A stretch of DNA of 64,000 nt, taken from assembly GCA_021432635.1 (NCBI GenBank), contig MU270016.1, positions 63,608 through 127,607 of the forward strand. Reading direction: 5' to 3'. A program made the position numbers and the translations under genes. Shown one piece after another: positions 1 to 64,000 of this stretch. A model generated the notes under the pieces. It was not told the origin of the DNA. It was given only the letters and a program-made list of their open reading frames with translations, and did no database searches. Position 1 is the stretch's first letter, and each line of letters starts with the position of its first letter. Source of the DNA: Thozetella sp. PMI_491 (taxonomy: Eukaryota; Ascomycota; Sordariomycetes; Chaetosphaeriales; Chaetosphaeriaceae).

Positions 1-606
1 GCTAGCGAAGCCAGAGTGCCGCAGGGGGGCCACGTCGCGCAGAGGCACAGCGTCGACGTCGAGGTAGATGCCGCCGAACTTGCGGAGCACGTCGGCGCGG
101 ATGAAGTCGGACTTGGCGCCGAAGGTGTCGATGTCGTTGCCCGTCGTGGTCAGCGTCGGGTTCTCAATGTAGTTGGGCGTGACGCCGGGGATGGCGAGCA
201 CACGCTTCGTCCAAGCGTCGCCCGAGACCTTGGCGCGGTCCCAGACATCGGGCGCGACGTCGGTGTGGAAGTAGATGCGGTCGGGCTTGAAGAAGAGGTG
301 CGCCGAGTAGACGCTGACGAAGACTTTGAAATCGAGCCGCAGGACGGTCGGGTCGGCGAGGAGCCAGATGTAGTGGACGAGGTTCGGAATCGGCTTGTTG
401 CCGCCGGTATGCGATTTTACGCCGTCGCAGGCGCCGACGAGGGGTGCCGCGGGGAAGGTCGGCGGGCTCGGGCGGTCGGGGTTCCACGGCAGAGAGTACG
501 CCTGGTCGACCCAGGCGTAGAAGATGACGGCGAGCGTCGCGGCGAGAACGATGGTGGCGTACCGGCGCCAGCTGCTGCCGCGGAGGGCGGCGGCGCAATT
601 GCGCAT
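1..606 (-). CDS. DXD-type glycosyltransferase (GT32/Och1-like), 3' part beyond window
   Basis: This minus-strand frame is open from an ATG at 606 to the window edge, giving 202 codons of an incomplete protein. The N-terminus has a short basic stretch and one hydrophobic segment (about residues 15-32), which fits a type II Golgi signal anchor. Further on are IPNLVHYIWL and a run ending in YLDVDAVPLRDV (about residues 183-194). The D-V-D in that run is the metal/nucleotide-sugar binding DXD of the 'glycosyltransferase sugar-binding region containing DXD' family (GT32, Och1-like), which transfers sugars to glycoproteins or glycolipids in the Golgi. The preceding FGAKSDFIRADVLRKFGGIY segment is also typical. 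The C-terminal part of the catalytic domain lies outside the window, so the exact sugar and acceptor cannot be stated. A GC-rich antisense frame over the same bases is a shadow. Confidence 0.85.
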   Translation of the reverse strand, partial: MRNCAAALRGSSWRRYATIVLAATLAVIFYAWVDQAYSLPWNPDRPSPPTFPAAPLVGACDGVKSHTGGNKPIPNLVHYIWLLADPTVLRLDFKVFVSVYSAHLFFKPDRIYFHTDVAPDVWDRAKVSGDAWTKRVLAIPGVTPNYIENPTLTTTGNDIDTFGAKSDFIRADVLRKFGGIYLDVDAVPLRDVAPLRHSGFAS

Positions 607-1940
607 GGCTGTGAGGGGAGGGGAGATGGCAGGGCCTCTCTCCGGCGATGGAGGAGAGAGGGAAGTTTGGCAAACGCGAACACGACCCACGAGATTTTTT
701 TCTCTACATTGATTGCTCCTACCTTGGAACGTGCCCACAAGAGCTTACGTTTCGCTTCGTACGGCTGTGACCCGCCGCGGACCAAGCGCCACAGCTCTCA
801 GCTGCACCTACCAGGGGCCCTGAGCCCCGCCAGCAATGCCCCGATTCGCCCCTATGATCTAAGCCAAGATAGCCCTAAATTACCATTTTCCTTCCACCTT
901 GCGAAGTAGCACCCAAGCGTCCCTAAGCGTTAAGGGATTTCGAGTGCTCCATTTTTAACAGTAATAGTCGCCGCAACCTCAGCTAGCTCAGTGGAGACTA
1001 GGTCCCGTAGTCAATTATTGGTAATTTGACATCTTTTGCGTTCTGCCACCACCTTAGCGTACGGCCCGTCGCCAGTTGCGGAAGCGACCTGACCTCCTAA
1101 GAAGGTACGGTACCGAAGCACCGGTAGAAGGCAGTAGCGGGCGGCCGGATTTGGATCGACGTTTAAGGAACCGTCATTGTGTAATAGCTGTGTCGATGTC
1201 AACTAGACCGATTTCTAACTCCGTTTTCGCTTGATTAGCCTCATCACTACAGCGCTACGACATTCCAGCATTCCTGGTATCCTCCCTCTTCCTTGAAGTT
1301 CGCCAACGCCGTAGTCGCCCTACTTCACGGGTTATCTGCGATCTGCATCTAAGAGATCTAGTACTACGAAGGCTTTGCATAGTGCGCGAGAGTGGATGTA
1401 CGATTGCTGTGCCGGTGCTATGGGATAATTCATATAATAACATACGGTACGCGTGTTGGCATAATAGCATCACTAGGCTGGTTGGTTCAAACGAGTACGA
1501 AGGGTTTGAGGAAATAAATAAATAAGTTCATATGTACAATGTAGGTAACTAGTGACTGAGACATTAAGAAAGAAAACAGCACTGCGTGTCACGGTCCATG
1601 CATCCTAATGGAAGATTAAAAAAAAACAGTCCTGTTATCTTAGCGGGGGTCGGCGGGGTTCGCCTAGAAGATGGCCGACTACGTACCTATATTAACTTCC
1701 ATACACGTACGCCACTCATCTCTTTGTTGTGCGACTTCCTTGATTTGGTAAATATGCCTAAGATGGCGGATGTGGCATTCGCTGTGCGAGCCAGATCTGC
1801 TTGCTTGCTTGCTTGTTTGTGCTGGCTCAGGCTGTAAGTAATCTACTGCACATTACATATTACATGTGCCTTCCATGCCCATGTTCACCAAATATTAATT
1901 CAAGCGTATTAATATCTACTATGTTGGGAAACAGTTACGT
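607..1940. other. Intergenic, no gene seen
   Basis: I see no convincing coding frame. The first 200 nt are the likely 5' leader and promoter of the glycosyltransferase, with a purine-rich stretch near 610-670. The rest is AT-rich and frames stop often. A short TTGC/GCTT microsatellite lies at about 1798-1825. The stretch ends as the 3' flank of the NACHT gene. Confidence 0.6.
1798..1825. repeat. Tetranucleotide microsatellite (TTGC)n
   Basis: About four to five imperfect copies of TTGC sit in tandem in a non-coding stretch. It is probably a simple slippage repeat. No function is inferred. Confidence 0.7.
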
Positions 1941-4900
1941 TTAATAAACTCTAAACATAAGTGAACGCCGAATAAATCCTTGATCTGAAGGGGTTTGGCT
2001 GCGCACAGCGGAATCAGCCAAGCTTGTGCGGTTTCGATTGCGTAAAGGTAACTGGCGAGGTTGACCTGAAGCCCATGTCCTTGGCATAATAGTGAATGAG
2101 TCGGCCTGCAATAAGTCCTCAGTTGATGGCACAGCACGGGATTCTGGTTGGCTGAGTGGTGCGGCGTTTGTAAAGAGCCTGCTGGTATATGTGTTGATAG
2201 CAGAACCTTTCTCCGAAGAAGGACAAAATCTGAAAAGCGTGTCTACTATGTCCCGATTGCGCTGGCTTAGCTTTTGTCCATCTGACTGTTTCCAGTCGAG
2301 GTAGAGGCAAACTAGCTCCCAGACTTCGACTTCACCGTCACCTTGCACCATGACTTTATCCAGAGGTGACATCCCAAGCTCCAACAGCTGCTGAACTAGC
2401 GGTAAACACTCTCCTAGTGATGCGGATAAGAGTACATTTGTATCCGAAAGTTCGCAGTCTAGGTGAGCTTGAGCTTTTCTCACTTTCGAGACGACGAATT
2501 CTGTCTGGCCTTTGTAAGCTGCGTAACAGACAAAGTCCATCTGCAAACGGACGTCGATGCAGAGGCTGCGTATTGATGTATCCAATGATGGTGCATAAAA
2601 TGCCCCGTAGAAAACGGGTCGCATTTCCACGGGGTCAGGTACATATCCATGGCTCTGGATTAACTGCTCGAAACAGTGCATGAGATTTGCCGGTATAGCT
2701 GGCCTGAATGTGCCGTTGGAGACCACTTTTCCTATTGAATCAAATATGTCGTCGAGAAGATCATTGCCGTAAGTATCCCCCATTGCAACGATGTCCACAC
2801 CAGAAGCAAACTTCACTTCGGCAAGGCGAAGTCGAAGGAAAGTATCTAGGTCGAATGAGAACCGCAGGTGTCCGCTCTTGCCAGTGGTTCTAATATAGTC
2901 TCGGACAGTCCGATGGAAACATTGGACTCTTTTTGAAAAGAACGCTGCACCAGGTCTTGAAGCTGCGCCTCTAGGGGAATCGACTACTTCTAGAAGGCAC
3001 TTGGTTATTCCAGGCAACTGTCGCTTAACCACATCCAGTGAATGCTCTAGCTCGCTCTTCGTAAATTTCGGTACGTATTCGGCAGGAAAGTCCTCATCGT
3101 CAAGATCCTCTACCCAGTCGTAGAGGAGGGCGTTGAGAGAGCTCGCAAAGGGGTTGAGGGCGGTCATGGTCAGAAACATGTGACATCGTTCTTGGTCGTG
3201 GTGATCAATGCTCATAATTATTCGCTCGTACAAGTGTCCTAGATCTCGGGGACAAGCTGATAAAGTGTTGTTCATCCTGGTTGGCGAGTCCCACCGCATG
3301 TGGGCTTCAAACAGGATTCGTACCACTAGAATCGCCCACATAAAAACTCCTTCGGACTTTTCGACAATGTCCTTGGTGAGATTTTTCGAAATCGACTCGA
3401 TTCGATCAAATTCCGGAAATTTGTTCAGGGCTTCGCGTACATAAAGGTAAATATCCGGCTTTGTGATTTCATGCAGATGAATGCGACGGTCTGGAGAAGC
3501 CGGGAAGGCGTGGAGGTATTCATTATACGGTCGGGAGCTGACGCAAATTTTAACATTTCCAGATCTTGTCCAGTCTCGAATTCTCAGAGCAAGATCATAA
3601 TGGTCCCAGCTGGAACCATGATATTCGTCTAGGCCGTCAATGAAAAGGCATAGTCTATGGCGAGGATCTTGAGCGTATACAAGGTTCTGGAATCCTCGAT
3701 GAATGTGAGCACTCCGAAAAAGAGATTTATCCAGTATGGTGTCCCGTGTAGAGTTTTCTGGATGTTGAAACAAGGCCCACTGTTCGGGGAAAACCGTAGG
3801 GATGAGATTTGGGCAGCCTCGTAATGTTTCGAACAGAATAGCTCTGAAAAGGCCCTCTAGGCTCATCTCTATTCGGCTGCCGGAGTTCCAGAAAAAGAAC
3901 TTCCCAATGATCAATTCCTTTTCCATTGCCCATTTCTGCAATTCCTCTCTAGTCCGAGGATGATTGCAGAGAAACTTCATTAGCGTTGACTTCCCTGATC
4001 CTGGATGGCCGGAGATGTGAAAGATACGGCTGCCGCTTGCTAACCAGCCTAGGATTGCCGATTTTGCGAGGTCCCTGCACTGCTTTTGGGCATCCTTGTT
4101 TCTGTTCATAACCGTTTCTGTATTTTTATTCCCAAGGTTGGATCTGATCGGTTCGGCATACTGAGTTCTTAGGCTAGGGGCTGCGGGAGGTAGAGGGGTG
4201 GTTTCTCTCGGATATGCGCCAATAGCAGTAGTGCTAAAGTCTATTTGTGGTTTCCATATAGCAGATGATGGTGGACTTGTTTGATGCTCATTATCATTTC
4301 TTGCTGCTGGCTGCTGGGAGCTCGCTGGTGTACCAGAGACCAAGCCTCTATCCCCAACGCTAGGGCCACTTTCCAACGGAGGCGGTGCTATTGTCTGGAG
4401 AAAGCCGTCTGGTGTCTCATGTGCATTATTTAGCAGCCACTCATATGTGCCTGCGTTAGCATCGGAAATAGAATCCTCTCGGTCATACATGAACTCGAAC
4501 GCGATCTGCCGTAAAATGCGATTCTCGATCGAGAGAAACTGTGCAGTTGAGAGGAAGCCACGCAATATTTTCGTCATACTATCCTCTGTATATTCATTCG
4601 ACGCCATCGTTGAAGGGTTGATAGTCACAGGCCCTCCTGCCTCGGGAGTCTCCGGCGGGAGACCGGCTGATGCTATTGGCGGCGCCCCAGGAGCTTCATC
4701 TTCGACGAACATTTCCGGGTATTTGTTGACTAGCTCCCTCGAAATAGAGCGTAGGATTTCTTGTCTCAGAGACTCAATCTTTGCCGCTGTAACCCTGGAA
4801 AGATTTATTCCCTCGCTAAGAATCTGGTTGAGATGGGTTGACATCGAAGATTGCCGATCACTTTAGCATCGCTTAGAGAATGGCTCTAGAACTATAGGAA

Positions 4901-5350
4901 TGGATATATGAGGGGTAGAACCTACAGCATCATCAGATGAAGACGTAGGAGCACCTGGGATCGATACTCTGACAGTCTTTGCCCCATTGTATCCACTTCC
5001 CCTTGAATCCTCAGAGCGCGCCACGCAACTTTCAGAGTTTTCCACTTAGACTTATTTCCAGTAACCTGAAGCTTCTGTAGCACCTCGAGTAGTTCCGTCG
5101 ATAATTTTCTGCACTCCTCAGAAATTCGATGCAGACTTTGTTCATGCTCCGAATTCCCGCAAACATTTTGAGTAATGCCTCGGGTTGCATTTTGGAGGTC
5201 TACGACTACCTCCCGGAGGTGAAACGTGCCTTCTGTGTTCTCACGTGAGCTTTCTTTATAGATGCGATATGTTCCTAGGATGATCTTCTGGGATACATCA
5301 ACAAATGTCAAGATACTAGCGGCGAGGCCGACTGCAGAAATTGGATCCAT
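1941..5350 (-). CDS. NACHT-domain STAND NTPase (NLR-like), 1114 aa
   Basis: Two exons, 5350-4926 and 4860-1941, are joined across a 65-nt intron (donor GTAGGT, end CTAAAG). Without the splice the N-terminal exon would stop at once; with it the frame is continuous for 1115 codons. The N-terminus MDPISAVGLAASILTFVDVS is the typical start of the fungal STAND N-terminal domain. A Walker A GHPGSGKST is at residues 426-434 and a Walker B FIDGLDE at about 548-554, so it is a NACHT NTPase. The following region (MTALNPFASSLNALLYDWV and SKRVQCFHRTVRDYI) resembles DUF7791, often found after such NACHT domains. No WD40 or TPR array is visible; only weak ankyrin-like helices occur near residue 940. Family members act as cytoplasmic switches in fungal incompatibility and defence-like responses, but the role here is inferred. 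It is divergent from the Clr5 gene. Confidence 0.88.
4861..4925 (-). other. Intron of the NACHT gene with AAG acceptor
   Basis: This 65-nt intron starts GTAGGT and ends GCTAAAG. It is the only splice I found that joins the N-terminal exon (phase 2) to the NACHT exon while removing the TAG and TAA stops on both sides. The join reads LMML-DRQSS-MSTHL. Confidence 0.75.
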
Positions 5351-6825
5351 ACTAGAACGGCAAGGATGAGGAGTGGTCGGCGACTTTGCAACTGATGCGG
5401 GGTCAGCGAACAGTTTAACTGGAAGAAGCATAGGAGCATAGCACGCAGCCTTGCCTGTGGCTGTGCCGATTAAAGGCGTCCTCGTGTTGAGGCTGTGCTT
5501 GAGTTGCTAGAGTTTAGGGAGGTCTGATTTGGTGGCTAATTGGGTAAGAGGAATTCTGAGGGCCGGAGACCAGGAGCTAGACTGATACCACTAACATTTT
5601 AATGTGCAGCGGTGATACAAATATGTTTGTCTCGTCTAGGGTTATCTAACGGCTTGGCAGGTCTGACAGGCTTTACCAGAAGCAAATGTTAGGCCGATGG
5701 AAGTTTTAAATATGTCCTAGTTATACCTGCTTTGCACGACCTCAGAGTAGACATTGAGAAGAGGATGTTAGACTAACATAATGGGCCGGCTCTAGGGCTA
5801 TGCAAGATGTCATTAACGCCTTGTCTCACCACCAAGAGGCCAGGACGGCCACCAAGTCATGGGTAAAGCACTCTCGCTACCCCAAATAATTGGCTGTGGG
5901 GAGTTACAGGATAGCTAATTTTGAAAGTGGTCTTCGTGCAACATCTATTCCGCATTTCAAGGGAATCAAGCATTTGCCCTCCAAACAAGAGTCCTGGAAG
6001 GTTATGGATACACTGATATGTACGCAACCCATTCTTCCCCTTTTTCCGCCAGTCTTTTCACCCTCGCTAACCCCCCGGGATCTTGCATACTTATATCAGG
6101 TTGTATCCTGCGTTTTATTAAATCTCTCTGCGGGTTCTAATGTTCTGCCTCCTCTCTTACCCGTCACCGTAGCCTTATTATAGCCTAGGTTTCCCTCTCG
6201 TGGGCCGTAGTGCGATTTGAACTGTACTCAGCTCCTCCGCTAGACGTGATAAGGTCTGTGAATCTGCTATCTCATTTTACCATTGAGGGGAACATGTGTG
6301 TCGTTATCTCTGGGCAGTTTTTTCTCTTGTGCAGCCTAACTACCACTATTTTTCCTGCATGGTTTGCTTAAAATATTTCCTCCGCCGTAGATACCATGCC
6401 CAATATCAGCCGCACGAGCTGAATGCATGTGTATCCCGGGGCTGGGTCAGCCGCAATGGTGCTTCCTATATGAATCCTGTATACATTACTCGCCCAAAAT
6501 CCAAAATGAACCTGATGCTTCAGCCCCTCGTACAAATGCGACAAGTCTTGAACCTCCTAACCCCTGTAGCAGATTCTGTCCGGGGATAAATGTCTATCTA
6601 AAGATAAGAAACATATCGGCGCAAATCTTGGCATCCATCGGAATAGGCTAGACGCGACGGGGAGGAGCAATTCAGCCCCCCTGCTTCTGGCCTAGTCCCG
6701 CGTCCGATACGACGCTATAGAACGTAGTTGAAATGATCAACAGTGCGGTAGCCAGGCATTTAAGTGTCTTAGCGTCCCTCCCCGCCTGCCAAGCGCTCTC
6801 CATCTAACGCCTACAAAACGCCACA
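5351..6825. other. Divergent promoter region, NACHT / Clr5 genes
   Basis: This is 1.5 kb between two divergently read genes. Short open frames occur (for example near 5890-6183 and 6296-6650), but they lack start context, splice logic or recognisable protein sequence. I treat it as promoter and 5'-leader DNA. No operator can be named. Confidence 0.5.
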
Positions 6826-8267
6826 ATGCAAGCGTTGCCAGCAGCACCGGGCATATCACATACCGAGGAGGGATGGGAGAAAATAAAGCCCGTCTTCGTC
6901 GAATTGTACCAGACACGGGGCTTTACACTGCCGTTGGTAAGAAGCTTTCTCGCGGAGAAGTATGGGTTTCACGCAACGTAAGTCGCTACTATGACCTGCG
7001 CAGAATGCCTAGACAACTGTTCACTCACCGCCCCTCAGAATCCGTCAGTACAAAACGCGCATCACGAAGTGGGAGATACACAAGAAGGTAAGTCGACGAG
7101 AGCCTAGATCTAGCGAGCATGTCGACTGAAGAGTGGCAGGAATCCCTCAACCGGGATCGGGCTCGAGTGTTAGCTGCCGGCAAGAAAGAAATAGCAAGAG
7201 GCGAGCGTGCAGCAGTCACTCCATGGGAGCCTGCCAGAGACCCACCACAATATCGGTATCGCCCGCCCGTCATTTCCCGCTCTCCCGACCTCCCAGCGCA
7301 ACACAGGGCTGTCTACGCGGCCATTTACGGCGTTGGCAGGTTCCACTTTGGCATCCTCAATGCAAATCTAGACCAAACCGAGGTTCGCAGCCAAAGCGAT
7401 GGTTGGGTAATCCGCCAATTTTACGACTCGGCACATGCCCTCTCGGCTCTTGCTGCGGCATCTGAATGGGACAAGGTCCAGTCGCTTTACGGCCAAATGC
7501 TTGGGTTCGCCGGCCCACTGCTACGGGAACGAAATCCAATAGTCATTGTCTGCATTATCCAGGCATGCTGCAGATTCGTACATGACGGCCAGACTGCCGT
7601 GATTCGCCGCTTCCTGAGCTTCCTCGTTGGCTTAGCGAGTACCGAGGGGCAGCGCTCCCACCCTTTGCGGATGGTCCTCGCTGCTCTGGGGAAGTCAGGC
7701 GCACAATTCGACGATCTGCTTGCCGTCTGTGCGCAACGTACACTCGACATCTTGACCGAGATGCTGGGCCCTGAGCACCCACAAGCTCTAAGTGCAACCC
7801 GAGCACTGATTGCGGCATCGTACGTCCGGCGGGACTACTCTACTGCACTCAAGACTTTGTATAAAACAGAAAAGATTGAACGAAAACTTTATCCTGGGAG
7901 CCACATGTTCGTTGATTTACAGCGGAGTCTGGCCACCTGCCTCTTGGCAACGCACGATCTTGAGGGTGCTGCTGCGGTCATGGATGAAATGGAAGACACG
8001 TTATGCAAGGGACAGAGACCCGCCGATGCCGCTAATTTTCACCAAAGGAACCTGACCCGCCTCCTCACTCTCAGAGGAGAGCTTTTTCGTCAAAAAGGCG
8101 ATATCAAGGCAATCGATTATATTGAAGAAGCCCTTGCAATAGCTAAACCCGATATCGAGCTGCGGAATGCTTGGAGCGTGCGTTTCCTGGAAACGTTCTT
8201 GGAGGCAACCAAGTCATCTCTAAAAGATAAATCTCACCCGCAGTCTGTTCCGATGATTCACATCTGA
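6826..8267 (+). CDS. Clr5-domain protein, 442 aa
   Basis: Three exons, 6826-6977, 7039-7087 and 7140-8267, are joined over introns of 61 and 52 nt with GTAAGT donors; the sum is 443 codons. The first two exons together encode a Clr5 domain (residues 14-67): W17-E-K-I-K-P, then LYQTRGFTLPLVRSFLAEKY, GFHAT, and IRQYKTRITKWEIHKK. Clr5 domains sit at the N-terminus of many fungal proteins and are thought to be DNA- or protein-binding. The remaining 375 residues are helical and resemble TPR-like repeats, especially RRDYSTALKTLYKTEKIERK and the segments after it. An ATG at 7119 lies inside the second intron and is not the start. The target is unknown; a regulatory or scaffold role is inferred. Confidence 0.85.
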
Positions 8268-9464
8268 TCACACGGCACTCGCGGGTCAATTGGTTCAAAC
8301 TAGCAGACGGCTAGGACTGGGGGCTTCAGATTCATGTCTCCGAATCGGATGAAAACGACCTCCGGTATTTGTTACCTGGGCCTGGAAGGTATTACACATT
8401 TGTGTAGCATGTAGAAAATAGAGTTATGCTTTAAAAGGCTTCAAGATAGAGACGGTAGTGTTAGAATTGTAGAATTGCGGGATGTGGAAGTACCTACGCA
8501 GTAGTTAAGGTACTTGCCTTGACTGGATAGTGAGTTCAGCACTTGACGTGGGAAGTGTTGCTAGCTATAAGATGATTCATATTGTTAAAACTTCAAATTA
8601 GAGGATGTGTTCCCTCCTTGCAAGTAGCAAGACCTGCTAATAAGTGGATTTTATCCGCTAGGTTCTAGAGTTAATTACCTACCTCAGGTTTATAGTTAAA
8701 ATTTCGCCTGTACACTCGATGTTCATTCGTAGCCTTTCAGTCGCTTCTACAATATCTAACAATAAAACAAAATTTCCTGACTAGTAGTTACAAAAAGGGT
8801 AGCTATGGATTTGTTGGAGTTTATCTGTATGTTGGGCTGGTCTTTGTCTGAGGGTTTTGGCCATGACACTAGAGGGTGTGGCCTATTTGAAGACCCCTTT
8901 AGTGGCCCTAGGGTTTTCCTCCTGCGTGCCGCCTAAGAGTAAGTTACTCAAGCTAGTAGTCTACGCAGCAATGCCCATCCTACCTCTCGTAAACCCTTAA
9001 TATTGCGTGCATTACAGGTAGCTAAACCATATATGGCTGCTCCATGCTAAACTGGGGGATAGACTCATTGTGTGACTCGTTTGGGAAGCTAGCGGGATAT
9101 TCCAGGAAAAGAGGGTTAATTTCATTTCTAATAGGCTTGATGGCTTCGCTGGACCCCTGACCAGATACCGGTTTTCTTTTTAATTTATCGGTCGTAAGCT
9201 TAGCTTAGCGGCCAGCACAACACAGTGCTTTGTCAATCCCACCCTAAATATAACGTAGGTACCACCCCCACCACTAATATCGCTTCTCAACCGCCTAATC
9301 CTTCCGCTCAAACCTGTCACTTCTCTGCGCATAGAGAAACCGTAGCCGAACAAACAAACCGAATCCTGCCTATCGTACAGTCTAGGGTGATAGAGTTGCT
9401 GATGCTAACACAAAGGGGTGAGCTCATGCCCCGCATGCCGGATCGAACTCACGACTCTCACCTA
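8268..9464. other. AT-rich gene-poor stretch
   Basis: No coding frame of note is seen. The sequence is AT-rich with many stops in all frames (for example 8400-8800). It could be an old mutated repeat, but I see no terminal repeats or transposase-like peptide. Confidence 0.45.
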
Positions 9465-9644
9465 TCAGTTGGACTGAGTTTGTGCCTGTCCCTCGGCCCT
9501 CTGCCTTGCGTCCTGAATATCGGTCGCGACCTCGTATGTTGTATGAGAGAAGCTAAGGAGTTCCTTCAAGCCTTTGAAGAACTTGGTGAACTTCTTCATG
9601 GAGGAATTCTCCTCGCTGGAGTCGGAATGAGCGTTTGGGGACAT
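9465..9644 (-). CDS. Possible small gene or exon, 59 aa amphipathic peptide
   Basis: The short minus-strand frame starts at ATG 9644 and ends at TGA 9465. The product begins MSPNAHSDSSEENSS, continues with the basic amphipathic segment MKKFTKFFKGLKELLSFS, and ends in an acidic/polar helix. The frame stays open for 13 more codons upstream, so it may be the last exon of a longer spliced gene. I do not recognise a family. Codon use and the ordered charge pattern look coding, but the length gives little statistical weight. Confidence 0.3.
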   Translation of the reverse strand: MSPNAHSDSSEENSSMKKFTKFFKGLKELLSFSHTTYEVATDIQDARQRAEGQAQTQSN

Positions 9645-11217
9645 CTCTGAAACCTTCTGCGTCGTCGGCGGAGATATAGAGTTTTAGGTGTAACGAATGA
9701 CACTGGTATTGGCCTCTTGAGATGAGCAAGTTGCCAACTGGAGAAGAAGATATTTGAAGAAAGAGTTACTGGAATCTTCTGACTTGGCAAACAAGACCAT
9801 GGGGTAGGCCAAGGCGCCAAGATCAGAATTTATACCTGAGGAACCGTTCCTCATCATCTGCCCCTGATTCAGGGGAAGATAGGCCGCATTAAACAGCAAG
9901 CCAGCATAAACGCTCTATATCCAGATTGAGACAATAAGGCTATATAGTTGCACTTTGCCCCTTGGACATAGTCACAGTAATTGGTTGGGCGTTCACAGCC
10001 CCAAAGCCACTTTGTACTCCCGTTGCCTTATTGGGCAGAGGAGGACCCCGAGATATCAGATAGGTGCGGCCGTGAAGTCCCGTGAAGTTGCGTGAAACGG
10101 AGGCTGGGCTGATCGAGGACAGGGTCTTGGGAAAAGACAAAAGTTATTGGCTATGTCTAATCCATTCACAGTTAGCCCGCCAAGGAGAAGACTGCCGGAA
10201 AGCAGGTGCCAGCCGTGTGGCTTCGGAGCTTGGAGGGCTGATAGTGGTCGCGAATTTCCGTCAGTGGGAACCAATCAGAGCCCCCAACAGATATGTCCGA
10301 AGCGCTTGCACAGGATGAAAAGTACGGTACATCATAGAGCTGAGGACCCTTATGCAGTGCCGGTAGAAATCCATGCCCCCCTGCATAAGGAAGGGCCAGG
10401 GGGTTGATTAGACGCCGTTACGATGCACTCGCGTCGCCACGTTTCTAGCTCGTTCAACGATGTCTTTGCTCAACAGGGAATATTAGCCCGCATATTTTGG
10501 AAATGGCCTTGATTTTGGTAACATTTACTTGCGTACAATACCTGCTAAGAACTAGGCGCTGAAAACAATAAACTCTGGCAGCCGCGACCTCCATCGTGCT
10601 CAGCCCGTCATGTCAGATTTACTAGTCAAGCGCAGCTCCAAGGAAGCTCGATGCTACAGTAGCATCGCATTTGACAATGATACTAGCGGCCCCCAATGAC
10701 TTTGAGACAAACCCGAATAGCCGGACCTGTTGTGGCACTCGGTGCAATGCTGGCGAATGGCGCATTTGTTCAGCCTCGGATCAATCGTGCGTCAAATGGT
10801 GCTCCACCGGTGTTCGAAGGGCGCCGCAGGTTATGAGCGCCATGGGATTGCCAGGGCTCGACACGCTAAATATATACCGTAGTGCTTCCTTGCCTGGTGG
10901 TGTAGTACAATGGCGTTTCCCGAGCGACATCGCCGCCGCGGCTGGCGTCACGGGCCAACCAAATGTCGCGCTAACCCCGGTGGATGCACACCAGAATCGC
11001 CAGACTGAGCCATGTGGAGACGGCCCCAGAGCGTGATTGGGCTGCTACCAGGTGCTAATCGAAAGTTCAGCTCCCTGGCTCTGTCAGCTGAGCAACCCGA
11101 GCCGAGGAGCGTTGATCTTCGAGCCCGAGAAGGCGTCTCGAATTTTTTTTTCTTCTCTCTCCCTGGTTGCTACATTGGCGAGAAGAGAGAAAGATAAGAG
11201 ATGGTATCTTTCTTGCC
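9645..11217. other. Intergenic, no secure gene
   Basis: Several 60-120 codon frames exist on both strands, none with recognisable sequence. The last 150 nt before 11218 carry a T-run and CT-rich DNA (11143-11165), which fits the promoter or leader of the CorA-like gene. Confidence 0.45.
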
Positions 11218-12749
11218 ATGGACCAGGGTATACTTGAACGCCTATTAGAGGACCCAAGCTTGTTCGCACCAACGGGGAACCATCGTGCGATTGAGATTCA
11301 CTTGCCCCCTGATTCTACAGAAGCTCACGTATCGGAGAACATCCTCGCCGAGAAGCAAGTTGCTCCTTGGGTTCGCAATTCAACATTCACTGGCCCCGGT
11401 TCGCTATTTAAGTTATTGGTGTGCAGTCCTAGGATTGCCGAGCGAGATATATGGCCATTTCCGCTGTCCAGCAGCTCTCTCAGCAGCATCCTCGATTCCC
11501 TTGAGATACCGCCTTTGTTCCCGCGCGCCATCTGCCGGCACATTCCGCTAGCAACACAGTTTGACTGCTTCGACTCGCCTAAAAAATATGGCATTTTGCT
11601 TCGAACCAACCTGAGCCACACGTGGCAGTACGCCCTGGCCATGACCATCGATAAGAGCAACAACACCACCACGGCCGTTCTTCTTGGTCTTCGGAGCAAC
11701 GAGATTATGGATGTGATGATTTCTCTCCGGCATGCTGCGAAGCGGCTGAGATGCCCATCAGCCCTTCCCTGCATTCTCATGGACAAATCCCTCGATGCGC
11801 TGGTCAGAGATGCCGAGGAGCGGCGCAAGAACCTGACCCAGATCCGCTTCGAAACGGGGTCCCATGGCTTTCCGCAGGCAAACGACAAAGAGGATATGCT
11901 GGACGACCGCGACGACCTCGACCTAGATATGCTGATGCAGAAGCTGACGGGCCTCTCGGACGCGTGCGCTGGAATCACAGCCGTCTGCAAGATGCAGACC
12001 AACTTTATCGACGTCCTTTCGGGCTTCCAGCTTCAATTAGACCCGGAAATGTCGGATACGGCAAGCCGGTACACCCGCCAGCAGCTGAGGTTCTTCCAGC
12101 AGTTCTTGTACGGTGTTGACTCCAAGGTGGCGTATACGAAAAGCTCGGTTCAGGACCAGGTGCAAACTATCTACACGCTCATCAACTTGCGCGAGAATCG
12201 CAGCCAGATGGTGCTAGCCAAGACATCTCGCCGACTAGCAGAGCTAAGCCGCAAAGACAGCACTGACATGAGGGTCATCTCGGCCGTCACGCTCGTTTTT
12301 CTCCCAGCCACCTTTATGTCGACCTTCTTTTCCGCCTCCTTTTTTAATTTCCAGCCCGAAGAGGCGAGCCACATGTCTCCGTGGATCTGGCTCTACTGGG
12401 TGATTACAGCATCTCTTACCGCCGTTGTTCTGGGGCTTTGGTGGTACTTTTCTCGGCGGCAACATGACAAGGCTCTGGAAGTGGTTCGAAGGGACAGTCG
12501 AAGGGAGCATGTATCGCTCGAGCAGGTTCGGTCAGACAGAATGATGCCGGAAATCTTCGGCCGGCTGGAGACTTTTCGCCCTTATCTTGGAGGGAGTGTT
12601 GCCGAGGGCATGTTTGCCAGAAAAGGTTCGTTACATTGTTACTCACCGGATCAAGCACTAGGGCTAACAAAAAGCGGACAGTCTCGATTCCCTTCTCGGG
12701 CCCTAATAGGACAATGACGGAGAACATTTCCCCGACCGCCTCGCCCTGA
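11218..12749 (+). CDS. CorA-like membrane protein, 491 aa
   Basis: Two exons, 11218-12625 and 12682-12749, are separated by a 56-nt intron (GTTCGT, branch GCTAAC, end GACAG); the sum is 492 codons. The ATG at 11218 has a good context (TTGCCATGG); an in-frame TTG upstream is not used. The long N-terminal part is soluble. It is followed by coiled helices (SVQDQVQTIYTLINLRENRS) and two membrane segments near the C-terminus, about residues 352-377 (VISAVTLVFLPATFMSTFF) and 389-412. This is the layout of fungal CorA-like proteins, relatives of CorA Mg2+ channels. The canonical GMN signature at the end of TM1 is absent (FFNF stands there), so magnesium transport should not be assumed. The spliced tail ends NISPTASP. 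The gene is convergent with the secreted Cys-rich gene downstream. Confidence 0.82.
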
Positions 12750-13510
12750 GCACTATTAGTGTTGCAAGAGTCATTATCACCCAAACTGTGTATACTGGAA
12801 TAGAATTGGCATTTGCAGGGTCGATGCCGGCTTCTAATAAGCTAGCTCTGCTGCCGGAAGCACATAACTAAAACCCACGCGGGGACTATTATAAGCCTTT
12901 CCCGGGAGATACCTGTACTCACCTTTTTATTCGCCGTCCAGTGCCCGGCAAGAGCCACACACTCCCCATGTCTAAGTTTAGAACGAGTAGCGCGGCCTTG
13001 ATGACTGGCTTAAGCTTAGGTGGTTATACCTCGGGCAAGCGGCCGGCATCGGTAACAGGGCTCGAATGACGCGTTCTTGTTATCATGACTAGGGTATTCA
13101 TGGAAGATGGTTTGTTCTAAGAATAATTCTCTGCCATGAGTAATCGTAAAGCTCTCGCCTCTCTCGACCAGTAGCCTCAACCGATATTCCCCGGACTGCT
13201 TTCTGAAATCTTCCATGGCAGTCTGTAGACACGAGTAAGGACACTTCACATTGCAAGCAGCGGAGAAAGTTTTAAGTGATCGGCCGATCGGTGTTTATTC
13301 AATCCAAGTTACCCACACACAAGATACAAAGAAAACGAACGAAACTGTCTGGCGCCGCCCAATGCAAGCAATGGCCCGAGGGTCAATGCTTCTCTCCCCC
13401 TTTCCATCCCATACAAGACAATACGATTATGAGAGGTCCATCCATCATCCATCACCTGATTACTCCATTACTTTAGGAAAAGCCGGAGCGGTAGAAGCCG
13501 CGGGCAGCAC
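12750..13510. other. Convergent 3' flanks, no gene seen
   Basis: This is the spacer between the 3' ends of the CorA-like (+) and triple-module secreted (-) genes. It contains short frames only. I see no repeat or RNA gene. Confidence 0.55.
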
Positions 13511-14776
13511 TTAGTGCTGGCCCTGAGCACCACCCTGAGCACCCTGGGCAGGGGTCTGGGCGCCGTTGTTGGCACCAGTGTTGGCACCAGTGTTAGCACC
13601 GTTGTTGGTACCCTGAGCAGGAGTCTGAGCACCAGTGTTGCCAGCGGTAGTGGGGACCTGGCCGATGGGCTCGTCGTGGGTGGGGGCAGTGCTGGGGACC
13701 TGGGTAGCGGGGCAGGCGAGGTCGAAGATGTGGAGGTCGTCACCCTGGGCAGGGACCTGGGCAGCCGGGACGTCGAAGAGCAGGCACTTGGGGGTAGACT
13801 CAGCCGGGGGAAGACCGAAGCAGAAGGACTGGCAGTTGGTGAAGGCCTCGCACTGCTTCTGGCACAGGAGGGCGCTAGTGACGACAGGGGAGGCGAGGGG
13901 AGTCTTGCTGCCGGTGGCGGTGGGAGCGACGTTGCAGGTGGCGGCACGGGGAGTCAGCTGAGCACCACCGTTCTGGGCCGGGGATTGGGCACCCTCAGCG
14001 CCAGTGTTGGCACCCTGGGCAGGAGTCTGGGCACCGGTGTTGGAGCCGGTGTTAGCACCCTGGGCAGGAGTCTGAGCACCGGTGTTGCCAGTGGCACCCG
14101 GGACCTGGCCGAAGGGCTCGTCGTGAGTCGGGGCAGTGGTGGGGACCTGGGCGGCGGGGCAGGCGAGGTCGAAGATGTGGAGGTCATCGCCCTGGGAAGG
14201 GACCTGGGCGGCGGGGACGTTGAAGAGAAGGCACTTGGGGGCAGACTCAGCCGGGGGAAGACCGAAGCAGAAGGACTGGCAGTTGGAGTTGGCAGAGCAC
14301 TCCTTCTGGCACAGGAGAGCAGTGGTGACAACCGGGGAGGCAATGGGGGTCTTGCTGCCGGTGGCAGTGGGGGCGACGTTGCAGCTCACAGCGCGGGCGA
14401 AGAGCGACCGGGGAACCTGGCCGATCGGCTGGTCGTGGGTTGGAGGGGTGGTTGGGATCTGGGCGGCAGGGCAAGCCAGGTCGAAGACGTTCAGGTCCTG
14501 TCCTTGGCTGGGAACCTGCGAGGCCGGGACCGGGTACAGGATGCACTCAGGAGCATTGGCGTTGGGAGGCAAGCCAAAGACGAAGCACTTGCACTGCGAG
14601 TTGGCCGAGCAGGCCTGCTGGCAAGCCAGCGCGGTGGCGACGGTGGGCTTGGCCAGAGGGCTTGGGGAGCCGGAGCCAGCAGGAGCGGCGTTGCAGACCT
14701 GATCCCTCATGGAGAGAGGCGAGGCCTCGGCAGTGGAAGCCAGGATGGCGAGGATCGCGGCGGCGGTGCTCTTCAT
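13511..14776 (-). CDS. Secreted protein with three 7-Cys (PAN/apple-like) modules, 421 aa
   Basis: This is a single exon. A signal peptide (MKSTAAAILAILASTAEA) precedes three modules at residues 28-103, 132-207 and 281-355. Each has seven cysteines in the same spacing, the phrase FGLPP, and an ending like IFDLACPA followed by P-T-H-D-x-P-x-G-Q-V-P. Cys-rich modules of this type resemble fungal PAN/apple-like adhesive domains, an inference from spacing. Modules 2 and 3 are nearly identical, which suggests recent duplication or gene conversion. The linker and tail are low-complexity repeats of NTGAQTPAQGAN (residues 229-262 and 378-420), likely extended and O-glycosylated. No GPI signal is evident at the C-terminus (ends GAQGQH). 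It is probably a cell-wall or extracellular protein. A long GC-rich antisense frame over the same DNA is a shadow. Confidence 0.82.
   Translation of the reverse strand: MKSTAAAILAILASTAEASPLSMRDQVCNAAPAGSGSPSPLAKPTVATALACQQACSANSQCKCFVFGLPPNANAPECILYPVPASQVPSQGQDLNVFDLACPAAQIPTTPPTHDQPIGQVPRSLFARAVSCNVAPTATGSKTPIASPVVTTALLCQKECSANSNCQSFCFGLPPAESAPKCLLFNVPAAQVPSQGDDLHIFDLACPAAQVPTTAPTHDEPFGQVPGATGNTGAQTPAQGANTGSNTGAQTPAQGANTGAEGAQSPAQNGGAQLTPRAATCNVAPTATGSKTPLASPVVTSALLCQKQCEAFTNCQSFCFGLPPAESTPKCLLFDVPAAQVPAQGDDLHIFDLACPATQVPSTAPTHDEPIGQVPTTAGNTGAQTPAQGTNNGANTGANTGANNGAQTPAQGAQGGAQGQH
13514..14110. repeat. Coding tandem repeats (GAQTPAQGAN linker units)
   Basis: Short GC-rich units encoding NTGAQTPAQG recur at about 13515-13645 and 13990-14090, inside the secreted protein gene. 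They flank the third Cys-rich module, so slippage or unequal crossing-over could change module number. Confidence 0.7.
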
Positions 14777-17584
14777 TGTTGCGGTGGTGTTTGAAAAGAC
14801 GATTCTAGTCCGAAGGAGCGGAGGAAGAGTTGGATGGAGCGAATTGCTTTAATGAGAGTGGTGAAGAGTGAGGCAAGGCGAAGCTGCTGATGATGCTGAT
14901 GAGGATGAGGGAAGAAAGAAGGTCTTGGGACGGACGGGACGGCTCTACTTATCCTCGATTTCCGGCATCAAAGCTTTCCTGCTCCTGGAGGTCATCATGG
15001 GCTTGTCGTCCGTGGTGCCCACAGCGCCGCCGGCAGTGCTGCGCACTAGACCAGGACGGTTGTTGGACTTGCTCACTAACCTAACTCGCTTCGTTGCCAG
15101 AAGGCTGCACCCCTGCCCCTGCTTGCCAGTGTCGTCACTATCGCCCGTCAACGAATGCAACGTCGTCAGCTGCCGAGAGAGCACAGAGCCTCAAAGGACA
15201 TTACGGCCCCATCGGCAGTCCCAGTCTCGACAGTGGGTTTGGAGATCCCCACAAGACGGGAGCGGAGCCAGGGACAATACAATAGATCAGACTAAAAATA
15301 GGGTGGTCGCTGGAAGACTTGACTAGGGGCAACCCTGGCTCTCCCCACACTTCCGGTATTTGACGGTTAGCTGCCGCCCCAAGTCCCGTGCTCACTGTCC
15401 ATTCTGCCCTCTAAACCGCCTAGGTGGAACATGAAACAGCGCCTCCACCACGCGCTCGCTCAAGCCCTAGAACTTGTGTGCCACTGGGGATAGGTGCAGT
15501 TAATTACGCGTACTGAATGCAGCTTTTTCTCGTATCGCTCGATGGCAGTTTGAAACTAAGCGCCCAAGAGTCCAGAGCTGGTCCAGGGCCGGCACAGTTT
15601 GTGATAGAGGTGGTTGCTATCATCCAGGTGCATGGTGTTGGTTGTTCCAGGGATAGTCTGGCTAAATCACAACCTACCCGACGTGTCCGATCTATGCGAT
15701 GGAGCCGCGTTCACTGGGGAGCTCCGCGTAGAGGCAACCGGGTGGGCCAACTTTTGCGTCTACAACCTATTGCAGTGCAGCTATTCTTTTCTTCTCAATA
15801 GAGGCTAGTAGCCAGTGCCTCCGACTCATGGTTGCCAATGAGGCCCACATCGGTGAGTGGGCTTTCAACATGCTGGTGTTTCAAAAGCTTCGATTACTAT
15901 TGGGTGCGCCGATTCTAACAATATTCGAGCCATTAAGCACCGGGGACCGCGTCATGCCGTTGCCGGCCCACCCAGTATGTTTTTTTTTGGGAACTTGGGA
16001 AATTTGCTGAGGCTGTACGGCTGAGTTGGTTAGGTATACTCACTCTACCGCGTAGTACTTCGCTGCTGTATTAGGAAAGGTTCTCATAGCTCCAGCTCCT
16101 TGACCCTCGCGTTGTTTCAATAGTGTGCAAACAGGAATAGATACGCGTATGTGCATGCTCAAACGAAACTGAAATTCGAGTCTAGTCACTGGTGACGACA
16201 ATCAAGGACAACCAAGATCGACGAAAATCAAGGCCGATCACGGGTGGCGTCTTGGCCGAAAATCCAGGGGCTGCCTACGACTGCTACTGCCGTGTACAGG
16301 ACGCTCCCCATGCCCTGGGCAACCTTGGCTCGATATCCTACACTCCACGCTTTCCAAGGACGCCTTGGCCGATGACTGCCTCGTGCGCAGAGAACCCGGG
16401 GCCGGCATGACCGAGGCAAAGAACAAAGTACCAACTTGGCAGTTTAAGCTCTTTACCTCAAGGGTATCATGTCCAAATGCCGGTACTTTCACCATGAACA
16501 TTGACTCGCCTCGCACCTCACACACTTGGGATGAAAAAAAAATCCGACGAACCCCGTCGCAACGCATGAATGAAAAGATGGGATAGCGTTAAGCTGTTCC
16601 GCAAATCGGTCTTCTATGGGGCTCGAGCACTAAGGGGGATGTGGGTTATACGTGGAGGCAGGGGGCAACCCTTGCTGCGAGGCGTGGGCAACATGTAAGC
16701 GGGACGGAACGCTCCCAACGAATCCGACAAGGCCTGGGTGAAAAACATGCAACAAGATATCAGGAGACCAATCGTAATGCCGAGGCCCCATTCGGTCCTT
16801 TGCCACGGTGATACTAGCAGCTGAGAACGCGCGCGCGTGCGGTGCGCTCGACCGTGTGGGATGAAGCAGCGCCAACGTACGACTCAGGGGCAGGGTGAGC
16901 CCGGATGGCTTGGGACCGCAGAGCCTCTATGACGAGAATAGAAGGTAGGTAGGCTGACCCCAGCTTGGTCTAGTCACTGCTGGTACCAACTGGCCCGAGC
17001 AAATACAACGAGCATTACGCGGCGCGGCTTTCAAGCCGGCGACCCAGGAGCATACACAGGTCAGAGCACGGCTCCAGAATGTCCACAGCAATCTCCAGTT
17101 CTATCTGGGGAACGGAGGCTTTGAAGCGTTGTCTTGGCCCATGACGGAGCCAGAGAGAGTAAACGCAACTCACAGCTTGGCGAAGCAGAACTTGATTGTG
17201 GCCGAGTCAGGCCAGGGGAGAGAACCTCGAGGACAACACCACGCTGTTGAAATCTACCGGCAGTAGCGTGAGATAAAAATAGTCTCTAAATTTTACAGGT
17301 ATCTCAAGAATTTTGGTTGTTGATATGGAATACTAGGACGGAATGTGCGATTCCTGCCCAGAGTCTAGGTCTTCGTTGTCGCCCACCGAAGTTGCTGATC
17401 CAGTTCGTCTCGTTCGAAACAGATCACTCACCTCAGTTTTACTAGGGGAACGGTGTGAAACTTCTTGGTTACTTCATCAATCTCATACTATACACTCTTT
17501 CAAACCATGTTGAGCGGCGAGGGAACTACTATTGCAACTTTGCTAACTTCTTGAGCAGAGCTGTACTTCCACGACGAGGAGATC
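14777..17584. other. Intergenic, 2.8 kb, no gene recognised
   Basis: The first 200 nt are the 5' region of the secreted Cys-rich gene. Beyond this, frames of 60-150 codons occur on both strands but have no domain, no signal peptide and no plausible splicing. I see no transposon ends. Confidence 0.5.
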
Positions 17585-19495
17585 TCAACGCTGGTGCCAC
17601 TTCAAGTGCACCTCCTCGGGGTTGTTCATTCCCATCGAAATCTTCTGAGAGCTATCCTCGGTCGTCTGGAGAAGACGTTTCCGGGCATCCTCGAGGGTCT
17701 CTCCCGACTGCACCACCGGCTCGACCCGACACTTGCGGAGCAGAGTTGTCATGACGCTCACGAACTCGACCTGTGCCATTCTCATACCGGGACAGACACG
17801 CGGTCCGCCGCCCCAAGGGGTGTACGTCCCTTTGGCAGGCGTGACGAGGTGAGAATCCCCGAGAGCCGACCCAGATTCGAACCACCGCGTCGGGCGGAAC
17901 TCCAGGTAGTCTGAGCCCCAAGTCGCTTCGTCATAGTGCAAGCGGTAAGAGGCAAGGTGGACTTCGTGCGGGCCTTCGAGATAATACGTCTTATCACCGC
18001 TAGTGATGCTCTGTGAGCGATCGGTGATTCGAGAGATAGCCATCGTGGCTGGGAAGATGCGCAGTGTCTCGTACTGAGATAGGATTAGCCAACGCCACTT
18101 GTTCGCGCCTTATCCTAATACATACCAGGACGGCCATCATCCTCGGCAGCTGTGGAAACACTGCAGCATAGTCTGGTTTATCCCTCGCGTCTCCCTCGAG
18201 CCCCTTCCACACGAGGTCGATTTCTTCCTGAACCCATGCCTGCCATTGAGGGTAGGCTGCCATGAATGCAATCGCATACGACATGGTGTTCGCCGTCGTA
18301 TCGAAGCCAGCTGCGGTGAAGATGAACAGATTCCCAGAGATTTCGTCCCCGTTCAGGAGCTGGGCGGTCTCGCTACCCTCTTTCGGCTGATCCGGCCCGG
18401 AGAAGCGCGCCAGCATGCTCATCATGTTATCACGCTCTTCCACCCCAGATGCAGCCCGCTTGCGCTCCGCCTCCAGCATATCCTCCTGCAAACTAGGAGC
18501 TTGCGCCTTGGCAGTTCCCACTGTCTGGATGATGGGTGGCATGAAGGGCAGGCGTAGGAACCAGCTAGGGAACACGGCTGAGAATAGCAAGAACTGAGAG
18601 AGCAGCGCGATCGCGTCGGCATACGACATCTTCGCTTTGGGGTCACTCGGCAGTTCGCTTGCGGTGAAGGGCTTAGATTGGCCGTAGCCGACGTGGCCTA
18701 GAATATTGATTGCAATAGATCGTAGGCTTGAGATGGCATTCCGGGATGAGCTGTCGGGTTGCCGAAGCATGTATTCCGCCATCTGGTCAGCCAGGCTGGT
18801 GCTATCCTTCCATACTACCTCGCTGATGCGCTCGTTTAGCTTGGGCGCAACCAACCGGCGTTGGCGAGCCCAGGCTTCATGGTTAGACTTGCATCACCTG
18901 TCAGCGCATTCATAGATCTGGCCGAGCCAGGGCTAAGTCAGTCGGCTCAGGTCTGTTCTGCGGTGGACTCACGGTGAAGACATTGTCGCCAAGGACGCGA
19001 AAGAGGGTGGCGACCGTCTTGGACTGCAAGAAGTCTTTGCGTCTCGTGAGTACAATTTGGTTGATCGCCGGGTCGGCGCACCACACCTGATTCCGGCCTG
19101 GCGTGACGAGTACAAATATGTTGGCATACCGCTGGAAGAGCGAGTCCTTCCTGCCTGTATAGGACCACGCAGGGAAAGAGGCCTTGATGCCATCAAAGGG
19201 GAGGACCTTTTCCAGGAGCGGTCGGAGAAATCTCGACGCAACAAGAAAGACGAACTAGACATGTAAAGTAACGTTAAAGCCTGCGCGTATGGAGGATGGC
19301 ATGCCGGCAAGTGCAGCCTGCGCGGCTCTTGCGATCGGGAGAGAGGCTCACACTGCCCGGGTTGAAGGGCGTAACCAGGATTGGCAGGCCCGACTTTTTC
19401 GCTATGCGATAGTTTTTGAAGAGGGCCAAAAGCCACTGCGTGACGAACAATGCCGGCAGTGCTAGAGCGGCCAGGGAATAGAGGGAAAGGGCCAT
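17585..19495 (-). CDS. Cytochrome P450 monooxygenase, 558 aa
   Basis: Four exons, 19495-19352, 19254-18973, 18887-18126 and 18073-17585 (48+94+254+163 codons), are separated by introns of 97, 85 and 52 nt. All junctions are phase 0. The N-terminus MALSLYSLAALALPALFVTQ is a membrane anchor typical of ER P450s. The I-helix AAGFDTT (about residue 335-345) supplies the oxygen-activation Thr, E398-T-L-R401 is the ExxR pair, and WGGGPRVCPG places the heme-ligand Cys at residue 490. Length and motifs match a complete fungal class II P450 that receives electrons from a CPR. The substrate cannot be told. No polyketide synthase, terpene cyclase or other scaffold gene is adjacent. An alternative in-frame ATG at 19537 would add 14 residues. 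Confidence 0.92.
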
Positions 19496-21147
19496 GGTGG
19501 TGATGATTCTGCTAATCGCTCGTCCTCCGGACGCCACCGCTGCTGCAACGAAAAGGGAATTCCGACTATGTAAGAGCCATAAAACCAGCGATTGTTCTTA
19601 TACATATGTCATGGAAAGATACGGGGTCCTACCTGTTCTCCCGTCGTAAGAGGGGCGGACACGGGCGAACGTCTCCGCCGGCCTCCGACGGACCGACCCT
19701 GCGGATTTGCATCCCTCTCATTCCGCCTCCAGCCTATGACGTTACCATAGGACTACTGCTTCATCTCAGCACCAATGGCTACATAATGCCTGGTCTCCTC
19801 GATCACAGCGTCATCAGCCTCAATAGTAGTAGGACTTGTAGCCTACGACCAGATGATAGCCTATCACTCATGCCCATTTCTAGCCATCTATTTGTTTCTC
19901 GGTCAGATGTACCGTATCCTTGCTTCAATAGATTCCAGGACATTTGTTAGTCCTTTCTCGGTGCCGAGATAATGATTGGTAGTCCTACGGTGATTGTCAA
20001 TGCATAGTCCTAGGCCTTTTGTAAATGCAGGTCTATCCAGCACGACCGATGATCTACATGAGAACCTAAATCCTGCCCCGACTTATACGAGCCGCTATTA
20101 GTCTCCTCAGAACACTCCTTAGTATCTAAGACTACGGTGCATAATCTAGCGACCACCGCAATTGACAGAATAGGATGTTGATGTGCGTCTTGAGTGAAAG
20201 GGGCCAAGATGCTTGGCCTATGACGCTGGGGCCGCGCCCCACACTCGGCGCCGTTACTATTTTGAGAAGGAATCCGGCTCCGGAAGGCGGGATATCGCCC
20301 CCGGTTCTCACGCACGGCGGCGCCGAACTATCGGGAGCCCGGCCGCCGAAGATGGGAACGGTGAGATTGCGTGGATCAAAGGCAGTGCGCAAGACGCTCC
20401 TCGGGGGACTCTACATGTGCTACGCTGCTAAGGACCGGAATCCTTCCCGTCCCGCTCGGGGTTTATTCGGGGCCCGGCTATTGTTAACTTCCCGTGACCG
20501 CGAGCTTATATCAAAGACAGCCTATTCACCATAGAGACCGAAGAACCACCAGATGCAGTCAAGATCTGCCAATTTTGCGCTTACCAGCTTCCGTTACCTG
20601 GTCGGGTGTTTTCGGATCCACAGTTAGAACCAAGATGTGAGGCAACTGCGACGTTCCCGCCTCTTTGTGCAGCTCTCGGCGGCTGTCTGTTCGTCTAGGG
20701 TGTCAATATTGTATCACAGCCCGGTAACTATTCCAAACAAATTCTTCTTGATCCCCTTCCCTAAACGCTCCTTCCGCGCATGTTTTGCGCCTCTACGGGG
20801 ATAAGAGATCTGCTCTAGCAACGTTTTGGACTCTGTGCCGCATTTCTTTTGTGGTGATTGGGCCGACTGGCGCTGACTTGACGCAAGGATCCATCAGCTC
20901 TTAAGTATTCACAACTTAGCAACAGTAAGGAATAGATTATTCGCCTTAGCAAGTGTTCTTACCGCCGAGTATTGCTATTGCAAGGTGATCGTCGCCGGAG
21001 GATGCTGAATTTGTGGTGGTCAGACAGTTATTGTTAGGATACATAAAAACAACTGCGCCAGCCGGCTTATAGTTCCAACTATGCTCTATACCTTGAAATA
21101 TCCTTGCAATCCCCTAACTGCCAGAAACTGCACCTAGAGACCTCGCT
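19496..21147. other. Divergent intergenic, P450 / small secreted protein
   Basis: No secure gene. A 119-codon frame near 20175-20534 (+) has no recognisable content. The region holds the promoters of the P450 (-) and the small secreted protein (+). Confidence 0.5.
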
Positions 21148-21503
21148 ATGTACCTCAATAGCCTTGTTCTAGCTGTGGCTCTCGGCGTAGCCTCTATCTC
21201 CCACTTAGCTGTCGCAGCTCCGGCCTCAGCTGTAGAGACCCGCCAGCAATTCTACTTGCAAACATGTTGCACCAGCACCTGCACGAGCTGTGCGGAGCGA
21301 TTCTGCCCTGATGGGTCATGTGATGGCCTGATATTTGTATTCTCTCCATTCATTTGATCAGCTTTGGAGTTATACTAACTTGCATACCTTGCCGCCAGTT
21401 TCCCGTTTGCTGCGCTCTCACTATCGGAGGTGGCAGCGAGGCATCTTCGCCCTCCAATTTGGTCAACGCTAGGGGTGAGAAGGTCACCTTCGTGAAGGTG
21501 TGA
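21148..21503 (+). CDS. Small secreted cysteine-rich protein, 97 aa (effector-like)
   Basis: Two exons, 21148-21336 and 21399-21503, are joined over a 62-nt intron (GTATTC donor, ACTAAC branch, GCCAG end) to give 98 codons. Without splicing the frame stops just after the donor. The N-terminus MYLNSLVLAVALGVASISHL is a signal peptide, likely cut after AVAA. The mature part has eight cysteines: CC, C, C, C and C in exon 1 within QTCCTSTCTSCAERFCPDGS and after, and CC in exon 2 (FPVCCALTIGG). Small size, secretion and an even Cys number fit a disulfide-rich apoplastic protein or effector candidate. I recognise no named family. It stands alone, flanked by P450 and pectinesterase-like genes. Confidence 0.72.
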
Positions 21504-22083
21504 TTACGTTTCGAGCTCTCGTTTGTCGATGTGCGATAGTAAGCGAGTAGCGACAAATTAGATGCGCAATTCTGGCACTAGTTATTACCGGTCGTTACAT
21601 GTGCCTTGTTCCCTGTAGCTCAAGTGTATACTAGGGCTATTTGGGGTTTGGCAGAATATGGTACGGGAGACTTGAACCTATTTGGATTGGCCACATGCTC
21701 TTATTGGTGTGAAATCTTCGGGGTTGTTCTGTACCGCACGCCTATCCCTTCTCGTGCGGAGGCATCGATCCTCGCTGGCTAAATGCAAAGAGATTCGACG
21801 TCTCCCCTCGTTCCCCTCGTTGATGCCCCATTTATCGAGCCACCTGCCTAACCCAGGATAAACAATGACGTCTAGCGGCATTGCTCCAGAATCGGATGTC
21901 TTCATTCACCTCTCAGTGATCCTCCTCAAGGTTAAAGATAATTACCAACGGCTAGCCGGACGTTAGCCCTCGTTTGAGTAGTTGGTTCCGGTTAAAACTT
22001 CTTTCTCGGGCCCCGGTCGAACATCACGTATATCTGCATAGAATGACACTGGCGCCGGCCTGATTGTTTGTCGCTCAATTCCT
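21504..22083. other. Intergenic, promoter of the pectinesterase-like gene
   Basis: No coding frame with recognisable content is seen in this 580-nt spacer. Confidence 0.55.
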
Positions 22084-23532
22084 ATGGCGAAACTTAATAT
22101 ACTCATTGCCGTGTTAGCCTCGGCGACTTTGACATCTGCAGTGGGCGGATCTGTCTCGTACCGACAGGCGCTAGACGCCCAGCTATCGCCCTTCAACGGG
22201 CAGACGAATGTCAACATCGATACTAATCTAGTTATAAATTTCCCTTCGCCGCCGACTATTGGGCAAAATGGCACAATCCGGGTCTTTAATGCAGCTACGA
22301 GAAAAGAGGTCGATATGATCGACTTGTCTATTCCCTTTTCTCCGAGTCCCTACGGGAATGGATCGACAAAGGCAAACTATTCTGACACGACCACCTATCA
22401 GACAAACATCATCGGAGGCATGGATTTCTACTTCTTCCCCATCCTCGTGCGCGGTAATTCGGCAAGGATCTACCTCCATAATAATATGCTGGAGTACGGA
22501 CAAACGTATTATGTAAAGATGGATCCGGGGGTGCTCAGCCTTGCGAGCGGCCCGTTCGCGGGGTTCAATACAGCATGCGGATGGTCTTTCTCTACGAAGT
22601 CGGCCGGGCCTCCGCCGGGTACGAGTCAGGTCTTGGTGGCTGCTGACGGCTCAGCCGACTTCAACACGGTGCAAGGAGCCATAGACTGGGCTCCGATCAG
22701 TCCCTCGAACTGGACCACTATCGTGATTCAAGATGGAGACTACGAGGAGCTCGTGTACTTCCAATACAAGACCAAGATCTGGATTCGCGGCGAGTCCCGC
22801 AATGGTACACGCGTCGGCTATCCCAACAACAGCGCGTTCAATCCCCCCAACCGGCAGGGTCCATCGCGACGGCCTGCTTTCTCCTTCAAGGGAGTGTCCG
22901 ATATACAGCTCTCGGACTTTAGTATCACAAACTACTACCGTGGGCAAGCCGAGGCTCTACTCTCGGACGGGATGCGTATCGTGATAGACAACATGCGTCT
23001 CAACGGCTCGGGTGACGCGGTCACAACCTACGGCACGCTTTACGCGCGCGGTACTACACTCTACGGGGACGGGGACTCCGTCCTAGGGTACGCGTCTGTT
23101 TTCTGGGACCAGTGCGTCGTCGATTCCGGCGGCGCTGTCACGTGGACGCGTACAGTGGGGGGCATCCACGGCAATGTGTTTGTGAATAGCACCATCATTG
23201 GTCGCACGACCGGCACCACTTTCGCCCGGTTACCTAACAACAAGGGAGGTGTTATGCCCAACTGGCCCCACGCCGAGATGGTGCTGCTAAATACGCGGAC
23301 GCAGGGCATCGACCCTGTCGGATGGGGCCCGGTCCAGGGGCCACCCTTCGACACGACCAACGTGCATTTTTGGGAGTTCAACACGATGGATATAAACGGG
23401 AACCCCGTGGATATGTCGAGCCGGTTGAATATCAGCCAGCAACTCACGCTGCCTTCCAATGAGTCAACTATCGCGCAATACATGGATCCTGCCTTTATTC
23501 TCGGCGGATGGACGCCCACGGTATTGGTTTGA
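22084..23532 (+). CDS. Secreted pectinesterase-like (CE8-fold) protein, 482 aa
   Basis: A single exon with a signal peptide (MAKLNILIAVLASATLTSA). Residues about 28-175 form a bacterial-Ig-like (Big_5/SbsA-like) domain (LSPFNGQTNVNIDTNLVINF). From about residue 180 a right-handed beta-helix of the pectinesterase superfamily follows: VAADGSADFNTVQGAIDWAP, then GDYEELV (GxYxE motif) and GQAEAL (residues 287-292, QAxAL motif). The part expected to carry the DFIFG catalytic aspartate reads VVDSGGAVTWTR near residues 341-352, and no clear LGRPW is seen. Classic pectin methylesterase chemistry is therefore uncertain. It is likely secreted to act on, or bind, plant cell-wall polysaccharide. Many N-glycosylation sequons are present. 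It is convergent with the SAT4-type gene. Confidence 0.83.
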   Translation: MAKLNILIAVLASATLTSAVGGSVSYRQALDAQLSPFNGQTNVNIDTNLVINFPSPPTIGQNGTIRVFNAATRKEVDMIDLSIPFSPSPYGNGSTKANYSDTTTYQTNIIGGMDFYFFPILVRGNSARIYLHNNMLEYGQTYYVKMDPGVLSLASGPFAGFNTACGWSFSTKSAGPPPGTSQVLVAADGSADFNTVQGAIDWAPISPSNWTTIVIQDGDYEELVYFQYKTKIWIRGESRNGTRVGYPNNSAFNPPNRQGPSRRPAFSFKGVSDIQLSDFSITNYYRGQAEALLSDGMRIVIDNMRLNGSGDAVTTYGTLYARGTTLYGDGDSVLGYASVFWDQCVVDSGGAVTWTRTVGGIHGNVFVNSTIIGRTTGTTFARLPNNKGGVMPNWPHAEMVLLNTRTQGIDPVGWGPVQGPPFDTTNVHFWEFNTMDINGNPVDMSSRLNISQQLTLPSNESTIAQYMDPAFILGGWTPTVLV

Positions 23533-23783
23533 TTACCGGTAGCGTCGTTCCCCACTAAGCCCGGGTGGATAATGGAAACATCTGTGGCACGTCCCTGGTT
23601 TCCGATGCTGCGGCCGTTGGTCCCGGCCACCCTTGAGGGCGGCCTCGATTCTCGAGTGTTAGGGCTGTTCTAATAGCTACATTATTATGAATATAGCCTG
23701 CGATAGACCGCGAGGTCTTTTTAGCAGCTCAAGCGAGATTCGTACAAGAGTTACCATCCCTGGTGTCAGATCCAGCTCTAATT

Positions 23784-25349
23784 TTAGACAGCCCACCTTC
23801 CTTGCGGCTTCTTCTCCTCCTCTAACGATGAGCTGTCGTCTACGTGCACCTTGACCTCCGTCTTCTTGTAGATGCCGCCGTGCTTGGACGCTCCGGCCTC
23901 CATGTTTCGCAACTCGACGCCTGCATATGGACTGGGCATGATCCCCTTGCTGCTCTCGCTGTCCGGCTCTGCCTCCGATTTGTGGTCGACGCCGCTCCCG
24001 CTCCATACGTAGCCCTTGCTCTGCGCCCATTTTCCGCTGACATGGCCAGGATGGCTGCGGCCTCCGAGCGCGCTGCCGCTCGCACCAGCGTACTGAGACG
24101 CCTTCGCCGCACCGGAACTGTATGGCTGGCTCCGTAGTCCGAGGTGATAAGATGCCCACCGAATGAGCGGCTGGAGCGCTGGGAAGCACCCACACCATAG
24201 ACCGACGTGGCCTTCGAGATCGGTCCAGAATGCGATGACGGCCATCTTGTAGGTGCTGTAGATAGAGGCCATTGTCAGCCACATATTATGCGGGATACTC
24301 AGGCTATCAAGTCGGAGTGTCTGTCGAAGAGAGCAAGGGATTGACTTACGTATCGACGGAGAAATCCGTCTGCACCATGAGGGCAAGGCGGACGATACCG
24401 GTGATTGAGGCGAACATGCCGACGCAGAAGATGAGGACCACGCGAATCATCTTGGCCGAGAAGATCATCTGCGACTTGATGACCAAGATGGGGAGACAGA
24501 AGAGCGCAACATCCACCGCGATGCCGACTCCACCGTGCGTCCACATCATGACAGCCTCTTTATCCTTTGACAAGCAGTCTTCCGATCCTGGTGGCAGGAA
24601 CAGGTGCCTTCATCCATTAGCCTCGCGCCGTGCATTTGTTGTCTCTTGAGCGGCGCTTCGGGGTTACATACGAGATGTTTCTGCATTCGAGCAATCTGAA
24701 GAGAAAGCAAGATATTGTTTGTAGCAAAATTACGACACCAGTCGCGTAGACGGCCTTGTTGTACCACGCAAGGCGAGCTGGCCGCGCGGTAAGCATTGAA
24801 TCCAGAGACCGTTCGGACAGACGGGGTCACTTACTGTCTCGTCCAAGACGAAGGAGGAAGAAGACAATTGCCAACCTAACTAGGCCGACACACCAGAAGT
24901 AGAGCAGATGCTGGACGGTGAAGGCCTCGAAAAACTTCGGGACGAAATATCCGGGGATCTGGTCCATGTGGGCTCCGGAGCCCAGATCCACGGCTACGCG
25001 TCACTGTCAGTCCGAGAAAGAGGGCGCCTGTCGAATCCTTTCGGTGACTTACAGTGAATCTCGAGCGCGGAGAATGCAATGAGACAAGCCTGTATAGACG
25101 GCGTGAGCGAGAAGTTCGATGGCGTGGGAGTTGGGCCAGAGCCGGGAAGCCAGCGCTGGCAGGGAATGAAAAGGGACTTACATAGGCAATACCGGCGAAC
25201 AGGTCGTCCAGGCCTAGGACTTTGGTCATGAAGGCGCGCACATAGAAGCGAGCGCCGACTATGAGGGTCGACACGACAATCAGGCCAATGTTGAGGTTGC
25301 GCTGCTTGTAGCCCTGCCAGTCCGTCGTGGTGCTGAAGTCGAAATCCAT
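23784..25349 (-). CDS. SAT4/rhodopsin-like integral membrane protein, 413 aa
   Basis: Six exons, 25349-25182, 25089-25053, 24993-24835, 24777-24672, 24607-24350 and 24297-23784, are separated by introns of 92, 59, 57, 64 and 52 nt; the sum is 414 codons. The product has about seven hydrophobic helices and the landmarks of the fungal 'rhodopsin domain' (SAT4) family: [71 protein letters not shown], and an LRLGRD loop. The last exon carries a cytoplasmic tail rich in Ser, Lys and Glu. Family function is unclear; some members are linked to secondary-metabolite or stress genes, and no retinal-binding Lys can be asserted. The second exon is only 37 nt. One acceptor (24608) ends GAAG. Confidence 0.85.
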
Positions 25350-28300
25350 GGCGCCGGTCCGCAGCCGGCGAGCTAGTCGCTGCGAACGTCCTTTTCTAGT
25401 GCTTCTTTGTGGCGGCGACGAGCCGTAGATGCCAGATGACGCGGGAAGATAAACGTTTAAGCTTCGCCGATCGCCATGAAGAACTGGAGTCAGACGCACG
25501 CTGCAGCGTGGATTCCCCTCATGCGCGAGGGACGATCGTATACATAAGAAGCAATCCAGGGGAGTAGGAAGAGGCCTATTAGTGCGGAAAGGGGGCGTGC
25601 GTGCGTGCGAGATCTGAACGATAACCGGTTTAAGCGTCTTCCGCCACCCGAGATGCCCTTGACTATGGTTTTACAGGGAGTCACCCCCGCGTGCCCGGAC
25701 GTTTGCGTGGCATTACTGCGACTCTTCACCCTTGAGGCACAGCAGACCGATGGAAATTAGCCCTGTTGGCGATACGTCGGGCGGGGATCCCCGTCCTTGT
25801 ACTTGTGCGAACTAGACACTAGCCAGTCTTGCTAACCACAAACAGGGAACATCTCGTACCTTGGTCCCGCCACTCCCCCTCCCGAAAGATCGCCCCGGGA
25901 CGCTCCCCGTAACAGCTTTGCATAAGACGAACCAGGGACCCGGCCAGCACGTGTTCCCCTGGACGTTTGTAGGGCCGTTCAGCCTCTAATGGCCCAACGC
26001 TTGTGGAGGTTCGCGCCTAGGCCTACCGCAAAGTGTATGCAACGGCCGACCCTGGCCCTCTTCCTCAGCCCTTGTCGTCTGAAGATAACAGGGGCACTCT
26101 GAAATCACCTCACAGATGCCATGCAGTAGTATAAGCGGCAAAAATTAGAACATTAGAGCAGACCGTTTCGCTAGGGGAGGGGGGGGGGGGACTGGGCTAC
26201 CGCTGCGACGGAAGCCCGTGCTTCCCTGTCTTCGACGGAGGGGTTGTTTGTATCCCCCATTGTTCGGCGGGGCGATCAGGCCATTTCCAAGACGACAAGT
26301 GGCGGGGCCGGATCCGCTCGCCTGGGACATACACGGAGACTAGTTCCTGTAACCGCGACGGCGCGCAGCGCTGATATGTGGCGAAGACAACACCCACATA
26401 CCGGGCCTGAATTCCCCCCCCCTTTCCTAACTCCCGTTATTGGGAGGTATATACGCCGTACTATATAGTAGCAAGTGACGGATCGCTTGGATACACCGAA
26501 ATATCTCCATCTTCCTGTCGCCTTCATGTCCATATATGCCGCGCTGTTTCCCCTTTTCGTCATCGGTTTGTACCAGGCAAATGTAACTAATTTGCGTTCG
26601 CGTGCCTTAGGAATGCGACAGTGCCTATGCTAAATCATCTTTGCTACTCTTTGATCTAGTTACCATGTAACTTTTCTTGCACCAACTCTGCTCACTTGTG
26701 CCCAAAAGATTGGAAATCGGGCAAGTGGGCTCTGTCTTGTTCAGGGTACCGCCGCCAGCCTCCCTTGCCTCCGTACGGAGTGACGGGCTCTCAACTTTGC
26801 CGTCCTCCATTGCCGAATGGATACCTACTATTATGCTAAGCGTTTGGCCATGCGCTGCAGGATCTGCCTAGTTGAATTTGTGCCCCACACTCCATTCAGC
26901 CGTTAGCAGTCAAACTGCAAACTGGTAGAAATGCGGATGGTCTGTACGAATCCGGACTCTGGCGACTGTTCTGGACTAGCAACATAAAAACAGGCAAGGT
27001 CCAACCGATAGCCAGACTGCAAATATTTGTTTTGCTTGCCACTCGTATCTCGCGAATGACGCCCATCGTCTAGGGCTGGGCGGAAGTGAGCGTTGGGTTT
27101 CAAAGAAATCAACCGTAAGAGCCACTCGACCATGATGCCGCGAGGCTTCCTTTGGCGAGCTGCGAGACTGCAAGTATTAAAAACTACATGTCCTTCTCAA
27201 GAAGGACATGCAAACCTACCTCCAGTACTGGCGATTTTCATCGCCTGTACGATGTCCTAGGAAGGCCGGCCGACAGCATCGCTGGAATGCCCAAGCAGGA
27301 CTCGGTGTGAGACAAACGACAGGGTTCGGAGGTTTCTCACCGGCGTCGCTTTTCATAGGATCCCGCTGAACCCACTTGACGCCATTATGGAATGAGGTTG
27401 GGTATGTAAACGCTCCTAACGGTCGGCCGCCCCCAGGGTTCGATCCCACTTGGTGCAACTTGGTGCTGAAAGACCCTGCCAAGTATACCTAGCCTTCGGC
27501 CGAGGCTCCACACGTCTCCTTACTATTGCATACTACATACATTCGGAAGATGCATTGCCTGCGATACATATCTCGACTATTGGTCTCGCACTTTCGGGTC
27601 CTTTCCATGACCGTCGCGACTATTGGGAACGTAGCGCAGCGAGCTGAGAGCCGCGCCTCAGCTACGTCTTCGTCAGCTCTAGCCCTCAACCGCTAGACCC
27701 CATCGTAGAGCTCTACAAGGTAATTGGGGTAAAAAGCAGCACATTTTATTGTTGGCCTGCCTGTCAGGGGAGGGCGGAGACGTCTGAGCGGAGCAACAGA
27801 GACGTAAGCGCCAGTGTGTGATCCGAGATGCGAGTGTGCTACTACCATGCTGGTATGCCGCCTTACCAAGCGCGGCCTAATCACGGGAAGTGGGTTCACC
27901 GTTCCGGGCAACAATGAGCGTCGCTTACATGGGTTTGGCCGATAGAATGGCATGTTGTTTCTCAAAAAACAGTCCGAGCGGTACAATAGTCCTGTAGCCT
28001 CGATTGACGGAAGCGCAGGAAGAAAGGCCAGTTTTATTTTCATTTTCGTTTGCTCTTTCTTCAGTCCATAATGTACCCGTTGATAAACCTCTTCTACCAC
28101 CGCTTCCCGAGAGTTCGTAACGGGCTAAGCCGACTATCTAAGCTGATGGTGGGGCCGCCTATCTTTTCCTGTCGCCCTAGTCCATGCCGAAGGTGTCGAG
28201 TCATGTACACATCTCCATAGACGAATTTAACGGCGGTGCAGCGTGAAACGTGCATTAGAATGAAATCGATAATATTAAGAAAGAGGCAGGTAGCTCCGAG

Positions 28301-28665
28301 GCTACATCCGTAATTGCGGTTCCTGCTAGCATCTCTACCTGGCCTTACCCGGCCTACTTGGTACAGCGCCATCGAGCCATCCGTACGTCTAGGCCCACTC
28401 ATAACAAAGGACCGCGTAATGGCGACCAACAGTCCGTTATGATGTATCGTAGACCCCTATCTTGGTTAAGGCAGTGCTCGAAGGAGCTTGGGGGGGCGGA
28501 GGAGCGGCTCCACGGCACTTTCCGCCTCAGTGGGTGATGGCGCCTTGGTCTTCCTATATACAACAGCGAGGAACAGTCGGGGTACATCCCTATTATTCCC
28601 CTTTCGTCTCTCCTTGCTAGCCCCAACAGCCTCCGTGCAATTGCGATCGGCTGCCGCCTGCCACA
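25350..28665. other. Intergenic, 3.3 kb, no gene recognised
   Basis: This is one of the largest gene-free stretches. Many short frames exist but none has a recognisable domain or plausible splice chain. It contains a run of 12 G (26179-26190) and GC-rich patches. No inverted terminal repeats were noticed by eye. Confidence 0.5.
26179..26190. repeat. Poly(G) run, 12 nt
   Basis: A homopolymer of 12 G follows GGGGA in non-coding DNA. It could form a G-rich structure or reflect slippage or assembly uncertainty. Confidence 0.8.
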
Positions 28666-30300
28666 ATGCGGTTGTTAGCCCCTACCCTCGCCCTAGGCGC
28701 CTTTTTGGTCGCAGGAGCTGCAGGTGACTGCTGCACCAACCCGAGGGTCCGACGCGAATGGTGTGCACACCCAGCCCGCTTGGACCTATGATTATGCTGG
28801 GCTGCAGCGAGGGGGCTGCACCCCGAGCCGCGGAGCAAGTTTCTAGGCCGGCATAAGAGCACTGGCTAACGTTTTGTTTCCGATATGCAGGCGCGCTCTG
28901 AGCGATGCTGAGAAGCTGGAGTACATCTCTGCGGTTCAATGTCTTCAGTCCACCCCCGGGTCCATGCAACACCTCTTCGATGGTGTGAGGTCTCGCTTCG
29001 ATGACTTCCAAGGACTACACATTAACCTCACCGACATCTACCACTTCACGGTAAATCTTAATCCAGTCATTGTGCTCGCTTTTTCACTCTGTGTCTAACA
29101 TTTCTTGTGCAGGGTCCTTTCCACCCTTGGCACCGCCAGTATGTGTATCAGTACGAGTCGGACCTGATCGACCTCTGCGGGTACACCGGAGCACAGCCGT
29201 ATGTCTCAACTTCCCAGTCTCCACGATCCTTGTTTTAGGATACCCGAGTCTAACTTACCTCACAGGTACTGGGGTTTGTACACCCGAGGGGGTCTTGTAG
29301 ACTGTACATCGGGGTGAAGAGCTAACGATCCCCCCCCTAGATTGGACTCTTGATTCAGAATCGGAGGAGGCTTTCCTGGCGTCTCCCGTATTTGACGCAA
29401 CTACCGGGTTTGGAGGTTCGTTGTCGCGAGGCTGTCGGTCCGCCGGCGTCCACAATGTGTTACTACCAGAAGCGCTAACCCGAGGCTCAGGAAACGGTCC
29501 GTACGTCGACACCAGTAACTTCACTACCACCAATGTGCCAGTCAAGATCCCCGGCAAGACGGGCGGAGGTAAGCCTTAGAACTCCTACTGCTCTGCTACT
29601 GCAAGCTCACTCTCCTGATATGTAGGCTGCGTCCTTGATGGGCCTTTCGTCAACATGACGGTCGCCATGGGGCCCGGCCCGACCACGGCGTACAACCCCC
29701 GGTGCCTCGCGCGCGACTTCAGCCCGTCGCTCGCCATCTCCAAGCTGAACTCCACGGTGGTGGATGCAACCATGGCCTTGGACACCTTTGCGGTTTGGGA
29801 CTTCCACGTGCAGGGCACGGGCTTGGAGGTCTCTGGCATGGGCTACCACGCTGGCGGTCACCTCGGCGTCGGTGGAGACATCGGAGAGGCCTGTGTCTCC
29901 TAGCGGCACTTATCGGGTTGTTCACTCCTGACTGACTCTCTCGCAGATTGGCAACATGTACTCGTCTCCCGGTGACCCCCTGTTCTTCCTTCACCATGCC
30001 AACATGGACCGGCTCTGGAACGAGTGGCAGCGCACGGGTAAGTATTCGCTTTAGTTTTGTATATCCTATCGCTTGACTAACGGAGGATATTTGGCAGACT
30101 GGACCATCCGTAAGACCGACATTGCTGGCCCGGACACTATGTTCGCGTATCCATTCGACTTCCAGGGCGAGGTTGCCTACCAGAACATCACCCTCGACAC
30201 CGAGCTCGACTTCTGGGAGCTGCTTGAGGACGTGCGCTATGTCAAGATTTCCGAGGTCATGGACATCTACTCGGCGAAGTTCTGCTACACCTACGAGTGA
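28666..30300 (+). CDS. Secreted tyrosinase (short type), 354 aa
   Basis: Nine exons: 28666-28760, 28891-29050, 29113-29198, 29266-29273 (8 nt), 29341-29415, 29491-29568, 29626-29894, 29947-30037 and 30098-30300; 355 codons with stop. It has a signal peptide ([20 protein letters not shown]). Copper A ligands are H75 (GLHIN), H83 (IYHF) and H92 (PWHRQY). Copper B ligands are H242 and H246 (YHAGGH) plus one of H273/H274 (FFLHHANMD). The micro-exon rebuilds PYWDW, conserved in tyrosinases. The protein ends at FCYTYE, matching the Y-x-Y end of the catalytic core, so the C-terminal shielding domain of long fungal tyrosinases is absent. It oxidises phenols or catechols to quinones outside the cell, for melanin or phenolic turnover. 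The exon 7 donor is weak: GT at 29895 adds Ala-Cys, while a GC donor at 29889 would omit them. Confidence 0.9.
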
Positions 30301-30954
30301 TCTGAGAACCAGTTCGCATCTATGTGCCAGGCCGGTTGCCACGATTTCCAATCCAGGAGCTAGGCCCGGAGAACTGCGCAAGTAAGCTGCCTCCATCAGC
30401 TTTCTCATACCTCGAGCCCTTGCCCTGGGGTGAACTAAGGCCAAGCTCGTGTTAACGACAGGACCTTAGTTCGCACAATAGGCGCGAGCTGCCAATTCAA
30501 TTTCGCTTCTTTGTCGTTAAAACTTGTAGAATATATACTACCCCATATTATTATAGCTATAAAAGAGTTAATCAATCTTTTGGCTGACACTTGTGTGCTT
30601 CGGAGAGAGAGTCTGGCTACCTTGCTCTCCGACATAGCCATTGTGACAGATCTTGTCCTTACTACCATGGCTTATCTACCGTAGAAGCCAGGAGGCAACT
30701 CCGCACACCCAATGACACGTGGGAATGCAACTGAGCGTGTGAATTTTCATCAATTTGTGGACAAGCTATCCTTGGTATCGCTTCCGGCTTCCCTGATTCT
30801 TATACCATGTCCCGTCTATCATGTCTGAGGTATCGTGAAAAAAAAAAAAAAAAAAAAAGAAAGAAAGAGCAGCCATATCCTTCCCCAGCACGCCGATGTA
30901 ATCTTTAACCAGTAACGCCATCCACCTAACATACTATGCGCCTTCCGAGTTCGC
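30301..30954. other. Convergent spacer with poly(A) tract
   Basis: This lies between the 3' ends of tyrosinase (+) and the LURP-like gene (-). It contains 21 consecutive A at 30838-30858 followed by GAAAGAAAG. No coding frame is credible. Confidence 0.6.
30838..30868. repeat. Poly(A)21 tract plus (GAAA)n
   Basis: A run of 21 A is followed by two to three GAAA units. Such tracts can be slippage products or the tail of an old retroposed sequence. No matching upstream element or target-site duplication was identified. Confidence 0.75.
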
Positions 30955-31782
30955 TCAGCTCGATGCTGCTGAAGTAGCCGCAGTCTGTCCTTGATGATAG
31001 ATGTTCAGCACTTGCAGGCCTGACGTCAGAGCCGCCGTCTCCCAAGCCTCGCCTAGCGTGCCGGTCAGCGCGCTTCCTGCGAAGGCGAAGCGGAACGACT
31101 TGGTCATGCTGGCAGTTGTGTTGAGCGCGAGGATGGCCACGACCTCGCGGCCGTCGCTCGTGTACCCGACCTCCCGCAAGGCCGTTTCGGCACCACCCGG
31201 CTTGACGTTGGGGCCACCGAGCCGCACTAGCTTCCAGCCCCACGCCCGGTGGCCCTTGGACAGCTGCTTGAGCTCCTCGCCGTGGCTGGATCGCCACTCG
31301 AACTGCTCGGGCTCGCCGCCCTTCTCGCCGGTCGGGATCGAGAGCTGGTACTTGGTGCCCAAGTTTCCGGAGTTCATGAGCACCTCGAAGTCGCCGTGTT
31401 TGCCCTCGCGGGCCTGAACCTTGATGCTGAAGCGCGTCTGCTTCCAGTTGTCGCAGGCACCGGTCGCCAACATCGGGTCCTTGTTGGTTAGGCCGCCGAA
31501 AAGAATGATCTGAGGTTTCTTGCCCGTGAGGCCGCCGCTGTGCTGTTCAACGGCGAACATCTTCTCTTCGGCCGACGGGCCCAGATAGAAGGTTCGCATG
31601 CTCTTCCACGAGAAGTAGCCATTCAGCTCAGGGGGGAAGTGGGTGGCGGCGCGCACGACGGTGCTGCCCTCGGCAGAGGTGCCGGCATAAGGGGGAGGCG
31701 GCGCAAGGTCGGTAGCCTGTTCGCTGTAGCTTGGGGCGTCCGCGGTCGCCTTCTCGGACGACAGCTTGTCGAAGAAGGGCAT
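30955..31782 (-). CDS. Conserved fungal protein, LURP/tubby-like fold suspected, 275 aa
   Basis: A single exon, with the ATG at 31782 in good context. The N-terminus is proline-rich and probably disordered (SYSEQATDLAPPPPYAG). From about residue 55 there is a beta-rich domain: SWKSMRTFYLGPSAEEKMFA, PQIILFGGLTNKDPMLATGA, KHGDFEVLMNSGN, FEWRSSHGEE, WGWKLVRLGG, and VVAILALNTTASMTKSFRFA. Successive strands with a phospholipid-scramblase/LURP-one or tubby-C-like rhythm suggest that fold, but this is inference from pattern only. There is no signal peptide and no membrane segment, so it is likely cytosolic. The TA-rich leader 31860-31960 includes TTTTATAGAA. The function is unknown. Confidence 0.7.
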   Translation of the reverse strand: MPFFDKLSSEKATADAPSYSEQATDLAPPPPYAGTSAEGSTVVRAATHFPPELNGYFSWKSMRTFYLGPSAEEKMFAVEQHSGGLTGKKPQIILFGGLTNKDPMLATGACDNWKQTRFSIKVQAREGKHGDFEVLMNSGNLGTKYQLSIPTGEKGGEPEQFEWRSSHGEELKQLSKGHRAWGWKLVRLGGPNVKPGGAETALREVGYTSDGREVVAILALNTTASMTKSFRFAFAGSALTGTLGEAWETAALTSGLQVLNIYHQGQTAATSAASS

Positions 31783-32441
31783 TGTGTGTGGGTGATGGAG
31801 AGGTCTGGAAATTATGTGGTGGGCTGGATTGTGGTGGATGCTGCTTTGTAGATGGTGCTTTGCAACTGTTACGATGGTAAAGATGCAGATATGTGTGAGG
31901 TTGGCAACTTAATTGCGGCAGCTGGGACGATCTTTTATAGAACAGCGCGACGTCGTGGCAGGAGGCATTCCCACATCCCACAGCGCGGGAAGTGACGCAA
32001 CCCTCCCCCAGATTGGACGAGCGCAGCGTGTTTCCCGATTGGGATAGGTGTTGGCAGGAAGCTAGTGCGGGACCGTCGCGGGATGTGCAGAGCCAATGAG
32101 CTCGGCCAATCCTAGGCACTGCCACCATCACACGGTTCGAAGCACCGGCAGCTCCGCTATCCTGTTTTTTTGGCGATCTCCAGCTGAGCTTGCCTCGTTG
32201 GCCCATGACGGTGCAACCCGCCCGAATGGCATGGCCCCCTTCTCCAAGCCTTCCTAAGCCCTCCTAAGGGTCTTTATTATCCCTATACTCCACGTTGAGG
32301 ATCCGCATCAGGCCGCCTAGCTGAGATAGTTGGCGGGGCTGTGGATTATACCCTTTTTATTTCTGACTCCCCTTCTGGTACATAGGAATTTAGTCTACAC
32401 TTGGGCTCGACGACCCCATCCAAATCGCATCCAGGACTTGG
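31783..32441. other. Promoter region of the LURP-like gene
   Basis: This spacer separates two minus-strand genes. It holds the 5' region of the LURP-like gene, including a TATA-like TTTTATAG near 31931-31938, and the 3' flank of the Zn2Cys6 gene. No other gene is seen. Confidence 0.5.
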
Positions 32442-34579
32442 TTATAACCGAAACACGTCAAAAGGCGGCTGCACTATAATATCTCGCCAGTCGACATCCT
32501 CTTCGCCCCCCAGAGAAGCGGCTCTGGAGCTCCACACCGTCGCGACCAAGTCCTCCAGCACCACCAGGTTCCGAAATCCGAGCTTCTGCTGGTCCCGGAA
32601 CCACGCCCGCATCTTTTGTTGCAGATCTGGCCTGCCGCACTCGGCTCCGAGTACCAGCACCGGCCAGAGCATCATACAGCCCAGCTCGCCTTTGCCCACG
32701 CGCCCGAGGGTTTCGAGCTCCGCCACGCCGAGCTCCACGAGCGGCTGCACGGTCCCGACTGGCGCGCCTCGGATGCTGCGCTGAAAGAAGACGAGTCCGG
32801 CGTAGTAGAACACCTTGGCCAGGTGGTGGACGACGATGCCATGGGTATCCGTCACTGCCGCGAGGTCCGGCGGCGGCAGGCCAGGGAAGTCCAGATATAG
32901 CTGCAGCTCGAAGGCGTCTAGCTCCTTTTCTAGCGCGGGGGTTCGGGTCAGCGGCGTGGCCGTGGCTAGCGCGAACGTGTTCATGCGGTCGTGCGACCGC
33001 AGAAAGGACCCCGAAACCCCATAGTACGGGAAGGTGAACTCGAGTCCCTGCGTGAGGGTGTCGTCTTCAAGGAAGAGCTTGAGGTTGTCCGGCACGGCAA
33101 AGTCGCAGAGTATGGCCATCAATACCATGTGCCTGCGAAATGGGAAGAGGACGCGCTCGTCGACGCCGCTCGCGTCCAGCTTGGCGAGGTACGCGAGGCC
33201 GCCCGAGACGTGCGTGCGCCAGCGCATAGTGGTGCCCGAGATGGCCTCGACGGCGATGCACGCCATGATGGCCATGGCGAAGGACTGGTCCTGGTGCTCG
33301 TCAGCGCGGGCTAAGTTGTGACGAATGTGGTGGATGGCCTGCTGGTCGTGGTACAAGGCCAAGTTCTGATCCTGCTCACTGGCCCTGCCGCCGAGCTCGA
33401 ACAGGTTGAAGGCCGCGGAGGCGCAGACGGCATGGAAGATGGCGACGTTGGCGCTCGATTCTTGCGAGCTGGATACGACGCCCTTGAGCGCCATTGGTAA
33501 CATCATGGTGCGGCATGGGTTGTGCGGCTCGTCGAGGAGGACGAGCTTGCGGCTCGTGAACGTCACCCAGTGGTGGATGAGCCGCTTCTGGCGCGCCGGG
33601 ACGGAGAGGACGTCCAGATGGCGAGGGGGGAAGTGGCTGTGCGATACGGGACTCGCAACCGCATCTTCTCGTGGACTTCTGCTGATTCGCCCGGGTGGTT
33701 CCAGATCGTCGCGCCGCCATGAAATTGCTGGGAGGGTCTGGGTGGTGGCCGAGGCGGACCCTAAGCAGTCGGGCGGCGCTGAAGAAACTCTGCCGCCGAC
33801 AGAAACCCCAGGAGGTCCCCCCTGTGTCCTGGTTGAGTCCTCGACTGTGTGAAAGTCGCCGTCGCTGGCACCGTCCACCGCGGAGTCTTCCTCGTCGACC
33901 ACTAAGCGGTCCTCATAGGCACGGTTAGTTGGGTTGGGCGCTAAAAGTTCGGGGGGAAATGGCGCCTCGGGCGGGCCCTGTTTGCAGAGCGCGACGAGCT
34001 CTGTGCGATCACACGCTGATGCCACCATATCCTTCCCTAATTGGTGTCCTATCGCGATCGGGAACACGGAGAAGCCGGCGTGATCGAGGCGCGGACGCTC
34101 GTCGGGACTCCACTCATCAATCTGCTTCAAGGTCTCGTCAATTTGCAGAGAGCTCAGGTTTGGAGCCGATGAGGTGGCAAAGTGGGTCAACGAGCGCCTG
34201 GATGCTCGCGTGCCTGTGGTCTGGCCATCGTCTGAATTGTTGTCGGCCTCGTAGGGATCATACTGCACCCAGCTCAGGCGGATGCCGTAGCCTTCGCATT
34301 CGACGCCGAGTTGGCGACAGCGCCGGCATGATGGTGCTTCTCTGAACTCGCAGGCAATCAGTGAGAATGTGCGCGTGTGGTATAGTGCGTTTATGGTACT
34401 GATGTAGTTGCTCATGTGCTGCCCCTGATCGTGACACATGGCTGCAAAGAGATGGGCGAGGAAAAGGAAACAGATCTTCTCAATGGGAGCAACACTCACT
34501 CATCGCACTTGACCCGACGCAATCGACACGTCCAGCAGCCAGTGAAGCATTTTGTTCGCCGTCTCTTGGCCGCTCTCAT
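32442..34579 (-). CDS. Zn2Cys6 transcription factor, 659 aa
   Basis: Two exons, 34579-34500 and 34341-32442, are joined over a 158-nt intron (GTGAGT donor, TTCAG end); the sum is 660 codons. The splice falls inside the zinc cluster and restores it exactly: C15, C18, C25, C32, C35 and C42 (C-x2-C-x6-C-x6-C-x2-C-x6-C), in GCWTCRLRRVKCDE and PSCRRCRQLGVEC. The remainder fits the fungal-specific regulatory region (Fungal_trans_2 type), with helices such as AIFHAVCASAAFNLFELGG and LVFFQRSIRGAPVG, and ends DVFRL. It is expected to be a nuclear DNA-binding regulator recognising CGG-type half sites. No target is evident; neighbours are a LURP-like gene and a small secreted protein. Reading upstream without the splice gives an intron-derived false N-terminus. 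Confidence 0.9.
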
Positions 34580-35369
34580 GGCCTCTCGGGCTCGCTATTG
34601 CTCGCAGATTCGAGTGTAGATGTTGGCTGCAGATGGCGATCAGTGGTAAATTACCGGGCAATGAAGGTGGGAGCGAGCGTCGCTTTCAATTGCCCTGGGC
34701 TGGCTCGAGTGGGGCCAGATTGGAAACGGGACCCACGTGACGGGTGTGGCGATCCTTCATGATTGGCTGGGCTTTTCCCAGGTGGTCCCAATGCCTGGTT
34801 GTCCCAATCCGCACCAGCGGGCAGCCTTTAAGCCTCACTCAAGGGTAGGTCGTCTGGGCCAAATGATAGCGATGAAACCTTAGGTTAGAGAGAATGAGAT
34901 TAGAAAGCTATACTCTATTACGGGCAGTTTCCAGGTCCTTGGACCAGGACAGGGAGCGGTGCTAGGATGGGTCTGCACGTGCTCCTGAGCTGGCAGGGTG
35001 CTTCCGTCCTTTCGGTGCGGGTGAGCGCCTTATTGGCGTGGCGCGCAGGTCCCTATTATACTTCGCACTCCAGCCTAAACAAATCGATACTGCGCACTAA
35101 ATCACATTGGCATATTTAGAGGTCAGAGTAGCCAGTAACATGCTCGGATGAGAGCATTAATTTGTATGTACTATGTGCTTGGTTTTCGCGCCTGCTTTAA
35201 TATATACACCGCTCTACCACTCTCCTAGATCCAGGTTTTGGTACCATTAAGACTTGGTGATCACACCAGCTCCTTGGTCCGCACGAAGAAAACACCCATG
35301 TAAAGCCTAGTGTCTCACATGGCCCGTCCCGTCGGAATCCAGCTATTCTGTCTAGCCCCACCTCCCAGA
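34580..35369. other. Intergenic, no gene seen
   Basis: This holds the 5' region of the Zn2Cys6 gene and the 3' flank of the small secreted gene. There are no coding frames of interest. Confidence 0.55.
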
Positions 35370-35831
35370 CTAAATAGAGTCTCCATACACGCGGATGATG
35401 GGGGTCTGGTTAACAGTCGCCTTAGTTCCCTCGATATAGCAGACATGGTCGCCGTTGAATTCAACAGTGCCGCAGTGAATAAAATCGCAGTTGTCAAGGA
35501 TGGATTGGACATGGATCGCGGCCTGGCCGTAAGTGTCGAAGCTGTCGTCCCCATTCCCCTGAGCCGAGACGTAGGTCGTGATGCCGTGGAGGGTGACTTG
35601 GGCCAGAATGATCGGCTCGGCGCTAGTGTATCGGAAGACGTCGTCCAGCCTGGCAGCCAACTCGTCGCGGAGGCTCTCAGCTGCATCTCGGGTGCCCCAG
35701 GTGCCCGAGTTCACAAAGTTGCAGGTTGGGAAATACGACAGGCCCAAGGCGCGGGCCTCCTCAACCGGGGCGGCGGTAGCAAGGCCGGCCAGCGCGACAG
35801 AGACGAGAGAGATAATGCTGAACTTGACCAT
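35370..35831 (-). CDS. Small secreted protein, 153 aa, unknown function
   Basis: A single exon. The N-terminus MVKFSIISLVSVALAGLATA is a clear signal peptide, followed by a short propeptide-like piece (APVEEARA). The mature part of about 125 residues has four cysteines (FPTCNF, DNCDF, IHCG and HVCYIEG), enough for two disulfides, and a mixed alpha/beta look. I recognise no family. A TATA-like CTATAAGAAG lies about 115-125 nt upstream on the coding strand (35950-35960). The overlapping 185-codon antisense frame has biased composition and is a shadow. Confidence 0.72.
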   Translation of the reverse strand: MVKFSIISLVSVALAGLATAAPVEEARALGLSYFPTCNFVNSGTWGTRDAAESLRDELAARLDDVFRYTSAEPIILAQVTLHGITTYVSAQGNGDDSFDTYGQAAIHVQSILDNCDFIHCGTVEFNGDHVCYIEGTKATVNQTPIIRVYGDSI

Positions 35832-35947
35832 TTTGAATTAAAAAATAAAGGCAGAGAGAAAGCCTAAATTGACGGGTTAAGTAGATAAGTTAGAGTTGTT
35901 AAGAGGGTGAAGAGAGAGCACAGTTAGCGCTATTGGGCGCGCTGGGT

Positions 35948-35962
35948 CGGGTCTTCTTATAG
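35948..35962 (-). promoter_or_regulatory. TATA-like element of the small secreted gene
   Basis: On the minus strand the sequence reads ACAACTATAAGAAG, about 120 nt before the ATG at 35831, a usual distance for a fungal TATA element plus leader. This is inferred from sequence only. Confidence 0.4.
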
Positions 35963-38241
35963 TTGTACAACAGAACGGACTGTCTCTTTCCTAGTCTTGT
36001 CTCACGCAACTGCTCTCTAAATCTGCCCTTAGCTTTCCTTCTAGCTGTCAACAATGCTGTTCGTCTAGTAGATGCAGGTGCTAGAAGGCTACGGATCCGG
36101 TACGGTGATTGCTCCTTAGGGCACCTATACGCGCCTGTAAAAAGAAACCCACGGTAATAAGACCGAAAATGTACCGAAACTAGCCCGACTACGTCTGTAT
36201 ACGGACAGGTTAGAGAAAAGCGATTCTTGGCCTTTCCCGGCGCGCATGGGCTTATAGCTGGGAAAGGATTGCTCGGGTGGTAGAAGGAGTGGCAATTTAA
36301 CGCTCCTACATCGCAAACTATATTTATGGACCCACGCCATTTTTTGGCCTTGTCGGCTGTCTGGGCAGGTAAATAGCAGTATTAGCGCCAATTTTACCTA
36401 ACAGGGCCCTCATGGGGTTAAGAATCGATCCATCGCATCGTATACAGAAGAATGTAACAAGCGTTACGAAGTAGACTAAAGCACGTAAGCTTAAGTATGC
36501 GCAGTACTTGACGTTTCTCGGCTGAGCGCAATAATCAATAAGCCAAGAGTCTTTTCAGCGCAAGTTACAACATTAAAGGGATTGCGACCGCTGTTTTGTT
36601 CGTATGATTGGTCCATGGCTGTGGGATATGATGAAAACTATTTCCGCAAATACAATAGGGAGAGAGGAGTTCCGTAAAGATTGAAGAAATAGGTTAGATT
36701 TCCAGGCAGCAGTCCACCGCATATGGGTGAGCTTAGACGGCAGCCACGCTGCTGCCTGTCTACTAAATTCTTGGCATGTCTACCGTATATGCTTCCTCAC
36801 TGACTTTTGCTCGCTTGCCCATCGTTGCATCGGCAAACATGGGTCTAGGAGAATCGTGATGTGATGGACGTCTCGAAAGCATGGACCGTCGGACCTTGTG
36901 TGGCTTCGTTGACGGCATTGACGATTCAGGATGTACGCCAATAGGCAAAGTCGCAGGCTTACCCGCTGTGATGTGTCTCGGAATGGGTTCGCTGCCGCAT
37001 CATCCGTCTTGTGTTTCCTGCATCTCTCCCGCTAGGTCTGAACAATTTCCTCGCGACTGAGCATGTCACCAATAGCTTCGCACCATGGGGAAAGACCTGT
37101 ACGTGGAACAACACGGGTGGATAGTTGCACGCGAATCAGACGGTGGCAGGCAGTGTAACCTTGGATCGCCCATCTTGCTTGTATCGTCATTTTGGACGAA
37201 GCTGAAGATATGCTGGTAGGTTCTCACGGCTGCCATTTCCACCAAGCCATTGCAGGCGTGGCCAAGGTTCTGCGGTAGCCATCGCAGTTGCAATAGTCCT
37301 CGTTCTCATCTTATTTTGCGGCATGGCGACATGTCGGCGGCAACGAATTGTAGGCGTACCGCCTCGTAGTCAACGATTTAAACGCTAGAATGGTAGGATC
37401 GCTAGTACTGGAGCCATAGTATGCATATATCGAGTTCGCTCCTGTAGTAGCGGTAGGCTGGCAGACGCCGCCGGGAGCTCGCTGCTCCTGTCATCGTCGG
37501 CGGCAAGTAGCTGGGTTGAGAATGCAGCAAACTCCCGTGCACAGCCTGCCGTAGTTGGTGGTATAGGTCGGGCCCGGGGGTGCTTGTGCAAACGCGACGG
37601 GTAGTCCGTATGGCCCAGAGCCGCCATTACCCCCACTGCCGCCCCGGTAACCCATTAAGGCCGGGCCGCCTTGGATTTAAGGACTCGGGCAAAGACATCC
37701 TTGCGCAGGTCTACCGTCTGGAGGACCACGAAGCCAATTGTCGGCTCCACTAGCTCGCTTCCAAATCCCCACCAATCGCTGTCGCTTCTCTTTCTCATCC
37801 TCGCTTTATTTTCCTGGACCAGTTTTGGGATTCAGCCCCACCTGTATCACAGCGATTGGCTCGCTCCAATTTCCTCCTCTCTGAGACCCAGCTGGTGATT
37901 TCATTGGTTTCGCGCTTTCCATATTGGCTTGGACCATTGCCGTACCCCCCCACTACATTGGGCTTCCAAACAGGGTACATATGATCTGATCTTGCGTGAG
38001 GCAACCTATACCGAGGTTGTGAAGGAGTAGGCGTTGGGTTTCATCGCCGACAATGTCTTCATGTACGAGGATATAAAGGGAAGTTCCCAGTTCTGGCCAT
38101 GTGTATTCGGGATGAAACACACACCTTCCTCTACCTCTAAGTAACTAACACGCGCTGTCGGGTTCCCCCCGTTCACTCCTTTTCTCCTTGCCTTGCAATA
38201 TTAGCGTTACTTGATTCGATTGCACGTCTTCCATTGAAGCC
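35963..38241. other. Divergent intergenic, 2.3 kb
   Basis: This lies between the small secreted gene (-) and ERG4 (+). No gene is recognised. The last 250 nt are the ERG4 promoter and leader: TATA-like GATATAAAGG near 38070 and pyrimidine-rich tracts near 38125-38190. Confidence 0.5.
38068..38078 (+). promoter_or_regulatory. TATA-like element upstream of ERG4
   Basis: GATATAAAGGG lies about 170 nt before the ATG at 38242 and is followed by CT-rich leader sequence, a common fungal promoter arrangement. No sterol-response element was confirmed. Confidence 0.35.
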
Positions 38242-39864
38242 ATGAGTGCTCAACTCAGAAATCGAGACTCGGCGTCTCCTGCTGGGGTGAAGGAAAGCAC
38301 CCAAGTGTCTTCGAAGCCTGTTACAAAATTCACCGATGGCGAGTCTGACGAGTTTGAGTTTGGAGGGTCGCTCGGCGCCGCAGGACTCATTATCGGCTTC
38401 CCGTTGCTGATGTGGTACATGTGGATCGGCGCGACGTACTACGACGGCCAGTTTCCTCTGCCCACAGCGGACCAGACATGGAGCGAGTTCGGCCGACACC
38501 TCGTTCACCTCGTCTACGAGGGCGCATTTCCGACGGCCAAGGCCTGGGCCATCTACTGGACCTTCTTCGTCTTCGAGATGCTCATGTATTGCTACATGCC
38601 GGGCGTGCTGTTGTACGGCCGGCCCTTGCGCCACGAGGGAGGCCGGAAGCTCCCTTACTACTGCTCCGCATACACCAGCTTCTACGCCACGGTCGCGATT
38701 GCCGGCGCTCTGCACGTCAGCGGCCTATTCCCCCTATATACGCTGATCGACGAGTTTGGGCCTATCATGTCGGTGGCGATCTTGTCGGGCTTTCTCAACA
38801 GCATCATCGTCTACGTGCAGGCCGTCATTCGCGGCCGTACCCACCGGCTGACTGGCTACATTATTTATGACTTCTTCATGGGCGCCGAGCTGAACCCGCG
38901 TATCGGCATCTTGGATTTCAAGATGTTCTACGAGGTGCGGATCCCGTGGTTTATCTTGTTCCTCATCACCTGCGCCGTGGCCGCGCGCCAGTGGGACACG
39001 TACGGCTATGTCTCGGGCGAGGTGGCCTTCTTGATCATGGCGCACTTTCTGTACGCCAATGCCTGCGGCAAGGCAGAGCAGTTCATCACGACCACCTGGT
39101 ACGTGACCGCCAGTCCCTGCCCGTTGTATCCCGCTTGCGAGTGCAATTGCTAACCCCTTGTGTTGCGGTGTCCAGGGACATGTATTTTGAGAAGCTGGGG
39201 TTCATGCTCACCTTTTGGAACATCGCCGGCGTTCCCTTTACCTACTGCCACTGCGCCCTATACCTTGCGAACCACGACCCGGCAGAATACCGCTGGAACC
39301 CGTACGCCTTGGGTGCCCTCTTTGTAGTGTACCTCTTCATGTACTGGATGTGGGACACGGCCAACAGCCAGAAGAATGGGTTCCGCCAGATGGACAGAGG
39401 CATTTATATCAAGCGGAACACCTTCCCGCAGCTGCCATGGCAGGTGATTGAGAACCCCAAGGTCATTGAGACTGAGGTAGGAGACCGCATTCTGGCGGAC
39501 GGTTGGTTCGCCATCGTACGCAAGCCTAACTACGTCCCCGACATATTCTTCTCCTTCTCCTGGGGCCTGATCACCGGCTTCAAGTAAGTCGCGCCTTTCC
39601 CTAGCTTACCGTACCCGGTGTAACTGACCGTTACGCTCTAGGAGCCCGCTCCCTTGGTTTTATCCCGTCTTTTTCCTCGTCATGATCATCCACCGCACGA
39701 GCAGGGATATTGACAGATGCCGGAGGAAGTACGGCGAGGCCTGGAAGCGCTATGAGAAGGAAGTGCCTTATCTGTTCATTCCGGTATGTTTCGGACCCGG
39801 CCGCTGTCGTCGGCAATAAAACGGTCGAGTGATTTTACTGACCGTTTCAAAGTATCTCATCTAG
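38242..39864 (+). CDS. ERG4: Delta(24(28))-sterol reductase ERG4, 472 aa
   Basis: Four exons, 38242-39098, 39176-39583, 39642-39783 and 39853-39864, are separated by introns of 77, 58 and 69 nt; the sum is 473 codons. The product is a polytopic ER membrane enzyme of the ERG4/ERG24 family, catalysing the last step of ergosterol synthesis (NADPH reduction of the C24(28) double bond). Family landmarks are [65 protein letters not shown] and the C-terminal [18 protein letters not shown]. The last exon is only 12 nt (Y-L-I-stop), giving the usual ending VPYLFIPYLI; reading through the third intron would give an atypical tail ([11 protein letters not shown]). That intron ends CAAAG. Housekeeping and probably essential for membrane sterol composition. 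Confidence 0.95.
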
Positions 39865-41453
39865 GCCCACGTCCAGATACAGGGTCCCAAGAGGCCTAGG
39901 TTTAATCGCACCGTATACCTATCGTGACAGGCAAGAAGTATGTAGAAACTGGAAAGGTAGTGAGTCAGTTCATCTGCGGGTATGGGGGCCTCCTGCTTGA
40001 AGGGCGACAGGCCTAGCTATGTTATGGGTCAGATGTCCTTGGCCTCCTCTGATTACTAGGCAGACGTCCGGACTCTGAAGGCGTATCCAGAGATTTATAT
40101 TAATATAATATATCAAGGTACATATCGCTACTACAAAACTGGAGGCGATCCTGACAGGATCAGAGGACTAGTACCTATTGAGAACCTGAACCCGAAACAA
40201 ATCGCGGACGGAATCTCTACCCTCAGTTCCCCCTATTCCCGGACACTATACCAATGGAATTGCGGATGCGAAGCTGTAAATACTTGCGGATTATCCGTGT
40301 ACATTGGGAAGGTGACAGCAGACAACACGAGAGCTGCAAGGCATTGATTAAGCGCGAGAAACGGCACCGTAACTACAACGCTTACATGCTATAGGTGAGA
40401 CAACTCAGCTTGAAAGAGAGTCTTTTCACGATTGGCTGCCTTTCTAGACATGCGCCAAGCATAGCACCTTCTGGTAATAAGAGGCTTATATCAAACTAGG
40501 TAAGTAATAGACTAATGGATTGATGCATTTCGTTAGAGGCTAAACTGATAATCTTGATTCTCTAACTAGGTTTCTTCTGTACCATGACCTCAAGGATGAC
40601 AAGGATCTTCGCGGTTCGCCTGGGGCATCCACCTCTCTGTCTGTATTTAGCTTCATTACGATACATAGCCTCGCACTATTGGAACAAGGTCCTTCTATAT
40701 CCTTCGAGCTCGGCTGCCCTAAAGTTTGGCCCGATGCGGCATGGCCCTAAACATTTCTGTAGCCTTTTTTAAACTACCTATATCCGCCACCCACGACAGA
40801 GGAGGACCTGTGGACCGCGGCCTACCGCGTTTCTTCTCACGCAGGGGGGAAGAAATGAGGCAAACCGCTTGCAAACCAACTTGAACTACACGGATAGCTA
40901 TCACTATATTTGTAGGAGCCTGATTGATACTTTGCGCAGGGGTTGCCTTGTTATTTCTTTCTACGAGTGAAGTTGGTTCGCGCAGTTTGCTCAATAGAAT
41001 CGCCTTGGTTGCCTCACCGAGGATGCCTGGAGACCCACATCTTTGCACAGGCGTTAGTGCTTTAGCAACAAAAGTATAGTAGCAGTAGCAAAGATAGATG
41101 CTGCTTTAACAGGCTTTCGAAGCGACTGTCCCCCACTACTTATGACGCTCAGAGCTCTCGAACATAAATTGAACTAACCTCCCACTTCCCTATTCCCTCC
41201 TCTACAGCTCCTTTCTTTTTTTCCCCTACGAAGCCCATCACCCTTTCGCATCAGACTTCATCTCCTATATACCCTTTTGTCCCGCTCTCCCACAACTGCG
41301 CCTTGTAGCTCCCCGGGAATTGGGGCTGCACCTCATTGCCACTGCCTCCTGCCATATTCTGCCCTACCTTCTACCCTCTTATAGTCTGCCGCCCCACGGG
41401 AATAGTGCCACTACCTTCCAGGGCTAAGACCTTGGACTTGGTGTCAAGCCACC
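39865..41453. other. Intergenic, AT-rich then pyrimidine-rich leader of the RT gene
   Basis: 39.9-41.1 kb is AT-rich with many stops and no recognisable gene. 41190-41440 is strongly C/T-rich on the plus strand (for example CCTCCCACTTCCCTATTCCC), typical of fungal promoters and leaders, and directly precedes the reverse-transcriptase-like gene. Confidence 0.5.
41190..41440 (+). promoter_or_regulatory. Pyrimidine-rich promoter/leader of the rvt-like gene
   Basis: This is about 250 nt of CT-rich DNA immediately before the ATG at 41454 (context CCACCATGG). Long CT tracts mark promoter/leader regions of well-expressed genes in filamentous fungi. That the gene is expressed is inferred. Confidence 0.4.
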
Positions 41454-44400
41454 ATGGCGGCAGCGGGCAGCGTCTTCCCCGAGACTCTCCAGGAGATCAC
41501 CAACACCAAACTCGAGGAGCTCTCCAAGCGACGTTCTGCTTACGAGGCCGAAAAGGCCGCTCTCCTTAGGTCTGTCGAGGAAAAGAAGACCCCACTGGAG
41601 CGGCTGTACACCCTCAGCGATGGGGCGAAGCGATGTCTCGGCATTGTTCTAGACAGCGACGGGAAGGTCACAAAGGGCTCCACCAAACACCCGGCCCTGG
41701 AGATAGAGCTCAAGAATCTGGATCATTTCCTAGCTCAGGCGCGCCACGACCCGTCAGTCTCAACCCGCACCATAAAGAAGTGGGAGGATTCCCTCATGCG
41801 GTACATCGACTCGCATTCCCTAAAGTTTGCGTACGCGTCCTTGTATGGCCAGCTCGTGACCGAGTGGCTGTCCAGTGAGCGGTCCAATGGCAACGCTGCT
41901 GGCGAGGATATCGACATGACCGAAGATTTCGAGACGATTGACAATGCTAAGAAGCTAGAGGCCAAGATGATATGGGAGCAAATGGTCTTTGAGCCCGCCA
42001 TCGTGGATCAGGAAAAGCTCAAGACCTATCTCAACGGACTCTTCGGCACAAAAGATCCTCAAAAGAAGCCCCTAAACCGCGCTCTTGGCCGTCTGCGGAC
42101 TCAGGTCAAGAATTTTGAGAAGGAGTTCCGCAGCGTTGATCAATTCACGCCAGACTCGCTCCGGTGGGTCATCCAAGGTCTTGTTCGCTCGGATCTCCTC
42201 ACAGACGAGAAGCGTGAAGTGCTGAAGGACTTTGCGAATAACGAGATCATCCTCGTTGAGGTTGCCGATGTACTGAACATGAGGATGGCGGCTATCGGAA
42301 CGTGGTCATGGGGGCCTAGCGTCCCCCTGGAGCAGCGTCGCCGCGTAACCGGGGCGTTTAGCATCTACATGCACGAGGACCTCCTGCAAGCCATCTTCCT
42401 CCACTACATCGGCGTTAAACTCTCCATCTTCTTCAAGAAGGCGTTCGGCAAGCTTCGCCGCGATGACGAGGCGTGGGTGTCCAACTGCAAGCAGTTTTCA
42501 CCGGCCGACAGGAATAGGATGGAATACTATCTCGGCTCGGGCGGTATAGACCGCAGCGAAACTCTGCAGAACCTGCGTCGTCGGGAACACCGGAGGAATT
42601 ACTTCATGTCGCAGCTCGTACGGTCCGAAAACCAGCCTGTCGAGTCCATCGAGGGCGAAGAAGAAGCAGACTATGCGCAACCCCAGATGGTGGCGACGAA
42701 TCAAGCTCCTGCGCAGGCGCCGCCAGCACCGCAACAGGCACCGCAGCAGATGGCACAGACCGCAACGCCGCAGATGTTCCAGCAAGCAATGCAGCAGCCA
42801 TCACAGCAACAGATGCAGCAGAGGGCACAGGCCCAGGCACAGGCACAAGCACAACAGCAGCAAGCAATGCAAGTCGGGTTACAACAGGCGCAAATGTCGA
42901 ACCATGCAATGCAGGACTATCAAATGCAGATGATGCTCCTAGAGCAGCAAAATAAGAAACGAATGATGATGGCCCGCAACGAGCAAAACCCACCCAGGGC
43001 ATTCCGTCGCTATAAAGGACCCGGGAGAGAGGATGAAGAGACTGACGATGAGGACGAGGTTCGGCCGAGGAGGCCCATGGAGATGAAGAAGAGAGTGCTC
43101 CACCTGCTTACGACTGAGATTACCATCAACACCACGTTATACGGCGACTTTACCGCCTTCCACACTGTCTTCAGCAACTGGTACTCTCTGTTCCCCCACC
43201 AGACCATCGAGTCCATCATGACACTGTTCGGATTCTCGGCCACCTGGCTGAAGTTCTTCAAATCCTTCCTTGAGGCCCCACTCAAGTTCATTGACGACGA
43301 CGGCCCAGTTCGGATCCGCCGCCGCGGCACACCCGGCTCCCACGCACTCAGCGAAGTCTTCGGCGAGGTAACGCTCTTCGTTCTCGACTTTGCCGTGAAC
43401 CAGGCAACTTCTGGAGGATTGTTGTGGCGTCTCCATGACGACTTCTGGTTCTGGTCGCCAGAACACGAGCGATGCGTCGAGGCGTGGAAGGCAGTCCGCG
43501 AGTTCGTGGACGCTACGGGGACCAACATCAACTATGGCAAGACCGGCACAGCGCGCATCACTGAGCCGGGCAAAGCGGCACCCCCAATTGACCCTTCACT
43601 TCCGCCGGGCGATATACGCTGGGGCTTCCTACGTCTCTCGTCCGACGAGGGCCACTTCGTCATCGACCAGCAGATGGTGGACAAGCACATCGTGGAACTG
43701 CGGAAGCAGCTGACCGAGAGGAGCAAGAGCGTCTTCAATTTCATCCAGACATGGAACGTATACGTCGCTACCTTCTTTACTTCCAATTTTGGGAAGCCGG
43801 CCAACTGCTTCGGTAAGAACCATGTCGACGAGATGCTCAAGACCCACGAGCGGATCCAGCGCGAAATCTTTGCGTCAAACTCGTCGCTGGGACCGGCAGG
43901 AGAGCGATCCTCCAATATTGTCGAGTACCTCAAAAACACCCTGGAAGATCGCTTTGGGGTTTCTGACATCCCGGATGGCTACCTGTTCTTCCCAGCCGAA
44001 CTTGGCGGCCTCGATCTCCAGTCACCGTTCATCCCCCTCCTGCAGATCCGCGACTCGCTCCTCAGCTCGGCGGGCCCTCTGCTAAAGGAGCTCGAGGAGT
44101 CGGAGCTCGACGACTATAAGCGGGCCAAGAAGATCTTTGACAGCGGCAATATTCGGCACATGCGCCAGGACAATCAGGATCCGCGCTGGGAGCCGCAGTC
44201 GCAGGTAGAGCGCGAGAACTTCATAAGCTTTCAAGAGTTCGTTAAGGACCGCGAGGCGGTGAATGTGGGCCACGGAATAAACGTCCGCCAAGTCTATGAG
44301 CGGCTCATGACACAGCCGGTCCAGGCGAACATCGACAGCAACGGTGCCATGATCGGCGGGGGCATCACGCCGCTTATGGACCAGCCGAGCCTGCGGGGCA

Positions 44401-44567
44401 TCCATAGCACCTGGCACTCGATGGAGCCGTACTGGAAATGGGTCGTCATGTTGTACGGGCCGGAGATATTAGAGCGCTTCGGCGGGCTGAATATCGTTGA
44501 CCCTGGACTGTTGCCAATGGGGATGGTCAAGGTGTTCCGAGAGAAGAGGGTGAAGTGGCAGAATTAA
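41454..44567 (+). CDS. rvt: Reverse-transcriptase-related cellular protein (rvt-like), 1037 aa
   Basis: A single intact exon with a strong start context. Residues 10-60 are coiled-coil helices. Residues about 412-520 are a low-complexity Gln/Ala/Pro insertion (many CAG/CAA codons), followed by an acidic patch DEETDDEDE. The C-terminal half carries reverse transcriptase motifs in order: motif A around D565 (LYGDFTAFH), motif B RGTPGSHALSEVFGE (624-638), motif C H661-D662-D663 in WRLHDDFWFW, motif D-like NINYGKTG (691-698), then WGFLRLSSDEGHF. Catalytic aspartates look intact. There is no endonuclease, integrase, RNase H or gag, and I see no flanking terminal repeats. This matches the rvt family of domesticated, non-mobile reverse transcriptases known in fungi, including a large insertion before motif A. 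Biological function is unsettled. Alternatives: a telomerase relative (motifs and insertion argue against) or a retroelement remnant (intactness argues against). Confidence 0.8.
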   Translation: MAAAGSVFPETLQEITNTKLEELSKRRSAYEAEKAALLRSVEEKKTPLERLYTLSDGAKRCLGIVLDSDGKVTKGSTKHPALEIELKNLDHFLAQARHDPSVSTRTIKKWEDSLMRYIDSHSLKFAYASLYGQLVTEWLSSERSNGNAAGEDIDMTEDFETIDNAKKLEAKMIWEQMVFEPAIVDQEKLKTYLNGLFGTKDPQKKPLNRALGRLRTQVKNFEKEFRSVDQFTPDSLRWVIQGLVRSDLLTDEKREVLKDFANNEIILVEVADVLNMRMAAIGTWSWGPSVPLEQRRRVTGAFSIYMHEDLLQAIFLHYIGVKLSIFFKKAFGKLRRDDEAWVSNCKQFSPADRNRMEYYLGSGGIDRSETLQNLRRREHRRNYFMSQLVRSENQPVESIEGEEEADYAQPQMVATNQAPAQAPPAPQQAPQQMAQTATPQMFQQAMQQPSQQQMQQRAQAQAQAQAQQQQAMQVGLQQAQMSNHAMQDYQMQMMLLEQQNKKRMMMARNEQNPPRAFRRYKGPGREDEETDDEDEVRPRRPMEMKKRVLHLLTTEITINTTLYGDFTAFHTVFSNWYSLFPHQTIESIMTLFGFSATWLKFFKSFLEAPLKFIDDDGPVRIRRRGTPGSHALSEVFGEVTLFVLDFAVNQATSGGLLWRLHDDFWFWSPEHERCVEAWKAVREFVDATGTNINYGKTGTARITEPGKAAPPIDPSLPPGDIRWGFLRLSSDEGHFVIDQQMVDKHIVELRKQLTERSKSVFNFIQTWNVYVATFFTSNFGKPANCFGKNHVDEMLKTHERIQREIFASNSSLGPAGERSSNIVEYLKNTLEDRFGVSDIPDGYLFFPAELGGLDLQSPFIPLLQIRDSLLSSAGPLLKELEESELDDYKRAKKIFDSGNIRHMRQDNQDPRWEPQSQVERENFISFQEFVKDREAVNVGHGINVRQVYERLMTQPVQANIDSNGAMIGGGITPLMDQPSLRGIHSTWHSMEPYWKWVVMLYGPEILERFGGLNIVDPGLLPMGMVKVFREKRVKWQN
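42690..42960 (+). repeat. Gln-rich low-complexity coding segment
   Basis: CAG/CAA/GCA-rich DNA encodes alternating Q, A, M and P inside the RT-like gene, including QAQAQAQAQQQQ. It remains in frame. Confidence 0.8.
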
Positions 44568-44877
44568 GGAACCACGAAAAATAGCCGGCATGATTGGAGA
44601 TTGCTAGATTGGAGCCGGTGTTTCCTATTTATATTTCTATTGCCCACGAACATGCGCCGACAATGCCTTGGGTTACTTGGTCTTTCTACGATGTTAGGTA
44701 CGGTGGACTTTGGTAGGATAAGCCGGTACTTATTGAGCCTTAGTGCACCCTTCCTTCTTATTAAAAAAAATGGCGGTAGTTATTTGAAAGAATATTGCTC
44801 AGACTACTCAAAGCTTAAACGAACTAGCTTCAATCTGTTCTCAGTCGGCTGGTGGATCGCAGCCACTTTCTCCCTTG
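44568..44877. other. Convergent 3' spacer
   Basis: This 310-nt spacer separates the ends of the RT-like (+) and ankyrin (-) genes. It is AT-rich near 44755-44820 and probably holds both polyadenylation regions. No gene is seen. Confidence 0.55.
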
Positions 44878-46896
44878 TCACGCTCTCTCGTATCCACACA
44901 TCCCACTAACAAAGCGATATTCGTGGTCGTTCCGGCACTCGGGAAGCTGCTCGACCTGGTCTGCGAAGAATCTCTGGTGGTATCCATTCCCACTACATTT
45001 GTCCTGAGCCATAGCCTCCTCGAAGAGCGTGGCGGCCGCCGCTCCTACCGTCCCCCCTCGGTGGAAGTAGATCTTCGTAGTCAGTGGGCACTTAAATGAC
45101 TTGTGTTCTAGCATCGCTCTCACATTGGCTTCGCTGGGAATTTTCTTCTGCTTCAAGCAACTGGCAATATGGCCGAAGATATTGGTGAAGCCTCGTCGCA
45201 TCTCCTGGTTTGTCTCCATGTTTTGTATCACAGATAGAGGCAAGAGGATGCACTTGGTAGCGTGGTCCCAGACCCAATCGTTGCCGCTCAGGTGCTGATC
45301 GCGTGATAACAACTCGTAATGCTGTTCGGCTTGACATACGAGGGCAAATGTCATTCTTGGGCTCAGGAACCCGCCCGTACACTCCCCGCACGTGCAGCCA
45401 TATTTGAGCCGCAGAGCGTGCCGAATAGACTCGATATTCGGAATATGATGCGCCTGTTCCTCGGTGCAAGAAGACGCCGCAGCTGTCTCGATTGGCGACA
45501 GGGTGTCGAGGTCAAACGTTGGGACTCCGGAAAGAACTCCAACGCAGGCAATGGTGCATTGTTTGAAGCCAGTAAAACTGTCCGAAGCCAACTTGTTCAT
45601 GCCGAATATCCCAGTCGTAGTCCTGAGCGACTCTAGTATTTCCCGCAAAGCATCAAGTGGCGTCTCCCCTTCTAAATTGCGCATAAGGGCCAAATCGGGA
45701 CGATGAGAGAAGACGTATTCGACCACTTCAAGCCTGGAACTGATAGCAGCGAGATGTAATATCGTGCTTCCCCCATTGTCGGTTATTAACCAACGTTTGT
45801 CCTCGACGTCAGCTGGCATGGCATCTTGAACTAGATGAAGACAATCTCTGTTACTCATGTCCGGACTGGCGAGGTTTAGGAGCGCCATCAATATCGTATC
45901 GGGGATAGGCTCTTGGTGCTCCAGCATCTTTGGCTGACTCCAGTCCTCCGAAGGCTGTAGTTGCCAGGAAGGATGATCGGGACAGTCCGAAAAAGCGAAC
46001 CAGTCGGATGTTCCTACCCTTCTAAACCCCAAGGACCGCCAGAATTGCTCGGCAATCGCGATATGTTCCGAGCGATCATCCTCGTACGTAGCGCTCATTC
46101 CCGCCTCAAGGTAGCCAGGTTTTGTTAGCGCAAAAAAATGCGTTGATTTTAGCCGGACCTTGTCGAGAACGGCTGTGACGATTCGTGTTGCGAGCCTACG
46201 GCGCCGCATTTCAGAAACAATGTCGATGCGCTCAAACAACAAGATATCGCCGGAATTGAGCTCGGAACCCCAAACTCCAGTGCCTCGTTTGAACCCGGGC
46301 ATGTAATACTTGGAGTCTAAGCGTCCCCATCTGTCAAACAGTTCAAAAGCAAGGTCTGAGGTTTCTCTCGTTGGCACTCCCATCTCAGCCCAGAAGCTTG
46401 GCGCAATTTTTCGACGCCGGATTAATTTGGCATCACAGACAGCTATTTTTTTGCCGTCCGAGGTGGCGATGCCGTCAATCTGCTCCAGCCATGACCACTC
46501 TGCGAACTCATCGGCTGACGATCCTTCGCTAATATCGTCTGGCTCGCTCTCTTCATACCTGTGATTGTTTAGTTTGAGCTAGCAGGGGCTTAATAGAATC
46601 GAAAATGCTTACAAGTCGTCGATTTCAGAATGTCCATCCTCATCGAGCTGCTGTGCAGTATAACCGCCAGGCTTAGGATCATTTCGATCCGCTTTAGAGG
46701 CAGAGCGGAGCGAGATTTCGATTTGGAATAGCTCAGCATCCGGAGCAGGGGGGGTCTCCATCGCGATGTTGGCATCCTCCTGTGCTAAGGATGCCTCCCC
46801 CGAGATGTCGGTACCCTCTCCAAGCGCGGGCGTGGCAAATTTAGGACGTCTTCCTTCTTCATCAGATCCACCGGGGCTGTGAGTTCTTTTGGGCAT
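44878..46896 (-). CDS. GNAT-like plus ankyrin-repeat protein, 654 aa
   Basis: Two exons, 46896-46613 and 46558-44878, are joined over a 54-nt intron (GTAAGC donor, CACAG end); the sum is 655 codons. Residues 1-93 are acidic and disordered, starting MPKRTHSPGGSDEE with a possible nuclear signal (GRRPKF). Residues about 199-286 look like an N-acetyltransferase (GNAT) fold: GDILLFERIDIVSEMRRRRL is motif-A-like with R-x-x-x-L-A, then VLDKV and FWRSLGFRRVG, a common GNAT C-terminal strand pattern. Residues 356-403 hold about one and a half ankyrin repeats (NGGSTILHLAAISSRLEVVE and EGETPLDAL). The C-terminus has CTCGECTGGFLSPRM and further Cys/His residues of unclear role. Acetyl-CoA binding is not proved by sequence. 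It lies next to the alpha/beta hydrolase gene on the same strand. Confidence 0.75.
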
Positions 46897-47472
46897 AATT
46901 GTTGTATCGTCCTGGAAGTCTAGTAGTCTCGATGAAGCTGGGGATTTGCAAATTGCCCCAAAAAATTTGAAGAAGAAGAAAAGAAAAAAAGTCATAAAGA
47001 CGTGACGTGAAAAGCACGTGACCCCTAGAGCTTATTGATTGAGACAACAGCGCCACCAAACGCCACGAACCTTCACGACTGCCAGAGCCCTAGGTACCGA
47101 ACTTACCCTTTCTGCAGGCGTTTAATATTTGCCGTACCTTTGTCCACTGCTTCCCTTGTCATGCCCGAGAACTTCAAAGTAAGCGGAGCAAGGCTCACTG
47201 TCCAGGAGGCTAGCTTAGCTTACACAGAGCTATTGTGCTTCCCGCCCAAGTCCGCCACGGGGAACCAAGCTCAAAGGTTATTAAGAAACTATATTACTGT
47301 TATGTCTCGAATTCTTCCAACTTGATCAATGTATCGTTGCCCGGCCGTGATAAGCGATGCAATAGAATCCATAGCTCTTTCATTGCCGATCTCTCTTGGC
47401 CATTCTCTGACCTTGATCCAGAATTTGACAAAACTGGTCAGCTTCTGCTAATATATTAGTTACGGGCTCTTT
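46897..47472. other. Spacer between two minus-strand genes
   Basis: This 576-nt spacer contains the 5' leader and promoter of the ankyrin gene, with an A-rich patch on the plus strand (46965-46995) and CACGTGA/GTGACG motifs near 47001-47020. No gene is seen. Confidence 0.5.
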
Positions 47473-48850
47473 CTAGGAAATTCGATACTTGCCTTGACTA
47501 CTTTGAAACCATAATCTTGAAGCAAATATACCCGAAGATGCAGGTCCAAGGCGCCCGGTAAGACCTTTCACGACGACATAGCCTTCGTTGCCGTCGTGGA
47601 TGCTGCGAACTGCGCTAAACGAGGTGTTGTAGAACACTATGTGCCGAGGAGCATCAGCGCTGATCTCTGGCGAATTAGGCGGGCCTTACCGTTATGCGTC
47701 ATGGCGACATTCTTCAACTCGTCAATTACAAGGACGCGCAGCCAGGGAACAGAGTAATGAATGCAGTCAAAGACTATGACGCGGCAATCCTCGGGGCCTT
47801 CATCCGGAAAAGACTCAATGCCTGGGCGGGTGGCTACCCACGGCATGTACTTTTCAGAATCATCATCCATGGCCAGTGCCATCCAGTCTCGGCTGTCCCA
47901 TTCGAGCTGGGCGCGAACTCCAGTGCTGTACATATTCTGTGAGTAAGCGAACGAAGGGACAAAGCTGGACAGCATCTCACGTCTGAAACACGATCTTGTA
48001 TCGATCGACCGGCTCTTCCAGCCAGGAGCGGCCATCCCAGGTATCCTGTGCAGATCCCGATGCCCTTCCAAGCCATCGAACCGCCTGGGATTGGGATAGA
48101 TCAGGCCGGCGGGCAAGGAGCTGCTGTGGCGGTTTGGGATGGTATCGCTTTACCTCATAATCGTCTGCCTTCTTCTGTCTCAGGCGTAGCAGCTCAATAA
48201 AGCGGTCAGCTTCTGTGTCATCGGGTTAGTTACTGGACAGTGTAAAGAATTTGATTAATTCTTTGGAGTCACATAGGAGCAGTATGTACCGTTAGGATCC
48301 TTGAACCAGAATGAGGAGTGCAAAATGCCGCGAGATACGGGTCCAAACCTGCCGTTGAGTCCCTGCACACGAACAAGCCCGAGCTTGTCATCGAGGCTTC
48401 TGCTCCCTGAAAAGCTCGTATTGTAGAAAACTGTTGCTAGTTAGAAAGATATAGGGACTGGGTTCGATTTGAGCTCTTACTCCCATGAGCCAAAGAGATG
48501 CCGGTAGTTTCATCGAATGCAATGATATGCGTTTGAGGCGTAGTATGGCTGACGCAGTCAAAAACTAGAACATGGCAGTCGCTGGGGCCGTCATCCGGAA
48601 AAGTTTCGTCATCGGGAGTGTTTCGCCGAATAGACGCTAGCCACGGCCGGGAATGCTCAATTTCCTCCATTTCAGAGAAGCCATCCACGATGTGCGAGTC
48701 AACTTGGACCCCGACGAAGCGCCTGCGAGGTTGTGAGCCAAGTGCCATCATAGTGGGTACGGACAATACTTTACGATTCGAATATTATCTTATACCGGCT
48801 GATTGGCTCCTCCAACCAGCTAGTCCCATCCCAGGTGTCTTTGCTTGATG
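47473..48850 (-). repeat. Intragenic tandem domain duplication
   Basis: This part of the hydrolase gene encodes two copies of a roughly 160-residue unit. Both copies are cut by introns at the same places: phase 2 after RYKI-x-F-x-x (introns at 48723-48774 and 47926-47980) and phase 1 just before FYNTSFS (introns at 48431-48480 and 47637-47689). Shared intron position and phase show duplication of a genomic segment that already had introns. Confidence 0.8.
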
Positions 48851-50319
48851 CCCAGGCCTTTGCAAGCCAGCGGACAGCTGCCCGTTGGTTAAACCCGTTG
48901 GCCGTCACCCCCACTCCTGAGCCAGGAGGCTGTGCCAAAGCCGAGGGAACATGGCTCGATGTCGTCGCCGGCGGGGCAGGAGCACTTTGGGGGGGGTTGT
49001 TTTGGCTCGCTTCCGCGACGGTAAGCCGGCTCACTTCGGCCTCAAGAGAGTTGGACGCGTCATCGCCACCGGCATGAGGGTGATCCGCGACTGCGGACAT
49101 TGATGGATCAACATACCCTGGCCCTTGGTGGTTGTTAGGCACTCCCTGATCTCTAGCGCGCAAATGAATCGAAGATTACCTCTAATGCTGGCGACCATCC
49201 TCTTTAGAGTTCCTCTAACCACCTGGAAGTTGTAATCGTCGGGCCCTTCGTACCTCACCAAGTTTTGGTGGTTAGCATCTAGGCCACTGGCTGACTCCAT
49301 GGGATACCCGGTCCTCGTCGACTGTCGTTCTACCTGCAGACTGTGAGCGTGGCTCGCGTGGGTGTACAAGGCATGGCTGTTGAACATACCACCATTCCGA
49401 CGCCCGAAGTCTCCCTCTGCTCGAAGAAGGTGTTCATATGCCAGCTACCAGCCCGATACGACTGGAGGCGATGAAAGTCATCTGCCATATCAAACAGCTC
49501 ATCTGCCCCTACCGACAACGCGCTCTCTAGCTTCGGCGGTAAACTGATCGTGGCGGATCGAGCGATAAGCTTGAGAACGCGAATTCGATCGTCCTTATGA
49601 AGAAGGCTTCCCGCGTGCGGCGTACCGAAAAATACGAGACCCTGAACAGAGCTTCCGATGGACCTTTCATAAGAAAATTGGCTCTGGGGCGCATATACTA
49701 ACGCCTGTGCTAGAATGTGAGCTATCTGTGATCGATAACGGAGTATTGGGAGACTGACCTTTTTAACCACGAGGCCGCCCAAACTGTGGCAGATGAAAAT
49801 AATTGGCCTATGCTCTATCTGAATCATAAAATGTCAGTTACTTGGCTCACAAGAGAAGCCATTCAACGGTATAATGCTAAACTCTCTACCTCGGGTTGGT
49901 CGCGGATGTTGCAGAGATCCCGAATGAGGTTGTTGGCTAGGTCCTGGACCCTAACCAGATTCTTTTCCAGTCCAATCCCAATATCAGCGTCATAACCATA
50001 GGTCACGACCCTGATGTTTCCGAAGAAGTTCTGCAGTTCCCACGGCCAGTAGTAGCTGTCGTCTCCGCGTCTGTACATCCACGTCGTCTGGGGACTCCCA
50101 TTGATGCCGTGAATGAAGACAATGCTGCACGGGAAAGTTTAGCAGCGCGCTGAACCAATCCGATATAAGCGGTACCAACTCGATAGCTCCTTCCGTCAAA
50201 CCACTTTTGCCGTACAAGACGGTGCAACCTCGTCTGTGGATATTGGGATAGTCGGGCTGGGGATCCGGGGCTCCGCCCTGCCTCTTTTGCGCCCGACGAT
50301 CGCTGATGGCTTTGAACAT
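47473..50319 (-). CDS. Alpha/beta hydrolase fused to a tandemly duplicated novel domain, 753 aa
   Basis: Eleven exons: 50319-50180, 50124-49890, 49818-49759, 49704-49390, 49333-49180, 49117-48775, 48722-48481, 48430-48290, 48212-47981, 47925-47690 and 47636-47473. They sum to 754 codons with the stop. Residues 1-301 are an alpha/beta hydrolase of the SesB/DUF676-like serine esterase type: IVFIHGINGSPQTTW (oxyanion region, about 48-62), ICHSLGGLVVKK (nucleophile S137), FFGTPHAGSLL, and a C-terminal H272 in ANHQNLVRYEGPDD. In NLR-like proteins this domain usually precedes NACHT; here there is none. A Pro-rich linker (about 303-380) leads to two related units, residues 382-543 and 587-745, sharing AVRWL, DTWDG-x-SWLEEP, RYKI, FPD-x-GP-x-DC, VFDC and FYNTSFS. 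I do not recognise the unit. The exon 6 acceptor has in-frame alternatives (49091, 49118 and one a few bases upstream). Confidence 0.8.
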
Positions 50320-51380
50320 AGGTATCCTTCTATTCCACTAGGAAAGATAGGGTTTAGTCTCGTAGTCTCTTTAAGATTTAGTGGCGGTATTCGCACAGAA
50401 GCGCGACTGTGCAGCGAGGGTTTCGACCTGAGCGAGGATTCGTTGTGATGAGCTGAAGCTGAAACTGGCTACGCCGACTTCGAGCGGAGAATAGATTGGC
50501 CGCCCGACTTCAGCTGGACCTAAGGTACCGTAAAAATCCTTTCACGTGCCAATCTTGACCAGCTGAGACCCGCTGCGCATTGTCTATCATTTCATGAAGT
50601 GATCTCTCTAGCCAGCTTGGGTTCGGTTCCGATCAAACCTGCTTTCTTGATACTTGTTATTTACTTAAAACATCTACAAGCATTATTCAAAAGTTCTTAT
50701 TCAATTTGGTAGTCGTTATATCAAGTCTTCTTTATTTCTATATCTGCCGGTTTATGGCTTCGTTGATGGGGAACGAACTGCTGGCGGCTCATAAGCCCCG
50801 CGAAGTGGTCAAGCAGTGCCAGCTGAGTCGAATCACATAGTAACTGCGAAAGGCTAGCTGAGCCAATCAGACGCCAACGCCAGGTCGACCTCATCAAATT
50901 TATGACATCTCATTGTACTGTAGGTTAAATATTATCTATTTGTTAGAGCCTCGACTGCATGAAGCTAAGCATCTATACGTAGGCCGCAAGAATTCCCTCA
51001 CACTAAATCGATCGAAATTTATAGGATAAGAATAATATGCCTTGCGCAAAGCCTGGCAGGCCCCGGGCCAATGGAACTGAAACCCCGCCGCGGAGAGCCT
51101 ATTTAGGCCTCGTCATAGTGCCTTAGTGTGCCATATCTATTCGCTGAGAACGCATGTAGTGTAACCGATAGCACTTCAGCTTCTGAGCGTAGCCTTGTCG
51201 TGCATAGGGAAGGGAAAATCCCACTATCATCTTCCTGCCCCCGTCTCCTTCTCCCTCGAGTTGCATTGGATTCCGACACTACTCAGGAATGCTTTATTCT
51301 TGGGGTTGAAGATTTTGTCCAAGAAGCCATAATAGTGTTTAGCTCCCTAGGGAGAGGAATCGATCTGCACGAAACACAAG
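50320..51380. other. Divergent promoter region
   Basis: This is 1.06 kb between the hydrolase gene (-) and the 1092-aa gene (+). It is AT-rich in the middle (50640-50760). No coding frame is convincing. Confidence 0.5.
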
Positions 51381-54300
51381 ATGAATGAGTTCGAAGCAGC
51401 CATTGCCTCTTTCAAGAACGAGACCACGCTCGGGCTGGTCAATGTCAACGTCGACCTCGCCCTAGTCAAGTTTGAGGCGCCGCCTGAGTTCTCGTCCGTC
51501 GGAAAGACCATCTCCAAGAGGCGCAAGGAGTCGGCCGAGGATGGAGAGCTGCACAAAACGGCCAGGAAGCTAGGGGAGCTTTTCAAGGGCATTCTACCTC
51601 GTACGCCCAAACTCTTACGGGCCTACGGCAACCGGGTATCGGAAGTGTCAAGCCAGTCCGCCGTCAACCCACAAGGTTTGCATTTCAAGGATGGGATATT
51701 CGCCGCCCACGTCGGCATCGACTCTGGGAGCCTCTGGGCCGCGGCTACGTCAGGCTCCGCCGCTATCGCAGTCCACCTGCTCGCCTGTATGCTTGCGCGC
51801 GTATTCACTATCGAGGAAGCGACATCAATTTGGGTCGAGCTTGTCGAGCAACATAAGATGCAGCTGGAAGCGTCAGCCCAGGATGACCTTTACCCAGACG
51901 GGCAGCTGGCCGGCCGCCTCGCGGTGGTCCAGGACATAACACGACAGGAGCTTGCCGTGTGGGACGCGAGCGCTCGAAGCTGGCTACAAAGCGCGGACCA
52001 AGAAAAGCTCTGGCACCACAAGCAATTTAAGATCATCATCAACGATTCGTCCATTCCTGTCAACGAAGAGCCCGCCATGTACACCAGCGTCATTTCGGCG
52101 TGGACCACCGCCCTCGAGGCCATGGAGAGCCTGGTGCAGGGCGTGCCGCAGAAGGTCCAGGACGGGGCGGTTCTTCTTGCCATCAGTGCCTGGCATTTGT
52201 ACCCGGACCTGATGGTTTACCGTGGTAGGCGCGGCATGGGAGTCGAGATCAAGATGCGGGACCCGATATTTCCTCCCACGGCGCTTCTGACGATTGGGCT
52301 GGAGGCCACCAGGCCAGGGAGCGTGTCCTGGTCACTGCCCTTGTCGCGCATGCAGTACTACGGCGACACCGTCCGTGTCACCGCCTCCTCCGGGCAAGAC
52401 AACACGAGGCTCACTCCTCAAGAGTTCTCATATGTCATCCTCGGCCTCGCACTGGGTGAGTGGAAGCTGAAAGATTTCTGTTCCACCGTCAAGCACATCT
52501 TGTTCTGGACCGGAAAGATCATCGAGTGTGCCCATATCCCCTCTGCGAGATCTAAGGAGAAGGCCACGCTTGACTTCATCGCTTTCCTGCATCAGGTGGC
52601 GGATACACTGGACAGGTGCGAAGGTCTTGCCCTCACCAATGCCGAGCAGCTCTTCAACCTCGGTCACCGTCGGTCTCATACCTTCTTGGATAGCCAGGAA
52701 CACACGATTCGACCCCTTCTTGGCCTTGGCGATCCACCCGCGCTCTTCTCGTTATTCCGGTCTACCATCGAGGGGGATCGACCGGCGGCGATCGACGAGA
52801 TCTTACCTATCTACAAGACACAACCTCCACAGTTCCTCCTTCAGACCAAAAGCAAGTCTGAGCGCTATTCTGTTCTGTGGGATGGGCGTACTCAATGGAT
52901 CATGGTCAACAGCTTAGACATACAACATTACCAGGAGCATAAAAACCTCCCCCCTGGACTGGATTCCGAGCTGGTGGCGAGGAACACTCCCTGCTTCCCG
53001 GCATTGGCAGTGGAACGTACGGAGGAAAGCTTCGACAATGCCAGGTTTGATTTTCAAGACTTTGAGATCGACGGTCAGTCGGACCGTAAGCAGTCCGTCT
53101 TTGGCTCCGGCAGAAAGTTTACTGACATTCGGTTTGGGACTGGGACGGATTTTGCCGATGCTCTGATGTCTCTGAGGCATAGACCTGGAACTTTCTTCCC
53201 TGACTTTGAACGCTCTGAGCTTTCATATTCTTCGACTCCCACTAGGTATGACACCATATATAAGAGGCATGTTGCATCGAAGGATGTCGTTGAGACATTC
53301 TTCTGTCTTGAGAAGCTGGAGGGCAACAGCTCCTTGCGGAAGCTCGACAACAGTTCGATAAAGAGTCTCTTCACACCCAAGCACATCGATCCCGCCAAGC
53401 TTCAGGACTTGTTATTACGCATTGGCTCCACGAAGCAAGCCGTGGCCCTCGCCGCGTGCGCTGCGGTTGTACCCGTCCTCGAGAGTATCCCCGGTAGCAG
53501 CGTCACGACCAGAGTGGTGGACCAACCATTCCACGCATACGACTTCTTCTCCAATGACGACCTAAAGCACGAGCTCAGCCTTTCCAGCATGCTGTCTGTT
53601 CTGTGTACGATGGAGTCGGGCATGTACATCCCGGCACAGCAGATTCGCAACGCCTTTGCCCTCGCCACAGGAAACTCCATCTATGTAGCCAGCGCGATGG
53701 TCACGGATCCGAGCGAGATCCCGCACATGCCCGTTCACCGGGTTACGGGGAACATAGGGCAAGCTGGCCTGTGCTTCCTGGTGCCGCCGGCATCCCACAA
53801 GCTTTCTCCCCCCGCAGATCAGAACTGGCGCGTCATCAATCACTTTCCTTTTGACGGTAAACTTGAGGACAATTTTGAGAATACGTCCGTTCATCTATCC
53901 TTCACTGGATACGAGCTCGGCCTCCGGGCAAGCCGAACAGTCATCAATTACATAGACAACGCCGCCAAGCTGGTGGAGACGGCCATTTCCGCTTACGATG
54001 GGTCTAGATGGGTGGCTGACCTCGATATCTCAGTGGTCTTCAGCGATCAGGCGGACTGGAGGATATGGCCGTTGCGCGAGGATCACCGGCAACGGATGGG
54101 ATGCAAAGACACTTGTAGTGGGGTAGGCTGCAACAAGATGGAGACGCCTTATGAAGACGCCGCCACGACCGAGCGCATATCTGGTATCATATCTATCAAC
54201 AACTGGGATGAGATATTGGATCCACCTCTTGCTCCAGTGAGTTCTCCTTTCCATTCTCTCTCACACGTCTTTTCCAAGCGGCACATACTTCTACTATGGG

Positions 54301-54762
54301 ATTTCTGGCAAGCGTTGAATCTAAATCAAGCCTTCCTAGGTGATACTTATCCGAGCGACGGACAATTGGATAGCGCGCCTCGCACTTCTGGCTGTCTGCT
54401 GCCAGAAGGAGTATCGTGTTCTTGTCGCGTCGGGTCGGCCGTGCTGGCCGCACCTGATTGGTGACATCCTGAAGATAGAAGGCATGAACCAGAAGTGGAT
54501 TGGAGACGGTTGTCGACCGCACGAGTGTGAGAGAGCGGAAAGCAATCCTAGTTTAGAGGACGCGAGCTGGGAAGACACCGTCTCAAGCCAAGAAAATCCG
54601 GTAATAATCTATGCAGGAGATGAAGACTGGTACAAAGACGAGCATAGCGACGAAGACGGCCCTTCCTTCTTCGCTCAATATGCCACGTCGCGTTCTTCCA
54701 ATAACAAGTGTTCTTCAGGGACTGCCACTGAACTCGAAAATCGCGTTGCAATACTCCTATAG
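51381..54762 (+). CDS. Large fungal protein of unknown function, 1092 aa
   Basis: Two exons, 51381-54236 and 54340-54762, are joined over a 103-nt intron (GTGAGT donor, TCCTAG end), 1093 codons with stop. The splice replaces a short unspliced tail with VILIRATDNWIARLALLAVC and a longer acidic tail. I do not recognise a named domain. The N-terminal third is helical, with a nuclear-type basic patch KTISKRRKES. The middle contains GSLWAAATSGSAAIAVHLLA and the phrase LLAISAWHLYPDLMVY. The C-terminal region has a Cys cluster GCKDTCSGVGCNK that could bind metal. There is no signal peptide and no clear membrane segment. Its length, composition and single late intron suggest a real, conserved gene; function is not assigned. 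It is divergent from the alpha/beta hydrolase gene and shares a 1-kb promoter region. Confidence 0.8.
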
Positions 54763-55414
54763 CGATCTTCACAAAAAAGCCTAAATACGGAAGCCAGATA
54801 GATGAATACAATAAGTAACTTTTTATTTATTGCTTTATGCTCTTCAAGGGAAATAATGGAAGATAGCCTGCAGGTTCTAATTCTCCTATTTACAACGAAA
54901 TCCTAGCTAATTACCAGCGTTATAGTGTAAATATAGCTTTTATTTATACGGGGGTAGCTAAAGATGTTCCAGATTACGCTAGATATACCACTAGGTAACG
55001 CTCGCTACGGTATTGTGGTCTTTCTATCAGTGCAGGCTCCCTGCCAAGTTTAGTTATGGCTAGGGTCGTAGCGAAGCTACAGCTATCTCGCTTTGGCTTG
55101 GCGATCGGCTAAATATAGGCGCAGTAATCGTTTATCAATTAAACACTTGCCTAACTCATCGCGTTACTGCTACACCCCATCTGGCGGAGGATTTGTCCTA
55201 CCTTCCTTTTTCATTTATGTTCTCGGTGGCATTAATAGCCTAGATAACACCTCACCGAACCTGCCTAAATTGCTTTGGTGTTACATGGCCGTCATTTGAC
55301 TCACATAGCATTTAGTGTTCTGACTCTCCTAGAATCATCTCTGACTTTTGTCTAGGCCTGTGATACCTCTCGGCTTCTCGTCAGCAACTACAGCCTCTTG
55401 GCGCTTGTAGGAAT
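54763..55414. other. AT-rich spacer, no gene seen
   Basis: This is 650 nt of AT-rich DNA with stops in all frames. It may include degraded repeat sequence; none was identified. Confidence 0.5.
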
Positions 55415-57270
55415 ATGGCGCCCCGATCGGTTGCCTTTTACCTTCGCTCTCACCCTGTCTCTCGGCAGCTCGAATTTCAGTATACTCGCCAGCAACTAGA
55501 GAGCTCAATACTCTCATTTACTAATATTATTGCAAGAATAGGACTCCTGCTTAATGGCGTACAGCTCGTTGATACAGAGTATCCAGGATCTGAGCCTAAG
55601 ACACCCCCCAAAGGGGTTGGAAGACGAGACAAGATCAATATAGATAATCGAGCGAATTCACCTATTGAGCCAGATGGTTGCGCAATTGTTTCCTCGACGC
55701 CCAACTGCTCACTGGCTTGCTTCAACTCCACGTCCTTATTTAGCTCTCCCGAGACCCTTGCAAACTGCGTCACCCTTGGAACAGCATCACTGCTTGTTAA
55801 AAATTCATCTATTACCATCAATGATACATATTCCACATTAGAATCTATCGGCATCAGTGATTTAGCTGCCTTCGACGGAGCAAGGATACTACAGGATCTT
55901 GTAGGCTGCGCCATAGCAGCATGCGAAGATTCCGGCGTAAAAACTTGCAATGAGGCCATCTTCCGTCTTGGAGAATCTCAAATCGGCATTGGAAGTATTC
56001 AAGCCATATACGATGGTCTCATTAACTTCTGCGACTGGATGAGTATTGGAGTTGATATGGATATAGCTGGGCCAGGTGTATGTGTGGTCAATTCTAGCCT
56101 TCAGCACATTCGCCCATACACGCTTGCTGACTATCTAGGTCGTTCTCTCTTTCGTACTCCAAAACATATTTGCCCTCTGGTTTTTCGTGCTTGCCAAATC
56201 TTTATCTATCTATGGTTCTGGGGTCTTCGCTTTGGGCTGGAAGGGTAACGGACGACTTGCTGCATCACGTATCAGCAAAGCCTTGTTTGCCACGCTCGTT
56301 GAATTCCAAGAGGTTCAAGGCTACTTCATCGCATCCATCCAGATCGCTACACTCATTACCTTTGGATCGAATAGTGGACCAACCTCCTCATCGCTGGAGG
56401 GCGTGTCCTCTTTCGGCGCAGCCGTCATGAACTCGGAGTTGATTCACATTCTCGCTGCAAATGGCATCATACCGGTCCTTCTGACACAGGCGGTATTGCA
56501 GCGGGCTGGGGTTCGACGCATATATCCCCTTGCTATTACGATGGTAGTGCTGGCTTTGGCTGAGATCATCGACGTACTCGTTACAGCCCCTGATTTCAAC
56601 ACGCTGTGGACTCATTTCAGTGCCACGGAGTCCATCGCACAATGCGGAGGCAATCCTTCGCCCAGAACCTACTGTGCTAGCAGATTGTGGCGCTCTGATA
56701 CGCTATATGGTTCGCTCTTTTTATCGATCCATCGCTTGGGATATCTCGCGGCGCCACTCTTTGTCATCGACCTAGTCATAAATGGGCCGGCTCGACCTCT
56801 GTGGATGAACCGAATGCGTGAATTACTTGAAAGGAAGCTTGAAGCGCTGCAAGTCCTGGTATGCTTGATTCATTCATGCATGTGGTTCTTTCTCCAGGTC
56901 GTACTAGTCAGTGGCATGGCGATATATTTTGTGGTGGTAGTCGCAATCTTTCAGACCATGAGCGTCGACAGTTCGCTTTGGACGTATGCCCAAGTAGTAG
57001 CGGTCTTTATATGGGCACCATTAGTCACCAAGTATCTATACTTCAGCATCGGTGAGTACAAGATTCTATGCAGATGGCTGGGAGAGGGGAGTGTTGCCCC
57101 AAGTGGTATGGATCAAAGAGCTGAAACTAGATGCAGTTGGCGACGTCAAAGACCCGAGGCCCATGGTGTCCCGAGAGCCGATGGACTGCGAAGATTTAAA
57201 GTCTAGCTGCAGCCTTGGGCATGGTCCATTGCAAAAGCAGTTCAGTACTATAACATACCTTCAGTCTTGA
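55415..57270 (+). CDS. Polytopic membrane protein with Cys-rich lumenal region, 569 aa
   Basis: Three exons, 55415-56077, 56139-57051 and 57137-57270, are separated by introns of 61 and 85 nt; 570 codons with stop. The N-terminal 220 residues contain a Cys-bearing, N-glycosylated region (PNCSLACFNSTSLF, ANCVTL, GCAIAACEDSGVKTC) that is probably extracytoplasmic. The first splice restores a membrane helix, GPG-VVLSFVLQNIFALWF, and about six more hydrophobic helices follow (for example GIIPVLLTQAVLQ, IYPLAITMVVLALAEI, MAIYFVVVVAIF). Related fungal proteins exist as uncharacterised integral membrane proteins; function is unknown. The third exon is less certain: the stretch just after 57051 can be read as open frame or as intron with a GATGCAG acceptor. 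The N-terminus lacks a clear signal peptide, so an upstream exon could be missing. Confidence 0.68.
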
Positions 57271-57732
57271 ACAGGATCTATCAACGCCCATTCACATCGC
57301 CCGTCCGCTGAGTAGTGAAAACGAGCTATAGGTGTACTGCTCTGTCCGGGTTGCACTCAGTATCGAAGGGAGAATCAAATCCCCGCATCGATAGTTAACC
57401 CGACGAGGTACCGTAGAAGTTGCCGGGCGCCTCCACTTGTGGCAACTACAAGGCGCCACTAAGTAGAGCAGCGAGCTCCCCTGGCTACCCCATGATTACT
57501 GCAAGCCCCGCATTTCCCCCGACGCGGCCCCAACCTAAAGATTTCTGACGGCCACGGGGACCCCACCCCGGCAGCTGCTTCGGGAGGACCGTGAGCTTCT
57601 TCTCAGGAGGGCCTCTTAAGCGTGCAGAACCCTAGAGATTTAGAAGCTTGTGTGAATCTCCCTCCCGGATCTCACAACGCTGTTCCGAAATACCCTTCCG
57701 TATCCCGAGTACCCGCTCTCTGCCTGTCTACC
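57271..57732. other. Promoter region of the flavoprotein monooxygenase
   Basis: This is 460 nt, GC-rich toward its end. No gene is seen. In-frame codons upstream of 57733 have no ATG before the chosen start. Confidence 0.55.
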
Positions 57733-59740
57733 ATGGCGATGACGGAGCAAGTGGACGTCCTGATCTGCGGCAGCGGATCTGCCGGGCTCTGTGCGGCTGT
57801 CTGGCTCGCGCGATGCGGTATCAACTACAAAATCTTGGAGCGCCGGCCGGGCCCTCTCGAGAACGGCCAGGCGGACGGCGTCCAGTGCCGGACGGTCGAG
57901 ATCATGGAGGGGTTTGGCCTGGCCGATGCCCTGCTGAAGGAGGCCTACCAGGTTCACGAAATCGCATTCTGGGCCGCGGAGGATAACCCGGGGATTAAGA
58001 GGACGCACTATACGGCCGACACGGAACCTGGCCTCAGCCACCAGCCGCACGTGATACTCAACCAGGCACGTATCAACGGATTAATGATCGAGGAGGCTGA
58101 GAGGGCATCCAGCACCGGCGCAAAGATTGAGTACGGCGTCGAGGTGAGGAGCGTCGAACTGGACCATACATCCAAGGACGACCCGGAGTCGTACTGTGTG
58201 ACCACGAAAGCGGTTTCCGGCGGCGAAGAGCGGGTTTTTAGGTCCAAATATGTGCTGGTGAGAAACCCGACACGCGCACTAGGTCCCCGTCGCTAATGCG
58301 TCTGCTAGGGATGCGATGGAGCGCACAGCGCTATCCGCAAGTCGTTGGGCTATGAAATGCTCGGTGATACGAGCAATGCAGTTTGGGGTGTCATGGATCT
58401 GCATCCGAGAACCAATTTCCCGGATATACGCAAAAAGGTTGTGATACATTCTGAAGCCGGCAACCTGATGATCATCCCTCGAGAGGGCGACTCGATGGTG
58501 CGGTTTTACATCGAACTGGGGGATAAAGCCGTCAAGGATGTGACCCTCGAGGACCTGCAGGATCGGGCGCGCCGGACCTTCCAGCCATACTCGATCGAGT
58601 TTGCCGAGACAGTGTGGTGGTCAGCCTACTCTATAGGACAGCGCCTAGCCAGCGGCTTCGATCTCGGAGGACGCATATTCCTAACCGGCGACGCATGTCA
58701 CACGCACTCGCCCAAGGCCGGACAGGGAATGAACGTGAGCTTGCAAGACGGCTACAACATCGGCTGGAAGCTGGCGGCAATCCTCCGGAAACGGGTCGTG
58801 CCCAGCGTCCTCGACACGTATGTCTCCGAGCGCCAAAAAACTGCTTCAGACTTGATCGAGTTTGATCGCTTCTTCACAAAGTTGTTCTCGACGTCCTACC
58901 GGAAGGAACACGGCATCACAGCCGAGGATTTCAAGAACCATTTTGCCAAGGCCGGTCGCTACACCGCCGGGCAGCAAACCCGGTATGGGCAGTCCATCTT
59001 GGTGTCTCCGGGGCCCGCAGCCGCGTCTCTTGCAAAGGGGATCCAGGTGGGGATGCGCTTCCCGAGCGCCCAAGTGGTTCGATACTGCGATGCCCGTCAT
59101 ATGCAGCTGGCGGCGGCGCTCCCTGCCGACTCACGCTGGCACATTGTCGTATTCTCCGGGGATCTCCGAGATGCAGACACTGCAGCCAGACTCCAGAAGG
59201 TACGCTGCCGGGTTAATAGCTTCTCGGAGCTGTGTTCTGCTAATCTAAACGCTCAATAGTTCGCGACAGAACTGGAAGCTGTCGTGCAGACGTATACGCC
59301 ACGAGACCAAGACGCGAATTCAGTCATCGAAGGCGTTCTGGTCTTTGCGTCGCCACGTCACACGATCGAGCAGTCCGATATCCCGGCCTTCTTTACCCCA
59401 GCCACGGGAAAGTGGAAGATCACACGTGAGGGGGCACCCTTCCATACCCACTCATGTACAAGTGTTGACGCGTAGGTTGTGTAGGGCTCCACCAAACCTT
59501 CGCGGATGACGCGAGTTATAACGCAGGCCACGGCCAGGCATACGACGCCTACGGAGTGGATCCGCACCACGGGTGCGTAGTGATTGTTCGCCCGGACCAA
59601 TGTGAGTCTGCGTCCTTACGTCCTGCGGTGGGCTGCCCCTAACCAATCGAATAGATGTTGCCAAGATGTGCTCCCTGCAAGAGGCAGCGGATGTCGCTCA
59701 GTTCTTTGGAGGATTCATGCTTCCGGCCAACGCTAGCTAA
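57733..59740 (+). CDS. FAD-dependent aromatic hydroxylase (phenol 2-monooxygenase-like), 594 aa
   Basis: Five exons, 57733-58257, 58309-59199, 59260-59425, 59485-59601 and 59655-59740, have introns of 51-60 nt; the sum is 595 codons. Motifs in order: dinucleotide-binding ICGSGSAGLCAAVWLARCG near the start, GCDGAHSAIRKS (DG motif, rebuilt exactly by the first splice) and GRIFLTGDACHTHSPKAGQG (GD motif, FAD ribityl binding). The C-terminal thioredoxin-like domain of phenol hydroxylases follows: FFTPATGKWKITR, HQTFADDASYNAGHGQAYDA, YGVDPHHGCVVIVRPDQ, and a last exon ending FFGGFMLPANAS. Such class A flavoproteins use NADPH and O2 to ortho-hydroxylate phenols or related aromatics. The substrate here is unknown. 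The next gene downstream is a fungal regulator, so a small inducible catabolic or detoxification pair is possible. Confidence 0.92.
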
Positions 59741-60442
59741 GAACAGGAGTGCTACCTCAGGCGTAACCCAGCCCCTCTGCCCCAACAGCTGTAGTCTTAG
59801 GTTATGCCGTATCGTCTTGGCGTACTCGTGCCAGCTGCGTGATTAAGCCACGGCGGTTTTTTAAGATTTCCGCCGGCTTATTAGCCACGCGCCCTTCCAA
59901 AACATGCGCCCGGGTACCGAACCCGCAGCTTTCCCTGTGCCCAGGCGAGCTGGCGTTGGTGCTACGTAGCACCATACCACCCACTCTTCTCGTATTGTCC
60001 CGTCCATCCCGGACAGAATGTGGAAACGGCATCGCAGTGTCGATCCCTCCCCCCCTCTGGTGTTCTTTTGGGACACAGGGCTGAAGAACGGGTCATCGGT
60101 AGCCAGTCAACTAGTGAATACATTCCAACACCCTTGCTTCGGACCTTGTGATCGGCTATTTTTACATGCGCCGTCGGTGACTGCTCTGGTGGCTGTGCCG
60201 CTAGATTGCGTTAGGCAAACCCGGCGAGATTCTCTTTGCTGGGATGCTTCAGGGGGCAGCCGCCATCTCCCGGAATTGCGTTTGATCAAGGGGGGGCGCA
60301 CGACAGTTGAGTATAGGCACGAACACGGTTGCATTTGAACCTAGAGTTTTACCTCCAACACATAAACGGAGGAACGGCAGAGTACCATGGGCACTCCCCC
60401 ATTAGCCCACAGACGGTCGCCACGTACATTAGAGCTAGACAG
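59741..60442. other. Intergenic, may hold the missing first exon of the regulator
   Basis: No complete gene is visible. The regulator downstream lacks its first exon(s), which should lie here. A candidate donor context (GATTGC|GTTAGG near 60210) would supply a Cys codon, but this is speculative. Confidence 0.35.
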
Positions 60443-62095
60443 CGGAAGTGCAGTAATCCAGGACGCAAGTCGTGCCTTCGTGTTTCTTGGATCTTAACCA
60501 ACTAATCAATTACAAAGGGGAACAACAGATGCACCGAGAACGAGATACCGCTGTGTAAGCGTTGCTACCGGCCAAGCACGCCATGCAACTGCGTCGAGTC
60601 GACTAGTCAGAAGCTTGCCAGGCGGAAGAAGAAGCCACACTATCAAGTCAGCACGCGGAGACCGCCTCCCCCCCTTCGTCCTGCCCAAGAGCAGAAACTC
60701 GCCGTCAACCCACGACCGCCGCCGGTGTTCACTCATTTAACCCAGCGGGAGGCCCACTACTTCCGGAGCTACTATCTTCTTGTCGCCCCCCGATTTCCCT
60801 GCCCTGACTTTTGGAGTCGCGCAATAGTGCGAGAAGTCGGAACAGACGAGATCCTCCGGGACTGCGTGGTAGGCCTCGGAGCATTAGCACTGTCGCTTCG
60901 CGAGGACCAGCAGCGGTGCCTCTTCTCAGGGTCCCATCAATCACACATATGCGACCTTAGTTCGAGCCATCAAGAAGCTTCCCGCCACTATGTACGGGCG
61001 CTCTCGCGATTCCGGGGCTGTTTGACAAACAAGGGGTTGTCTATGCCCCCGCGAAGCATTCTCATGGCCACCTGCCTATTTACCGCGTTCGAGTTGATGC
61101 AGGGCAACGTGAAGTCCGCCGATGTGCTCATGACGAACGGCATCGTGATACTCCAGAAGCACCTCGCCGTGTTCCAGAACACCCCGGACTTCCGGTGCGA
61201 GCTCGCCAAGACAATCGACGACGAAGGCGTCCGAGAGGCCCAGTTCATGCTGCCTCGGATGGCAGCGCTCAACTCGCTCGGCGCGTCGTTCTATGGACCT
61301 CTGCAGGGCTTCGGCTATGGACTCGCCTCGCAAGCGCAGGCCACACCGCCGCCTCCCTGGAATTCTTCTGTCAACGAGATCGCTGTGGCATGGGACGTGT
61401 GCCTGACGCGCTGCGCACTGTGGGCGTACCGTACCGCACGGGAGGCGGCATCCGCTGACGAGAAAGCCCTGATAGCAGTGCGCGCTCAGCACCAGGCTCT
61501 GCTGGACAAGATCACCGACTGGGAGCGGCTCGTACAGCATAAGCTCACGGCAGGACTCGATGAGGCCGAGCAGGTAATGATGAAGACTGTCCTCGTGGGC
61601 TTGAAGGTGTCCGACGTGTACGGGCAATGCTTCCTCGACCGCACGCAGATGGCCTGGGACCGGTTCAACCAGGAGTGCGAAAGCGCCCTCTTCATCGTAG
61701 AGTCTATCATCCTATTCGGCGCGAAGGACAAGACCTCAGCGACTCCATTCTACCAGGACAAGCTGATGGCCATGGTGCACATTATTGCGCAAGGCTGCCG
61801 ACACAAGGGCATCCGTATGCGAGCATTGGCTCTCTCCCGGCGCGCGGTGGCGGAGGATGCGGCGTGGGACGTAAAGATGCACATCATCGGCGCCGAGGTC
61901 CTGGCCGCTGCCGAGGAGGAAGGGAGGGACAAGCATGGGCATATTCCATCCGCAAGTCGATACACATGGACAGACATGGAGTGGTCAGAGGATCGCACGG
62001 AACTGATAGTAACATTGACAGGGACGGTGTCTGCTGGGGAGGGTAAACCGTTTCGGAGGCTGGTGAGGGCACAGCCTCGGGATTTTAACTATTAA
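60443..62095 (+). CDS. Fungal-specific transcription factor, 5' end unresolved
   Basis: The main exon runs from 60529 to 62095. In frame it begins (A)TGC ACC GAG and encodes CTENEIPLCKRCYRPSTPCNC followed by a basic stretch (KLARRKKKPHY) and a helical middle region typical of Zn2Cys6 regulators. An upstream exon 60443-60468 (CGG AAG TGC ... CGC AA) joined over a 60-nt intron (weak donor GTCGTG, ACTAAT branch, AACAG end) gives RKCSNPGRK-CTENEIPLC. That yields C-x6-C-x7-C-x2-C-x6-C, five of the six zinc ligands. The first Cys and the start codon must be on an exon before the acceptor at 60442. Either the gene is intact with an unrecognised first exon or its zinc cluster has decayed. The C-terminal region (ILMATCLFTAFELMQGN and the rest) matches the fungal regulatory domain. 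It lies 0.7 kb after the flavoprotein and could control it. Confidence 0.6.
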
Positions 62096-62347
62096 GAACC
62101 CTTTCTAGCTTGGCTTAGCATGGGTATTTCTGATGAGCTGAAGGCTTTCTTTGAGAGGTATACAATCGAGCTACACAGCAACATTATTTAATAGCAAGAA
62201 ACCCTCCAAGCAGACTAGAAGACGTCCTCTGTCACAGGGTCAATAAGGGAGTTGTAACTGTACAGCCTGGCCCGAGAGCGGGCTAGAGCCTTGCAGTTGA
62301 CAATGGGTCTACATGACCCATATTACGATTATTTATCTCTATATCTA
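62096..62347. other. Convergent 3' spacer
   Basis: A short spacer between the regulator (+) and the GH89 gene (-). AT-rich; no gene is seen. Confidence 0.55.
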
Positions 62348-64000
62348 TCAAGCATTGAAGACAGAGGGCCACTGGCTGACGACTGAATACAAAACGGTCT
62401 GAAGCGCGTCCGGGGTATCGTGCAGCTCGCTCCCACCCGTAGTCTGGTTCACCCAAGCCAGCTCCCACTCCAGGAGACCGCTCTGGAACGCAGTCTGGTT
62501 GTAGCTAGCGGGCGGCGTGGCGATAAGATAGTCGACAAATTTTTGCCACCTCGGCAGGTAATAGGTCGACACAAGCCCTCCCCACGACTTGGACGCATAG
62601 TCAGAGATCTGGCCTGTCGGCCCCCACAACGTGACTTGGTTGCGGGCCTCGTACTCGAGGAAGTCGGCGACGGCGGCGAAGTCCGGGCTAGACGAGTTAG
62701 CTGTCGCCCTGGCGGATTTAATCCAGGTGGACAAGCGGAAGTTCTCGTTCGTCGAAAGCACCGTGTCCAGGGTCGACAGGAGCGCGGTCAGCTTCTTGCC
62801 TTGTCTCCGGAGGGCGCACTTGTTCGATGTTTGGTTGGATCCCGTGTATATGGCGATGAGTTGCTCGTACAGCGGGATGAACGCGTTTCCGAGGACCTGG
62901 CGCGTCCAGTCAACGAGGTCGTAATCGTATGCCGGGTTTGAGAACAATGAAGGCTCGTCCAGGCCGGCTTGGTACATCTGCCTCCAAGCCGTGACAAGAG
63001 TGGCTGGGTCATAGTTAAGCAGGGTGGGGTGGTGGCCGGTTCGGTTTAAGAGCCCGGACTGATTGGGCACGAGCTCTAGGATGGACTTGGGCACAGCATT
63101 GGCTGCTAGGTGGGTGTTGTTGAATACTGTTGGCCGCGCTATTTCCCAAGCGGCATAAATGCTCTCCGGGAGGGTTAGCCCACTTGCACCATAGCGTGTG
63201 GTCACCCAGTCATAAAAGTAGGTCGCGGTATCGATTGGGTCCTTGTTCCAGGCCTGGCTAAGGAGCAGGTCGTACATGATTTCATTGCCCTCAAGCCCCT
63301 CCATGGAGAGGCCGAAACCGACCACGCTGTTGCTGGAGTTGTCCACAGCCGCGATGGCGTCAATGGTCACATTCATGATTTGGCCGTAAAGGCCCATGTT
63401 GGCGCCGTAGTCGTGCAACTCGCACCAGATCCAGGGCTTGCCATAGAAAGAGCTGGTTCTCTGCCACTGGGGCTGAGACTCGGAAAAGAGATCCAGAATC
63501 AACATATCAGAGTCGACAGCCACGCCACCCAGGAAAGCTTCGATGCGGTCATTAGTCCAGAACGCTGCGCTTGACGAAAACAGCCAGCCCTGCATAACCC
63601 AGACGGCGTCGGGGTCGGCTGCCTTTAGCGACTTCCAAGTGTTCTCGCTCACAGTCTTGAGGTAGCCAAGGTCCCCTGACGCTGGGTTGTTTTCGTTGAA
63701 CTGGTCAAGGGTCCAGAAATTGGTGACGTTGCCGTAGTAGGCCTTCTGCTTGGTGATGACCCTGTCCTGGAGCTGGGAAAAGAGCGGGTCAAAGGGGTCC
63801 AAGAAGGTGTCGCTGGTGAAGCGAGAGGGGAAGGCCTCCCAGTTCGAGCTGTTTGACACATTCGCAGAGGGGAAGACGCGAGAGATGGCCGACGGCACGA
63901 AGCCCGGAAAGGCAGGCAGGATAGGTGTCATGCCAAGCTCGACCATGCGCTGGACAATCTTCAACTGCAGCGAGAACTGGTCCTCGACCCACGACGACGG
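62348..64000 (-). CDS. GH89 alpha-N-acetylglucosaminidase (NAGLU-like), 5' part beyond window
   Basis: The frame is open from the stop at 62348 to the window edge, about 551 codons, and the N-terminal part lies outside. The visible protein begins SSWVEDQFSLQLKIVQRMVE. It contains LGMTPILPAFPGFVPSAISR, FWTLDQFNENNPASGD (the E after FN corresponds to a catalytic Glu of the family), VWVMQGWLF, KPWIWCELHDYGANMGLYGQ and VVGFGLSMEGLEGNEIMYDL (second catalytic Glu region). These are hallmarks of glycoside hydrolase family 89, which removes terminal alpha-linked N-acetylglucosamine. Numerous N-glycosylation sequons (NVSNSS, NNSS, NQT) indicate a secreted or vacuolar enzyme. The C-terminal helical domain is complete and ends QWPSVFNA. 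Likely roles are glycoconjugate or cell-wall turnover. Confidence 0.93.
   Translation of the reverse strand, partial: PSSWVEDQFSLQLKIVQRMVELGMTPILPAFPGFVPSAISRVFPSANVSNSSNWEAFPSRFTSDTFLDPFDPLFSQLQDRVITKQKAYYGNVTNFWTLDQFNENNPASGDLGYLKTVSENTWKSLKAADPDAVWVMQGWLFSSSAAFWTNDRIEAFLGGVAVDSDMLILDLFSESQPQWQRTSSFYGKPWIWCELHDYGANMGLYGQIMNVTIDAIAAVDNSSNSVVGFGLSMEGLEGNEIMYDLLLSQAWNKDPIDTATYFYDWVTTRYGASGLTLPESIYAAWEIARPTVFNNTHLAANAVPKSILELVPNQSGLLNRTGHHPTLLNYDPATLVTAWRQMYQAGLDEPSLFSNPAYDYDLVDWTRQVLGNAFIPLYEQLIAIYTGSNQTSNKCALRRQGKKLTALLSTLDTVLSTNENFRLSTWIKSARATANSSSPDFAAVADFLEYEARNQVTLWGPTGQISDYASKSWGGLVSTYYLPRWQKFVDYLIATPPASYNQTAFQSGLLEWELAWVNQTTGGSELHDTPDALQTVLYSVVSQWPSVFNA

What the first reader, a model, noticed from the sequence alone, without database searches (positions are those of the whole stretch)
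41454..44567. Intact domesticated reverse transcriptase (rvt-like) gene
A 1037-codon uninterrupted gene carries RT motifs A (D565), B, C (H661-D-D663), D and a following beta-hairpin region, but no endonuclease, integrase, RNase H, gag or flanking repeats. Known rvt genes in fungi are single-copy cellular reverse transcriptases with a large insertion before motif A; here that place holds a roughly 110-residue Gln-rich segment. Preserved catalytic residues in a non-mobile context suggest the RT activity itself is under selection for a host function.
Basis: partly seen in the sequence, partly recalled or inferred. Interest (0 to 1): 0.88.

Follow-up and report, generated by a model that had tools for sequence, protein, structure and literature searches.

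The report
Fungal RT relative missing catalytic aspartate
This fungal gene is an intact, non-mobile relative of the cellular "rvt" reverse transcriptases, but it has lost one of the three acidic residues that such enzymes need, so it probably no longer makes DNA and instead serves as a partner or scaffold protein beside two paralogues in the same genome that keep all three.

Summary
(1) Motif A is misplaced: D565 lies 7 residues upstream of the catalytic column, which is residue 572, Val here. (2) It is not single-copy: the 72.3-Mb genome holds four intact rvt-type genes. Two (C68, C21) keep D at motif A plus DD at motif C. The window gene (V) and its sister C9 (T) have lost the motif A Asp but keep DD. 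The sisters differ at 44% of residues yet stay open and non-neutral (2dlnL 557), so I read them as conserved pseudoenzymes: non-catalytic rvt-derived proteins, perhaps partners of the active paralogues. Partnership is untested. In passing: the Gln-rich loop holds a ~31-residue peptide shared with three other proteins of the genome. New variant of a known kind.

The parts
41454..44567 (+). rvt-type reverse transcriptase-related ORF, 1037 aa, motif A Asp missing
   Evidence: RT_UG37 E 7.4e-60, best stretch residues 441-860
41472..41582 (+). N-terminal long helix (residues 7-43), alignable in the four paralogues; possible multimerisation helix (inference)
   Evidence: alignment A3; DSSP of a low-confidence model
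42234..42488 (+). probable motif 1-2 (fingers) region, residues 261-345; the motif names are my assignment from recall
   Evidence: 51 of 85 residues identical to C9
42489..43088 (+). insertion before motif A (position of rvt loop 2a), residues 346-545
   Evidence: 164 residues between conserved S386 and L549 here versus 94, 42 and 38 in C9, C68 and C21
42672..42983 (+). Gln-rich stretch, residues 407-510 (36 Q of 104), only in this copy of the four
   Evidence: short tandem repeats 42726-42853
42897..42989 (+). ~31-residue peptide module (residues 482-512) shared with three other proteins of this genome
43140..43199 (+). motif A strand and loop, residues 563-582
   Evidence: no gap over this stretch in the four-paralogue alignment
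43146..43148 (+).
   Evidence: column is D/E/D/E in the four paralogues; masking costs 1.4 bits in UG37 versus 4.3 and 4.2 for D662 and D663
43167..43169 (+). V572 (GTC) in the motif A catalytic Asp column
   Evidence: T in C9, D in C68 and C21; profile masking
43317..43367 (+). motif B RRRGTPGSHALSEVFGE, residues 622-638
43437..43442 (+). motif C D662-D663, kept in all four paralogues
43464..43643 (+). motif D-E region, residues 671-730 (K696 and G698 invariant in the four)
43644..44033 (+). thumb-like region, residues 731-860, among the most conserved parts (90 of 130 identical to C9)
44034..44564 (+). C-terminal region 861-1037, beyond the best UG37 stretch; alignable in the four paralogues, with a short separate UG37 match of its own

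Best explanation
The gene encodes a conserved RT pseudoenzyme of the rvt group. Shown: it is homologous to rvt/UG37-type RTs; it is one of two sister genes (C2 = window, C9) whose motif A aspartate column holds V or T; motif B and the motif C DD are kept; the pair has evolved under protein-level constraint; two other paralogues in the same genome (C68, C21) keep all three aspartates. Inferred: without the motif A aspartate the two-metal polymerase centre cannot form, so it makes no DNA. Inferred, weaker: it acts through its retained RT fold and N-terminal helical region as a non-catalytic subunit or regulator, most likely by assembling with the active rvt paralogues (compare p51 in HIV-1 RT, or the dead RT domain of Prp8; both recalled). 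The expanded loop before motif A would serve as an interaction arm.
For: Family: RT_UG37 E 7.4e-60, paralogues 1.4e-53, 1.1e-64 and 1.7e-50; 14 of the 15 Foldseek matches at E <= 0.001 are RTs, and the top 16 VIA-align rows are R2, LINE-1 or group II intron RTs. Motif A: the four-paralogue alignment has no gap there and gives V/T/D/D at 572 and D/E/D/E at 565; MAFFT against two group II intron-type RTs puts their motif A Asp opposite V572. Profile masking of the window core: D662 -4.3 and D663 -4.2 bits, D565 -1.4, V572 +0.8. In a recalled D-bearing probe in the same UG37 register, masking the D costs 4.2 bits in UG37, and lowers all 6 of the 19 listed families whose best stretch covers it. 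Selection: 963 codons C2-C9, 2dlnL 557.5 against omega = 1; NG86 dN 0.36, dS 2.6; neutral substitution gives a mean of 11.5 and a minimum of 3 stops in 100 runs, none seen. Tree: (C2,C9)|(C68,C21), ultrafast bootstrap 100, unrooted.
Against: No assay. dS is saturated, so selection is shown over long time only. UG37 at E <= 0.001 also rings in 3 of 14 control genomes, so a bare hit is not specific; the case rests on E-values and length. Retention of DD in both sisters would be unneeded in a pure scaffold, though 167 of 292 columns identical in the intact pair are kept in all four. AlphaFold models are poor (mean pLDDT 49.5 and 60.8), Foldseek TM-scores are low, and the second model made motif A a helix rather than a strand. 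Partnership with the active copies is untested.
Confidence: 0.6

Rival explanations
1. Active rvt: the protein is a working reverse transcriptase or terminal transferase, with D565 or another acid replacing the motif A Asp.
For: Motif C DD and motif B kept; D565 column is acidic in all four copies; D565 contributes 1.4 bits in UG37.
Against: The intact paralogues carry the acid at 565 in addition to D at 572. Among ungapped columns the only acid new to both C2 and C9 in the RT core is E670, after motif C. In the low-confidence full model residue 565 lies just before strand 566-573, while 572 is near its far end.
Confidence: 0.12
2. Stand-alone nucleic-acid-binding scaffold: the dead RT fold binds RNA or DNA and builds a complex without the active rvt paralogues, as the Prp8 RT domain does in the spliceosome.
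For: RT fold kept (nine of the 50 rows are spliceosome entries, taken by recall to be Prp8); thumb region well conserved, 69% to C9; the peptide shared with other proteins suggests partners of its own.
Against: No direct evidence for RNA binding. The N-terminal region is also conserved at the average level (55% to C9); that rvt proteins multimerise through it is recalled, only the word multimerization being seen in a title.
Confidence: 0.22
3. Decaying duplicate: a redundant copy caught before it breaks.
For: Catalytic residue lost; one loop expanded with short repeats.
Against: Frame intact at 56% identity to its sister, which also lost the Asp; strong non-neutrality. In the same genome 33 of 35 listed RVT_1 places carry stop codons, so decay is readily seen there.
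Confidence: 0.04

Closest known systems
rvt genes (Gladyshev and Arkhipova; Neurospora crassa RVT)
   Same: RT-related cellular gene outside mobile elements, large insertion between motifs 2 and 3, purifying selection, found in fungi, bacteria and rotifers (passages of PMC5718144, PMC3520738, PMC10680173)
   Different: described as single-copy with intact catalytic residues needed under stress; here four copies, and this one lacks the motif A Asp
PADLOC RT_UG37 (bacterial DRT group)
   Same: significant match through the N-terminal and RT regions in the four paralogues
   Different: the UG37 profile favours Asp at the 572 column; that UG37 equals bacterial rvt is my inference; no UG37 member was fetched
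Prp8 RT-like domain
   Same: conserved RT fold without a working catalytic centre in a host protein (recalled); nine spliceosome entries, taken by recall to be Prp8, among the 50 rows
   Different: no sequence-level relation found here; no link to the spliceosome
DRT9 and related protein-primed RTs
   Same: weak profile and fold matches (not significant, E 0.19); DRT9 assembles as a hexamer and is protein-primed (passages of PMC12483538)
   Different: DRT9 is active and bacterial with an ncRNA partner

Membership tests
rvt | RT motifs B and C with DD | tested here: met
rvt | motif A catalytic aspartate | tested here: not met
   V572; D in C68 and C21, T in C9
rvt | large insertion (loop 2a) between motifs 2 and 3 | tested here: met
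   164 residues against 94, 42 and 38 in paralogues; definition from a passage of PMC5718144; motif 1-2 placed by recall
rvt | single copy | tested here: not met
   four loci by protein and by UG37 profile search
rvt | not part of a mobile element | tested here: met
   no transposon domain in 20 of the 46 listed ORFs scanned
rvt | purifying selection | tested here: met
   (long-term, between paralogues; dS saturated)
rvt | direct match to a characterised fungal or bacterial rvt protein | not tested
rvt | non-templated polymerisation | not testable with these tools
   needs protein
PADLOC RT_UG37 | significant match to the UG37 profile | tested here: met
   3 of 14 control genomes also ring at E <= 0.001
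telomerase RT | telomerase-specific profile or clade | tested here: inconclusive
   no Pfam telomerase hit at E up to 1; telomerase structures appear among general RT folds; no tree with TERT made
retrotransposon RT (RVT_1) | PF00078 match with element domains or repeats | tested here: not met

The most novel reading that the evidence does not exclude
Fungi keep a second, catalytically dead rvt lineage as a dedicated non-catalytic partner of the active stress-responsive rvt enzymes. In this species its loop has taken up a peptide also found in a LisH/Flo8-like regulator, which would tether the rvt machinery to a transcriptional regulator.
Probability: 0.12. Interest if true: 0.75.

Novelty: new variant of a known kind. 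Interest (0 to 1): 0.5.

Why it matters
The passages read here describe rvt genes as single-copy and their catalytic residues as needed for stress relief. A genome with two intact and two conserved active-site-less copies separates what the rvt fold does from what its polymerase activity does, and gives a natural control for the unknown rvt function. It also warns that an open RT frame with a DD motif is not enough to infer an active RT.

Tried and rejected
Rejected: D565 as motif A. Rejected: retroelement origin of the locus. Rejected: sequencing error as the cause of the lost Asp, because the sister gene also lacks it with a different residue.

Led nowhere. Viral-contig scans found no confirmed relative. 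Genome contigs by alignment: 74 stretches matched a pattern, none confirmed. A motif B DNA pattern gave 7 loci; blastp of their frames of 150 aa or more gave no hit below E 0.8. UG37 was not found at E <= 1e-15 in 396, 392 and 396 genomes drawn from three bacterial phyla; the controls did not ring either, so absence is not shown. In 6 genomes behind the pattern loci one had a partial UG37 match, E 1.6e-11 in a 400-aa frame, not followed up; 3 of 14 control genomes rang at E <= 0.001. A plasmid tblastn with P0001 gave 5 records, E about 2 to 4; two were read (L001, L002) and encode what I read as group II intron-type RTs. With the C68 protein 143 plasmid records matched, best E 4e-5, a 454-aa Rhodococcus RT-domain protein; many of the listed rest are annotated as group II intron RTs. 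The phage search gave 2 records at E 3 to 7. PHROGs and NCBIfam gave nothing credible. The RT-core AlphaFold model was worse in the palm than the full one. YN00 failed, and the ML omega ran to saturation. One search stopped with a formatting error after printing part of its output; the simulation was rerun. Pfam found no LisH domain in the C37 protein, although I read one there. The 2011 rvt paper and the 2018 bacterial rvt paper are not held, so I cannot say whether dead rvt copies have been described there. The searches listed no report of one in this open-access library (listings, plus passages of six papers; the passages of PMC4920403, use 'RVT' for ordinary retrotransposon genes). One search was a listing only.

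Full report

Not single-copy. The window lies at C2:63608-127607 of a 72.3-Mb genome in 157 contigs. A tblastn-type search with the protein gives, besides itself, three further loci matched over both sides of the loop without stops: C9 (60% and 55% in two pieces), C68 (43% and 34%) and C21 (35% and 34%). The other three of the ten listed matches are short hits to the Gln-rich loop. A separate search with the UG37 profile gives six matches in the same four loci and no others at E <= 0.001; 3 of 14 control genomes also ring at that limit. The reading frames are 965, 860 and 903 aa from the ATGs that I chose. All four match UG37.

In the four-way alignment the stretch from 563 to 582 has no gap. 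The D565 column reads D/E/D/E (C2/C9/C68/C21). The residue 572 column reads V/T/D/D, codons GTC/ACT/GAC/GAT. The motif C columns 662 and 663 are D in all four. C68 and C21 carry the acid at the 565 column and also D at the 572 column, so the 565 acid is not the catalytic one. An alignment with two group II intron-type RTs from Streptomyces plasmids puts their motif A aspartate opposite V572.

Profile test. I masked single residues of the window's 180-aa RT core with X and re-scored UG37 (unmasked 71.9 bits): D662X 67.6, D663X 67.7, D565X 70.5, T571X 70.9, V572X 72.7, S574X 71.8, N575X 69.7, H582X 69.0, H661X 72.3. Masking its motif A D drops UG37 from 96.1 to 91.9, UG17 from 25.9 to 20.9, UG4 from 25.7 to 23.2, Drt9 from 23.1 to 18.7, and two further RT models by 2.1 and 1.5 bits; these are all 6 of the 19 listed families whose best stretch covers the position, the other 13 starting after it. 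So Asp in this column is expected by several RT profiles and is absent here. The probe is not a database sequence; the paralogue and group II alignments do not depend on it.

Selection. C2 and C9 are 56% identical over 963 codons; p-distances by codon position are 0.33, 0.25 and 0.58; NG86 dN 0.36, dS 2.6. A GY-type ML fit runs to saturated dS, but omega = 1 is rejected by 2dlnL 557.5, and by 101 to 188 in each of the four sub-regions tried. Neutral substitution (no indels) of the window gene to 22% amino-acid change gives a mean of 11.5 and a minimum of 3 stops in 100 runs. In the same genome 33 of 35 listed RVT_1 places carry in-frame stops, mostly TAA, and none of the 35 is one of the four rvt-type loci. 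Of 292 columns identical in C68 and C21, 167 are kept in all four; 82 are changed in both C2 and C9, and 37 of these, 572 included, differ between C2 and C9. So the constraint on the Asp was lost while the frame was kept. The unrooted four-taxon tree groups C2 with C9 (ultrafast bootstrap 100).

Not mobile. A 5-kb DNA query matches only itself and diverged segments of C9 (69%) and C68 (68%). No repeats bracket the gene. Of the 46 ORFs of 150 aa or more, 20 besides this gene were scanned with Pfam and none hit a transposon domain; neighbours include an ERG4/ERG24 family gene upstream and a frame with a below-cutoff ankyrin match downstream.

The loop. Between conserved S386 and L549 the four proteins have 164, 94, 42 and 38 residues; only the window copy is Gln-rich (36 Q in 104 residues). 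Within it, residues 482-512 form a peptide found in three other proteins of the genome: at C37 (E 1.5e-12), C1 (1.0e-9) and C26 (3.6e-7). A pattern for its core has four exact matches, the same four loci; with up to two mismatches there are 24 matches against 15 for the reversed pattern, and tblastn of the 20 fetched loci finds no further carrier at E below 1. Third codon positions are the most diverged (15 of 36, 15 of 26 and 18 of 31 identical, though for C26 first positions are nearly as diverged, 21 of 31), so the peptide seems kept as protein. The C37 gene starts with what I read as a LisH stretch and looks like a Flo8/SomA-type regulator (recalled), but Pfam found no domain in it. The C1 protein has VWA domains and shares a second segment with C37 (27 aa, 78%). 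The C26 protein has DUF7025.

How it likely works. Established knowledge: RT polymerisation needs the motif A Asp and the motif C Asp to hold two metals. A protein with V in place of the former should be inactive. The kept fold, N-terminal helices and thumb suggest a binding or structural role. The title of the 2018 bacterial rvt paper names multimerization and protein priming (seen in reference lists), so assembly with the active paralogues is my first choice; a stand-alone scaffold as in Prp8 is the second. Neither was tested.

What the literature says. Passages describe rvt genes as domesticated, with loop 2a between motifs 2 and 3 (PMC5718144); the N. crassa protein as non-essential, induced when translation is blocked and a terminal transferase in vitro (PMC3520738); and the genes as single-copy, under purifying selection, with intact catalytic residues needed for stress relief (PMC10680173). 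The primary papers were not held.

Limits. No fungal genome other than the window's own could be searched, so whether the Asp-less branch is widespread is open. From memory I believe similar Asp-less sequences occur in other fungi, but no call shows it. No assay, no reliable model of the active site, and the second AlphaFold job modelled motif A as helix at low confidence.

Noticed in passing
window 42897-42989 (residues 482-512); L033 2398-2487; L034 2506-2583; L035 2738-2646: A ~31-aa peptide (NHAxQDYQMQxMLLEQQNKKRxMMAR in three of the four, looser in C26) is shared by four proteins of this genome (rvt-like, LisH/Flo8-like, VWA, DUF7025); no paper text holds the three strings searched.
   Followed up: partly
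L031/L034 (C1 VWA protein) and L033 (C37): The VWA protein shares two separate segments with the LisH/Flo8-like protein (the peptide and a 27-aa segment at 78%), as if parts of one gene had been copied into the other.
   Followed up: partly
own genome, 35 RVT_1 places: 33 of 35 listed RVT_1 matches carry in-frame stops, mostly TAA, as expected from repeat-induced point mutation of retrotransposons.
   Followed up: no
window 1941-4844 (-): STAND-like gene: NPHP3_N and DUF7791 above cut-off, NACHT just below it.
   Followed up: no
window 47763-47812 and 48554-48603: 80% identical 50-nt direct repeat 791 bases apart, possibly a local duplication.
   Followed up: no
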